DNA of 47,664 nucleotides, taken from assembly GCA_903900845.1 (NCBI GenBank), contig CAIUOU010000117.1, forward strand, positions 1 to 47,664, given 5' to 3'. This document shows, in pieces, positions 1 through 47,664 of this stretch; the first letter of the stretch is position 1; every line of letters starts with the position of its first letter. The notes beneath the pieces were generated by a model. The model did no database searches. It was not told the DNA's origin and saw only the letters and a program-made list of their open reading frames with translations. The DNA comes from an uncultured Opitutia bacterium. Lineage in GTDB: Bacteria; Verrucomicrobiota; Verrucomicrobiia; Opitutales; Opitutaceae. Both the position numbers and the translations under genes were made by a program.

Positions 1-324
1 ATCGTGATCATCGAGGGCCTTTGGCCCTGGGTGCGGGGCCGCCTCCGCGGGATGTTCGCGCTGCGGCTCTACCGCGCGACGGACACGGACCTGCGGTTCG
101 CGCGCCGGCTGCATCGCGACGTGCGCGAGCGCGGCCGCCGAGCCAACGACATCACGCGGCAATGGCGCGCGCAGGTCGAACCGATGTTCACCCGACACGT
201 CGCGCCGCAGCGCCGTCACGCCCACGCGGTCCTCGGCGCGAAGCTCACCGCGGCCGAAATCGACCGGTGGGCACACCGGATCCGCGAACTGCACCACGGA
301 AACGGCGGGCGAGGGAAAAGCTGA
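1..324 (+). CDS. Uridine kinase-like protein, C-terminal part (truncated by window edge)
   Basis: The frame is already open at base 1 and ends with TGA at 322-324, so only the last 107 residues are visible. The early segment VIIEGLWPW followed by the charged stretch TDTDLRFARRLHRDVRERGR matches the C-terminal half of uridine kinase/phosphoribulokinase-type P-loop kinases, where a (D/T)xDLRxxRRxxRDxxERGR segment forms part of the lid and nucleoside site. The Walker A motif would lie upstream of the window and cannot be checked. The family phosphorylates uridine/cytidine or related substrates in the cytoplasm; the substrate here is inferred. It converges on the sulfatase whose stop lies 10 bases away. 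Confidence 0.7.
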   Translation: MVIIEGLWPWVRGRLRGMFALRLYRATDTDLRFARRLHRDVRERGRRANDITRQWRAQVEPMFTRHVAPQRRHAHAVLGAKLTAAEIDRWAHRIRELHHGNGGRGKS

Positions 325-333
325 GGCCTGCGC

Positions 334-1782
334 TCAACGCGCGAATTGCCGCAGCCACTCGAGATGGCGGCGCTTGAGGTCGTCGTAAACGGCGGGCTCG
401 ACGGCCGCGAGGTCGCGGGTCTCGCCGAGGTCCGCGTCGAGATCGTACAATTGGAAAATGGTCCGTTCGGCCTGCTGCGCCGCCAAGTCGAAACGGCCGT
501 GATGGTTGTCGATCTGCCCGACGAGCTTCCACTTGCCGTGCAGCGCGCCGCACTGGCCGTAGAGATCCCAGAACTGGTGACGGTCCGCCAGCGGTTCCCG
601 GGCTCCGGAACGGACGTGTGGGATCAGGCTGACGCCCTGCACGGGGAAGCGGCCGTTACGCGCAGGCACCGGCAGGCCGGCCGCGTCCAGCGCGGTGGCG
701 AAGACGTCGTAGTGCGCCGCATTGGCGTCGGAGACGGTGCCGGCGGCGATGACCGCGGGCCAGCGCATCACCGCGGGCACCCGGATGCCGCCCTCGTAGG
801 TCTGGCCCTTGCCGCCGCGCAGAGGACCGTTGTTGGAGGGATAGCTGTGCAGGATGCCGCCGTTGTCGGAGTGGCAGATCACGAGCGTGTTCTCCGCCAG
901 CCCGAGCTCCGCGAGCGTGCGCAGCACGTCGCCGATGCGGGCGTCGGCGTGCGTCATCACCGCGTTGTAGTCGCGCCGGGGCTGGGGCACGCCTTTGCGC
1001 TCGTAGTAAGCGAGCCATTCGGGCCGCGCGGAATCGGCGTCGCGCTCGGCGTTACGCAGCGGGCCGTGCACCGCGTTGAACGCGAGGTAGCAGAAGAACG
1101 GGCGCTCCCGGTGCGCGCGGATGAACCCGATCGCGCGGTCGGCGAAAAGATCCGTCGTGTGCGCACCGGTCGGGACGGGCGCGCCGTTGGTGACGACGCG
1201 CGAGTTGGGGCGGAGCCAGTAAGGGTGGGCGCCGCCGATAAATCCCGTAAACGAGTCGAAGCCCCGCGCCGCGGGCGAATTCGCGGGCTCGTAACCGAGA
1301 TGCCATTTGCCGAAGGCGCCCGTGGCGTAGCCCGCCGCCTTCAGAAACTGCGGGAGCAGCCGAAGATCGGCGGCCAGACGCCGCTCGATCCGAGACTCGG
1401 GATCGTCATCGGCGTTAGCATCACCCGCCGGCCGCGGCGCGGACTTCGCCGCGCGTTTCTTCGCCTTGGCCTGGGTGCGTTCCTCCGAGCGGGGGCCCTC
1501 CGAAGGCCCGCGCCACATGCCGGATGCAAGCGAGTCGAGTCCCGTCATGACCGAAGCGCGCGTCGGGGCGCAGAGCAGGTTGACGCGGAAGCGCGTGAAG
1601 CGCGCGCCCTCGCGGCCGATCGCGTCGAGGTGCGGCGTCTCGAGGTCGGTTTTCCAGAAGCCGGTGGAGTCGCCGTACCCCTGGTCGTCGGTGATGATGA
1701 GGACGATGTTGGGGCGCGCCACGGGAGCGGCGGAGAGAACGGCAAAAAAGGGTAGAGCCAGCAGGGTGAGCAGGCGGATCAT
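334..1782 (-). CDS. Secreted arylsulfatase-type sulfatase (S1 family)
   Basis: The predicted protein has 482 residues. I chose ATG at 1782 because it gives a clean signal peptide (MIRLLTLLALPFFAVLSAAP); the open frame continues upstream but is not protein-like. Metal ligands appear as TDDQG (D32, D33). The catalytic motif is CAPTR with C71, the cysteine that a formylglycine-generating enzyme would convert. GKWHLGY follows, and HSDNGG in the C-terminal half supplies further metal ligands. A charged, low-complexity segment of about 45 residues (Lys/Arg/Ala then Asp-rich) sits after the catalytic helix, around residues 88-135. The family hydrolyses sulfate esters, usually on polysaccharides, outside the cytoplasm. 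It is divergent from the beta-propeller gene at 1890. Substrate unknown. Confidence 0.92.
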   Translation of the reverse strand: MIRLLTLLALPFFAVLSAAPVARPNIVLIITDDQGYGDSTGFWKTDLETPHLDAIGREGARFTRFRVNLLCAPTRASVMTGLDSLASGMWRGPSEGPRSEERTQAKAKKRAAKSAPRPAGDANADDDPESRIERRLAADLRLLPQFLKAAGYATGAFGKWHLGYEPANSPAARGFDSFTGFIGGAHPYWLRPNSRVVTNGAPVPTGAHTTDLFADRAIGFIRAHRERPFFCYLAFNAVHGPLRNAERDADSARPEWLAYYERKGVPQPRRDYNAVMTHADARIGDVLRTLAELGLAENTLVICHSDNGGILHSYPSNNGPLRGGKGQTYEGGIRVPAVMRWPAVIAAGTVSDANAAHYDVFATALDAAGLPVPARNGRFPVQGVSLIPHVRSGAREPLADRHQFWDLYGQCGALHGKWKLVGQIDNHHGRFDLAAQQAERTIFQLYDLDADLGETRDLAAVEPAVYDDLKRRHLEWLRQFAR

Positions 1783-1889
1783 GGAGCAGGGAAATCGAAA
1801 CAGGGAACGCCACGCCGGTCGAGCCGGCCAACCGGGGTTTTGTTTGCCTCGCGCCGCGATGCCCGCACACCTTCGCGCCACCCCGCCCC

Positions 1890-3170
1890 ATGAAGCCGAA
1901 GTTCGTTTTCCTGACCGCCGCCTTGCTTGCCGTCGCCGCCGCGCCACGTGCCGGCGAGAACTGGCCCCAGTTCCGCGGACCCACCGGCCAGGGCGTCGCC
2001 GATGCCACCGGCCTGCCGGTGACGTGGAGCGAAACGGAGAACGTGAAGTGGAAGACACCGCTCAAGGGCAAGGCATGGTCCTCGCCCGTGGTGTGGGGTG
2101 CGCAGATCTGGGTGACCACGGCAACCGAGGACGGCCGCCAGCTCGGCGCGATCGCCGTCGACCGCGAGTCGGGCCGCATCGTGCACGAACTCGCGTTGTT
2201 CACCGTCGAGCAGCCGCAGTACGCCGACAAGTTCAACAGCTACGGCTCACCCACGCCGGTGCTCGAGGCGGGGCGCGTGTACGTGACGTTCGGCTCGGCC
2301 GGAACCGCCTGCCTCGACACCGCGACGGGCAAGTTGCTCTGGGAACGCCGCGACCTCCCGTGCAACCACTGGCGCGGGGCCGGCTCGTCCCCGACGCTGT
2401 GGGAGAACCTGCTCATCATGCATTTCGACGGCGCCGACCACCAATACGTCGTGGCCCTCGACAAGCGCACGGGCCGCGACGTGTGGCGCACCAACCGCTC
2501 GGTCGACTTCCAGGACCTGACGCCCGAGGGGAAGCCGATCCGCGACGGGGACTTCCGGAAAGCATTCTCTTCGCCTCTCGTCATCACCCACGACGGCAAG
2601 CCGCTCTTGATCAGCGCCGCCTCGAAGGCCACCTACGCGTACAACCTGGTCGATGGCCGCGAGCTCTGGCGCGTGGAGGAACGGAAACATCACTCGGGCA
2701 CGGTCCGGCCGGTGGCGGGCAACGGGTTTGTTTACACGGCGACCGGCCTCGCTCGCGGCGAGCTGTGGGCGGTGCGTCTGGGCGGCAAAGGGGTCGTGAC
2801 CGACAGCCATGTCGCGTGGAAGGTCACGCGCAACGTACCCAATCGCCCCTCGCCCGTGCTGACGGGGGACTTGCTGTTCATGGTCGATCAGGACGGCGGC
2901 GTGGTCACGTGCCTCGAGGCGATGACCGGCAAGGAAGTCTGGAAGGAGCGCCTGCCCGGCGCCGGCAGCTATTCGTCGTCGCCCGTGCTGGCCGAAGGAC
3001 GGCTGTATTTCTTCAACGAGAACGGCCACGGCACCGTGATCGAGGCGGGCCGCGCGTTCAAGGTGCTCGCCGCGAACAAGCTCGACGGCGGGTTCATGGC
3101 CTCACCCGCCGTCGCGGGCCGCGCGCTGTTCGTCCGCAGCAAGACACACCTGTACCGGCTGGAGAAATGA
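1890..3170 (+). CDS. PQQ-like beta-propeller repeat protein, secreted
   Basis: The predicted protein has 426 residues with a signal peptide (about residues 1-22) followed by NWPQFRGP, the usual opening of the PQQ-binding-like beta-propeller proteins abundant in Planctomycetes and Verrucomicrobia. Several blades show the G-x-x-x-W tryptophan docking pattern: GKLLWERR, GRDVWRTN, GRELWRVE and GKEVWKER. No quinoprotein dehydrogenase active-site residues or haem motif were seen, so it is probably a binding or scaffold protein rather than a dehydrogenase. It is transcribed away from the sulfatase at 334-1782, with 107 bases between the two starts that must hold both promoters. The precise role is unknown. 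Confidence 0.88.
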   Translation: MKPKFVFLTAALLAVAAAPRAGENWPQFRGPTGQGVADATGLPVTWSETENVKWKTPLKGKAWSSPVVWGAQIWVTTATEDGRQLGAIAVDRESGRIVHELALFTVEQPQYADKFNSYGSPTPVLEAGRVYVTFGSAGTACLDTATGKLLWERRDLPCNHWRGAGSSPTLWENLLIMHFDGADHQYVVALDKRTGRDVWRTNRSVDFQDLTPEGKPIRDGDFRKAFSSPLVITHDGKPLLISAASKATYAYNLVDGRELWRVEERKHHSGTVRPVAGNGFVYTATGLARGELWAVRLGGKGVVTDSHVAWKVTRNVPNRPSPVLTGDLLFMVDQDGGVVTCLEAMTGKEVWKERLPGAGSYSSSPVLAEGRLYFFNENGHGTVIEAGRAFKVLAANKLDGGFMASPAVAGRALFVRSKTHLYRLEK

Positions 3171-3192
3171 GCCGGCGGCGGCCGGGAAGCGC

Positions 3193-3906
3193 TCAATTGG
3201 CCGCAACCACGCGCTGTGCCCAGCGGCCCAGGGGCACCATGAGTGCGCAAAGGACGGCCGGGACCCATGCGCCGCAGACGAGCAACGCGACGGCATCGAC
3301 GAACGGAATGAACGCCAGCAGCCGGCCTACCGACCGGCCGATCTTCGCCGCCGGCGCGCCGGGCAGGTACTCACGCCGCGCGAGCAGACTCAGCACCACG
3401 ATGTAGGCGAAGAGCACCCCGAGCCACGCGAGCAGCGCGGGTGTGACCCCGTGCCCTGGAAGAGAAGCAACTGTGAGCCCCAACAACACGCGGCAGCCGG
3501 CCATGAGCACGACGGATCCGGTCCATCGTTTGTGCGTCCAGTCGTACGCCAGAATGACAACCGCCAACGCGGCCGCCCAAAACGGCGAGGCGCCGGCGAC
3601 GATGAAGAGCCCGAGCCCCGCCGCCATCTGCGCTGTCGCGACCGACGCGGCCGTGGCACGCCGCACCGCTCCGCGCGGGATCGCGCGTTCCGGACGATGC
3701 CGCGCGTCGAACGTGGCGTCGGCCACGTCGTTGAAGGTCGCGCCTCCCGCGTAGACCAGCCAGCCCGCGATCACCGCCAGCCCGAGGGGAACGATCGCGT
3801 GGAAAGGAAACCCCGGCGCGGAAAGCACCAGCGCGGCGAGCACGTTGCCTGCCACCGAGGGAAAGTTTCCCGCCCGGGCGAGATCGAGCCAGACACGCAA
3901 CTTCAT
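3193..3906 (-). CDS. eboC: UbiA-like prenyltransferase of an ebo-type cluster
   Basis: The predicted protein has 237 residues; ATG at 3906 gives MKLRVWLDLARAGNFPS, the normal start for UbiA proteins. The first Asp-rich motif is clear: NDVADATFD, followed by RHRPERAIPRG. The second Asp motif region reads YDWTHKR. About seven or eight hydrophobic segments are visible. UbiA enzymes attach prenyl groups to aromatic acceptors in the membrane. The EboC branch occurs in ebo clusters that in cyanobacteria help carry a scytonemin precursor to the periplasm. It is the last gene of a minus-strand operon, 16 bases after eboE, and converges on the beta-propeller gene. The ebo assignment rests mainly on the two neighbours, which are distinctive. 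Confidence 0.85.
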   Translation of the reverse strand: MKLRVWLDLARAGNFPSVAGNVLAALVLSAPGFPFHAIVPLGLAVIAGWLVYAGGATFNDVADATFDARHRPERAIPRGAVRRATAASVATAQMAAGLGLFIVAGASPFWAAALAVVILAYDWTHKRWTGSVVLMAGCRVLLGLTVASLPGHGVTPALLAWLGVLFAYIVVLSLLARREYLPGAPAAKIGRSVGRLLAFIPFVDAVALLVCGAWVPAVLCALMVPLGRWAQRVVAAN

Positions 3907-3922
3907 CGACCCGGTTGAACTT

Positions 3923-5131
3923 TCAGGCGCGGGCCGCGGCCTGCGCCAGTTCGCGCGACGCGAGCCCGCGCCGCGCAAGCGCATCGAGCGTCCAAGCGTA
4001 CTCCCGCACCAACTGGTCTTCCACCGGCAGCCGGAGCGCGGGCGGCAGAATCTCCCACGTGTACGTTTCCATCTCGAGGTGGGAACAAGATCCGGGCCGC
4101 TCCGCCAGCCAGTCGAGCGCACCCTCCAGATGATCCCGGGTGTCGCGGAACGGCTCGCCCGGCGCCGCATGCAACGGCACGTGGAAATGCACGCGCCATT
4201 CCTCGCCGGCCGGCGGGGGCCCCTGCTCCGCAAGCGCGTCGGGCAGATCGATGAAACGGCGCCTTACCTTTCCGGTCACCGGATCACCCGCGATGACCTG
4301 ATGAAGGTACACCGGCTCGGCAAACGGCGCGAGCGCCGCACGACCGGCGGCGTCGGGCGTCACCCTCAGGGCGGAACTAAGGTGGAGTTTGCTCAGCCGC
4401 AGGCCGGCGCGGGTGAGGCAATCCAGGGCCGGCGCGGCAGACTCGAACTCGACGGCGAGATGGCAGCAATCGTAGTTCACGCCGACGTGGCGCAGGAGCC
4501 CCTCCCGGTCGACGGCGGGCTCGGCGGCGCGCCACGCCTCGAAGAAGGCGACGGTCTCGGCGGTGGTCTCGATCTCGCAGCACGGCTCTGGCTCCAACCC
4601 GAGGTGAAGATCTCGGCCCGTGCGCGCGGCCAGCTCCGCGATGCCCCGGGCGCACTCCGTGAGGCGCGCGAAGATGCGCGCGCGGCGGGCGGGCTCGGCG
4701 GCGACGAACGCCTTGAACGATGCCGGGACGGTGCTGACGCTCGCGGCCGCGCCGGCCGGGGCGAGTTCGGTCAGGAGGGAAAAAAGCCGCAGCGTGTACT
4801 CAACTCGCTCGGGCATGGACCAGTCGGGCGCGTAGACCTGCTCCTTCACCCGGGTCCCGTGGAAGCTGCCATAGGGAAATCCGTTGATGGTGAAAACGTA
4901 GCAGTCATGCCGCTGCAGCCACGCGCGGAACGCGGCCAATTCCGCCGGCCGCGAAAGTTCGTCGGCGGCCCGCCGGCCGAGCCGCAGACCGATCGCGTAG
5001 GATCGGCCCGGCGCCACGCGGCGGCGCACCGGCAACGTGTGGCGTTCAAGCGCGGCGAAAGTCTCGGTCCACGTCTCGCCCCGGTGCACGTTTGTGCAGT
5101 AGGCGAGGTGCAGGCCGTGCGAAAGTTGCAT
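3923..5131 (-). CDS. eboE: Metabolite traffic protein EboE (TIM-barrel)
   Basis: The predicted protein has 402 residues and opens MQLSHGLHLAYCTNVHRGETW, the characteristic N-terminus of EboE. Also typical are FTINGFPYGSFHG around residues 80-92 and TVPASFK, then LGLEPEPCCEIE and VNYDCCHLAVEFE, which look like metal-binding edges of a xylose-isomerase-like TIM barrel. EboE is a cytoplasmic protein of unknown chemistry encoded in ebo clusters. It lies 27 bases after eboB and 16 before eboC, so the three genes are almost certainly cotranscribed. The family call is strong; the reaction is not known. Confidence 0.92.
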   Translation of the reverse strand: MQLSHGLHLAYCTNVHRGETWTETFAALERHTLPVRRRVAPGRSYAIGLRLGRRAADELSRPAELAAFRAWLQRHDCYVFTINGFPYGSFHGTRVKEQVYAPDWSMPERVEYTLRLFSLLTELAPAGAAASVSTVPASFKAFVAAEPARRARIFARLTECARGIAELAARTGRDLHLGLEPEPCCEIETTAETVAFFEAWRAAEPAVDREGLLRHVGVNYDCCHLAVEFESAAPALDCLTRAGLRLSKLHLSSALRVTPDAAGRAALAPFAEPVYLHQVIAGDPVTGKVRRRFIDLPDALAEQGPPPAGEEWRVHFHVPLHAAPGEPFRDTRDHLEGALDWLAERPGSCSHLEMETYTWEILPPALRLPVEDQLVREYAWTLDALARRGLASRELAQAAARA

Positions 5132-5158
5132 CCGCGGAAACGGGCGAAGGCCGCGGCC

Positions 5159-5971
5159 TCAGGGGGCGTCCGCGACGCGGAACCGCGGGCACTGCGAAAG
5201 GAAGCGCACCGGGTTGCGGTAGAGAACGGCGTCGACGAAGTCCTCGCTGTGTCCGCGGCGGCGCATCTCGAGCGCGGTCTTCGGCACGGCAAGCGGGTCA
5301 CTCACACCCCAGTCGCAAGCCGAGTTGAGCCAAATGCGCTCGCGCCCGCAGATCTCCAGCATGTCAACCGCGCGGGGCGGGGACGATTTTGAGTCCGGGT
5401 AGAGGGTAATGCCGGCCCAGAAGCCGCGGTCGAGAACGTGCTGGATCGTGTGTTCCTCCACGTGATCGATGATCACGCGCTCCGGCCGCACGCCGCGGTG
5501 CGAGGAAAGCAGGTCGAGGATGAGACGCGTGCCCTTGAGCTTGTCCTCGAGGTGCGGCGTGTGGACGAGGATCAGCTGGTCGTGGCGCACGGCCAGCTCG
5601 ACGTGGTGCTCGAGGACGGTGAGCTCGTTGCGCGTGTTGCGGTTGAGGCCGATCTCGCCGATGCCGAGGACGTTGGGCCGCTGGAGAAACTCTGGGATGA
5701 GGGCGAGCACGTCGCGGGCGAGCGCGAGGTCCTCCGATTCCTTCGGGTTGAGGCACAACCAGCTGTAATGCGGCAGCAGGAACTTCGCGGCGCGGGCCGG
5801 CTCGTACTCGGTGAGCTGGCGGAAGTAGTCGCGGAAACCCGAGACGGAACCGCGGTCGAATCCCGCCCAGAACGCCGGCTCGCAGACCGCGCGACACCCG
5901 GCGGTGACCATCGCCTGGTAGTCGTCGGTCGTGCGGCTCACCATGTGGCCGTGGGGCTCGATGTAGCGCAT
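5159..5971 (-). CDS. eboB: TatD-family metal hydrolase EboB
   Basis: The predicted protein has 270 residues starting [21 protein letters not shown]. The PHGHM segment supplies the first metal histidines of the amidohydrolase/TatD fold. [11 protein letters not shown] gives the bridging Glu, HTPH the next histidines, IIDHVEEHT another and [15 protein letters not shown] the final Asp. The combination of MxYIxPHxHM with SADWG-like [10 protein letters not shown] is specific to the EboB branch rather than DNA-repair TatD. It starts 7 bases after the small protein gene and is followed by eboE. It probably acts on a small metabolite in the cytoplasm; the substrate is unknown. Confidence 0.92.
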
Positions 5972-5978
5972 GGCGGGA

Positions 5979-6320
5979 TCAGCGGCGGCGGGACGGACGC
6001 GCGTTCATGGGAACCGGGGCGCGCCAGGCGCCCAGCGCGGCTTTGCCGGAGGACACGGCCTCCGGCGCGGTCGTGGGATCACTGAGGTGCTCGAGAATCC
6101 GGCGGGCCCGCTCCGGGCGGCCGTCGGCGAGCAGGGCGGCGGCCTCACGCAACGCGGCGCACCGGAAATCCCCCTCTACGCCGTGGCGTTCGACCCGGTC
6201 GAGAAAAGCGGCCACCTCGATGAGTTTGGCGCGCACCGGGATGAAACCGTGGTCGACCACGGCGCCGCCGGATGGAGCGGTCCGTTTGGAACGGGAGGGT
6301 TTCTGGCGAGAGGCGGCCAA
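5979..6320 (-). CDS. Small conserved-looking protein heading the ebo operon
   Basis: The open frame gives 113 residues from a TTG at 6320. A GTG at 6260 would remove the basic, low-complexity first 20 residues and begin at [22 protein letters not shown], which is the protein-like part, so the true start is uncertain. The rest is helical ([23 protein letters not shown]) and ends with an Ala/Arg-rich tail. It is much shorter than EboA as I know it and I do not recognise the family. Seven bases separate it from eboB, so it belongs to the ebo operon and may be a lineage-specific accessory subunit. It is divergent from the cstA-type gene. Confidence 0.65.
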
Positions 6321-6462
6321 GGGCGGGCGCGGGAAAGCGGAACCGAAGCCCCATCACGCGGAAACATCAAGGTTGCATTGGGACAGGGGAGGCGTGCTCT
6401 CTCGGGCCGTTCGCCGTTTCCCCGGGAAACGTCCCGGCGGCCTTCCCGGTAATCCCCGCCCC

Positions 6463-8205
6463 ATGTCGCTCATCCTGTTCCTCGCCGTTTCCGGCGTCGT
6501 GCTCGCCCTCGCCTACCGCTGGTACGGCCGCCTTCTCGCGCGTTTTCTCGAGTTAGACGGCACGGTCCGCACCCCGGCCCATGCGCGGCGCGACGGGCTC
6601 GACTACGAGCCGGCCCGCACGTCCTGGCTGCTGCCCCAGCATTTCTCGGCGATCGCCGCCGCCGGCCCGATCGTGGGCCCGATCCTGGCCGCAACCTACT
6701 TCGGCTGGCTGCCGGCGTGGCTCTGGATCATCTTCGGCGCAATCTTCATCGGGGGCGTGCACGACATGATGACCCTCGTCGCCTCAGTGCGCCATGACGC
6801 GAAGTCGATCGCCGAGGTCGTGCGCCGCTACATGAACCGGCGGTCGTACATCCTGTTCCTAGCCTTCATCTGGATTTCGCTGGTCTACGTGATCATCGCC
6901 TTCGCGGACGTCACCGCGGGAACGTTCGTCCAGAAGGCCTCCGTGGCCGACGCGGCGGCGCCCGGCCCTGCGGTCGCCACCTCCTCGATTCTCTACCTCG
7001 GCCTGGCGATCGCGATGGGCTTCTGCATGCGCCGCTTCGGCCTGGGCGAGGGCAAGGCCCAGCTGATCTTCCTGCCGCTCGTGATGCTCGCGATCATCGC
7101 CGGCCCCCATCTGCCCTTCGACCTCGGGGCGGTCACCGGCAGCGCCCGTCCGCAGCTGCTCTGGGACTACCTGCTGCTGGGCTACTGCTTCCTCGCCGCA
7201 CTTTCGCCGGTTTGGCTGCTGATGCAGCCTCGCGGTGCGCTCGGCGGCTATTTCCTCTACGTGATCGTCGTGGTCGGCGTACTCGGCGTGATCGTGGGTG
7301 GCCTGAGCGGCAACGTGGCGATCGTCGCACCCGCGGTCTCGCAAGCTGACCTGTTCGGGTTCACCGGCGCCACCCCGCCCCTGCTTCCGGTGCTGTTCAT
7401 CACGATCGCCTGCGGGGCGTGCTCCGGCTTCCACTCCATCGTCGCCAGCGGCACGACCTCCAAGCAGCTTGACCGCGAGACCGACGCCCGCGCCGTGGGC
7501 TACGGCGGCATGCTCCTCGAGTCCTTTCTCGCCTGCCTCAGCCTCGCCACGGTGATGATCCTCGCGAAGCCCACCGGCCGGCCCGATCTCACCTACGCCG
7601 ACGGCGTCGGGATCTTCATGAACCAGGCCACCTTCGGGCTGATCTCCGTCGATGTGGCCCGGCAATTCGGCCTCCTGTGCTTTGCCACCTTCGTTTTCGA
7701 CACCCTCGACGCCTGCACCCGCCTCGCCCGTTACGTGATGATGGAACTCACCGGCTGGACCGGCCGCCGCGGGATGATTTTCGCGACCGGACTCACCCTT
7801 TTGCTCCCGGCGCTCGTCGTCAGCCTGCCGCCCGCCGTCGTGGGCGGCCAGCCGTTGCCGGTCTGGCGTGCGTTCTGGAATCTGTTCGGAACATCCAATC
7901 AGCTGCTCGCCGCCCTCGCGCTCCTCGGTGTCACGGTCTGGCTGCACCGGCGGGGCCGGCCCGTTTGGATCACCTTGGGACCGACCATCTTCATGCTCGT
8001 GATGACGCTGTGGAGCCTGCTGATCTCCGTGCAGACCCATCTCGGCCGGGTGCGTACCGGCACCGCCGCCGCGGTGCACCATGTGGAGTTCAGCGTCGTG
8101 GTACTGCTGTCCGCCATGGCGGTCTGGCTCGTGGTCGAGGCGCTCCTGCTCGCCCGCCAGCGCCCGCCGGCCGCGCCGCTTGTCCCCGAGCCCCGCGCGG
8201 CCTGA
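6463..8205 (+). CDS. CstA-family carbon-starvation / pyruvate-type transporter
   Basis: The predicted protein has 580 residues from ATG at 6463. The open frame extends far upstream but that part is Arg/Gly/Ala-rich and not protein-like. The N-terminus carries the CstA hallmark RRDGLDYEPARTSWLLPQHFSAIAAAGPIVGPILA, then GGVHDMMTLVASVRHDAKSIAEV. The middle holds CSGFHSIVASGTTSKQ and a C-terminal bundle with WNLFGTSNQLLAALAL. Many transmembrane helices are evident throughout. Escherichia coli relatives CstA and BtsT take up peptides or pyruvate in the inner membrane; this one is shorter, as is common in Verrucomicrobiota. It stands alone, 142 bases from the divergent ebo operon. The substrate is inferred from the family only. 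Confidence 0.92.
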   Translation: MSLILFLAVSGVVLALAYRWYGRLLARFLELDGTVRTPAHARRDGLDYEPARTSWLLPQHFSAIAAAGPIVGPILAATYFGWLPAWLWIIFGAIFIGGVHDMMTLVASVRHDAKSIAEVVRRYMNRRSYILFLAFIWISLVYVIIAFADVTAGTFVQKASVADAAAPGPAVATSSILYLGLAIAMGFCMRRFGLGEGKAQLIFLPLVMLAIIAGPHLPFDLGAVTGSARPQLLWDYLLLGYCFLAALSPVWLLMQPRGALGGYFLYVIVVVGVLGVIVGGLSGNVAIVAPAVSQADLFGFTGATPPLLPVLFITIACGACSGFHSIVASGTTSKQLDRETDARAVGYGGMLLESFLACLSLATVMILAKPTGRPDLTYADGVGIFMNQATFGLISVDVARQFGLLCFATFVFDTLDACTRLARYVMMELTGWTGRRGMIFATGLTLLLPALVVSLPPAVVGGQPLPVWRAFWNLFGTSNQLLAALALLGVTVWLHRRGRPVWITLGPTIFMLVMTLWSLLISVQTHLGRVRTGTAAAVHHVEFSVVVLLSAMAVWLVVEALLLARQRPPAAPLVPEPRAA

Positions 8206-8237
8206 GCGGCCCGCCGCCTCAAGGACCAGGTCCGCCG

Positions 8238-9128
8238 ATGGCTGCATGGTTGCGTCTGGCGGCACCGCTGCTGGCCACGGTGGCCGCCTCGGCCGCCGAC
8301 GTCAGCCTCAGCGCCTGGCGGCCGCTCCATTTGGGCGTGGAACTGGCGTCCGGCGAAGCCATGACACCCGACGGCCGCCCACAGCGTGCGATCGCGGTGC
8401 GCATCGACCTGCGCGCACCCAGCATCGAGTTCCTGACCACGGAGGGCAACGGGGACGCCGGAGGCGAAACCGACAGCGAGACCGCGACGGATTTCCTCCG
8501 ACGCCACGGGCTGCAAGCGGCGGTGAACGCCAACCTGTTTTCACCCTGCTGCACGCCCGGAGAAAAGGACCTCTCTGGCCTGGCAATTTCCCGGGGCGAA
8601 ATGGTCTCCCCGCCGGTGCGTCTCGGCCCGGGGGACTGCGTCCTCGCCATCACGCGCGACAACCGCGCGGTCATCACCCGCAGCGGGGCTGAGTTCAACG
8701 TGGCCGACTATTGGACGGCCGTCGCCGGCACGGGGATCATAGTGACCGGCGGAAGGAACGTCGCGGCGCAAAACGACACCGGCGGGGACAAGTCCCACCC
8801 GCGCACCGCGGTCGGCTTGGACGAAGGCGGCCGGCACCTGTTTTTCCTCGTGATCGACGGTCGGCGGCGCGGCCGCAGCGAAGGAGCGACGCTCTCGGAA
8901 CTGGCCCACTGGCTCCTGCGGATCGGGGCAAGGGAGGGCCTCAATCTCGACGGCGGCGGATCCACCACCCTCGTGCTTGAAGAGAACGGAAGACCGGTCG
9001 TCCGCAACGAACCGGCGGGAGGTGGCTGGCTGCCGCTGCTCGGCGGAACCGCCTTGGCACGCGAGGCCGCCCAACGTTCGAACGGTAATCACCTCGGGAT
9101 CCGCGCACGAACGCTGCCCTCGCGGTGA
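8238..9128 (+). CDS. Phosphodiester glycosidase family protein (NAGPA/DUF2233-type), secreted
   Basis: The predicted protein has 296 residues; ATG at 8238 gives a short signal peptide (MAAWLRLAAPLLATVAASAAD). The domain signatures of the phosphodiester N-acetylglucosaminidase family are present: AAVNANLFSPCCTPG in the first third, HPRTAVGLDEGGRHLFFLVIDGR, and the C-terminal LNLDGGGSTTLVL motif. Two cysteines (SPCC) lie next to the putative active site. The mammalian member uncovers mannose-6-phosphate tags; bacterial members are usually secreted and thought to cleave sugar phosphodiester or exopolysaccharide linkages. It starts 32 bases after the CstA-type gene and could share its transcript. 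Substrate unknown. Confidence 0.88.
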   Translation: MAAWLRLAAPLLATVAASAADVSLSAWRPLHLGVELASGEAMTPDGRPQRAIAVRIDLRAPSIEFLTTEGNGDAGGETDSETATDFLRRHGLQAAVNANLFSPCCTPGEKDLSGLAISRGEMVSPPVRLGPGDCVLAITRDNRAVITRSGAEFNVADYWTAVAGTGIIVTGGRNVAAQNDTGGDKSHPRTAVGLDEGGRHLFFLVIDGRRRGRSEGATLSELAHWLLRIGAREGLNLDGGGSTTLVLEENGRPVVRNEPAGGGWLPLLGGTALAREAAQRSNGNHLGIRARTLPSR

Positions 9129-9134
9129 GGCGCG

Positions 9135-9152
9135 TGCCCCGACGTCGGGGCA
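9135..9152. terminator. 18-bp GC-rich palindrome after the glycosidase stop
   Basis: TGCCCCGACGTCGGGGCA is a perfect palindrome 6 bases after the plus-strand stop at 9128. It could fold as a hairpin, but no T-run follows on the plus strand (AATAAAAA follows), so it would be a weak or factor-dependent terminator at best. Confidence 0.35.
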
Positions 9153-9154
9153 AT

Positions 9155-9180
9155 AAAAAGCCCGGGCCCAAGCCCGGGCT
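9155..9180 (-). terminator. Intrinsic terminator of the Ig/NHL gene
   Basis: Read on the minus strand, AGCCCGGGC-TTGG-GCCCGGGCT forms a perfect 9-bp stem with a 4-base loop (9159-9180) directly followed by a run of T (9159-9155). It begins 25 bases after the stop codon at 9205, the expected arrangement for an intrinsic terminator. Confidence 0.85.
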
Positions 9181-9204
9181 CGCGATTCGGAAGGCCGACG
9201 GACC

Positions 9205-12200
9205 TTACGGCAGCTCGTAAACCTCGACGAGCGCGATGCCAGAGGCACCGCCGGTTCCCGTCACCAAAACCGTGCAGGCTCCCGGCGCCAGGGTCGCGAT
9301 CAGCGCGGAATCTCCCGCCGACAGGGTGAAGGCACCAGCCTGCGATGATCCGGCCGTGATGGCGTCGCGGTCAGCGGAGGTGGTCCAGTTCGTGTTCTGG
9401 GCCACGATCGTCGCGCCCGACTGCAGCTGCAGCACCGGCTGGGCCAGCACGCCGCCCACGCCGAACGGGGTCAGGCCCGGACCCACGGCCCGCACCAGAA
9501 CCCGTTTGCTCGAACCCGCGGGGACGACGAACCCTGCGATCAGGGTGTTGTCGCCGGAGCCGGCCGAGGCGCGCGTGGCGATATTGAGCATCTTCTGTCC
9601 GGCGGCGGCGGTCGAAAGATCGTAGACCTCAATGAGCGCGATGCCCGCGGCACCGGAAACTCCGCTCACCTGGGCCGTGTAATTGCCCGGGGCCAACGTG
9701 GTGAGGATGGCGGCGTCGGTCCCCGCGGATCCAAGGGCAAAAGCCCCCGCTTGTCGTCCGGCGGCGTCGATCGCGGCGCGGTCGGCGGCAATGCCGGAGT
9801 TCACCGCGAGCGAAGTGGCGCCGCGGAAAAGCTCCAAGCGAGGCGCGGCAAGCACACCGGACACGTTGAACGGAGCCGCGCCCAGCGTCGGACCCACGGC
9901 GCGGATCAGCACCGGCTTGGACTCCTCGCCGGAGATCACAAAGCCGGCGATGGCGATGCCGTCGCCCGAGCCGACGCGCGCGCGCGTCGAGATGTTGACC
10001 AGGCGCTGGAGGCCGAGGGCGGCCTCACCACCGCCCGCCAGGGTTGCGTTGATCGTGCCCGCGACGGATCCGGTAAGCAGACCGGTCGAGGCGTTGATCG
10101 AGGCGGTGACGACATTGCGGCCGGTGGTCACCGAAACCGCGCCGGCAGTCGTCACGCTGCCCGAGGCGCCGTCGGCCGAAGTGCCCGCGGTGACCAGCGC
10201 GAACGCGCGGCCATCGGGTCCCGCAATGATCTGCGCGGAGGCACCGCTCGACGCCGCGCCAGCCTTGTAGAGACCGGCGAGGGTTTGCGTGGCGCCAGCC
10301 GGGGCGCGGTTAGCGGAGAATGAAACCGAGGCCGAGCCGCCGGTGGTGCCCGTCACTGAGCCGTCGGCGGCGATCGTACCGGCGACCACGAGCGAGACTC
10401 CGCTGGACTGGGCGAACGAGAAGGCGCCCGAGTCATTGACGGTGAAGGACTGCCCGATGACCGGAGTTGATGAGCCGGAGATGAAGCCGAGCATGAAGCC
10501 CGAGTTGTCCTCGCGCACCAGCACGGCAAGGGAACCTTGGCCCGAGGCGAACGTGCCGAAGTAGACCCCGGCGTAGCTGCGCGCGGCGACCCGCAGGGCG
10601 GCGGAAGCGGAGGTGACCGAACCGGCGGAGTTGCTGACCACGGCGTCGTAGGTCCCGGCATCGGCGACCTGTGCGGCGGAAAGCGACAAGGTGGCGTTGG
10701 TCGCTCCCGCGACCGCCGCGCCGTTCTTCCGCCACTGATAGGACGGGGCGGGCACGCCGATCGCGCCGACCTCCATGCTCACCGCGCCGCCCGCGACGAC
10801 GGAGCGCGCGGCGGGCTGCACGGTGATGACCGGGGCGGAGGCGGCGGAAACGACGGACACCTGCGCCACCGCGCTGGTCGCGGTGCCGAGGGCGTTGGTG
10901 ACCTGCACATCATAGTTGCCCGCGTCGGCCGCGGAGCCGGATAGCGTCAGGCTGGCGTTGGTCGCGCCCGCGACCGCCGCGCCGTACTTACGCCACTGAT
11001 ACGAGAAGCTGCTGCTGCCCGTGGCGGCGACGGATAGGGTCGCGGAGGCCCCGGAGAGGACGGCAACGGAACGCGGCTGCTGCGTGATGACCGGGGCGGT
11101 GTTGACCGTGAGGACGCCGGCCGCGGAAGTCACGGAGCCGGCGGAGTTCGTGACCGTCACCGTGTAGCTGCCGGCGGCGGAGGCCTGCACCGCCGAAAGC
11201 GCGAGACTGGCGGCCGTAGCCCCCTCGATGGCGGTTCCATTGCGACGCCACTGATAGGTGAAAGGCTCGGTGCCGGTGACGCTCACGCTCAACGTCGCGT
11301 TTTGGCCTTGGTTGATCGTCGTCGCGGCGGGCGCCGAGGCGATGGCCGGAGGCAGGACCGCCGGCAGCACCGTGAGGGTGAACGTCTGGTTCGTCGCGAT
11401 GCCGTTGCTGGCGGTCAGCGTGACGGTGAAAGGCGACCCCGTCGCGTCAGGAGCGGTGCCGCTCAGCACGCCGGAGACGGCGTCGAGGCTGGCCCAAGAG
11501 GGCAGGCCCGTCGCGGAGAAGGTTGCCGCCGGGTTGGCGGCAGCCGCGACCGTGAAGGTGCCGGCCACAGTGGCCCGGAAGGAGGCGCTCGCCTCGCTGG
11601 AGAAGACGGGAGCGGTTCCGATCCCGAGCGCGGCAGACAACGAGGTGGCGTTCGCGCCGATCAGGTTCGAAACGACGACCTGGAAACGGTCTCCGGACAT
11701 CGCGGAGGTGACATTCGAGACCGAAAGCGTGGCCGTATTCACCCCGCTGTAGGTGCTGTCGGCCGAAACGACGGAGAAACCGGTCGTGCCGGCCGGCTGA
11801 CGCATCCACGTGAAATACGTGGGAGCCGGAGTACCGGACGCCACGACGGAGAAACTGGCCGAGCCGCCGATCGCAGCCAAGGTCGACTGCGGATGCACTC
11901 CGATCGACGGAGCCTGAGCGACGCCCGAGCGACGCAGGAGATGGTTACGTGTGTCGGCGATGTAAATGATACCTGCGGAATCGATGGCCAGACCCGTAGG
12001 CTGGCGGAAACGTGCGGCCGCAATGACACCATCGGCCGAGCCGGCTTGCCCGGCTGAGCCGGCAAGGGTGGTAACGACCCCGGCCGCGGAGACTCTGCGA
12101 ATCGTCTGGTTGAGCGTATCAGCGACGTAGACGACGCCGGACGAGTCGACAGTGATTCCGGACGGCTGGGAGAAACGCGCCGCCGCCCCCGTGCCATCGA

Positions 12201-13890
12201 CCGAACCAGCACTCCCCGCAGTGCCGGCGAGGGTCGTGACGGCAAGCGTGGTGTCCATACGACGGATCACATGGCTGCCGGAATCAGTGATGAAGACGTT
12301 GCCCGAAGCATCGATCGCGAGGCTGTTCGGGAGCGAAAAGCGCGCCGCGGTCCCCGTAAGGTTGACCGAACCTTGCGAGCCGGCCTGGCCCGCGATTGTT
12401 GAAACGGTGCCGTTGATTAAAACCTTCCTGATAGTGTGGTTGAAGGTATCCGCGACGAGCAGGTAGCCATCGGGGGAGTACGCGATGCCGGAGGGGAACG
12501 CGAAGCGCGCGGTCGAACCGGCGCCGTCGGCGCTGCCGGAAGAACCGGCCAGACCCGCCAGCGTCGCGACGGTGCCATCCGCGGCAACCGCACGGATGGT
12601 GTGGTTGTAGGTGTCGGCCACGTAAACAACGCCCAAAGGCGAAACCGCGACCGCCGAGGGACCGCTGAAACGGGCGACTCCGGCACCGCCGTCGGCATTG
12701 CCCAACTGTCCGGCGACACCCGCCAGGGTGGAGACCACCCCGGAGGCGGAGACCTTGCGAATTAGATGATTGGAGCTGTCGGCGACGTAGAGATTTCCAA
12801 GGCTGTCCACCGCGATGGAGGAAGGTCCGTTGAAGCGGGCGGTGGAGGCACCGTCGGCGGAGCCCGCCTCGCCCGCCTTACCGGCCAGCGTGGAGATGAC
12901 GGTCGAGTTCACCACGGTGAGCGTGGCGGACGCGCTTTGCGCGGTGCCGGCCGCATTCGTGGCAACGACTCGAAAGGAGTCGCCATTGAGCCCAGAAACC
13001 AAACGCGGGATGCTCAGGCTGCCGGTCGCAGTGCCGCTGAAGGTGCCGTCGTCGGCGAGATCCACGAACGTGGACCCGCCCGCCGGCTGGCGTTGCCAGC
13101 GGAAACTCGGCGCGGGATAGCCGGACGCCACGGCGGTGAAGGAGACCGTTTCGCCCAACGAGCCGGAGGCGTTCGATGGATTGGTGGTGATCGCCGGAAC
13201 GGTCATGACCAGGAGATTGAAACTCTGATCCGTTGAGACGGCCGCGTTGGTAGCACGGAGGACGAGCGCCACCGTCGTGCCCGCCGCGCTCGTCGGGGAA
13301 CCGCTGAGCGTGGCGGTGCTGGTGTTGCCCGCGGATGAGGTCGACGATAGGGTCACCCCCGTCGGCAGGCTGCCAGAAGCGACTGTGAGGGTCGGGGCGG
13401 GTTGACCCGTCGCGGTGACGGTGAACGTACCGGCCGTATTGAAGGTGAAACTCGTGGTTGCGGCCGAGGTGAACGCCGGGACCACCTGCACCGTCAGCGT
13501 CACCGCGTTGGAGGTGGCCGTGCCGGCGGTGCTGGCGGCGACCGCCCGGTATTGCACGCCGTTCATTCCCGCAGTGATCGCGGAGACCGTGAGCGTCGTG
13601 GAGTTGACCCCGGAATGATTGGCGTCCGGCGTGAGGGCGACCCATCCGGAAGAGCCGGAGTTGAATTGCCACTGGATGGATGGCGCAGGATCCCCGCTTG
13701 CCGCGACGGTGAAGGTAGCGGAAGTCGCTCCGGGCAGATTGACGGTCGCGGACGACGGCTGGGTGGATATGGTCGGCACCGTCTGCGCCTGCACTGAGGC
13801 GACGAGAAGAAGCGCGACAAGACCCGCGAGGAGTCGCGATACCGTGCGTACCGCGCCTGACCGACAAACCAGGTTGGTTGGGATTTTCAT
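9205..13890 (-). CDS. Large secreted Ig-like / NHL-repeat protein
   Basis: The predicted protein has 1561 residues. ATG at 13890 begins a basic stretch and hydrophobic signal (LLAGLVALLLVASVQAQ, cut near 36). Domains in order: Ig-like and putative-Ig modules (about 37-328); six NHL blades (about 330-658) with repeated STLAG..G...G.A...ARF..P.G.A.D..G..Y.AD..NH.IR; further Ig-like modules (about 660-1110) including two nearly identical YQWRK(N/Y)GAAVAGATNA units; a glycine/serine-rich region; and two tandem copies of a VNISTRA..G.GD...AGFV..G...(R)VL(I)RAVGP module (about 1293-1561). That last pair is common at the C-termini of exported Opitutaceae proteins and may serve in surface attachment. 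Function is likely adhesion or structural; no catalytic motif was seen. A terminator follows the stop. Confidence 0.9.
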   Translation of the reverse strand: MKIPTNLVCRSGAVRTVSRLLAGLVALLLVASVQAQTVPTISTQPSSATVNLPGATSATFTVAASGDPAPSIQWQFNSGSSGWVALTPDANHSGVNSTTLTVSAITAGMNGVQYRAVAASTAGTATSNAVTLTVQVVPAFTSAATTSFTFNTAGTFTVTATGQPAPTLTVASGSLPTGVTLSSTSSAGNTSTATLSGSPTSAAGTTVALVLRATNAAVSTDQSFNLLVMTVPAITTNPSNASGSLGETVSFTAVASGYPAPSFRWQRQPAGGSTFVDLADDGTFSGTATGSLSIPRLVSGLNGDSFRVVATNAAGTAQSASATLTVVNSTVISTLAGKAGEAGSADGASTARFNGPSSIAVDSLGNLYVADSSNHLIRKVSASGVVSTLAGVAGQLGNADGGAGVARFSGPSAVAVSPLGVVYVADTYNHTIRAVAADGTVATLAGLAGSSGSADGAGSTARFAFPSGIAYSPDGYLLVADTFNHTIRKVLINGTVSTIAGQAGSQGSVNLTGTAARFSLPNSLAIDASGNVFITDSGSHVIRRMDTTLAVTTLAGTAGSAGSVDGTGAAARFSQPSGITVDSSGVVYVADTLNQTIRRVSAAGVVTTLAGSAGQAGSADGVIAAARFRQPTGLAIDSAGIIYIADTRNHLLRRSGVAQAPSIGVHPQSTLAAIGGSASFSVVASGTPAPTYFTWMRQPAGTTGFSVVSADSTYSGVNTATLSVSNVTSAMSGDRFQVVVSNLIGANATSLSAALGIGTAPVFSSEASASFRATVAGTFTVAAAANPAATFSATGLPSWASLDAVSGVLSGTAPDATGSPFTVTLTASNGIATNQTFTLTVLPAVLPPAIASAPAATTINQGQNATLSVSVTGTEPFTYQWRRNGTAIEGATAASLALSAVQASAAGSYTVTVTNSAGSVTSAAGVLTVNTAPVITQQPRSVAVLSGASATLSVAATGSSSFSYQWRKYGAAVAGATNASLTLSGSAADAGNYDVQVTNALGTATSAVAQVSVVSAASAPVITVQPAARSVVAGGAVSMEVGAIGVPAPSYQWRKNGAAVAGATNATLSLSAAQVADAGTYDAVVSNSAGSVTSASAALRVAARSYAGVYFGTFASGQGSLAVLVREDNSGFMLGFISGSSTPVIGQSFTVNDSGAFSFAQSSGVSLVVAGTIAADGSVTGTTGGSASVSFSANRAPAGATQTLAGLYKAGAASSGASAQIIAGPDGRAFALVTAGTSADGASGSVTTAGAVSVTTGRNVVTASINASTGLLTGSVAGTINATLAGGGEAALGLQRLVNISTRARVGSGDGIAIAGFVISGEESKPVLIRAVGPTLGAAPFNVSGVLAAPRLELFRGATSLAVNSGIAADRAAIDAAGRQAGAFALGSAGTDAAILTTLAPGNYTAQVSGVSGAAGIALIEVYDLSTAAAGQKMLNIATRASAGSGDNTLIAGFVVPAGSSKRVLVRAVGPGLTPFGVGGVLAQPVLQLQSGATIVAQNTNWTTSADRDAITAGSSQAGAFTLSAGDSALIATLAPGACTVLVTGTGGASGIALVEVYELP

Positions 13891-14038
13891 GGATGACTTA
13901 GGTTGAAAAAGGGAGCGGCGAAGCTGAACCAGCCCGCCGCGAGAGCGAAAATACCGCCGTAACACGTGTGCGCGCAAGACGGTTGTGCGGTGGGGCGAAG
14001 CCATTGAATCGCGAAAACCAGCACCTTACGCCAAGGGC

Positions 14039-15397
14039 CTAAACCGGATACGCCCAACCCTTCCGGTATTCGCGACGCAGGAGCTTCGCGGCCTCGGCGT
14101 CCCCCGGAATAGTCTCGCGGCTGGGGTCCCACCCGACACTGCGACCGGCCTTCAGGCTCACCATGCCCAGCAACGCACAGGTGGTGGCGCGGTGCGCGTC
14201 GGCGATGTCGCACGCCGGTTTGCTCCCTGTCTCGATGGCGGAGAGGAAGTCGGCCCAAAGCTCACGGATATTCTGCGCGTCCGGCTCGTTGAGCGACGCC
14301 TTCTCGACCTGCGGCGCGCCTCCCCCCGACGGATAGAACACCCACCCGCCGCGGTGACCGAGCTGGAGCGTCCCCTTGGTACCGTAGAGGTACATCCCGG
14401 CCACATCGCCTTTCTCGGCGTCGTTCCCGCCGAAAAGCCGCGACTCCCAAGTGAGCGTGAATCGATCGAACGTGTAGTGGACCACCTGGTGATCGGGCGC
14501 GTCACTCGTCTGCGCGTCGGGACTCAGCACCGGTGGACCTTTGACCGGCCGGCCGCCGGTCGAATGCACCCGCCGCGGCGCGTTTTCGCCGGTTATCCAA
14601 AGCGCCGTGTCCAGCCAATGCACGCCGATGTCACCCAGGGATCCGTTGGCGAAATCAAGGTAATGCCGATGGCCCCGCGGATGGATGCCCCGAGTTCCGG
14701 GGGCGTCGTCGGGGCGCACCGGGTTGCCCCCGTTGAACGGCCGCAGCGGGGCCGGGCCGCACCAAAAATCCCAGTCCAGCTCTGGCGGAACCGGCCGCGT
14801 CGGGAGCGGCTCCTCGGGCCCCGCGCCACCCGCGTTCAAGTGACACCGGATCATCCCCACGGTACCGACCCCACCCGAACGTACCAAATCCCGCGCCCGG
14901 ATCATATGAGGCGCCATTCGCCGATGATGCCCCACCTGCACCACCCGGCCGTGGGCCCGCGCCGCCCGCACCATCGCTTGGCTCTCACCGATCGTGTGCG
15001 CGGTGGGTTTGTCGACGTAAACATGCGCCCCGGCCTTGATCGCCGCGATCGTCGGCAGCGCGTGCCAATGGTCCGGGGTGGTCACGATCACGATTTCCGG
15101 CTTCTCCTTGTCCAGCAGCTCACGGAAATCCCGGTACCGGCCAGGCTGATCGCCCGTCAGCTTCGCCACCCTTTCGGCCGAAGCATCCAAGGCACGACGG
15201 TCCACGTCGCAGATACCGACCACCTTGCAGCGTTGGCTCGCGATGGCCTCCGCGAGTACGTTGCCTCCCCACCAGCCCGCTCCGATCAATGCCGTCCGGT
15301 ACTTTCGACCAGTCTTATCGGCAGCACCGATTAGGCTCCAACCGGAAAACGTTGAAGTCGCTATCAGCGAATTTTTTATAAATCTACGGCGCTTCAT
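14039..15397 (-). CDS. Gfo/Idh/MocA oxidoreductase with Tat-like leader
   Basis: The predicted protein has 452 residues and starts MKRRRFIKNSLIATSTFSGWSLIG, a twin-arginine-like leader that suggests export of the folded, nucleotide-loaded enzyme. The Rossmann motif appears as ALIGAGWWGGNVL, followed by GICDVDRRALD. The usual EKP motif reads DKPTAHT here, and HHRRMAPH follows. The C-terminal half has GDIGVHWLDTALWITGENAPRRVHSTGG, typical of the exported Verrucomicrobia/Planctomycete group that acts on sugars or sugar-linked substrates with NAD(P). Its start lies 4 bases after the stop of the membrane-protein gene upstream, so translation is probably coupled. Substrate not known. Confidence 0.9.
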   Translation of the reverse strand: MKRRRFIKNSLIATSTFSGWSLIGAADKTGRKYRTALIGAGWWGGNVLAEAIASQRCKVVGICDVDRRALDASAERVAKLTGDQPGRYRDFRELLDKEKPEIVIVTTPDHWHALPTIAAIKAGAHVYVDKPTAHTIGESQAMVRAARAHGRVVQVGHHRRMAPHMIRARDLVRSGGVGTVGMIRCHLNAGGAGPEEPLPTRPVPPELDWDFWCGPAPLRPFNGGNPVRPDDAPGTRGIHPRGHRHYLDFANGSLGDIGVHWLDTALWITGENAPRRVHSTGGRPVKGPPVLSPDAQTSDAPDHQVVHYTFDRFTLTWESRLFGGNDAEKGDVAGMYLYGTKGTLQLGHRGGWVFYPSGGGAPQVEKASLNEPDAQNIRELWADFLSAIETGSKPACDIADAHRATTCALLGMVSLKAGRSVGWDPSRETIPGDAEAAKLLRREYRKGWAYPV

Positions 15398-15401
15398 TAA
15401 G

Positions 15402-16628
15402 CTAGTTAAAGATTGCTCTATTTACAGGCTGCTTCGAGGTCCCGACCATCTCCCTGAGCACCGCCCAAGCTTTCCTCAATCCAGCTGGTTTCACGCCGCC
15501 CAAACCATAGAGCGCAACCAACTCTGCCTCGTGACCGCGGTACCGGGGTGGCAGGGAGAACAGGGACCGCCCTTCGGCGGATAGCACATCCGAGAAAAAG
15601 GCCCCTTCACCCACCACCAAGCCCCTCGGTTCGGCCGATATCGCGGCCTTCTTCTCGGGTAGCACCATCCATGGGCGATATTTGAACTCCAAAACACCCG
15701 AGGGACTCCGCGCCAAGGCCCCGTAGGTACGCACGGGCACGCCCGTGAGGGCGGGTCCGGCAAACATCGGGTCAGCCCCGCCCGACGGCACAAAGCTCTT
15801 CCGCCTTCCCGTGAGGAAATCCCAGCAGAAAACGGAGCCAAATACCGTCAGCCGGAACGCCCAACCCGCTACCAGATAAGCAATAACGATCACGACGATC
15901 GAAAGCACCGCGCCCACCCAAGGGTTGATCGTCGCCGTCACGGTGACCAAACCGAGCAAGGCGGTCCGCGCCGCCTTGAGGCCGGCGTCGATCGCTCCCC
16001 AAGGACTGAGCAGGATCAGCACGTTGATCGCATGGGAGCCTAGCCAGACGATGAGGAAGATCGCCACCCCGAGCGGAACCGTGAGGAGGCTGAGGAGGGC
16101 GCTGAAATCCGCCGCGCCGAGGGGAAGCACCGCCAATCCGCTCCCCGCGAAATCGGCCCCCGCCGACGCGACCTTGCCATCACCCAGGATCATGCGGCTG
16201 ACCGTCGAGACCGATATCGGCACCACGGCCCCGGCCGCGACCAGGCCGCTGAGTTTGTTCTCCATCGTCTCCAGCACATCGAGGGGCTTCTTTAGCCCCG
16301 GCGGCACGACCGCCCCGAGCGCATCCTTGAGGGCGCACACCCCGACGATCAGGAGCGCCGGCAACCAAAACGAGACCTGCGCGAACCAAGGCAACGCCGC
16401 CCGCGAGGCGTCATCCTTTGCCGCCATCCACTGGTAGGCGCCGTAGGCTCCTGTGCCCAACAGGGGAGAGATGGCGATACCCGTGACGGTTGATATCACG
16501 GAGGCCACGGGATTGCCGGGGGAACGATCGGGGGTCGGCGCCGGCGCGGAGGCCGCCGCGAGAGCGAAGGGCACCGCGATCACCAGCAGCGTCACCAAGG
16601 CGAGCGTCCAAGGGGCGAAGCGTCTCAT
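15402..16628 (-). CDS. Unknown polytopic membrane protein
   Basis: The predicted protein has 408 residues from ATG at 16628, chosen because it opens MRRFAPWTLALVTLLVIAVPFALAAAS; the longer open frame before it is not protein-like and has no better start. After the N-terminal segment there are about six more hydrophobic segments, among them VISTVTGIAISPLLGTGAY, FWLPALLIVGVCAL, LLTVPLGVAIFLIVWLG and VLSIVVIVIAYLVAGWAF. A soluble C-terminal domain of roughly 120 residues follows, rich in aromatic and basic residues (EFKYRPWMVLPEKK). I do not recognise the family. The stop is 4 bases from the start of the Tat-type oxidoreductase, so the two are likely one operon. Confidence 0.75.
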   Translation of the reverse strand: MRRFAPWTLALVTLLVIAVPFALAAASAPAPTPDRSPGNPVASVISTVTGIAISPLLGTGAYGAYQWMAAKDDASRAALPWFAQVSFWLPALLIVGVCALKDALGAVVPPGLKKPLDVLETMENKLSGLVAAGAVVPISVSTVSRMILGDGKVASAGADFAGSGLAVLPLGAADFSALLSLLTVPLGVAIFLIVWLGSHAINVLILLSPWGAIDAGLKAARTALLGLVTVTATINPWVGAVLSIVVIVIAYLVAGWAFRLTVFGSVFCWDFLTGRRKSFVPSGGADPMFAGPALTGVPVRTYGALARSPSGVLEFKYRPWMVLPEKKAAISAEPRGLVVGEGAFFSDVLSAEGRSLFSLPPRYRGHEAELVALYGLGGVKPAGLRKAWAVLREMVGTSKQPVNRAIFN

Positions 16629-16719
16629 GCGCGAACCGTAGGCACGACCGCCGCGTTGAAAAGAAATTAGGTGGATGAACCGCCAACCGCGACGCTGGCC
16701 AACGCGCGGAAAGGACGGC

Positions 16720-17358
16720 ATGTTTTCATCGATGGACGAGCGCACCATCGCCTTTTACGACCGGCAGGCGGCCGCGACGGCGTCGCGCCACCGCTCGTTG
16801 GATACAGGGCCGTGGCGCGCGCGGTTCCTCGCCGCCTTCGCGCGCGGCAGCCAGGTGCTCGACGTAGGCTGTGGCGGCGGACGCGACCTCGCGCTCCTCC
16901 TGGAACTCGGCTTCGAGGCGCGCGGCACGGAGCCCTCCGCGGCCATGCGGGCCGAGGCGGAACGGGCTTATCCGGTTCTCGCCGGTCGCATCCTGCCGTA
17001 CGCGTTGCCGCTACCGGATCCGGCGACGCTCGACGGGCTTGTCGACGGGATCGTGTGCTCCGCGGTGCTGATGCACGTACCGCCGGGCGAGTTGCCGGCG
17101 GCGCTCGCCAGTCTCCGGCGCGCGTTGCGCCCAGGAGGAAGATTGTGGGTCACGGTGCCAGGAAAGCGTTCCGGTCTCGACGGCGACGAGCGCGACGGAG
17201 GCGGCCGCCTTTTCCGGGACCTCCCGCCGGCCATGCTGCTGGCGCTCGGCCGCGCGGCCGGATTGCGCGCGCTCTCAACATGGGAGGAGCCGGATCGGCT
17301 TGGCCGCGCCGAGATCCGCTGGCGCGGCTGCCTGCTCGAGGCGACCGAAACGCCCTGA
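16720..17358 (+). CDS. Class I SAM-dependent methyltransferase
   Basis: The predicted protein has 212 residues. I chose ATG at 16720 because GGAAAGGA sits about 6 bases upstream as a strong ribosome binding site; an ATG at 16675 in the same frame has no such site. Motif I, the SAM-binding glycine loop, is VLDVGCGGG (residues 46-54), followed by TEPSAAMRAEAE (acidic ribose contact) and ALRPGGRLWVTVPG (post-motif III). The length and motif order match small-molecule methyltransferases of the UbiE/Methyltransf_11 group. It is divergent from the unknown membrane protein. Substrate unknown. Confidence 0.85.
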   Translation: MFSSMDERTIAFYDRQAAATASRHRSLDTGPWRARFLAAFARGSQVLDVGCGGGRDLALLLELGFEARGTEPSAAMRAEAERAYPVLAGRILPYALPLPDPATLDGLVDGIVCSAVLMHVPPGELPAALASLRRALRPGGRLWVTVPGKRSGLDGDERDGGGRLFRDLPPAMLLALGRAAGLRALSTWEEPDRLGRAEIRWRGCLLEATETP

Positions 17359-17436
17359 TCGACGTTCCGCCACACCGGCGTACTCGACCCTTGCCCGGCC
17401 GGCGAACGCGGCCCACGTTCGCCGACTTTCCCCGCC

Positions 17437-19131
17437 ATGGAATCAGCTCCCGCCCCCCGCCTGTCAGCGTTGCCCCGGGGGGTGCTTGCGACGGTGCTGC
17501 TGGTGACGCTCATCCCCGTGGCCTACATGCTGTTCCGGACGGCCGGCGCGGTGCGCGATGTCGCGTACTGGGACGAGATCGACACCGTGCTCGAGTTTCT
17601 CCTGCGGTACACGGCGGCCCCCGACGCCTACGAGCGGCTCAAGGTGCTGTTCTCCCTCAACAACGAACACCGCATGGCCACCAGCCGCGCCCTGCTCGTG
17701 CTCAGCCACGCGCTCACCGGCACGGTGAATCTGGCAGTGCTCGGAGCAATCGGGGTCGGCTTCGTCGTCGGTCTCGCGGGCCTGCTCGTGGCAACGGCGG
17801 GCGACGCCTGGCGGCGCGCGCTCCTCGCCCTGCTGCTCGGCGGGCTGCTTTTCCAACTGCAACACTTTGAGAATTTCTTTTGGCCCGGCTCATCCCTCGA
17901 TCACTTCCTGGTCGTGACGCTCGCCGCCGCGGTGTTCGTCGCCCTCGCCCGCCGTTCGCGCACCGGACTGGCCGTGGCGGCGGCGGCAGGAACGGCGGCG
18001 ACGTTCACCCTCGCACAGGGCCTGCTGGTGTGGCCGGTGGCCGCCGCGCTGCTCGCGCTGCAAGGACGCCGCCGCGACCTCGCGGTCTGGGGCTCCTGCG
18101 CGGTTTTCGCGATCGGCTGTTTCTTCACCGGCTTCACCACCAACGCGGCCCACGCGGCGACGGAGATTTCCGGCGCAGGGTTGTTCCGCGTGGCAGGCTT
18201 CTGGCTGCAGGCGCTCGGCGCGCCGGTGGCTCTCGGCAATGCGACCCTCGCCCCCCTCCTTGGCGCGGCGTTGCTCGCAATCCTAGCGTCCCAACTGCGG
18301 CCGGCGATGATCGCCCGTGAGCCCGTCGCGCTGCCGCTCGCGCTCTGGGCGGCGGGTTCACTGCTCCTCATTTCCCTGGGTCGGCTCGAGGTGGTGAAGG
18401 GCCACGTGCACTCGCGCTATTACATCCTGAGCTGCCTCACGTGGGGGCTCGTGCTGTTCGTGCAACTCGGGCTCTGGCGCGATCCGGCGCGGCCCGCCCG
18501 CCTGCTCTGGCGCGCCGCGGCCGGCATCGTCACCTTCAACGTCGCCGCCAACCTCGTAGCCGCGCATGACGCCCGCAGCTGGATCATCTGCCGCGACAGC
18601 GCGATGGAGCGTTTTGTCGAGCACGGCCGTGACGGGCAAGGGCCGTTCTTCCTCCACCCCGTGCCCGCGTACACCGACTTGATGGTGCGCCGCGCCGAGG
18701 AGGCCGGTGTCTATCGCATGCCGTCTCTCAGCCGGCCCGCGCGCCACGGCGGGGCCAAGCCGGGCGTCGACATCGCATACTTCATCGACCGCATTCCCGT
18801 AACCCCCGAGCAGGTGCGAATCGAAGGCTGGGCCGCGTTGCCGGGAACCACGGCCCGCCCGGGAGACGTGCGGGTCATCCTGCAGTCGGCTAAATCCCGG
18901 CTGGTGTTCACCGCCGCCCCGCAGCCCCGGCCCGATGTCGCCGCGGTGCACACCGCGCAAAGCTGGCGCGACAGCGGCTTCCGCTTTCAACTGCGACGCT
19001 CGCTGCTGCCGCGGGAGGATTTCCAGATCGGCTTTCTGCTCCCTACCCCGCGTGGTCCGGAGTTCGTGATGACCGCCCACCGCGTCGATCTCACCGGGGA
19101 GGGCCGCGGCGTGCTCGCCGGGGCGCCGTGA
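17437..19131 (+). CDS. Unknown polytopic membrane protein, possibly GT-C-like
   Basis: The predicted protein has 564 residues. The first hydrophobic helix (about residues 14-34) is followed by the acidic, aromatic sequence VAYWDEIDTVLEFLLRY, a position where GT-C glycosyltransferases carry their catalytic Asp/Glu. About ten more hydrophobic segments run to around residue 370, for example LLALLLGGLLFQLQHF and LALWAAGSLLLISLG. A soluble C-terminal domain of about 170 residues follows, beta-rich in appearance. No family was recognised with certainty; the GT-C idea is inference from topology and the WDE segment. It lies 78 bases after the methyltransferase and 10 bases before the RNA methyltransferase. 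Confidence 0.75.
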   Translation: MESAPAPRLSALPRGVLATVLLVTLIPVAYMLFRTAGAVRDVAYWDEIDTVLEFLLRYTAAPDAYERLKVLFSLNNEHRMATSRALLVLSHALTGTVNLAVLGAIGVGFVVGLAGLLVATAGDAWRRALLALLLGGLLFQLQHFENFFWPGSSLDHFLVVTLAAAVFVALARRSRTGLAVAAAAGTAATFTLAQGLLVWPVAAALLALQGRRRDLAVWGSCAVFAIGCFFTGFTTNAAHAATEISGAGLFRVAGFWLQALGAPVALGNATLAPLLGAALLAILASQLRPAMIAREPVALPLALWAAGSLLLISLGRLEVVKGHVHSRYYILSCLTWGLVLFVQLGLWRDPARPARLLWRAAAGIVTFNVAANLVAAHDARSWIICRDSAMERFVEHGRDGQGPFFLHPVPAYTDLMVRRAEEAGVYRMPSLSRPARHGGAKPGVDIAYFIDRIPVTPEQVRIEGWAALPGTTARPGDVRVILQSAKSRLVFTAAPQPRPDVAAVHTAQSWRDSGFRFQLRRSLLPREDFQIGFLLPTPRGPEFVMTAHRVDLTGEGRGVLAGAP

Positions 19132-19141
19132 CCCACTGCCC

Positions 19142-19882
19142 GTGCTAACCCGCGCCGAAATCCAGCACCTCCGATCGCTGCGGGAAAAACGCCGCCGCGA
19201 GGAATCGGAACTCTTCGTCGTGGAGGGCGCAAAAGTCATCGGCGAACTGCTCACCGCAGGGCTCACGTTCACCGAGGTGCTCGCGACGCCGGATTGGCGC
19301 GCCCCAGCCGGAGTGGAAGTGAAGCGCATTACTTCGGAGGAGATGGCGCGGATCAGTCATTTTCCCACGCCCTCCGCCGTCCTCGCGGTCGGACGCATCT
19401 CCCGCCCGGCGTTGCCGACGGGTGGACTCGCCCGCGGGCTCACGCTGGCGCTCGACGGCGTGCAGGACCCGGGAAACGTCGGCACGCTGATCCGCATCGC
19501 CGACTGGTTCGCGTTCGACCGCGTGCTGCTCTCGCCCGATTGCGCGGACCTCTTCCACCAGAAAGTGATCAATGCGAGCATGGGATCCTTCGCCCGAGTG
19601 CCCGTGCACACGATGGAACTTCCGGCGCCCCTCGCGCCGGGCTCCGCCAGCCGCCCGCCCGATGTGATCGGTTGCGACCTCGAAGGTGAGGACCACACCT
19701 TGCTGCCGCCGCTCAAGGACGCCGTGGTCGTGATCGGCGCCGAGGGTCGAGGGCTGTCGGCCGCGACCAAACCGTTGCTGACCCGCCGGGTGACGATTTC
19801 GCGGCTGGGCCGGGCGGAATCGCTCAACGCGGCGGTGGCCGCCGGGATAATCTGCGCGCACCTGCGCCGCGGCGGAAACTGA
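19142..19882 (+). CDS. SpoU/TrmH-family RNA 2'-O-methyltransferase
   Basis: The predicted protein has 246 residues from a GTG start at 19142. The N-terminal substrate-binding domain reads FVVEGAKVIGELL. The SPOUT catalytic domain shows all three knot motifs: LDGVQDPGNVGTLIRIADWF with the catalytic Asn/Arg, VVVIGAEGRGLS, and ISRLGRAESLNAAVAAGIICAHLRR. Such enzymes methylate ribose 2'-OH in rRNA or tRNA; which nucleotide is modified cannot be read from the sequence. It begins 10 bases after the membrane-protein gene and converges on purB. Confidence 0.93.
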   Translation: MLTRAEIQHLRSLREKRRREESELFVVEGAKVIGELLTAGLTFTEVLATPDWRAPAGVEVKRITSEEMARISHFPTPSAVLAVGRISRPALPTGGLARGLTLALDGVQDPGNVGTLIRIADWFAFDRVLLSPDCADLFHQKVINASMGSFARVPVHTMELPAPLAPGSASRPPDVIGCDLEGEDHTLLPPLKDAVVVIGAEGRGLSAATKPLLTRRVTISRLGRAESLNAAVAAGIICAHLRRGGN

Positions 19883-19907
19883 ACGCCCGGTCCGCCGACG
19901 GCGCAGA

Positions 19908-21353
19908 TCAGAGCAACCGGCCCGGCTCGTGATCGGCCGCGCCGCGATGGCGTCGCGCGAGCGGCTTAACCTCGGCGACAAAGGCGTCGACCTGATGCGG
20001 TGCCGCGCCCACGAACCGCGCGTTTTCCGCGAGGATCGCCTGCAGCGCGCGGCGACCGAGGCCGATGCGGCGGTCCCCCGCAAGCCGGCCAAGGAGATCG
20101 GGATCGCCGTCTCCGGAACGCAGGGCCTTCGCGGCCGCGAGCGCGTGCTCCTTGATCGCCTCGTGCGCGGTCTCGCGGCCGGCGCCGTGCTTCACCGCCT
20201 CCATCAGGATCGTGGTCGTGGCGAGGAACGGCAGGTTGCGCTCGTTCTCCGCCGCCACCGCCGCCGGGAACACCTCCATCTGGCGCAGCACGGTGAGGTA
20301 GGTCTCCAGCAGGCCGTCGATCGCGAAGAAAGCGTCGGGCAGCGCCACGCGCCGTACCACGGAGCAGGAGACGTCACCCTCGTTCCACTGGTGGCCGGCG
20401 AGCGCGCCGGTCATGGTGACATAACCGGAAATGATCGTGGCGAAACCGCAGATGCGCTCGCAGTTCCGCGCGTTGACCTTGTGCGGCATGGCGGACGATC
20501 CCACCTGCCCGGCCTGGAAGCCCTCGGTGAGCAGCCCCGCGCCGGCCATGAGCCGCAGCGTCGTAGCGCAACTCGCCGCCGAGCCGGCGAGCTGGTGCAG
20601 CGCGGAGACCACCTCGAAGTCGAGGCTCCGCGGGTAAACCTGGCCGACCGCGGAGAGCGAGGCGTGAAAACCGAGGTGCTTGAGCACCCGACCCTCGAGC
20701 TGGTCAACCTTGCCTGAATCGCCGCCGAGCAAGGTGAGCTGGTCGAGCTGCGTGCCCACCGCGCCCTTCAGGCCACGCACCGGGTAGCGCCCGAGGAGCT
20801 CCTCGATCCGCGCGTGCGCGAGCAGCAGTTCCTGGCCGAACATCGCGAGGCGCTTCCCGAGGGTCGTAGGCTGCGCGGGCACGTTATGCGTGCGCCCGGT
20901 GATCATCAGGTCGCGGTGCGCTTCCGCCTGCCGTCCGAGCGCGAGCAGGGCCGCGGCGGACTTGAACTGCACCACCTTCAGCGAGCGCAGCACCTGCAGC
21001 TGCTCCACATTCTCGGTGAGGTCGCGGCTGGTAAGCCCGAGGTGGATGAACTGCCGCTTCGCCAGATCCGAGAACTCCTCGATCCGCGCCTTCACGTCGT
21101 GGAGCGTCACGCGCTCACGCCGCGCGATGGAGGCGAGATCAATCCTCGACCGGGCCTTCTCGTAGTCCCGGATCGCCTCGGCGGGAATCGGTACGCCGAG
21201 GTCCCGCTGCGCCTTCATCACCGCGATCCAGAAGTCGCGCTCGAGCGCGACGCGGCCTTGCTGCGACCAGATCTCCCGCAGCGCCGGCGAGGCGTAGCGC
21301 TCGGCGAGGACGTTCGGGATGGGCGGCGATTCGGGCGCGGGTTTCTCGTTCAC
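19908..21353 (-). CDS. purB: Adenylosuccinate lyase
   Basis: The predicted protein has 481 residues from a GTG at 21353 (MNEKPAPESPPIPNVLAERYAS). A longer frame to 21464 exists but overlaps the end of holA and is not protein-like. The fumarase/aspartase-superfamily signature GSSAMPHKVNARN is present around two-thirds of the protein. TGRTHNVPAQPTTLGKR carries the catalytic His region, and HLGLTSRDLTENVEQ matches the PurB-specific loop. The enzyme makes AMP from adenylosuccinate and AICAR from SAICAR in purine synthesis. It follows holA by 64 bases on the same strand, so they may share a transcript. Confidence 0.95.
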   Translation of the reverse strand: MNEKPAPESPPIPNVLAERYASPALREIWSQQGRVALERDFWIAVMKAQRDLGVPIPAEAIRDYEKARSRIDLASIARRERVTLHDVKARIEEFSDLAKRQFIHLGLTSRDLTENVEQLQVLRSLKVVQFKSAAALLALGRQAEAHRDLMITGRTHNVPAQPTTLGKRLAMFGQELLLAHARIEELLGRYPVRGLKGAVGTQLDQLTLLGGDSGKVDQLEGRVLKHLGFHASLSAVGQVYPRSLDFEVVSALHQLAGSAASCATTLRLMAGAGLLTEGFQAGQVGSSAMPHKVNARNCERICGFATIISGYVTMTGALAGHQWNEGDVSCSVVRRVALPDAFFAIDGLLETYLTVLRQMEVFPAAVAAENERNLPFLATTTILMEAVKHGAGRETAHEAIKEHALAAAKALRSGDGDPDLLGRLAGDRRIGLGRRALQAILAENARFVGAAPHQVDAFVAEVKPLARRHRGAADHEPGRLL

Positions 21354-21417
21354 GGGCGGAAACCCGTCCTTCTGCCCCGCCCGCGCGCGATGGCGAACGG
21401 AAAAGCGGCGCCCGGGC

Positions 21418-22536
21418 TCAGGCGGACGCGAGGCAGCGGACCGCCATGTCGCGCAGAACCTCATCCTGCTCGTCCGGCCGTCGCACGATATCCTCGAAGG
21501 CGGCGATGAACTCGCGCTGGTTGTCGATCAGGCGGCGCAGCGTCGGCAGCTTCGCACCGCCCGCCAGTTTGCCCACGTACCAAGGATTCTGCGTGAACAA
21601 GTTGAACGAGCTTTTTTCGGAGGCGCCCGCGAAATGCGCCCCGTGCACGCCGGCCGCGCGCTGGAGCCCGTCGAGCCCCCGTGGACCGGCCCGCACCTCT
21701 CCGGCGTCGAGCAGCGCGCGCACCTGCAGCAGGATGCGGTTGCGATTCTGCAGCGCGGCGATGACCGGGCGCGCGTCACCGCCTGCGAAGAAATGCCGGT
21801 TCAGCGCGGCGAGCGTCCAGCGCAGGTCGCCGCTGAAGAAGGCTTCCGCGGACTCGAAGAAATCCCCCTCCGCCACATTGGGTGTCAGCTCCTCCACCTG
21901 CGCCTCGCCGATCACGGCGGCTACCCCGTCCGTTCCGTCGCCCTGGAGATAGGTCGCGAGCTTGCGGGTTTCCTCCACGATGAGGCGCGAATTGGCCCCC
22001 ACCCGCGCCAGCAAAAGTTCCAGCGCGCCGGGCCCGAAGGAAACCCCAAGCGAGCGGGCCTCCGTGAGCGCCACGCCCGCCAGGGCCTCGCCGCCGCCGT
22101 CCCCGTCGCCACCGACCAGCTCGAAGTCCGCGTTTTTCTCGCACCACTTGGGAAACGACCGCCGGCGGTCCACCGGCGCCGCCGTCACGAGCACCGCCGT
22201 CTCCTCCGGATTCACCGCCTCGAGGATCGCCTGCAGGTCCTCCACCAGCCGCAGCGTGCTCTCGGCCCGGCCCGTCACGGTGTCGGCGAGAAAGTTGACG
22301 TCCTTCAGCCAAACCAGCCGCTTGCCACCGAACATCGGCACCGTGTTCACCGCGTCGCGAAAGCGATTCACCGCCGACTCCACCTCGGAGACGTTGGCGG
22401 CAAAGCCGTTAACCTCCTCGCGCGAGAACTCGTCCGGCACCTCGGCGGCCAGCGCCGCGTGACGCTCACGGCCGAGGCGGCCGACGAGAAAGTCGTCGGA
22501 CCCGCAGATGAACGTGAACTTTCTCGTGGCCGGCAT
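21418..22536 (-). CDS. holA: DNA polymerase III delta subunit
   Basis: The predicted protein has 372 residues from ATG at 22536; the open frame beyond this point is a shadow of the opposite-strand arnT-like gene. The N-terminal half has FTFICGSDDFLVGRLGRE and VWLKDVNFLAD, typical of the delta-subunit AAA-like domain. The C-terminal half shows LLLQVRALLDAGEV and the late NPWYVGKLAGGAKLP segment found in bacterial HolA collar domains. As part of the clamp loader it opens the sliding clamp for DNA replication. Slightly longer than the Escherichia coli protein (343). It is the first gene of the holA-purB pair and is divergent from the arn-type operon. Confidence 0.9.
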   Translation of the reverse strand: MPATRKFTFICGSDDFLVGRLGRERHAALAAEVPDEFSREEVNGFAANVSEVESAVNRFRDAVNTVPMFGGKRLVWLKDVNFLADTVTGRAESTLRLVEDLQAILEAVNPEETAVLVTAAPVDRRRSFPKWCEKNADFELVGGDGDGGGEALAGVALTEARSLGVSFGPGALELLLARVGANSRLIVEETRKLATYLQGDGTDGVAAVIGEAQVEELTPNVAEGDFFESAEAFFSGDLRWTLAALNRHFFAGGDARPVIAALQNRNRILLQVRALLDAGEVRAGPRGLDGLQRAAGVHGAHFAGASEKSSFNLFTQNPWYVGKLAGGAKLPTLRRLIDNQREFIAAFEDIVRRPDEQDEVLRDMAVRCLASA

Positions 22537-22710
22537 CGCGCGCAATGGGAACGGCCCGCGGGCGGAAGCGACGAGAAAAATCCTTTCCGCCCGCGACGCC
22601 GGGTGGGGTTGACCCGCGCCGGCGCCGCGGTCAGTCGTCGCTCCCGTCCTGTCCCGGAGCACGCCGTCGGTCCCGACCCGGCCGCGGGGCGCGCCGGAAT
22701 TCCACGGCAC

Positions 22711-24399
22711 ATGATCTCCTCCCAATCCCCCGCCCCGGCCTGGCGCGACTTGCTCGCGCTCGCGCTGGTCTTCGGCGCGCTCAACTTCCTTTTCCTCGGC
22801 CGCCTGCCGCTGGCCAACCCAGACGAGAGCCGCTACGCCGGCATCCCGCGCGAGATGCTCGCCGCGGGGGACTGGGTGACGCCGCGGTTGAACGCGGTCC
22901 CCTACTTTGAGAAACCTCCGCTGGTCTATTGGACCGTGGGTCTCAGCCGAGTGCTCTTCGGCCCGGGCGAGTTCGCCGCGCGACTCACCCCGGCCCTGTT
23001 CGGGCTCGGCGCAGTGCTGGCCACTTACGCCGCCGCGCGGAGTCTCCATGGACGCGTCGCGGGCCTCGCGGCCGCCTTCGTGCTCGGCACGTCGCTCCTG
23101 CATTTCGTGCTCTCGCGCGTCCTGCTGCTCGACATGGCGGTTTCGTCCCTGATGGCGGCCACGCTGTTCTGCTTCATCCTCGGAATCCGCGAGCCGGCGG
23201 GCCCCCGGCGCCGCCTCCTCTTCCTCGGCCTCTACGCGGGCGCGGCGCTGGCGACCCTGGCGAAGGGCCTCATCGGTTTCCTGATCCCGGGCGCGGTGAT
23301 GTTCCTCTGGCTGCTGATTTTCAACCAGTGGCGCCGGCTGCTGCCGATGCACCTGGCGCCCGGCGCGCTGCTTTTCCTCGCGATCGCCGCCCCGTGGCAC
23401 GTCCTCGCTTCACAGCGCAACGCGGGCTGGGCGGAGTTTTACTTCATCCACGAGCACTGGACGCGCTTCACCACGACGGTGCACGGACGCGGAGCGCCGT
23501 TCTGGTTTTTCGGCCCGGTCCTCCTCGCGGGGCTTTTCCCCTGGGTGGGTTTCCTGCCCGCCGCGCTCCGCGAGGCGCTCGCCGGAGGCTGGCGCCGGCG
23601 CCTCGAGAACGCCGATGCTTGGTTCCTGGTCACCTGGGTGCTGTTCATCGTCCTCTTCTTCTCCAAGTCGCAATCTAAGCTCATTCCCTACATCCTCCCC
23701 GTCTTCCCCGCGCTCGCGGTGCTCATCGGGGCGTGGCTGGCCCGCCGGCTGGAGTCGGTCGCGGAAGGAGGACTACGCACGGGCATTCTGGTTTTTTCGG
23801 CCTTCTCCACGCTCCTCGGATTCGCGGTGCTCGCGGCGGTGCTGAAACCGGGAGTGATCCGTGACGCCGCCCAGGCGACGGCGCTGCGGCCCCACGGGCT
23901 CCTCATCGCCGCCGTGCTGTTCACCGGCGCGCTGCTCGCCCCCTGGCGGGCCCGACGGCGCGGGGAATGGTCAGGCGCGGCGGTGATGGTCGCCACCACG
24001 GTCTGCTTCTACGGGCTGGTCCTCCATGTCGCTCCCGGTTTCCAGCGGCTCGGCACCAAGGAACTCGCCCTCGCGGCGAGCGAGCGGATGCAGCCCGCCG
24101 ACCGCGTCTATCATTACTGGGCCTTTTTCCATGACTTCGTCTACTATACTGGCCGCACGGTCGGGCTGGTGAGCTACACCGACGAGCTGCAGGTGCAGTT
24201 CCTGAGTCCGGAGGAACGCGCCCGACGCTTCATCGACGAGTCCGAGCTCCGGCGGCAGTGGTCCGGGCCGGAACGGGTCTGGCTGGTGGTCCGCCACGGC
24301 GTGATGAAGGACCCGCGCGCGGTCTTCGCCGACCCGGCTTTCCGTTATCATTTGATCGCCGAAATCCGCGGAGCCAGCCTCCTCAGCAACCGACCTTGA
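22711..24399 (+). CDS. arnT: ArnT-like lipid A / undecaprenyl-phosphate sugar transferase (GT39/83-type)
   Basis: The predicted protein has 562 residues from ATG at 22711, near the 550 of Escherichia coli ArnT. The first periplasmic loop has LANPDESRYAGIPREML with D38/E39, the conserved DExRYA motif of ArnT. RLNAVPYFEKPPLVYW follows, which is the typical ArnT/GT-C continuation. About twelve transmembrane segments follow, then a periplasmic C-terminal domain. ArnT transfers 4-amino-4-deoxy-L-arabinose from undecaprenyl phosphate to lipid A in the periplasm. Here the exact donor is inferred from the two genes that follow it 1 base and zero bases later, which encode ArnB and ArnC homologues. It is divergent from holA. 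Confidence 0.87.
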   Translation: MISSQSPAPAWRDLLALALVFGALNFLFLGRLPLANPDESRYAGIPREMLAAGDWVTPRLNAVPYFEKPPLVYWTVGLSRVLFGPGEFAARLTPALFGLGAVLATYAAARSLHGRVAGLAAAFVLGTSLLHFVLSRVLLLDMAVSSLMAATLFCFILGIREPAGPRRRLLFLGLYAGAALATLAKGLIGFLIPGAVMFLWLLIFNQWRRLLPMHLAPGALLFLAIAAPWHVLASQRNAGWAEFYFIHEHWTRFTTTVHGRGAPFWFFGPVLLAGLFPWVGFLPAALREALAGGWRRRLENADAWFLVTWVLFIVLFFSKSQSKLIPYILPVFPALAVLIGAWLARRLESVAEGGLRTGILVFSAFSTLLGFAVLAAVLKPGVIRDAAQATALRPHGLLIAAVLFTGALLAPWRARRRGEWSGAAVMVATTVCFYGLVLHVAPGFQRLGTKELALAASERMQPADRVYHYWAFFHDFVYYTGRTVGLVSYTDELQVQFLSPEERARRFIDESELRRQWSGPERVWLVVRHGVMKDPRAVFADPAFRYHLIAEIRGASLLSNRP

Positions 24400-24400
24400 G

Positions 24401-25546
24401 ATGGCCGCTCCCTTTCTCCCGCTCACGCGCCCGACGATCGACGAGGAAACCATCGCCGGCGTGGGCGAGGTGCTCCGCTCCGGCTGGATCACCTCCGGAC
24501 CGAAGGTCAAGGAGCTGGAAGCAAAGCTGTCGGAATGCTTCGGCGGCCGGCCGGTGCGGGTCTTCAACTCCGGCACGTGCACGATGGAGATCGCCCTGCG
24601 CATCGCGGGCGTCGGCCCAGGCCACGAGGTCATCACCACCCCGCTCTCGTGGGTCGCCACCAGCAATGTCATTCTGGAGGTCGGCGCGCGCCCGGTGTTC
24701 GTCGACATCGACCCGGTGACGCGGAACATCGACCTCGCGCGCGCCGAGTCCGCCATCACCCCCGCCACCCGCGCGATCATCCCGGTCGACCTCGCCGGAC
24801 AGCCGGTCGACCGCGACCGGCTGTACGAACTCGCGCGGCGCCGCGGGCTGCGCGTCATCGAGGACGCCGCCCAATCAATGGGCAGCACCTGGGGCGGGCG
24901 GCCCGTCGGCACCACGGGCGACTTCACCTCGATCAGCTTCCACCCCAACAAGAACATCACGACCATCGAGGGCGGCGCCCTCGTGATGAACGACGAGCGC
25001 GAGGCCAAACTCGCCGAGCAGTACCGGCTGCAAGGTGTGGTCCGCAACGGCTTCGACGGCATGGAGGTCGAAGTGGTGGGCGGGAAGTTCAACCTCACCG
25101 ACGTCGCCGCGCGCGTCGGGCTCGGGCAGCTGCCACGCCTCGCGGAGTTCAACGCCCGCCGCCGCGAACTCGCGCGCGAGTATTTCCTCCGAATCGACAC
25201 CGCGGAGCTGCGGGAGATCGGCCTCGGCCTGCCGCCGGCCGATTTCACGCAAAGCAACTGGCACATGTTCCAGATCGTGCTGCCGGAGGCGCGGCTCAAC
25301 GTCCCCCGCGCGACCATTATGGGCGAACTGCACGCCGCCGGCATCGGCACCGGCGTGCATTACCCCGCGATCCACCTGTTCGCCGTTTATCGCCGGCTCG
25401 GCTGGAAGGAGGGCGACCTGCCGCTCGCCGAGCAGGTCTGCCGCAATATCCTCACGCTGCCCTTGTTCCCCGCGATGACGGAGGCCGACGTCGCCCGCGT
25501 CGCCGCCGAGCTACACCGGATCTTGCTGGCCCACCGCCGCGGATGA
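24401..25546 (+). CDS. arnB: ArnB-like DegT/DnrJ/EryC1/StrS aminotransferase
   Basis: The predicted protein has 381 residues, matching ArnB length. The opening FLPLTRPTIDEETIAGVGEVLRSGWITSGP is very like ArnB. The PLP-binding lysine is K184 in SFHPNKNITTIEGG (HAIKN in enterobacterial ArnB), and EDAAQSMGSTW lies just before. GGKFNLTDVAARVGLGQL and the late LPLFPAMTEADV also fit ArnB. The family uses glutamate to aminate a UDP-4-keto sugar. The start ATG is 1 base after the arnT stop and the gene overlaps arnC by ATGA, so all three are translationally coupled. Other nucleotide-sugar aminotransferases (PseC, WecE) are alternatives but the neighbours favour ArnB. Confidence 0.87.
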   Translation: MAAPFLPLTRPTIDEETIAGVGEVLRSGWITSGPKVKELEAKLSECFGGRPVRVFNSGTCTMEIALRIAGVGPGHEVITTPLSWVATSNVILEVGARPVFVDIDPVTRNIDLARAESAITPATRAIIPVDLAGQPVDRDRLYELARRRGLRVIEDAAQSMGSTWGGRPVGTTGDFTSISFHPNKNITTIEGGALVMNDEREAKLAEQYRLQGVVRNGFDGMEVEVVGGKFNLTDVAARVGLGQLPRLAEFNARRRELAREYFLRIDTAELREIGLGLPPADFTQSNWHMFQIVLPEARLNVPRATIMGELHAAGIGTGVHYPAIHLFAVYRRLGWKEGDLPLAEQVCRNILTLPLFPAMTEADVARVAAELHRILLAHRRG

Positions 25547-26511
25547 ACGCTTCCGCCGTGCCCGCCGCCGTCGCCCTTTCCGTCGTCATCCCCGTCTACA
25601 ACGAGGAGGCCAACCTGCCGGTGCTCTTCGCACGGCTCTACCCCGTGCTCGACGGTCTCGGCCGGCCCTACGAGGTGATTTTCACCAACGACGGCAGCGC
25701 CGACCGTTCGTTCCCACTTCTGCGGGACCAGCACGCCGCCCGGCCCGACGTCACGCGCGTCATCGATTTCAACGCCAACTACGGCCAGCATATGGCCATC
25801 ATGGCGGCGTTCGAGCGCGTGCGCGGAGAGGTCATCGTGACCCTCGACGCGGATCTGCAGAATCCACCGGAGGAAATCCCGAAACTGCTCGAACGGCTCG
25901 ACGCCGGCCACGACTACGTCGGCGGCTTCCGGCTCGACCGGCAGGACTCGCTTTTCCGCACCTGGGCCTCGCGGCTCGTCAACCTCGTGCGCGAGAGGAC
26001 GACCAACATCGAGATGACCGACCAGGGCTGCATGCTGCGCGCCTACCGCCGCCCCATCATCGACGCGATCGTCCGCAGCGGCGCGATCAACACGTTCATC
26101 CCCGCCCTCGCTTACAGTTTCGCCGGCAACCCCGCCGAGGTGGGGGTGCGGCACGAGGAACGCCACGCCGGCGTCTCCAACTACTCCTTCTACCGGCTCG
26201 TGCGGCTGAACTTCGACCTCATCACCGGCTTCTCCCTCGCGCCGCTGCAGGTCTTCACGATGTTCGCGCTCGCCTGCTCGGCCGGCAGCTTCCTACTCGT
26301 GCTCATCCTCGCCGGCCGCCGTCTCATCATCGGGCCCGAGGAGGGAGGCTTGTTCACGCTGTTCGGGATCCTGTTTTTCCTGGTGAGCGTCACCATGGTC
26401 GGCATCGGCCTCATCGGCGAGTACGTCGGCCGCACCTACCAGGTCGTCCGTGCCCGCCAGCGCTACCACGTGCGCGAGACGCTCGAGACCGCCGGCGCGC
26501 CGCGCGGTTGA
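25543..26511 (+). CDS. arnC: ArnC-like undecaprenyl-phosphate glycosyltransferase (GT2)
   Basis: The predicted protein has 322 residues, exactly the length of Escherichia coli ArnC. Motifs in order: SVVIPVYNEEANLP; FNANYGQHMAIMAAF; the GT2 metal motif LDADLQNPPEEIPKL; RQDSLFRTWASRLVN; DQGCMLRAYRRPI; and two C-terminal transmembrane segments (FTMFALACSAGSFLLVLIL and TLFGILFFLVSVTMVGIGL) ending in GEYVGRTY. ArnC puts the formylated aminosugar onto undecaprenyl phosphate at the inner face of the membrane. It begins in an ATGA overlap with arnB. No arnA or arnD is in the window, so either they lie elsewhere or the pathway differs. Confidence 0.9.
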   Translation: MNASAVPAAVALSVVIPVYNEEANLPVLFARLYPVLDGLGRPYEVIFTNDGSADRSFPLLRDQHAARPDVTRVIDFNANYGQHMAIMAAFERVRGEVIVTLDADLQNPPEEIPKLLERLDAGHDYVGGFRLDRQDSLFRTWASRLVNLVRERTTNIEMTDQGCMLRAYRRPIIDAIVRSGAINTFIPALAYSFAGNPAEVGVRHEERHAGVSNYSFYRLVRLNFDLITGFSLAPLQVFTMFALACSAGSFLLVLILAGRRLIIGPEEGGLFTLFGILFFLVSVTMVGIGLIGEYVGRTYQVVRARQRYHVRETLETAGAPRG

Positions 26512-26539
26512 CGCGGGTACCGGGCAGAGGCCAAGCCGC

Positions 26540-27829
26540 ATGCGCCACCTCGCTCTCCGGCCGCTGGTCGCCGTGCTCGCGCTGCTGACGTCCGCCGCCG
26601 CCGCGGCCGAAGGCGGGAAAAACTCCCGCGAGATCTTCCTCGCCGCGCCCAAACCCGGTGTCGCCGTGCTCGCCGCCACCTACGCCACCCGGCCCGCCGG
26701 CGGCGAACTGCTCTCGCTGCACCAGCTGATGTCGCGTTCCGACACGGTCGACCTTGCGTTCATGCGGCACTCAGCCGACGGCGGCCGCACGTGGTCTGCA
26801 GCGGTCGAGATCCCCACGCTCGAGCACCGGCCCGGTGGCAAGCTCAGGCGCGCCCTGCGCGGCGGTGTCGCCGACCCGCGCACCGGCCGCTTCGTGCGTT
26901 TCCACATCGAGGGGCTCCTGCCCAACGACGACCCGCTCGAGGGCATGCGCCAATGGTACGTGTGCTACAGCGCCTCCCCCGACGGCGGCCGCACGTGGCC
27001 GGCCTCCGGGCGCGTGTTCCAGGACGGGCCGGAGTTCACCGAGCAGCATCCTCTGCCGGGCGTCTGGATCGGGAAAAACTGCGTCATGGTCGGGGACCTC
27101 GCCTCCGTGCCCGTGTTCCTGCGCGACGGCACCTTGCTGGTGCCGGTGATCATCACGCCCCTCGGGCCGGCCGGCACCTACCACAACCCGGGCGGCGGCT
27201 ACACGTACTCCGACGCCGCGGCGCTCCGCGGACGCTGGCGCGAGGACGGCCGCATCAGCTGGGAACTTTCCGGACTCATCCAAGCGGACCCGGCGCGCTC
27301 CACCCGCGGGATGGACGAACCCACGTTCGCCGAGCTGCCCGACGGTACCGTGCTCGCGGTGCTGCGCGGCTCCAACCACACTAAACCGCACCTTCCCGCA
27401 CGCCGCTGGATCTCGCGATCAGCCGATGGTGGCCGAACGTGGTCCGCACCGGAACCTTGGACCTATGATGACGGCGAGGCGTTTTTCTCACCGTCCTCGT
27501 GCTCGCAACTCGTGCCCCATTCCAGCGGCCGGCTGTTCTGGATCGGAAACATCTCGCCGAAGAATCCCGACGGGAACCGCCCGCGCTACCCGCTGGTGAT
27601 CGGCGAGGTCGATGTTCGCTCCGGCCGTTTGTTGCGCGCGACGGTGGGACCCGTCGACGACCGCGGCCCCGAGGACAGCGAGATGATGAGTCTGTCGAAT
27701 TTCTCCGCCCGCGAAGACCGGGCCGACGGCGCGATCGTCATCAACCTGAGTCGCCTCTTTCAGCGTTCGAAGCCCGGGGAGTTGGATTGGACCTCGGATG
27801 CGTACCTTTACCGCGTGCCGGTGAAGTGA
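26540..27829 (+). CDS. Secreted sialidase-like (BNR/Asp-box) exo-glycosidase
   Basis: The predicted protein has 429 residues; ATG at 26540 opens a signal peptide (MRHLALRPLVAVLALLTSAAAAAEGGKNSREIF). Three Asp-boxes of the form S-x-D-G-G-R-T-W occur (SADGGRTWSAA, SPDGGRTWPAS, SADGGRTWSAP), marking blades of a six-bladed sialidase propeller. SRGMDEPTFAELPDGTVLAVLRGS is the usual central segment of the bacterial sialidase-like family. Not every sialidase triarginine residue can be assigned from sequence alone, so the enzyme may act on another acidic sugar or be a lyase-type relative. It begins 28 bases after arnC on the same strand. Confidence 0.85.
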   Translation: MRHLALRPLVAVLALLTSAAAAAEGGKNSREIFLAAPKPGVAVLAATYATRPAGGELLSLHQLMSRSDTVDLAFMRHSADGGRTWSAAVEIPTLEHRPGGKLRRALRGGVADPRTGRFVRFHIEGLLPNDDPLEGMRQWYVCYSASPDGGRTWPASGRVFQDGPEFTEQHPLPGVWIGKNCVMVGDLASVPVFLRDGTLLVPVIITPLGPAGTYHNPGGGYTYSDAAALRGRWREDGRISWELSGLIQADPARSTRGMDEPTFAELPDGTVLAVLRGSNHTKPHLPARRWISRSADGGRTWSAPEPWTYDDGEAFFSPSSCSQLVPHSSGRLFWIGNISPKNPDGNRPRYPLVIGEVDVRSGRLLRATVGPVDDRGPEDSEMMSLSNFSAREDRADGAIVINLSRLFQRSKPGELDWTSDAYLYRVPVK

Positions 27830-27864
27830 GCGGGCAAATCCGGTCGTAAAGGAGGTCGCGCGGT

Positions 27865-28002
27865 CCGCGGCTTCAGCCGCGGCTACACCAAAGGCTTTTC
27901 CATCGGAAAAGCCGTGCGCTGCCTCGCAACGGGACCCGTACAAGGTAGCCGTCGGGTTTTTCCCGCCTGAGGCGGGCGTCGCAGCCGAGGGTTCTCCCTC
28001 GG
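27865..28002. repeat. Intergenic cluster of four palindromes (REP-like)
   Basis: Between the convergent sialidase-like gene and ABC permease gene there are four good palindromes: CCGCGGCT-TC-AGCCGCGG (27865-27882), GGCTTTTCC-ATC-GGAAAAGCC (27893-27913), CCCGCCT-G-AGGCGGG (27962-27976) and CCGAGGG-TTCT-CCCTCGG (27985-28002). The last two modules recur at 33345-33382 in a different arrangement, so they are mobile or copied sequence rather than simple terminators, although they could also stop transcription from both sides. Confidence 0.8.
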
Positions 28003-28039
28003 ATCCGCGCCACGCGCCCCGTACGCCAGCGCCCGAGGC

Positions 28040-29245
28040 TCAGGACACGGGCGCGATGGTCTCGGCGACGGGCGTGCGGTAGGCCTTCAAGGCGGGGATG
28101 ACACCACCAAGGGCGCAGCCGGCGACCATGCCGAGCGGACAGATCGCCAGCACCGGGTGCCATTCGGCGAGGTTGAGCACGACTCCGGTCTGGGCCCGGA
28201 TCAGTTGAGCCACACCCGCGAACAACGCGGCGTAGACCGCGAAACCAAGGACGGCGCCGAGCAGGCCGATCCCGGCCGCCTCGGCCAGCACCGCGCCGAA
28301 GACCGTGCGTCGCCGGGCGCCGAGCGCCCGCAGGATGGCGAGGTCGCGTTGCCGCGCACTCATCGAGTTGTAGATGCTTGCGAGCACTGATCCCGCCGCA
28401 ACCAGCGCGACCAGGTAGGCCACCAACGCGAGCACCTGGTCGAACCACGCGATCTTGCCGAAAAGCTCGGCCACGATCGCGCCCACGGGATACGCGAAGG
28501 TGAGGCGGTTGCCTTGCTTGTTGTACATCATGTCGAGCATGAACCCGCCGGCGGGGGAGCGCAGTTGCACCAGCACGGCGCTGACATCGGTTGCCGACTT
28601 CGGGTCGTGGCCGCTCATGGTCTGGACGCCACGGATCGGGATCCACACGACGCGATCCGCCGGGGTGTTGGTGGGGGCGAGGACGCCCGTGACGGTGAAA
28701 ACTTCGGCGTGCTCGGCCTTGGGATCGAACGAGAGCCCGTGGTACGGACGGAAAGTGGAACCGACCGCAAGACCGAGCCGCCGGGCGGCGAAGCTGCCGA
28801 CCACCGCCTGCCGTTGATCGGCGGAGAAGAGCACTCCTCCTTTCTCGAGGATGAACTTCCGGCCCGGCGAGTACTCCACCTGCGTGAACAACTCCGGCAC
28901 CGTGCCGACGATCCGGAACCCGCGCAGGTTGTCCCCGACCGCGATCGGGATGGCCGTCTTCACCATCGGGTGCCGGCGGATCGCCTCGGCGTCGGCCGCG
29001 GACATGTTTCCCGGCGAGGCCTCGAGGTGGAAGATGGCGTTCAGCACCAACTGCAGCTTGGCGCCGCGCGCGCCGAGCACGGCGTCAAAGCCGGAGTTGG
29101 CCTGGGTGAAGGCGGCGTGCGACTGCGTCTTCACCATCCAGACGCACATGAGCAACCCGCAGGCGAGGGCGATGCCGGCGGCCGTCACCCAGGTCGAGAG
29201 CGCGTGCTGCCGGAGCGAGCGGTAGACGATCAGGGGAAGGGTCAT
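28040..29245 (-). CDS. ABC transporter permease (FtsX / MacB-LolC type)
   Basis: The predicted protein has 401 residues. An N-terminal transmembrane helix (HALSTWVTAAGIALACGLLMCVW) is followed by a large periplasmic MacB-like domain of about 210 residues. Three C-terminal helices make up the FtsX domain, with MSARQRDLAILRALGARRRTVFGAVLAEA as the typical coupling segment. Type VII ABC permeases do not move substrate through the membrane; they transmit ATP-driven movement to the periplasm, for lipoprotein sorting, toxin efflux or hydrolase activation. It overlaps the ATPase gene by ATGA. No partner adaptor or outer-membrane channel is in the window, so the substrate is open. Confidence 0.9.
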   Translation of the reverse strand: MTLPLIVYRSLRQHALSTWVTAAGIALACGLLMCVWMVKTQSHAAFTQANSGFDAVLGARGAKLQLVLNAIFHLEASPGNMSAADAEAIRRHPMVKTAIPIAVGDNLRGFRIVGTVPELFTQVEYSPGRKFILEKGGVLFSADQRQAVVGSFAARRLGLAVGSTFRPYHGLSFDPKAEHAEVFTVTGVLAPTNTPADRVVWIPIRGVQTMSGHDPKSATDVSAVLVQLRSPAGGFMLDMMYNKQGNRLTFAYPVGAIVAELFGKIAWFDQVLALVAYLVALVAAGSVLASIYNSMSARQRDLAILRALGARRRTVFGAVLAEAAGIGLLGAVLGFAVYAALFAGVAQLIRAQTGVVLNLAEWHPVLAICPLGMVAGCALGGVIPALKAYRTPVAETIAPVS

Positions 29246-29919
29246 CGGGTCGCCTCCAGGGCCGGGCGATTCACCTCGGCGAAGTCACGCCGCAGCTCGA
29301 ACCCTCCGAGGACCTCCTCGTCGTGGCTCACGAGCAGCAACGCGGCCCCCTGCTCGCGGCACACCTCCCGGATCAGCGCAAGGGCCTCCCGCGCGTTGCG
29401 GCGGTCGAGATTGCCGGTCGGTTCGTCGGCCAGCACGAGCCGCGGATGATTCACCAGGGCGCGCGCGACGGCGACGCGCTGCTGCTGGCCAGTGGAAAGC
29501 TGCCGCGGGTAATGGTTGAGGCGGTGGCCGAGCCCGACGCGCCCGAGCATCTCGCGGGCGTGCGCGCGGTCGGCACCGCGGGGACCGAACGACATCCCAA
29601 GCAGCACGTTCTCCAGCACGGTGAATCCCTGGAGCAGATTGAAGGTTTGGAAGATGTATCCCAGCTTTTCCGCGCGCAGGCGGTCGCGGCCCGCCTCGCG
29701 CAGCGCCGTCATCTCGACGCCGTCAATCATGACGTTCCCGGAATCGGCGGCGAGGATGCCGGCGACGAGGTTAAGAAAGGTGGTCTTGCCCGAACCGCTC
29801 TCGCCGCGCAGCGCCAGTTGCTCGCCGGCCCCGAGCAGGAATTCCGCGACGTCGACGACCTTCACCGGCGCGCCTTCCGGGGACGGGAAGGACTTGGTGA
29901 GGTTTGAGACCGAAAGCAT
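29242..29919 (-). CDS. ABC transporter ATP-binding protein (MacB/LolD type)
   Basis: The predicted protein has 225 residues from ATG at 29919 (MLSVSNLTKSF); another start four codons earlier is possible. The nucleotide-binding motifs are all present: Walker A GESGSGKT (39-46), Q-loop IFQTFNLLQGFTVLENV, ABC signature LSTGQQQRVAVARAL, Walker B LVLADEPTGNLD and the switch His in LLLVSHD. The LQGFTVLENV and DEPTGNLD segments are typical of the MacB/LolD/FtsE group. It is followed by the FtsX-type permease in an ATGA overlap, forming a two-gene unit. Confidence 0.94.
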   Translation of the reverse strand: MLSVSNLTKSFPSPEGAPVKVVDVAEFLLGAGEQLALRGESGSGKTTFLNLVAGILAADSGNVMIDGVEMTALREAGRDRLRAEKLGYIFQTFNLLQGFTVLENVLLGMSFGPRGADRAHAREMLGRVGLGHRLNHYPRQLSTGQQQRVAVARALVNHPRLVLADEPTGNLDRRNAREALALIREVCREQGAALLLVSHDEEVLGGFELRRDFAEVNRPALEATR

Positions 29920-29998
29920 CCGGCGAACCAAAGCCGCCCCGCCGGAAAATCAAAATGTCTTTTTTCCCGCGCCGGATCCGGCCACCCTCGAAACCGCG

Positions 29999-30193
29999 AT
30001 GTGCCATCTCTGCCTGCTCCCGACCGAAGCCGAGTGGCCGCTTTCGCGGGCGGGCCGGGAGGAATTCGCCCGGCGCTGCGCGGCCGCCCGGCGGCGCGCG
30101 GAGAAGGCCCGTCCCGCCCCGGCCGGGGACGCCGTCACCACACCAGCAGGCCGCCCGCGAATGTCAGGCCCGCGCCCACGCTGCAGAAAATGA
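29999..30193 (+). CDS. Possible small protein, unrecognised
   Basis: A 64-residue frame begins MCHLCLLPTEAEWPLSRAGREEFARRCAAARRRAEKAR. The first 45 residues look plausible (CxxC-like MCHLC start, then a helical basic segment). The tail is Pro/Arg-rich and runs 59 bases into the antisense of the fabH-type gene. It fills the gap between the divergent ABC ATPase and the fabH stop. No homologue is known to me, and high-GC sequence often gives such frames by chance. Confidence 0.3.
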   Translation: MCHLCLLPTEAEWPLSRAGREEFARRCAAARRRAEKARPAPAGDAVTTPAGRPRMSGPRPRCRK

Positions 30194-31148
30194 TGCGATC
30201 GCCCTCGGCGAAGATGCCCTCCTCGGCCGCCCAGCCGAGGGCCATCGAGACGCTCGCGGCGCTCGTGTTTCCATACTTGGAGATGGTGACGACGAACTTC
30301 TCGTAGGGTATGCCGACGCGCTTGCTCACAGCGGTGAGGATGCGCGCGTTGGCCTGGTGCGGCACCACCCACGCAATGTCCTCCGCGCGCAGGTTTTCCC
30401 GCCGCAGCGTCTGCTCGATCTGCTCCGCGAATCCCACCACGGCGTGCTTGAACACCGCCGTGCCGTTCATCTGGAGGTAGAAGTCCTTGAGCTCGCACCC
30501 CTCCCCGCCCGGCCATGGCTTCAGGGCGCCGCCGCCGGGGCGCTGGATCGACTCGAACTGGTCGGCGTCGCCGCTCAGGGCCATGCGGTGCAGACGGTGG
30601 CCGCCGTCCCCGGTCGTGAGAAGCGCCGCGCCCGCGCCGTCGCCGAAAAGAAAGGCGGTCTCGTGGTCCTGGGGGTTGGTGATGCGGGAAAGCAGTTCCG
30701 CGGTGACGACGAGCACGTTGCGCGCGGATCCGCTGAGGATGAGCGACCGGCCGACCTCCAGCGCGTACAACCAACCGGAACAGGCTGCATTCAGGTCGAA
30801 GGCCAGCGCACGGGGAGTTCCCAGCCGCCGGGCGAGCGCGCTCGCCATCGAGGGCACCGGCTGGTCGGGGATGATCGTGGCCATGATGATGGCGTCGATC
30901 ACTTCGGCGCCCATCCCGGCCTGGGACAGCGCGTGCTGAGCGGCAATGACGGCGAGGTCGGTCGCGGATTCATCCTCCGCCGCGTGACGCCGCTCCTTGA
31001 TTCCCGTCAACCGCACCACCTCCTCCTCGGTGCGGTTGGGAAAGGCCTTCAGGATCTCACTGTTCGGCCGGATGTTAGCCGGGGCGGCGTGGCCCACGCC
31101 CGCAATGCGGACGGTCTCGGGTTTGGTGCTCAATCGACCCCGGATCAA
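30135..31148 (-). CDS. fabH: Beta-ketoacyl-ACP synthase III (FabH-type)
   Basis: The open frame gives 337 residues from a TTG at 31148; a second TTG at 31133 (giving MSTKPETVRIAGVGH) is an equally possible start. The thiolase-fold triad is complete: C123 in NAACSGW, H264 in VVPHQANARI and N294 in KYGNTSAAS. The glycine-rich SVGAGLTFAGGLLVW end is normal. FabH enzymes condense an acyl-CoA starter with malonyl-ACP to begin fatty acid or polyketide chains in the cytoplasm. It lies 24 bases after a lipoyl/E3-binding protein gene and forms a two-gene unit with it. That suggests a starter acyl group made by 2-oxoacid decarboxylation. It may be a second, specialised copy rather than the housekeeping one. 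Confidence 0.92.
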   Translation of the reverse strand: MIRGRLSTKPETVRIAGVGHAAPANIRPNSEILKAFPNRTEEEVVRLTGIKERRHAAEDESATDLAVIAAQHALSQAGMGAEVIDAIIMATIIPDQPVPSMASALARRLGTPRALAFDLNAACSGWLYALEVGRSLILSGSARNVLVVTAELLSRITNPQDHETAFLFGDGAGAALLTTGDGGHRLHRMALSGDADQFESIQRPGGGALKPWPGGEGCELKDFYLQMNGTAVFKHAVVGFAEQIEQTLRRENLRAEDIAWVVPHQANARILTAVSKRVGIPYEKFVVTISKYGNTSAASVSMALGWAAEEGIFAEGDRIIFCSVGAGLTFAGGLLVW

Positions 31149-31172
31149 AGCGCCGACGGCTGGGGCGTCGAC

Positions 31173-31640
31173 TCAAGATTTGCGCGTCGCCAAGTAGCGC
31201 GCGACATCGTCGCCCGACACCCGGCCGCCGGGCCCGGTGGCCTCGATGCCTGAGATGCCGGCAGGATCCAGCCCCGCCTCCTGGGCAAGCTTCAGGGCCT
31301 TCGGAGTCCAGACCAGCGCGGCCGCCGCCTTCGGGACGGCGGGAGCGGCGGAAGCCGTTGCGGCGCCGGATGCCAGATGCCGCAACGACTCGTCGGCGGT
31401 CTCGATGCGCAGAAAAGGCGCCCCGGAGGGTTTCACGTCACCGCCGGCGGCCAGCACGGCCTTCACCACGCCCTCGCAGGGCGACTCGAAGTCGAAGACG
31501 GATTTGTCGCTTTCCAGCTCCGCCACTTTCTGGCCCTTGGCGACCCGGTCGCCGGGCTGCACCTTGAGCGATATCACGGTCAACTCGTTCACCGTGGCGC
31601 CCATCGCGGGCATGGTGACGTCGATGAGAAAAGGTTCCAT
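31173..31640 (-). CDS. Lipoyl domain plus E3-binding domain protein without an acyltransferase domain
   Basis: The predicted protein has 155 residues. Residues 4-82 form a lipoyl domain (IDVTMPAMGATVNEL, with lipoylated K46 in ESDKSVFDFESP). An Ala/Pro-rich hinge follows (about 90-108), then a peripheral-subunit-binding domain (about 109-151: VWTPKALKLAQEAGLDPAGISGIEATGPGGRVSGDDV). A normal 2-oxoacid dehydrogenase E2 would continue with a catalytic domain of about 230 residues; here the stop comes right after the binding domain. The protein could still bind E1/E3 and swing an acyl group. It is followed by the fabH-type gene and is divergent from a sulfatase. Lipoylation and partners are inferred. 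Confidence 0.88.
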   Translation of the reverse strand: MEPFLIDVTMPAMGATVNELTVISLKVQPGDRVAKGQKVAELESDKSVFDFESPCEGVVKAVLAAGGDVKPSGAPFLRIETADESLRHLASGAATASAAPAVPKAAAALVWTPKALKLAQEAGLDPAGISGIEATGPGGRVSGDDVARYLATRKS

Positions 31641-31753
31641 CCGGTGAAAGGTTTTAACGAGTGTGGTGTTCGCGACCCGCGACGGTCAAGCGGGGCGTCC
31701 GCCCCAACCCGGCCTTGCCCGTAGCACCCGCCGGGGCAGGTTCGGGCCACCCC

Positions 31754-33196
31754 ATGCGTTCCGCCTCCCTGATCCGTCTCGCCGCCGCGCTCGCGTTATC
31801 CGCCTTCACCTCAGCCAGGCCGCGCGCGGCCGAACCGCCGCCGAACATCGTGCTTATCTTCGTCGACAACCTCGGCAACGGGGACGTCGGCTTCGGCGGA
31901 TCCAAGCTTCACCGCACGCCGAATCTGGATCGCATGGCGGCCGAAGGCACTCGATTCACGAGCTTCTACGTGGCGAGCGGCGTGTGCACGCCCAGCCGCG
32001 CGTCGCTGCTCACCGGCTGCTACCCGCGGCGCGTCAACCTCCATGTGAGCGGCGCCGGACTGCCCGTGCTGCGGCCGGTGGACACCAAGGGGCTCAATCC
32101 CGACGAGACCACGATCGCCGAGACCCTGCAGGCGGCGGGCTACGCCACGGGGATTTTCGGGAAATGGCATCTGGGCGACCAGCCGCGGTTCCTGCCCACG
32201 CGCCAGGGCTTCGACACGTTTTTCGGCATCCCCTACAGCGACGACATGACGCCCGGCCCCGGGCCCAAGGCGGGGTTCCCGGAGCTTCCGCTTATGCGCG
32301 ACGAGACCGTGATCGAGGCGCCCGTCGACCGCGACCACCTCGTTCGGCGCTGCACCGAGGAGGTGATCGCGTTCATCGGGCGCCACGCGGAGCGGCCGTT
32401 CTTCATCTACCTGCCGCACACGATGCCTGGCTCCACCGCACATCCATTTTCCAGCCCGGCGTTTCGCGGCCGCAGCCGCAACGGACCCTACGGCGACGCG
32501 GTGGAGGAACTGGATTGGTCGGCCGGCGAGATTCTCGCGGCGCTCCGCCGCCTCGGGCTCGACCGGCGCACGCTTGTGATCTGGACCTCCGACAACGGCG
32601 CGGTGCGCCGCAATCCCGCGCAGGGCAGCTGCGCTCCGTACAAGGGCTGGGGGTACGACACCTCGGAGGGCGCCATGCGCATGCCCTGCGTGATGCGCTG
32701 GCTGGGACGGATCCCGGCCGGTCGCGTGACCGATGAGGTCTGCTCGACGCTGGACCTGCTGCCGACGTTCGCCGGCCTTGCAGGCGCGGCTCTGCCGACC
32801 CGCGCAATCGACGGCCATGACATTCACCCGCTCCTGTTTGGACGCCCGGAGGCGAAGTCGCCATGGGACGAGAAAGGCTTCTGCTACTACTTCGGTCCGC
32901 AACTGCAGGCCGTGCGGTCGGGTCCCTGGAAACTTTATCTGCCCTTGGAGAACAAGCTCGTGGCCCTCAACGGTCGGCGCGCCCCGGCGCCGGCCGTGTT
33001 GTATGATGTGCGTCACGATGTCGGCGAGGAGACCGAAGTGTCCGCCCGGCAGCCGGACGTTGTTAAACGGCTGAAGGCCATGGCTGAAAAAACCCGCCGT
33101 GTGATCGGCGACGACGACTTGCCCGGGACCGGTCAGCGCCCAGCCGGGCACGAGCCGAATCCTGTTCCAATCAGGTCCGCCGCAAAGCGCAGCTGA
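31754..33196 (+). CDS. Secreted arylsulfatase-type sulfatase (S1 family)
   Basis: The predicted protein has 480 residues from ATG at 31754 with a signal peptide (MRSASLIRLAAALALSAFTSARPRAAE). The metal motif reads FVDNLG, with D38 kept and the second Asp replaced by Asn, a variation seen in part of the family. The catalytic motif is CTPSR with C78 as the formylglycine site, followed by LLTGCYPRR and GKWHLGDQP. WTSDNGA supplies the later metal ligands. It acts on sulfate esters outside the cytoplasm; the substrate cannot be told from the sequence. It is divergent from the lipoyl/fabH pair and is followed by a 369-base gap with palindromes. A short Pro/Arg-rich tail ends the protein. Confidence 0.92.
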   Translation: MRSASLIRLAAALALSAFTSARPRAAEPPPNIVLIFVDNLGNGDVGFGGSKLHRTPNLDRMAAEGTRFTSFYVASGVCTPSRASLLTGCYPRRVNLHVSGAGLPVLRPVDTKGLNPDETTIAETLQAAGYATGIFGKWHLGDQPRFLPTRQGFDTFFGIPYSDDMTPGPGPKAGFPELPLMRDETVIEAPVDRDHLVRRCTEEVIAFIGRHAERPFFIYLPHTMPGSTAHPFSSPAFRGRSRNGPYGDAVEELDWSAGEILAALRRLGLDRRTLVIWTSDNGAVRRNPAQGSCAPYKGWGYDTSEGAMRMPCVMRWLGRIPAGRVTDEVCSTLDLLPTFAGLAGAALPTRAIDGHDIHPLLFGRPEAKSPWDEKGFCYYFGPQLQAVRSGPWKLYLPLENKLVALNGRRAPAPAVLYDVRHDVGEETEVSARQPDVVKRLKAMAEKTRRVIGDDDLPGTGQRPAGHEPNPVPIRSAAKRS

Positions 33197-33565
33197 ATCA
33201 GCGGGGCTCAAGTTCGCCACCTCAGGAAAAGCCCTCAGCCGTCACGCAGGCGGCATGATCCGCGGCGGGCGGCTGCGGCTGCACGGGATGCCTTTCGTGC
33301 GGAAATACCGGACCGACGTTCGTCATGAAATGCGTGCGATGTAGCCGAGGGCGTTTACCCGCCTCAGGCGGGCCTCCCTCGGATCGTCGGAAACTCCTTC
33401 CGCCAATTGCGCCCTCACTCCCTCTCGCTTTAAATCGCCACTCCCAGCGCGGCGCGTTCCGAGCGGCACTTCGGTTGCGGCGGAGCCGTGCTGGGGCCGC
33501 GGTGACTTGAAAAATCTCGCGTGGACCCGCGGGCGGAAGTCACGTTCCGCGCGATCCGCCGACTC
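33197..33565. other. Non-coding gap of 369 bases
   Basis: No credible gene was seen here. The only clear structure is the nested palindrome at 33345-33382. The last 60 bases or so before 33566 presumably hold the promoter of the sugar-isomerase operon, but no convincing -35/-10 pair was identified. Confidence 0.6.
33345..33382. repeat. Nested palindrome (REP-like), second copy of modules at 27962-28002
   Basis: CCGAGGG (33345-33351) pairs with CCCTCGG (33376-33382), enclosing CCCGCCT-C-AGGCGGG (33358-33372). The same two palindromes occur side by side at 27962-28002, preceded in both places by GTAGCCG or GCAGCCG. Here they are nested, giving a two-level hairpin. Confidence 0.8.
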
Positions 33566-34402
33566 ATGACGAAGAACGATCTCGCCCGCCGCCTCGCCGT
33601 CTGCAGCTGGTCGCTGCAACCCTCAGACCCCGTCGCGTTGCTCGACGCGCTAGCCGCCACCGGCGTCGCGCGCGTGCAACTCGCCCTGGATCCGCTCCGC
33701 GCGGAACCGGCGGTGTGGGGCACGTTTCCCGAGCTCGCCCGCGCCCGCGGCGTGGAGATCGCCTCCGGCATGTTCGTGACGGCCGGCGAGGACTACACCT
33801 CGCTGGACTCGATCCGTCGCACGGGTGGCGTGGTGCCCGACGGAACGTGGGAGGAAAACTGGCGCAACATCCAAGGCGTGGCCGCCCTCGCGGCGAGGCT
33901 CGGCCTGCGGCTGGTGACGTTCCACGCCGGCTTCTTGCCGCACGAGGAGAGCGACCCGGATTTCCGCAAGCTGCTCGATCGCATCGACCGCATCGCAGGC
34001 GTCTTCGCACGCGATGGCATCGCGCTCGGTTTCGAGACCGGACAGGAGACGGCGGAGACCCTCGCCGCGTTCCTGCGCATGCTGGGACGGAAGGACGTCG
34101 GAGTGAACTTCGATCCGGCCAACATGATCCTCTACGACAAGGGCGAACCGCTGGCGGCTCTCCGCACACTTGGACCTTGGATCCGCCAATGCCATCTCAA
34201 GGACGCCCGGCGCACACGGGTGCCGGGAGCGTGGGGCGAGGAGGTAGCGGTCGGCGCCGGCGAGGTCGACTGGACCGCTTTTCTCGGGACCCTCGATGGA
34301 CTCGGGTTCAAAGGTGATCTTTGCATCGAGCGCGAGGCCGGCACGCAGCGCGCGGCGGATATCCGCGCTGGTCGCCTCCACCTCGAGTCCCTCGTGCGCT
34401 GA
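33566..34402 (+). CDS. Sugar phosphate isomerase/epimerase (xylose-isomerase-like TIM barrel)
   Basis: The predicted protein has 278 residues from ATG at 33566. The barrel shows the metal ligands of the AP-endonuclease-2/IolE-like family in order: TFHAGFLPHEE (His), GFETGQE (Glu), VNFDPANMILY (Asp), RQCHLKDARR (His/Asp) and LCIERE (Glu). Family members isomerise or epimerise sugars and inositols, or cleave 3-keto-glycosides. It is 16 bases upstream of a Gfo/Idh/MocA oxidoreductase, a pairing common in pathways that oxidise and rearrange sugars. Cytoplasmic (no signal peptide). Confidence 0.9.
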   Translation: MTKNDLARRLAVCSWSLQPSDPVALLDALAATGVARVQLALDPLRAEPAVWGTFPELARARGVEIASGMFVTAGEDYTSLDSIRRTGGVVPDGTWEENWRNIQGVAALAARLGLRLVTFHAGFLPHEESDPDFRKLLDRIDRIAGVFARDGIALGFETGQETAETLAAFLRMLGRKDVGVNFDPANMILYDKGEPLAALRTLGPWIRQCHLKDARRTRVPGAWGEEVAVGAGEVDWTAFLGTLDGLGFKGDLCIEREAGTQRAADIRAGRLHLESLVR

Positions 34403-34418
34403 GTCTCCCGTTTCCACC

Positions 34419-35444
34419 ATGGTCAACGTCGCTGTCGTCGGTCTCGGTTTCATGGGGGTCACCCACCTCCGCGCGTATCTCCGGCTGCCGGGCATCCGCA
34501 TCGCGGCGCTCTGCGCGTCGCGCCACTTGCCGGAGAACGGGGATTTCTCATCCGTCTCGGGCAACATCGCGATGGGCGAACCGCTGCGGCTCGACATGAC
34601 CGGCGTGCGCGCCACGAGGGATTTTGATTCGCTGCTCTCGGATCCGGCGATCGACCTGATCGACCTGTGCGTGCCCACCCCGCGGCACGTCGAACTCGCG
34701 ACCCGCGCGCTGCGCGCCGGCAAGCACGTGATCTGCGAGAAACCGCTGGCGCGGACGGCCGCGCAGGCCCGGGAGATCCTCACCGCGGCGCGGGAGGCGC
34801 GCGGTTTCTTCATGCCGGCAATGTGCCTGCGGTTCTGGCCGGGCTGGACGTGGCTGAAACAGGCGGTCGAAGCCGGCACCTTTGGGGCGGTGAAGGCAGC
34901 GCGTTTCCGGCGCGTGGGCGAGGCGCCGGCATGGGGCCGCGACGTTTATCTCGACGGAACGGCGTCGGGCGGGGCGCTGCTCGACCTCCACATCCACGAC
35001 GTCGATTTCGTGCAGCACCTCTTCGGACGCCCCACGGCGGTGTACGCGCAAGGCGTGGGCTTCCACAGCGGGGCGATCGATCACGTGGTCGCGCAATACA
35101 CGGTCGCCAACGGGGCGGCGGTTAGCGCCGAGGGCAGTTGGGCGATGGCGACGGGCCACGGCTTCAACATGGCGTACACGGTCGTTTTTGAGCGGGCCAC
35201 CGCCGACTACGACCTCGCCCGTGGCGCTGACGCGCTGAAGGTTTTCGAGGCCGGCCGAGGCGGACGCGTGGTGCCACCCGAACCCGGTGACGGCTACCTC
35301 GGGGAGCTCGACTACATGGCGGAGTGTATCGAGCGCGGGCGCGCGCCCCGCCGGGTGACTGCCGAGGATGGCGTATCGGCCGTCGAGATCTGCGAGGCCG
35401 AGGAAGAATCAATCCGCACCGGCCGCCCGGTCGCCCTAAAATGA
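34419..35444 (+). CDS. Gfo/Idh/MocA family oxidoreductase (cytoplasmic)
   Basis: The predicted protein has 341 residues from ATG at 34419 (MVNVAVVGLGFMGVTHLRAY); GLGFMG is the nucleotide-binding loop. The EKP motif is intact in HVICEKPLARTAAQA. The C-terminal substrate domain has GGALLDLHIHDVDFVQHLFG, where the HxxD pattern is catalytic in this superfamily. It lacks an export leader, unlike the other family member in the window. It forms an operon with the isomerase 16 bases upstream. Its TGA stop (35442-35444) overlaps an ATG at 35441 that opens the next frame, leading through the repeat units into the methyltransferase. Confidence 0.92.
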   Translation: MVNVAVVGLGFMGVTHLRAYLRLPGIRIAALCASRHLPENGDFSSVSGNIAMGEPLRLDMTGVRATRDFDSLLSDPAIDLIDLCVPTPRHVELATRALRAGKHVICEKPLARTAAQAREILTAAREARGFFMPAMCLRFWPGWTWLKQAVEAGTFGAVKAARFRRVGEAPAWGRDVYLDGTASGGALLDLHIHDVDFVQHLFGRPTAVYAQGVGFHSGAIDHVVAQYTVANGAAVSAEGSWAMATGHGFNMAYTVVFERATADYDLARGADALKVFEAGRGGRVVPPEPGDGYLGELDYMAECIERGRAPRRVTAEDGVSAVEICEAEEESIRTGRPVALK

Positions 35445-36370
35445 ACCGATCACTCACCCAAAGGGGTCAGGGCGTTTTCTGTTTAAACGAAGCAACCGCA
35501 TCCGCGCTGCGAAAAACATTCAACGCCCTGACCCCTTTTAAGGGGTCAGGGCGTTTTTCGTTTGAACGAACCGGCAGCTTCCGGTCCGAGCTAAACGTTG
35601 AACGCCCTAACCCCTTTGGTCACTTTCCGGCGGCGAGGATCGCTGTTTTTGCCCTATTCCTACTGGCGGCGGCACATGAGGTGGCCGCAGCCGCGCCGGC
35701 AGTCGTAGATAGCCGTCCTGCCGAAGCTCGTTATGAGACTGGCCGGCGAACGCGCGACGGCATTGGGAAATACTACTTCGACCGCGAGATTTCGCAGGTC
35801 ATGGGCCATCTAGGTGCCGGTTGGCTGGAGCGTTCCGAACGCGAGCAGGAGGAGCGCACCGACCTCTTGCTGGAAGCCTTGAGATTACAGCCGGGCGACA
35901 CCGTGGCGGATGTAGGCGCGGGCAGCGGTTACTTCACGTGGCGGATGGCGCGGCGGGTTGGCCCGAACGGTGTCGTACACGCTGTGGAGATTCAGCAGGA
36001 ATTCCTGGAACTGTTGATGGCCAATATGAAGCGCCGCGGAGTCGCCGATCAGGTTCGGCCGGTGCTGGGCGCCGTGGATGACCCGCGCCTGCCAGAGGCA
36101 TCCTGCGACGTAATTCTGCTGGTAGACGTTTATCATGAATTCGAACACCCTTTTGAGATGGCGCGGGCTATGATCCGCGCTCTCAAGCCCGGTGGCCGGC
36201 TCGTACTGGTGGAATACCGCGGCGAGGACCCCGAGGTGCCGATCAAACCGCTGCACAAGATGACGGAAGCGCAGGTTCGCCGCGAGTTTTCCGTCCACCC
36301 CGTGCGTTTCGAGCGGAACGTCAACGTGCTGCCCCGACAGCATATCTTGATCCTCCGCCGCGATCCCTGA
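35441..36370 (+). CDS. Class I SAM methyltransferase with signal-like segment; start displaced by repeats
   Basis: The frame from ATG 35441 gives 309 residues. Residues 1-60 or so are encoded by two repeat units and look random. A hydrophobic signal-like segment follows (ARIAVFALFLLAAAHEVAAAAP), then KYYFDREISQVMGHLGAGWLERSERE. The SAM-binding domain has VADVGAGSGYF, ILLVDVYHEFEHP and LKPGGRLVLVEYRGEDPEVPIKPLHKMTEAQVRRE. The mature part matches the exported methyltransferase family with xxxxVMGHxGAxWLER. No ATG, GTG or TTG lies in frame between 35441 and the signal segment; GTG 35681 and ATG 35801 would lose the signal. So either it is translated through the repeats, starts at a CTG, or is damaged. 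Less biased base use than neighbours is an impression, not computed. Confidence 0.7.
   Translation: MNRSLTQRGQGVFCLNEATASALRKTFNALTPFKGSGRFSFERTGSFRSELNVERPNPFGHFPAARIAVFALFLLAAAHEVAAAAPAVVDSRPAEARYETGRRTRDGIGKYYFDREISQVMGHLGAGWLERSEREQEERTDLLLEALRLQPGDTVADVGAGSGYFTWRMARRVGPNGVVHAVEIQQEFLELLMANMKRRGVADQVRPVLGAVDDPRLPEASCDVILLVDVYHEFEHPFEMARAMIRALKPGGRLVLVEYRGEDPEVPIKPLHKMTEAQVRREFSVHPVRFERNVNVLPRQHILILRRDP
35458..35538. repeat. REPIN-like unit 1 (inverted repeat pair)
   Basis: CCAAAGGGGTCAGGGCGTT at 35458-35476 is inverted as AACGCCCTGACCCCTTT at 35522-35538. The 45 bases between contain CTGTTTAAACGAA, also seen in related form in the other units. Confidence 0.9.
35522..35560 (+). terminator. 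Hairpin at junction of repeat units 1 and 2, terminator-like
   Basis: AACGCCCTGACCCCTT-TT-AAGGGGTCAGGGCGTT (35522-35555) is a perfect 16-bp stem, and the plus strand continues TTTCG so that five T follow CG. It lies 78 bases after the Gfo/Idh stop, a natural place for a terminator, but also inside the frame leading to the methyltransferase. Confidence 0.65.
35540..35617. repeat. REPIN-like unit 2
   Basis: AAGGGGTCAGGGCGTT at 35540-35555 is inverted as AACGCCCTAACCCCTTT at 35601-35617 (one G-to-A change). It abuts unit 1 with a single base between and contains TCGTTTGAACGAA. Confidence 0.9.
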
Positions 36371-36390
36371 CTGCCCGCGGCCGATGGGCC

Positions 36391-36461
36391 AAGGCGTTGA
36401 ATGTTTAAACTGCCGGGGACTTCGATCCACCTCGCCCAACATTTAACGCCCTGACCCCTTT
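36391..36461. repeat. REPIN-like unit 3, left arm shortened
   Basis: The right arm AACGCCCTGACCCCTTT (36445-36461) is intact. The left arm reads AAGGCGTT (36391-36398), which equals the full AAGGGGTCAGGGCGTT with 8 internal bases missing; GAATGTTTAAAC follows as in the other units. It lies 20 bases after the methyltransferase stop. Confidence 0.8.
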
Positions 36462-36473
36462 GATCCGCAAACT

Positions 36474-36554
36474 AAGGGGTCAGGGCGTTGGGCGTTTAAT
36501 TCGAAGCACGTCAAATCCTGCGGATTTAAACGTTTAACGCCCTGACCCCTTTGG
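36474..36554. repeat. REPIN-like unit 4
   Basis: AAGGGGTCAGGGCGTT at 36474-36489 is inverted as AACGCCCTGACCCCTTTGG at 36536-36554. Together with the first arm at 35458-35476 the last arm gives a perfect 19-bp inverted repeat bounding the whole cassette. It ends 6 bases before the stop codon of the SGNH hydrolase gene. Confidence 0.9.
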
Positions 36555-36560
36555 AGGGGG

Positions 36561-37337
36561 TCATTTCATGAGGGCCGTGAGGGTCGGGTGCATCGCGTCG
36601 GCCCAAAGTTGGTAACCGGCCGCGTTGGGGTGCAGTTGGTCGGGCATGATGGAGTACGGGATCTTGCCGTCCTGGCCAAGGAAGACGCGGTTAATGTCGA
36701 GAAAGCGGACCTCCTTGCCGTCATCGAGCTGTGCGAGTTCGGCGTTCACGGCGTTGATGATGTCCATCTGCCGCGTGGCCTGCGCCACGGCGTCGGCGGT
36801 GATGCTGCCATCCTTCTCCGGCCGGGGGCCGCGGGGAAAGACGGCGAGCACGAGCACCTTAACCCCGGGAATCTTGGCGCGGATCATGCCGACGATCTTG
36901 CGATTGGCGGCCGCGATCTGGGAGGCGTTGTGGGTGCGGGTGTTGTTGGTGCCGAGCATCAGCACGGCGACCTTGGGCGTGAGACCGTCGAGCTCGCCGT
37001 TTTCGAGGCGCCAGATCACGTGCTGTGTCTGGTCCCCGCCGATGCCGAAATTCGCCGGCTGCCATTGGCCGTAATATTGTTCCCAGACATGCGGCGCCCG
37101 GGTCCATCCCTGGGTGATCGAGTCGCCGATAAAAAGTACCCCGACCGGACCCGCCTTGCCGCGTACGAGGAAGGAATCGTGCATCTTACGGAAGCGGCCG
37201 CTGGGATCGTTTTTCTCGATCGCGGCGGAAGCATCGGGAATCGGGCCGGTTGGGGCAGGAGCCGCCGCGCGGGCCGCAGCGAGGAGGACGAAGCCGGCCA
37301 GCAGACCGGCGAACAGGAAGGAGCGGGTGTTTTTCAT
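36561..37337 (-). CDS. Secreted SGNH/GDSL-family hydrolase
   Basis: The predicted protein has 258 residues with a signal peptide (about residues 1-25). The four SGNH blocks are present: GDSITQGW with nucleophile S72, the Gly block in NFGIGGDQTQHVIWRLENGEL, GTNN with its Asn, and DQLHPN with D233 and H236. It closely resembles the platelet-activating-factor-acetylhydrolase-like group that removes acetyl groups from sugars or polysaccharides. Exported, so it may deacetylate substrates attacked by the window's sulfatases. It converges on the methyltransferase cassette. Confidence 0.93.
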   Translation of the reverse strand: MKNTRSFLFAGLLAGFVLLAAARAAAPAPTGPIPDASAAIEKNDPSGRFRKMHDSFLVRGKAGPVGVLFIGDSITQGWTRAPHVWEQYYGQWQPANFGIGGDQTQHVIWRLENGELDGLTPKVAVLMLGTNNTRTHNASQIAAANRKIVGMIRAKIPGVKVLVLAVFPRGPRPEKDGSITADAVAQATRQMDIINAVNAELAQLDDGKEVRFLDINRVFLGQDGKIPYSIMPDQLHPNAAGYQLWADAMHPTLTALMK

Positions 37338-37541
37338 GGGGAAGCTCGAGTAAGGACGACCCAGCGCGAACCCGCCGAAACCCGGAGGGCTTTCCGACGG
37401 CTTGGTGCTGCTAGTGAGCAGTGACCCTGCTTCATCCGGCCCGCGAAGGGCAAGAAGCCAGAGGCCGTGAGGGGGGAATTCGTGAAGCGAAGCGAGACAG
37501 CCCGAAAGAAATCCCGACCTCGCAGGGAGCCCATGGGTCGC

Positions 37542-38450
37542 TCAGGCGGGCGCCCGACGGGCAGCGAGCACGTTGTCGATCGTGTAGAGCGCGAGCGCGG
37601 CCCAGATGAACGCGAATCCGGGCAGGCGCTGGCGGGTGAACGGCTCGTGGTAGATCCAGAGGCCGATCACCAGCTGCACCGTGGGCGCGAGGTACTGCAG
37701 CAGACCGAGCGTAGTGAGACGCACGCGACGCGCCCCGTAGCCGAAAAGCAGCAGTGGCACGGCCGTGACGATCCCGGCGCTGAGGATCAAAATGTGCGTC
37801 GGCAGATCCACGCGTCCGAGCGCGCCGGCGCCATCGATCTCCCGCCAGATCAGAAAACCGACCGCGAGCGGCGCCAGGAGGAGTGTCTCCGCCGCAAGAC
37901 CCGGGATCGCCCCGAGCGCGGATCGCTTGCGCATGAAGCTGTAACCACCCCAGGTCGCGGCGAGCACGAGCGCGATCCACGGCGGCCGGCCGGCCTGCCA
38001 GAACATCAACGCGACCCCTGTCGCCGCGAGACCGATGGCGCCCCATTGCAAGCGGCGCAGATGCTCGTGCAACACGAGCCGTCCCGCGGCGACGTTGACC
38101 AACGGCACCAGGAAGTAGCCGAGACTGGTCTCGATGACATGACCGGCATTCACCCCCCAGACGTAAACAAGCCAGTTAAGCGTGAGCAGCGTGCCACTCA
38201 GCAGGTGCGTGGCGACGGCGCGCGAATCCCGCAGCAAGCCCGCCAGCTCCCGGAAGCCGCCCGTCCGCGACATAAGGACCGCAAGCAGCGCGAGCGACCA
38301 AACGTGCCGATGCGCGATCAACTCCAAGGCATCGACCGCCGCCAGCTGCTTCCAGTAAACCGGAACCAACCCCCAAAGAAAGTAGCACAGCGCGGCGGCT
38401 AGCGCCCCGGCCCGGGCCTGTTCCGGGGAGGGTCCGGGAGTCGCGCTCAC
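37542..38450 (-). CDS. rarD: RarD-type EamA family permease
   Basis: The predicted protein has 302 residues from a GTG at 38450 (MSATPGPSPEQARAGALAAALCYFLWGLVPVYWK); the upstream part of the open frame overlaps the lipoprotein gene and is not protein-like. Ten hydrophobic segments form two EamA repeats. GYFLVPLVNVAAGRLVLHEHLRRLQW and LLQYLAPTVQLVIGLWIYHEPF are signatures of RarD, a drug/metabolite-transporter member (Escherichia coli RarD 296 residues, linked to chloramphenicol sensitivity). Substrate unknown. It starts 25 bases after the lipoprotein gene stop and may be cotranscribed with it. Confidence 0.9.
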   Translation of the reverse strand: MSATPGPSPEQARAGALAAALCYFLWGLVPVYWKQLAAVDALELIAHRHVWSLALLAVLMSRTGGFRELAGLLRDSRAVATHLLSGTLLTLNWLVYVWGVNAGHVIETSLGYFLVPLVNVAAGRLVLHEHLRRLQWGAIGLAATGVALMFWQAGRPPWIALVLAATWGGYSFMRKRSALGAIPGLAAETLLLAPLAVGFLIWREIDGAGALGRVDLPTHILILSAGIVTAVPLLLFGYGARRVRLTTLGLLQYLAPTVQLVIGLWIYHEPFTRQRLPGFAFIWAALALYTIDNVLAARRAPA

Positions 38451-38475
38451 GTTGCGGCCGGCGGAGCGGCCCGCA

Positions 38476-38733
38476 TCAGCGCCGGTTCTTGAGGCCGAAC
38501 TGGTAACGCTCGTCAAATTCGCGTCCGGCCTGCGCGCGCGCGGCGTCGGCGGCCAGACCCTGAGCCGCGAGCTCACCCGAACGTTTTTCGACCCAGCGTT
38601 GGCGGAATGTGGCCTCAACCTCGCCGGCGATCGCGGTGCTCTCCTTGGCGCGGGCCTTCTTCGAGAACATGCCGCAGCCGCTCACGAACGGCAACGAGGC
38701 GACCAGGATGGCGGGGATAAGGACCTTCTTCAT
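38476..38733 (-). CDS. Small lipoprotein of unknown function
   Basis: The predicted protein has 85 residues. The signal MKKVLIPAILVASLPFVSGC ends in a lipobox (VSG-C) with lipid-modified C20. The mature part is short and charged, mostly helical (EVEATFRQRWVEKRSGELAAQGLAADAARAQAGREFDERYQFGL). No family recognised. Divergent from the Pro/Ala-rich membrane protein gene. Confidence 0.75.
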   Translation of the reverse strand: MKKVLIPAILVASLPFVSGCGMFSKKARAKESTAIAGEVEATFRQRWVEKRSGELAAQGLAADAARAQAGREFDERYQFGLKNRR

Positions 38734-38884
38734 TGGATACGGGCTGGGAACCGTGAAGAGCCGTGGGCCGGACCGCGAGTGAAAGTTTTCCGGCGCCGAC
38801 CGTCGGTTCGAGGGACCGGCGGACACCCAGTACGAAGGCGGATTTTTGCTGTAGCGGCGACCGCAAAGGTCTTTCTCTCGACGC

Positions 38885-40267
38885 ATGAGCGACGAGCAGA
38901 AACCCCAGCCGGTCCTTCGGCTGAAACCCCGCGCGACTCCTGCTCCCGCCGAAGCGCCCACCGCCTCGCCCTCCTCCACCACTCCGGCGGAGGTCTCTCC
39001 CCCGCCAAATTCTGTCGCAGCTGAGCCCATCCCGTCGGTCGACTCCGCGCCAAAGGTGCGCCTCAAGCCCCGCCTTTCCGTCCCCAGCCCGGCCACTGCC
39101 GAGCCATCGCCACCGGCCAGCACGGAGACAACTCCCCTTCCGCCAGCCACCGCGGCCACTCCGGCGCCCACCCCGGTAATCCGGCTCAAGCCTAAACTCC
39201 CTGATCCCGCGCCTGCCGCCACTCTGGCTGCAGCGCCCGCGGCCGAACCCGCCCCGGCTCCTCCGCCTGTTCCATCGGGCCCGGCCCCAGCTGTTCCGGA
39301 AAAACCTGCCGCGCAAGTCGCGGACGTCTCGGCCGCGTCCGACCCGACCTCGAAATTCAAGCTAAAGCCGCGCAACGACGCGGCTCCCGCGCCCGCTTCG
39401 TCCGCGCCCGCCGGGCCGGCTCAGGTACCGATCGCCTTGGCCGCCCCCGCCACGCCAGCTCCGGCCGCCCCGAAAGCTCCGCCTCCGTTTCCGGTGGCGG
39501 CGCCGCCAGCTGATGCGACGGCGACTCCGCCACCGCGGCCCATCGTGCGGACAGCCGGAGAGCTCGCCGAGCCGAAGGACGTGGCGAAGAACAAGCGTAC
39601 CGTCTTCGTGGTCGCGGGCGCCATCGGTCTCGTTGTCTTCGCCTGCGGTCTCTACTTCGCCTACTCGGTCTTCTTCAGCGCCGAACCGCCGGCGCCCGTC
39701 GCGAAGAAATTCCCGCCGCCAGCCGCCGCCAAAACCCCCGCGGCAGCGGCGCCCGCACCGGCTCCCAAAGCCCCCGCCGCACCCCCAACCACCCCCGTGG
39801 CCAAGGCCAAGGCGGCGACGGAAACCCGAGCACAGACCGTCGCGGAAACCGCCGCTCGCGTGGCCGCGGCTGCCCCTGCCGCACCCTCCCCGGCGGCGAC
39901 CGCGCTTCCCCCTGCGCCCGCCGCAACTCCGCCCGCCACGCCGGTTCCCGCGGCCGCGACCGCCTCAGCATCCGCGGGCGAAGCGGCGACGGCACGCACC
40001 ACGATCGCCAAGGGCGTGACGGCCACCACCACGCTCGAGCAGGCCGGAGCCGATGCCAGCGTCGAGTTCCGCACCTTCGTCGCGAACGCCAAGATCAGCG
40101 GCGTGTTCCAAGGAACACCGGCGCGAGCGGTGATCAACGGGCGCCTCGCGCGCTCCGGTGAAACCATCGACGCCGCGATGGGCGTCGTGTTCGACCGCAT
40201 TGACGCGGACCGCCGCCACATCGTCTTCCGCGACCGGACCGGCGCCACGGTGACGCGCCGCTACTGA
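38885..40267 (+). CDS. Pro/Ala-rich single-pass membrane protein with GspB-like C-terminus
   Basis: The predicted protein has 460 residues. Residues 1-235 are Pro/Ala-rich and carry four basic motifs: RLKPR (12-16), RLKPR (59-63), RLKPK (100-104) and KLKPR (159-163). One transmembrane helix spans about 238-262 (RTVFVVAGAIGLVVFACGLYFAYSVF). A second Pro/Ala-rich linker follows, then a C-terminal domain of about 70 residues (ISGVFQGTPARAVINGRLARSGETI....VVFDRIDADRRHIVFRDRTGATVTRRY). That last domain resembles the C-terminal part of GspB/PilP-type secretion and pilus assembly proteins. The repeated motif may be a docking site in the cytoplasm. Function inferred only from the C-terminal likeness. 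Confidence 0.8.
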   Translation: MSDEQKPQPVLRLKPRATPAPAEAPTASPSSTTPAEVSPPPNSVAAEPIPSVDSAPKVRLKPRLSVPSPATAEPSPPASTETTPLPPATAATPAPTPVIRLKPKLPDPAPAATLAAAPAAEPAPAPPPVPSGPAPAVPEKPAAQVADVSAASDPTSKFKLKPRNDAAPAPASSAPAGPAQVPIALAAPATPAPAAPKAPPPFPVAAPPADATATPPPRPIVRTAGELAEPKDVAKNKRTVFVVAGAIGLVVFACGLYFAYSVFFSAEPPAPVAKKFPPPAAAKTPAAAAPAPAPKAPAAPPTTPVAKAKAATETRAQTVAETAARVAAAAPAAPSPAATALPPAPAATPPATPVPAAATASASAGEAATARTTIAKGVTATTTLEQAGADASVEFRTFVANAKISGVFQGTPARAVINGRLARSGETIDAAMGVVFDRIDADRRHIVFRDRTGATVTRRY

Positions 40268-40282
40268 CGTCTTCCGGCGCGG

Positions 40283-41059
40283 TTACTTTCCGAGATCGTC
40301 CACGTCCTCGCCGAGCCGCAGCTCACGCTCGCGACCGGCATGGTAGAGCCAACCGGCGCCGGCGATCAGCGTCAGGCGGCCGTCCTGCCAGCGAACCATC
40401 GAGGTGTCGGCGATTCCCAGCACGGTTTCGGCCGGATTGAAGCGCAGGTAGGCGCGGATCTTGGCCGCCCGCACGCGGAATTCAGCGGAGACGGGAAGCG
40501 GATGGTGGGGATTGATGGAGCCCGGTACCAGGCCGAGCGCCGTGCGGGATGGGATATCCGCCACAGGAAAATCGTTGGTGGTGCCAATCAGGACACCGGC
40601 CACGTTGGCGCCGGCGCTCGAACCGGCGTAGGGGACACCGGCGCGCACGCGGGACCGGATGACCTCGAGCAGACCATGGCGGTGCAACGCGGCGAGCAGC
40701 ACGAAGGTCTCCCCTCCCACGATGAAAACGCCATCGGCCGCGCCCAGTCGCGCGCGGGCGGCCGCGGGGTCGGCGAGATCGAGCGCCGCCGCCTCGGCCC
40801 CGAGATCACGGAAGGCTTCCCGCAATCGCGCCTCCATCGCGCCCCGGTCTTCCGGATGCAGGGCCTCGAGCACCAGGACCACCCGCGTGCGCCCTTGGAA
40901 ATGCTCCCGCAACGCGGGCCGCAGACCGTCGGCGAAAAGCGCGCCCTTCATGGAATTTCCTCCCAGCAGAAACACCGGACCGGGCGCCGCGCCCGCGACG
41001 GAGCACGGCGCGACGGCCAACAGGGTCACCAGCAGGACAAGGAGACCTGGCACCTTCAT
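40283..41059 (-). CDS. Exported S51-family peptidase (dipeptidase E / cyanophycinase-like)
   Basis: The predicted protein has 258 residues with a signal peptide (MKVPGLLVLLVTLLAVAPCSVAGAA). The fold of peptidase family S51 is evident: VFLLGGNSMKG, then GVFIVGGETFVLLAALHRHGL, and nucleophile S148 in YAGSSAGANVAG. NPHHPLPVS follows with a candidate catalytic His. Family members cleave Asp-X dipeptides (PepE) or cyanophycin. This version is exported, unlike PepE. Its ATG overlaps the stop of the sodium:solute symporter gene (ATGA), so the pair is translationally coupled: a peptide or amino-acid release and uptake unit is a reasonable inference. Confidence 0.85.
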   Translation of the reverse strand: MKVPGLLVLLVTLLAVAPCSVAGAAPGPVFLLGGNSMKGALFADGLRPALREHFQGRTRVVLVLEALHPEDRGAMEARLREAFRDLGAEAAALDLADPAAARARLGAADGVFIVGGETFVLLAALHRHGLLEVIRSRVRAGVPYAGSSAGANVAGVLIGTTNDFPVADIPSRTALGLVPGSINPHHPLPVSAEFRVRAAKIRAYLRFNPAETVLGIADTSMVRWQDGRLTLIAGAGWLYHAGRERELRLGEDVDDLGK

Positions 41060-43173
41060 GCGCCCAGCATCAGGACGCCCTTGAAGACGAGCAGCACCAC
41101 GCCGACCAGCGCGCAGCAGGCGAGGAAGCCGAGGGTGTCGGTCCGATCCCATCTCGTGAATTCCCATTTTGAGCGCGGGAAGAGCTTGAGGTGGTCGTAG
41201 CGCGTCGGGTTCGCGTAGCTCTCGGCAACGCGCCGCGCATCCTCCTCCAGGGTGGGCGCGACGGGCGTCTTCATCCGGACGTAGAAGCGCGCCACGCGGT
41301 CAGGATCGGCGGGACGCGTCAGCAGGCTGACGCCGAAGATCAGCAGGACGGGGATGAGCGCGTCGACGAGGTAGCGCGTCGTGAGCAGCTGGGCGGAGGA
41401 GAAGCCGGCGACGTCGAATCCGAGCAGCGCCAGCAGGTAGACCTCCGTGCGAAACAGGCCCTTGCCAGTGCGGGGCGAGGAGGGGTCCTTCGGGTCGACG
41501 CGCACCACACCTTCCTCGAAGTAGAGGGAGACGGGCTCGATGCGGCGCGTGACGGAGACTTTATCCCCGGCCGCCTTGGCGCGCCCGGCGGCGACATCGG
41601 CGGCGGTGGCCGACACCTCCGCGGTGACGACGCGCTCGCGGGTCATGGCGGTGAGCGTTTCGGAGCGGGCGAGCCCGGGGATCGAGGAAACGACCGAAGG
41701 GATGACGGCGATGAGGAGCAAGGTGACGAACACTTGCACGCGAACGGCGGTCTCGGTGACACCGCGCCACAGGAACAGGACGGTGATGGGCACGCCCCAG
41801 ACCAGCAGGAGCACGATCGCGAACTTCAGGATGACGACCACGCTGTTGAGGAAAAGCCCGACAAGCACGCCGGCGGCGAGGAGCAGCGGCACAGCGAGAC
41901 GCGCGACGACCACGTAGTGGCGCTCGTCGCGCCCGGGGAAGAGCGGCTCGTAGAGATTCTTCACGACGAGGCCGGAAAGCACGACCGACTGGGCGCCGAG
42001 CACAGCGACCTTCCCGCCCAGAATGCCGGTGATCATGATTCCGATCAGACCGATGGGCAGCAGCTCACGGGTCATGAGGCCCCACGCCTGATCGGGGTCG
42101 GAGAGATTCGGGCCGAAGAGCGCGAGGGCGATCAGGCCGCAGTAGGCCCAGGCGATGGTGACGAAGCGCTTGCTGAAGCCGCCGGTGACGGCGCCGATCC
42201 GGGCCGCCATCTCATCCTTGGCGGAGCCGGAGATCGCCATGTTGGCCTGGGTGCCGGCGATCCCGATCAGCTGCACGAGCAGGAGCGCGGCGATGGAGTA
42301 CCAGGTGTACTCGGAGGCGATGTCGCCCCCGAACAGGTTGAACATCACGTCGGGCAGCTTGTCGTGCAGCGCCTTCGGGCCGCCGATCTCGGCGAGCCCG
42401 AACGGGATCAGGATGATGGAGATCACGACCACCAGCATCGCCTGGATGGCGTCGACGACCGCCGACGCCTTCAACCCGCCGAGCATGATGAAAACCGCGA
42501 CGATGCCGGTAGAAACCAGGTAGAATGCCACGGGCTGGAGGTAAGTGACATAGGGCTGCAGCTCCCCCCGCTTATAGTAGTCGCTGAGCGTCTCGTAGCG
42601 CGTCGCGGCGTCGGCGGGTAAGGCGCCCGCCTGCCGCTGCTGCCGGAGCTGCGCGTATTCGTGGTAATCGGCGACGCGTTGGCGCTCAGCGGGAGTCCAG
42701 ACCGCCTCCTCCTTCACCATCAGCGGCTGCAGCGTCTTCAGCGCGGTGACATTGCCCGCCGCGATGACACCGATCACCGCGATGATGAGCATCGTGACCG
42801 CGTAGAGGGTCGCGAGGAACCGGCTGCCGAAGCGGTCGGCGAAGAGATCCGCCATGGTGGTGAGCCGCACCCGGCGGAACCAGACGTTCATGAACCAGTA
42901 GTACGGCGTGAGGAAGAGCGTGATCAGCGCCAGCCACGCGCCACCCGCGCCCTGCCGGTAGACCGAGCTCGACGTGGTCGTCGCCTGCCCGGGGTCGGTC
43001 ATGTTCCCGAAACTGAGGAAGAACTGGAGCCACCGCCCGAGGGAGCGGCCGCCGAGGAAGAAGTCCCCCTCGCCTTTCACGCCGCGTGCCAGCGCCTTGC
43101 CGATCAAAAGAACGGCCACGATGTAGCCGAGGAGGATCGTGACGTCGACCCAGTGCAGTCCGAAGAATTTCAT
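41056..43173 (-). CDS. Sodium:solute symporter (SSS family), long form
   Basis: The predicted protein has 705 residues from ATG at 43173 (MKFFGLHWVDVTILLGYIVAVLLIGKAL). The first helices include FFLGGRSLGRWLQFFLSFGNMTDPGQATTTSSSVYRQGAGG, which matches the sodium-site region of SSS transporters. About fourteen transmembrane segments are visible. There are two soluble insertions (around residues 160-220 and 510-585, the latter Ala/Val-rich and charged), giving a length well above the usual 500-550. SSS proteins couple Na+ to uptake of sugars, amino acids or carboxylates; no substrate can be assigned. It overlaps the S51 peptidase gene downstream and lies 102 bases after the sulfatase gene. Confidence 0.92.
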   Translation of the reverse strand: MKFFGLHWVDVTILLGYIVAVLLIGKALARGVKGEGDFFLGGRSLGRWLQFFLSFGNMTDPGQATTTSSSVYRQGAGGAWLALITLFLTPYYWFMNVWFRRVRLTTMADLFADRFGSRFLATLYAVTMLIIAVIGVIAAGNVTALKTLQPLMVKEEAVWTPAERQRVADYHEYAQLRQQRQAGALPADAATRYETLSDYYKRGELQPYVTYLQPVAFYLVSTGIVAVFIMLGGLKASAVVDAIQAMLVVVISIILIPFGLAEIGGPKALHDKLPDVMFNLFGGDIASEYTWYSIAALLLVQLIGIAGTQANMAISGSAKDEMAARIGAVTGGFSKRFVTIAWAYCGLIALALFGPNLSDPDQAWGLMTRELLPIGLIGIMITGILGGKVAVLGAQSVVLSGLVVKNLYEPLFPGRDERHYVVVARLAVPLLLAAGVLVGLFLNSVVVILKFAIVLLLVWGVPITVLFLWRGVTETAVRVQVFVTLLLIAVIPSVVSSIPGLARSETLTAMTRERVVTAEVSATAADVAAGRAKAAGDKVSVTRRIEPVSLYFEEGVVRVDPKDPSSPRTGKGLFRTEVYLLALLGFDVAGFSSAQLLTTRYLVDALIPVLLIFGVSLLTRPADPDRVARFYVRMKTPVAPTLEEDARRVAESYANPTRYDHLKLFPRSKWEFTRWDRTDTLGFLACCALVGVVLLVFKGVLMLGA

Positions 43174-43275
43174 GGGGTGGGAAAAACGGGCTCGAGCAAG
43201 GGGAGGACCCCTCCGCATGGCGACCCCGTTCTGGAGCACCCGCGGGCGCCCGAGGCTCGCCGCGGGGAACGACGG

Positions 43276-44739
43276 TCAATCGTCGCCGTTCGAGCGCTTC
43301 TTGCCGCCCTTCCTCTTCGCCGGCTCCGCGGCGGAGGCGTTGTTCTTCGTGGGCATCGGCGCCTTCATCGACGTCCGCCACGCCACCAGACGGGCATGCA
43401 GCGCTCGCGCCTTCTCCGGAAGCTCCTGGGCCAGGTTGCGGCTCTCGCCGATATCCTCGCGCAGGTTGTACAGCTCGAGCCGGCCGTCCTCGAGAAACTC
43501 CATCAGCTTCCAGTCACCAGCGTGGATGAGGCTCACCGGCGTCGTGCGCCACTGGCCGGGGCCGGCGCCGAGGTAACCGGGGAAATGCTGGAAGAACGCG
43601 TCGCGCGCGAGCCGGGCCCGCGGATCACGGATCAGCGGCAGCAGGCTCTCGCCGTCGAGGGTCTGGCCCGCGGGAAGGGCCGCGCCGGAGATCGCGGCGA
43701 ACGTCGGCAGGACGTCAACGTGCACCGTGGGCGTGTCACAGACGGCGCCCGCCGGCGCGCGGCCGGGCCAGCGCACGATCAGCGGCACGCGCGTCCCGCC
43801 TTCGTAGAGGCTGCCCTTGCCGTTGCGCAGCGGGGCGTTGTCGGTGACGTCGTCCCGGCCGCGCTCCAACCCGGCGCGGGCGTAACCACCCACCCCGCCA
43901 TTGTCGCTGGCGAAGACCACCAAGGTGTCGTCGGCCAGCCTGAGTTCGTCGAGGAGGGCGGTGATGCGGCCGACGCTTTCATCGACGCTCGCGATCATGG
44001 CCGCATAGACGGGATTCCGGTGCCCGCCCGCGCCGGGCTTGTCGCGGAAGCGTGCGACGAGTTCCTCCTTGGCCTGATGCGGCGAATGGACGCCGAAGTG
44101 CGGCAGATAGAGGAAGAACGGCCGCTCGCGATTGCGGCGGATGAAATCGACGGCGCGATCGGTGAGGAAGTCGGCGAGGTACTTTCCCTTCGGCACCTCG
44201 ACGGTGGGATTGGTGCGGAAATCGTAGTGTTGCCCCGCGCTCTCGATCGCCTCGTCGAAGCCACGCCGGCCGGGGTGAAAGTCGCCCTGCTGGCCGAGAT
44301 GCCACTTGCCGAACATCGCGGTCGCGTAGCCCGCGCGCTTCAATACCTGCGGCAGGAGCACCCGGTCGAGCGGGAGGTTGGTGACGTTGTCGGCCGGCCG
44401 AAGGGGTCGCGATGACCAGTCAAAGCGGTCGATGTTGCCCACCGTGTAGACGCCGGTGCGGACCGAGTACTGGCCGGTCATCAGCGCGGCCCGGGTCGGC
44501 GCGCAATTCTGGTGATGGTGGTGGTTGGTGAACCGCACGCCCTGCGACGCGAGCCGGTCGATGTGCGGCGTCTCGTAGTAGCGGCTGCCGAAACACGCGA
44601 GGTCGGTGTACCCGAGGTCGTCGGCGAGGATGAAGACGATGTTGGGCGGCCGCGCCGCGACGGGGGAAGCGAGGACCGCGACCAAAATGAGTCGGAGGAG
44701 CGCGCGGGAGAGCGGCGTGGAGAAACGTACCAGAGGCAT
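43276..44739 (-). CDS. Secreted arylsulfatase-type sulfatase (S1 family)
   Basis: The predicted protein has 487 residues from ATG at 44739 with a signal peptide (SRALLRLILVAVLASPVAARPPN). The metal motif is ADDLGY. Four histidines stand just before the active site (NHHHHQNCAPTRAALMTGQ), with C79 as formylglycine site in CAPTR. GKWHLGQQG and FASDNGGVGG follow. A basic, Lys-rich tail (PAKRKGGKKRSNGDD) ends the protein. It removes sulfate from a polysaccharide or aryl substrate outside the cytoplasm. It lies in the middle of a probable five-gene operon, 46 bases after the TPR protein gene. Confidence 0.92.
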   Translation of the reverse strand: MPLVRFSTPLSRALLRLILVAVLASPVAARPPNIVFILADDLGYTDLACFGSRYYETPHIDRLASQGVRFTNHHHHQNCAPTRAALMTGQYSVRTGVYTVGNIDRFDWSSRPLRPADNVTNLPLDRVLLPQVLKRAGYATAMFGKWHLGQQGDFHPGRRGFDEAIESAGQHYDFRTNPTVEVPKGKYLADFLTDRAVDFIRRNRERPFFLYLPHFGVHSPHQAKEELVARFRDKPGAGGHRNPVYAAMIASVDESVGRITALLDELRLADDTLVVFASDNGGVGGYARAGLERGRDDVTDNAPLRNGKGSLYEGGTRVPLIVRWPGRAPAGAVCDTPTVHVDVLPTFAAISGAALPAGQTLDGESLLPLIRDPRARLARDAFFQHFPGYLGAGPGQWRTTPVSLIHAGDWKLMEFLEDGRLELYNLREDIGESRNLAQELPEKARALHARLVAWRTSMKAPMPTKNNASAAEPAKRKGGKKRSNGDD

Positions 44740-44785
44740 GCCGCAAGAAAAGTCGTCACGGCGTCCCACGCCAGCCGCAACCGGG

Positions 44786-45622
44786 TCAGTTGGACGACCG
44801 CGAGCGGATCCACGTCGCGAGGCCGGGCCGGGGGTCGCGGATACGGAAGTGAAGGACCACCCGGTACGGTTTACCGTCGGAAGGATCGACGCGCCAGTAA
44901 CCCATGGCGCGGTCTCCCGCCCAGCCCTGGAGCTCGAACTTCCGCTTCGGCAGGTTCTCGGGCTTGGCGGTCGGCTTGAAATCCATGAACGCGAGGTCGG
45001 CCGGCGAGGCGTCACTGATCGTCACCTTGCCGCTCTGCGTGCCGTAGCGCCACGTGCCGTTATTGAGGACGAAAAGCGGCGTGTAGTCCTCGCCTGTCCC
45101 CCGGTCGAAGGCGCCATTGTCGTAATCATTCCGGATGCTCTGGCTGATCCAACGGCCCGCCAGATCGCGCAGCTCCGAGTCGGCGCGGGCATCCGCCGGA
45201 GGAGGATTTTCCAAGGCCGCCAGGGCGCGCTGGAACCGCGGCTCATTGCGCAGGCTCGCAAGATCCTCGTCGGCCCTGAGGTGCGCGGCGTCACTGAACC
45301 CCAGCTTCAGCGCACGCTCCAGATAATCGAGGGCGGGGCCGGTTCGTCCGCGGCGGGCCTCGCAGCAGGCGGCGTTATAGGCATGGGCGGGTTTGTTCGG
45401 CTCGAGCGCCATCGCCAGCCGGCTGAGCGCGAGGCCGTCTTCGTAGCGGCCCTCCTTCATCGCCCGCGTCAGCGCGCGATAGGCAAACTCGATGTCGTCC
45501 TTCGGCTCCGCCTCGGCCGCCGGCAACGCCCACGGCACGGCGAGCATGAGCGCCGCGACTAGGCGGGCGGCGCGAACAAAAGGGGTTTTTACGAGATGAG
45601 TAGGGAGCAGGAGGCTGGTCAT
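44786..45622 (-). CDS. Exported TPR-repeat protein
   Basis: The predicted protein has 278 residues; ATG at 45622 gives a hydrophobic leader (VRAARLVAALMLAVPWALPAAEAE). Two TPR-like helix pairs follow: IEFAYRALTRAMKEGRYEDGLALSRLAMALEPNKPAHAYNAACCEARRGRTGPALDYLERALKLGF, then a closing helix set. A beta-rich C-terminal half (DLAGRWISQSIRNDYDNGAFDRG....) is unlike known enzymes. It probably mediates protein contact in the periplasm. It lies 22 bases after the SmpA-like gene and 46 before the sulfatase, fitting one transcript. Confidence 0.75.
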   Translation of the reverse strand: MTSLLLPTHLVKTPFVRAARLVAALMLAVPWALPAAEAEPKDDIEFAYRALTRAMKEGRYEDGLALSRLAMALEPNKPAHAYNAACCEARRGRTGPALDYLERALKLGFSDAAHLRADEDLASLRNEPRFQRALAALENPPPADARADSELRDLAGRWISQSIRNDYDNGAFDRGTGEDYTPLFVLNNGTWRYGTQSGKVTISDASPADLAFMDFKPTAKPENLPKRKFELQGWAGDRAMGYWRVDPSDGKPYRVVLHFRIRDPRPGLATWIRSRSSN

Positions 45623-45644
45623 GGCGGGGCGGGGTTGGCGCGCC

Positions 45645-46406
45645 TCAGGGCGAGGCGCGGAGAAATGCGAAATAGTTCCGGGAGCCATCGGCGTTGCTCC
45701 AGTAGAACTCGATCGCCTTGCGATCGGCGGAAAGGGTCGCTCGGCCTTGGTTCCACGCGGACAGGACACCGGAGAAAACGAGCCCTTCGGCCGACAGGGC
45801 CACGCTGCCCTGCCCACCCACACCGGTGCGATAACGGCCGTCCGAGAAAATCTCGAAGGACTGGGCGTTTTTCGGGTCGATCCATTGCCCAACCAGCGCG
45901 GTGAGCGGACCCGCCGGGGCCTCCGGCGCGCCCTTCGCGGTGGGGGCGAAATCGGCGAAGCGCCGGCCCGACGGTCGAATGACGATGCGATCCACCGCGC
46001 CCGAGGCGACGCGGAACGAGAGCGCGTACTGTCCCGCGGTGACGTCGTAGTTGTCGTAGACCATGTTCCCGCCGGAAAACTCCGCCTTCACCTTGGCGAG
46101 CGGATCGCCCACACCGACGCCACCCGCGAGGCGGGTATCGCCCTCGATCGTGACGGACCAGATTTCCTTGCCGCTGGGGTCGAACATCACGCGCAGTCCG
46201 GCGTAGCCGATGCCCCCGCCGAAGGCGCGGTTGTCGGACCGCGGCTTCCCCAGCGCCGCGACAACCTCGTCGGCCGTCATGGAAAGCCGCAGCGGGAGGG
46301 AGAGCGGCTCAACGCGATCAGCCGGCGTGGAGGCCGGGGGGTTCGCCGAAAACACGTCGAGCTGGCCGAGGCAGATCAAAACGAGTCCTAGGAGGAGACG
46401 TTTCAT
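45645..46406 (-). CDS. Exported protein with SmpA/BamE-like N-terminal segment
   Basis: The predicted protein has 253 residues from ATG at 46406, signal MKRLLLGLVLICLGQLDVFSAN. The segment LPLRLSMTADEVVAALGKPRSDNRAFGGGIGYAGLRVMFDPSGKEI has the pattern (L..GM...EV...LG.P) of the SmpA/BamE fold. A beta-rich C-terminal part follows (GQWIDPKNAQSFEIFSDGRYRTGVGGQGSVAL), similar in layout to the C-terminus of the next protein in the operon. Function unknown; it heads the minus-strand gene set and is divergent from the DUF1080 gene. Confidence 0.7.
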   Translation of the reverse strand: MKRLLLGLVLICLGQLDVFSANPPASTPADRVEPLSLPLRLSMTADEVVAALGKPRSDNRAFGGGIGYAGLRVMFDPSGKEIWSVTIEGDTRLAGGVGVGDPLAKVKAEFSGGNMVYDNYDVTAGQYALSFRVASGAVDRIVIRPSGRRFADFAPTAKGAPEAPAGPLTALVGQWIDPKNAQSFEIFSDGRYRTGVGGQGSVALSAEGLVFSGVLSAWNQGRATLSADRKAIEFYWSNADGSRNYFAFLRASP

Positions 46407-46646
46407 GCGATTCTCCGAACGGATTTCGCGCCGGTTTCGCAAGGGCAAAGCCGCCGGCCTGACCTCAGGTAAAAAGGGGGAAAGCCCGAAACCTGCGGCC
46501 CCGAAGAGGTCGCGGCGAAACGCGCATCTTCAGACATCGAGGTTTTTATTTCCATGGCAGGTTTCGCCGTGACCCCTGCGGAACGCTTGCCCGAATGGCT
46601 TCCGTTCCGTAGCCCGCTTCAGGGACATCACCCGCCCAACCCCTCT

Positions 46647-47387
46647 GTGAAAACCCTGCCCCGTCTCGTTTGTTTCCTTCTTTCACCACTCGCTGTTTTT
46701 TCCGCCGAGCCGCCTTGGCGAGAACTCTTTAACGGGCGCGATCTCACCGGCTGGAAAATAGTCGGCGCCCATCCCAAGGCCCACGCGGCCGTGGAGAACG
46801 GCGAGATGGTGGGGCACATGGTCCGCGGCACACCCGAGCATACGTTTTTCTGCACGGAGGAAAAATTCGGCGACTTCATCCTCGAGGTGGACGCGTTCCA
46901 GACGGGCGGCTTCAACACCGGCATCCTTTTCCGCTGCATCGACACACCCGCTGCCGCCAGCGTGCGCCTGCATGGCTACCAGGTGAAAATCGATCCCTCG
47001 CCCACCCGCCGGTGGACGGGGGGCATCTTCGACGATTACGGGAAAAACTGGCTGTGGCTCCAAACGCTCGAGCACGACGAGCGCGCACGCACCGCCTACA
47101 AGTTCAACGAATGGGTCCGCTTCCGCGTCGAGGCGATCGGCCGCTCCCTGAAGGTCTGGGTCAACGGCACCCCGACCGCGCACCTGATCCATGACAAGTA
47201 CACGCGAGGTTACGTGGCCTTCAAAATCCACTCCTTCGCCGCCACCGGCAATCCGGCGCAGGAAAGAAATCTCATCCGCTTCAGGAACGTCCGGGTCATC
47301 ACCGAGAACCCCGCCTCCTTCGCCCAGCCGATGGACCTACCAGCCCGCGAGGCCGACCCGGCGCAGAAGATCCTGCCCAAACCTTGA
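46647..47387 (+). CDS. Secreted 3-keto-disaccharide hydrolase (DUF1080) family protein
   Basis: The predicted protein has 246 residues from a GTG at 46647, chosen because it opens a signal peptide (MKTLPRLVCFLLSPLAVFSAE). The frame extends to an ATG at 46554, but that part has no protein character. The concanavalin-like DUF1080 domain is clear: WRELFNGRDLTGWKIVG, GDFILEVDAFQTGGFNTGILFRC, GYQVKIDPSPTRRWTGGIFDDYG and FNEWVRFRVEAIGRSLKVWVNG. The domain hydrolyses 3-keto-glycosides, which in other organisms follow oxidation by Gfo/Idh enzymes of the kind present in this window. Divergent from the five-gene operon. Confidence 0.92.
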   Translation: MKTLPRLVCFLLSPLAVFSAEPPWRELFNGRDLTGWKIVGAHPKAHAAVENGEMVGHMVRGTPEHTFFCTEEKFGDFILEVDAFQTGGFNTGILFRCIDTPAAASVRLHGYQVKIDPSPTRRWTGGIFDDYGKNWLWLQTLEHDERARTAYKFNEWVRFRVEAIGRSLKVWVNGTPTAHLIHDKYTRGYVAFKIHSFAATGNPAQERNLIRFRNVRVITENPASFAQPMDLPAREADPAQKILPKP

Positions 47388-47664
47388 TCGTGGGCGAATA
47401 GGCCGCGCTCGGCCGATCCCGCCCCTGCGGGACGGACCCCGAAGGGGTCGGGAAGAAAACTGCACCGTGGCGACGCGTTTCTCAGCTCGGTTGCAGGTTT
47501 CGTCCTGACCCTTTCAAATCGGTCGCGTTCATCGGCTGGCCGCTAGTCGCAGGCGCCATTCTCGCTGCCCTCTGGTGGCACGACAGATCGCAGCTTCGAC
47601 CACGCCAGCGCCGACTGGAGGCGCTGGGCCACGAATACGAACGCTTGGACTGAAGGCGCGGCAA
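47388..47664. other. Tail of window: two hairpins and a possible short frame
   Basis: Two adjacent hairpins, TCCCGC-CCCT-GCGGGA (47417-47432) and GACCCC-GAA-GGGGTC (47435-47449), may end the DUF1080 transcript. Further on, a plus-strand frame ending at 47653 reads PLVAGAILAALWWHDRSQLRPRQRRLEALGHEYERLD, like a small membrane protein, but no start codon was found for it; a remnant or artefact. Confidence 0.4.

Follow-up and report, generated by a model that had tools for sequence, protein, structure and literature searches.

The window analysed here is a 47,664-nucleotide contig (C117) of an uncultured Opitutia bacterium, whose 4.4-Mb, 205-contig assembly we call G000. Three genes surround the repeats under study: a GFO/IDH/MocA oxidoreductase gene on the forward strand (34419-35444; Pfam PF01408, 3.7e-22), a methyltransferase gene, MT, on the same strand (35441-36370; PF13649, 6e-14) and, convergent with MT, an SGNH/GDSL hydrolase gene on the reverse strand (36561-37337; PF13472, 2.9e-30). 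The window was searched for the 17-mer arm at up to three mismatches. We obtained seven matches resembling AAAGGGGTCAGGGCGTT (four exact, three with one mismatch), all between 35460 and 36552 and none elsewhere in the window, while shuffled sequences gave a mean of 0.11 and none of 100 shuffles gave seven. An eighth, decayed arm lies at 36383-36408. The arms pair as four inverted units around MT: unit 1 (35461-35537, 77 bp) and unit 2 (35540-35616, 77 bp, two bases after unit 1 and with one change in its right arm) on the 5' side, unit 3 (36383-36460, 78 bp, left arm decayed) and unit 4 (36474-36551, 78 bp) on the 3' side. Direct reading shows that the outermost arms form a perfect 19-bp inverted repeat (35458-35476 and 36536-36554), whose ends are 13 and 6 bases from the neighbouring stop codons. 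The original prediction of seven full arms and a shortened one within 1.1 kb, of their pairing, of the perfect outer repeat and of these distances is thus confirmed, and the repeat block is real and far above chance. As single-stranded DNA, units 1, 2 and 4 are much more stably folded than shuffled sequences (z of -7.7, -4.9 and -6.6), the decayed unit 3 less so (-2.9), and the RNA folds are strong as well (z of -7.8 and -6.5).

MT had also been described as boxed in by these units. Units do lie on both sides, but the enclosure is not clean, since the longest likely MT frame starts at ATG 35441, in the ATGA that also contains the oxidoreductase stop, and stays open through both 5' units, the conserved body of the protein beginning only at about 35720. 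Upstream of the signal-peptide-like stretch of MT, the only in-frame ATG, GTG or TTG codons are ATG 35441 and a GTG that lies within the oxidoreductase gene (35324). The frame is also open through the 5' units in the sister genome G077, with gaps of 12 and 3 bases and a further ATG after the units. Between the two genomes the unit-coded part shows a dN of 0.375 and a dS of 0.363, and the MT body a dN of 0.064 and a dS of 1.52. When two joined units are drawn at random, a frame through them is open in 2.8% of cases; with the window sequence as the starting point and the arms kept constant, the frame stays open in 16-37% of redraws, before any factor for in-frame gaps. We rejected a selected, unit-coded N-terminus because dN/dS is about 1 and the open frame is not rare enough, and this candidate is further undercut by the ATG after the units that could serve instead in G077. 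We read the MT frame as not yet closed, rather than as a selected peptide. The signal-peptide-like stretch in G000 lacks a usual start of its own, which leaves three possibilities: production of the long form, use of an unusual start codon, or an impaired protein.

The prediction was accompanied by a proposal to search the whole genome for the repeat, whose absence elsewhere would have counted against mobility. In this search the 16-mer arm has 108 exact copies in G000 and its reversed control none, indicating that the repeat is not local. At up to one mismatch, G000 holds 138 arms and G077 holds 84, with 0-22 in each of the other 25 genomes of the genus. The stretches surrounding arms in G000, taken from the copies listed by the exact search (40 loci plus the window), contain at least 129 arms at up to two mismatches, with the consensus AAGGGGTCAGGGCGTTGAN(T/C)GTTT. 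In these stretches we counted at least 43 short (60-79 bp) and at least 11 longer (150-239 bp) inverted pairs in + ... - orientation, and the spacing between the starts of neighbouring + and - arms peaks at 44-63 bp. Nine of the 16 close tail-to-tail pairs have starts 20 bp apart, leaving about 8 bases between the CCCC of one arm and the GGGG of the next. Most arms thus belong to REPIN-like inverted pairs around a variable loop. Neither a GTAG foot nor a palindrome within the 16 conserved bases is present in the consensus of the 129 arms, and canonical GTAG REPs were rejected on both counts. The proposal of REPIN-type units therefore stands for the inverted doublet organisation but not for the canonical GTAG type, the arms matching instead the terminal-inverted-repeat (TIR) class with GGGGWSAS. 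A literature search for REPINs in taxa named Opitut- found no report.

Units lie preferentially beside C-tracts. The flank outside the arm is C-rich on the strand that reads inward: 79% of the 92 outer arms in G000 and 75% of the 57 in G077 have CCC no more than 12 nt away, against 35, 28, 20 and 15% (G000) and 26, 14, 18 and 14% (G077) in four windows further out. Among 33 isolated units, 22 have CCC at both ends, 10 at one end and one at neither. Three candidate explanations of the flanks were rejected. A palindromic target split by the unit is not favoured, since pairing between the flanks of the 33 isolated units does not exceed that of shuffled flanks (p 0.33). For a target-site duplication, the longest shared word is 3.39 against 3.14 in shuffled flanks (p 0.044, 33 units), a weak difference that does not stand clear of composition. 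A hairpin between the outer C-tract and GGGG shows no sign of specific pairing, as C is equally frequent at positions -6 to -9 and -2 to -5. At the ends of the transposase genes of relatives, CCC lies within 14 nt before GGGGTCA at 7 of 33 left ends and 12 of 27 right ends; CCC is not the rule there, and the C-tract bias therefore holds only for the units of G000 and G077.

A guide has been proposed for such site choice. According to passages of PMC8266576, the foot tetranucleotide of REPs may guide cleavage-site selection as in IS608, a proposal that bench work supports for one REP system, attempts in two further systems having failed. Selection of CCCC by the arm's GGGG would fit such a guide model; a bias at both ends is, however, unexplained by the one-sided IS608 scheme. 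With the IS200/IS605 elements covered in those passages, our family shares a HUH Y1 domain and a short foot that may choose the site; it differs in having C-tracts at both ends instead of one, and guide action is here hypothetical. In Thermomicrobium roseum, GTAG-23 REP dimers are described in part of PMC3733652 as lying inside CCGSSCC ... GGSSCGG palindromes, hence with C-rich and G-rich flanks as here, yet those targets are palindromic whereas our flanks show no pairing beyond composition. Since the arm itself ends in CCCC, a new unit beside an old one would be the expected product of a C-tract preference, which may explain the doublets.

The prediction also placed the transposase outside the window, and suggested looking for a Y1/RAYT gene with the same repeats next to it. 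A Y1_Tnp search of G000 gave five matches at four places, none on the contig of the window. Only one is a full-length Y1/HUH transposase gene, 324 codons long, on contig C4 (16592-17566; PF01797, Y1_Tnp, 4.4e-15). The same arms bracket it, in the order + - + before and - + - after, so that the gene itself sits inside a + ... - pair. Such a gene was thus found, and mobilisation of the units in trans is plausible. The nearest NCBIfam model is the REP-associated tyrosine transposase, below its cut-off (61.3 against 80 bits). The 324-residue protein has a long C-terminal part, where group-1 RAYTs are expected to carry a helix-turn-helix or Bac_DnaA_C-like domain; Pfam at E 1 reports Y1_Tnp only, and a search by sequence for a solved structure returned none at E 0.01. 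A broken C-terminal transposase fragment with two stops, which we take as a decayed second gene, lies on contig C105 of G000 (4059-4430), beside arms at 3990 and 4010.

The motifs NHFH, FQ and YIHLNP, read by eye in the C4 protein, are those of subclass 2.1, which equals RAYT group 1 (NH[YF]H, FQ, Y[IV]HLNP) in the passages of PMC6006769 that define it; this is the largest of the five groups compared there. As described in parts of PMC3733652 and PMC6006769, 20 of 26 published TIRYTs belong to this subclass and most of their repeats contain GGGG[AT][CG]A[CG]. The arm contains GGGGTCAG, which fits GGGGWSAS. Together, the transposase motifs and GGGGTCAG point to the TIRYT/TIRtron class (RAYT group 1) and not to canonical GTAG REPs. 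Among 49 loci of transposase relatives, 39 have GGGGTCA no more than about 260 bp from the gene on one or both sides, and 21 have it on both, as raw counts without a chance control; the 49 include the G000 locus itself (L180) and one contig counted twice (L181 and L210), as L201 and L217 probably are too. Relatives of the group-1 transposase are numerous in some genomes, with 21, 14 and 14 matches in G081, G064 and G066 (fragments and broken copies included), in contrast with the single-copy habit described for RAYTs.

The class itself has already been described, and the G000 family is a large population of units belonging to it. In the parts of PMC3733652 and PMC6006769 that deal with TIRtrons and TIRYTs, as here, a long Y1 HUH protein carries NH[YF]H, FQ and Y[IV]HLNP; its gene is bracketed by inverted GGGGWSAS repeats, and the repeats are dispersed as dimers and clusters (PMC3733652). 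One difference lies in abundance, since the families are called moderately abundant in the 2013 paper (PMC3733652) whereas our population reaches 108 exact arms; a passage of the survey PMC6006769 reports no REP-like sequences found with the matching subclass. C-tract siting, seen here, is unmentioned in the text passages of PMC3733652. REPINs associated with RAYTs of groups 2 and 3, as presented in part of PMC3116915, are also similar in their short inverted doublets with a variable loop and more conserved arms, in their one transposase gene with adjacent repeats and in their persistence through speciation; the present units differ in lacking a GTAG foot and a palindrome inside the arm and in belonging to another RAYT class. 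Excisions of such units are reported there for Pseudomonas.

The distribution of MT in relatives bears directly on whether it could be cargo. At E<=1e-40, 24 of the 27 draft genomes of the genus have a single MT match each, and 9 of 61 genomes drawn from the family have a match at E<=1e-60. A close SGNH gene (E<=2e-98) and MT occur together in 13 genus genomes. In four of these (G000, G077, G067 and G064) the two genes are neighbours; in the other nine they fall on separate contigs. The two stop codons are 28 bp apart in G067 and 15 bp in G064, and 190 bp in G000 and 140 bp in G077, where units lie between them; around MT-SGNH in G067 and G064, no arm was found at up to three mismatches in 9 kb of each. 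The 15-bp gap of G064 (L153, 3134-3148) is a palindrome, ACCCCGCGGCGGGGT, in the spacer that holds units in G000 and G077. The sister G077 has the same four-unit layout as G000, in the order oxidoreductase, two units, MT, units and SGNH.

The prediction of a composite cassette with MT as its cargo did not survive this comparison, because G067 and G064 have MT next to SGNH with no repeats there, and 24 of 27 genus genomes each contain a single MT match. In these draft genomes MT was found neither missing from this site in relatives nor elsewhere between the same ends, as a composite transposon would require. METHYLTRANSFERASE as cargo is not supported at this locus: judging from these gene neighbourhoods, the resident MT was most likely there first, and the units appear to have been placed around an MT-SGNH pair that occurs elsewhere in unit-free form, most simply before G000 and G077 separated. 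Nor did the strain comparison suggested with the prediction support mobility of MT, as no empty site joining oxidoreductase and SGNH without MT was seen among the 27 draft genus genomes, a weak negative. A defence role for MT was rejected too, its PADLOC mad2 match (residues 136-278) covering only the general methyltransferase fold.

We also compared unit clusters between the two sisters. In the two orthologous 5' units the arms are identical at 63 of 64 sites and the loops at 52 of 86. For 13 of 54 G000 clusters both flanks were present in the compared G077 DNA, with arms there in 11, a set biased towards arms since the G077 DNA was taken mostly around them. In a less biased set (three G000 stretches with seven clusters, placed by DNA search of G077), five clusters were placed: three with arms, one with a remnant at three mismatches and one with none. 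In the reverse direction, 14 of 33 G077 clusters were placed, three of them without arms in G000, one of which keeps a truncated arm. Presence and absence differences between the sisters thus exist without readable boundaries; no clean empty site or insertion boundary could be read among the compared clusters, and neither insertion nor excision was seen. Joining at 400 bp gives 53 clusters in G000, and 11 gaps between them measure 0.4-3 kb where 1.6 are expected for uniform placement, a roughly sevenfold excess that includes the transposase gene and the window and is judged against a null ignoring any avoidance of genes by units. Single genes with units on both sides therefore recur. Nine frames from such gaps were scanned with Pfam: eight carry ordinary domains (transporter, receptors, glycosyltransferase, hydrolases, TonB), and the ninth carries none.

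One boxed gene deserves separate mention. In G077 (L278, contig C6, 5863-9389), a TonB-dependent receptor gene boxed by arms lies between a hydrolase-like frame with no Pfam match and a methionine-synthase-like gene, and the matching place in G000 (L051, contig C83, 3090-3149) lacks the receptor gene and carries a single 60-bp unit. Close relatives of this gene (85-88% identity) occur in several other genus genomes, the best match in G000 reaching 63%. In G078 the gene has a sulfatase and a DUF1553 gene as its neighbours, and in G054 it is near the DUF1553 gene; at the corresponding G000 locus (L308, contig C110, 7376-10024) a receptor fragment of 99 residues occurs together with a pectinesterase-like frame and two arms. 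G077 shares the pectinesterase stretch, including the arm at its end (L301), so the history of the receptor gene is longer than one jump. The gene has yet other neighbours in genomes without many of these repeats, so its relocation need not depend on units. Though one case from draft genome sequences, it is the best lead for gene relocation.

Taken together, we consider it very probable that four non-autonomous TIRYT units, spread in trans by the C4 transposase, entered the spacers around a resident MT. The units would be non-autonomous inverted pairs of the consensus arm around a variable loop, moved by the single full-length group-1 RAYT/TIRYT gene of G000. Insertion into the spacers on both sides of MT would most simply predate the divergence of G000 and G077, this order of events being the one that the gene neighbourhoods suggest. 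With the GGGG of the arm presumably selecting a C-tract, a new unit would land by the CCCC of an existing arm and produce a doublet. Once in mRNA, the hairpins of the 5' units would affect MT expression.

Another reading, which we think unlikely though worth keeping in view, is that ectopic recombination between units brought the MT-SGNH block next to the oxidoreductase gene, the units marking the junction. The oxidoreductase has matches at E<=1e-60 in 12 of 27 genus genomes. G000 and G077 are the only two that place it on the same contig as MT; they are also the only genomes with oxidoreductase and SGNH on one contig, MT lying between them. The join is thus particular to these two genomes, the 5' doublet sits exactly at it, and some rearrangement at this doublet therefore took place. 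However, recombination leaves the 3' doublet unaccounted for, units lie between genes at many other places, and the data are compatible with the join either preceding or following insertion.

Selection of the units as RNA or terminator elements, the 5' doublet tuning MT translation in the operon mRNA and the 3' doublet separating the convergent genes, seems distinctly improbable. It would account for the strong RNA folds, the arms kept at 63 of 64 sites beside loops at 52 of 86, and a frame that neither species has closed across the two 5' units; against it, dN about equals dS in the unit-coded part, the frame stays open in 16-37% of random redraws of the free sites, and the same arms are found at dozens of other, unrelated sites, so that arm identity can be a property of the family. 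Finally, that the units as outer ends carried MT in as cargo is very hard to credit, in spite of the perfect outer repeat, the RAYT gene within its own + ... - pair, an oxidoreductase-MT join confined to the two genomes with units here and a unit-boxed receptor gene placed differently in G077 and G000, because the repeat-free MT-SGNH adjacency of G067 and G064 largely refutes it, 24 of the 27 genus genomes each have one MT match, and unrelated ordinary single genes also have units on both sides.

Insertion of units around a resident MT leaves room for a broader scheme, in which a GGGG guide would select C-tracts, units would seed arrays on their own arms, and genes boxed in the + ... - layout of the RAYT gene would sometimes be relocated, the TonB receptor being such a case; we hold this scheme to be doubtful, and offer it as speculation. 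G000 and G077 carry a large REPIN-like population together with one full-length group-1 gene and a measurable bias in siting beside C-tracts, and the arms are conserved in place while the silent sites of the neighbouring MT gene are near saturation. Guide-and-target models of Y1 transposases thereby become testable in RAYT group 1.
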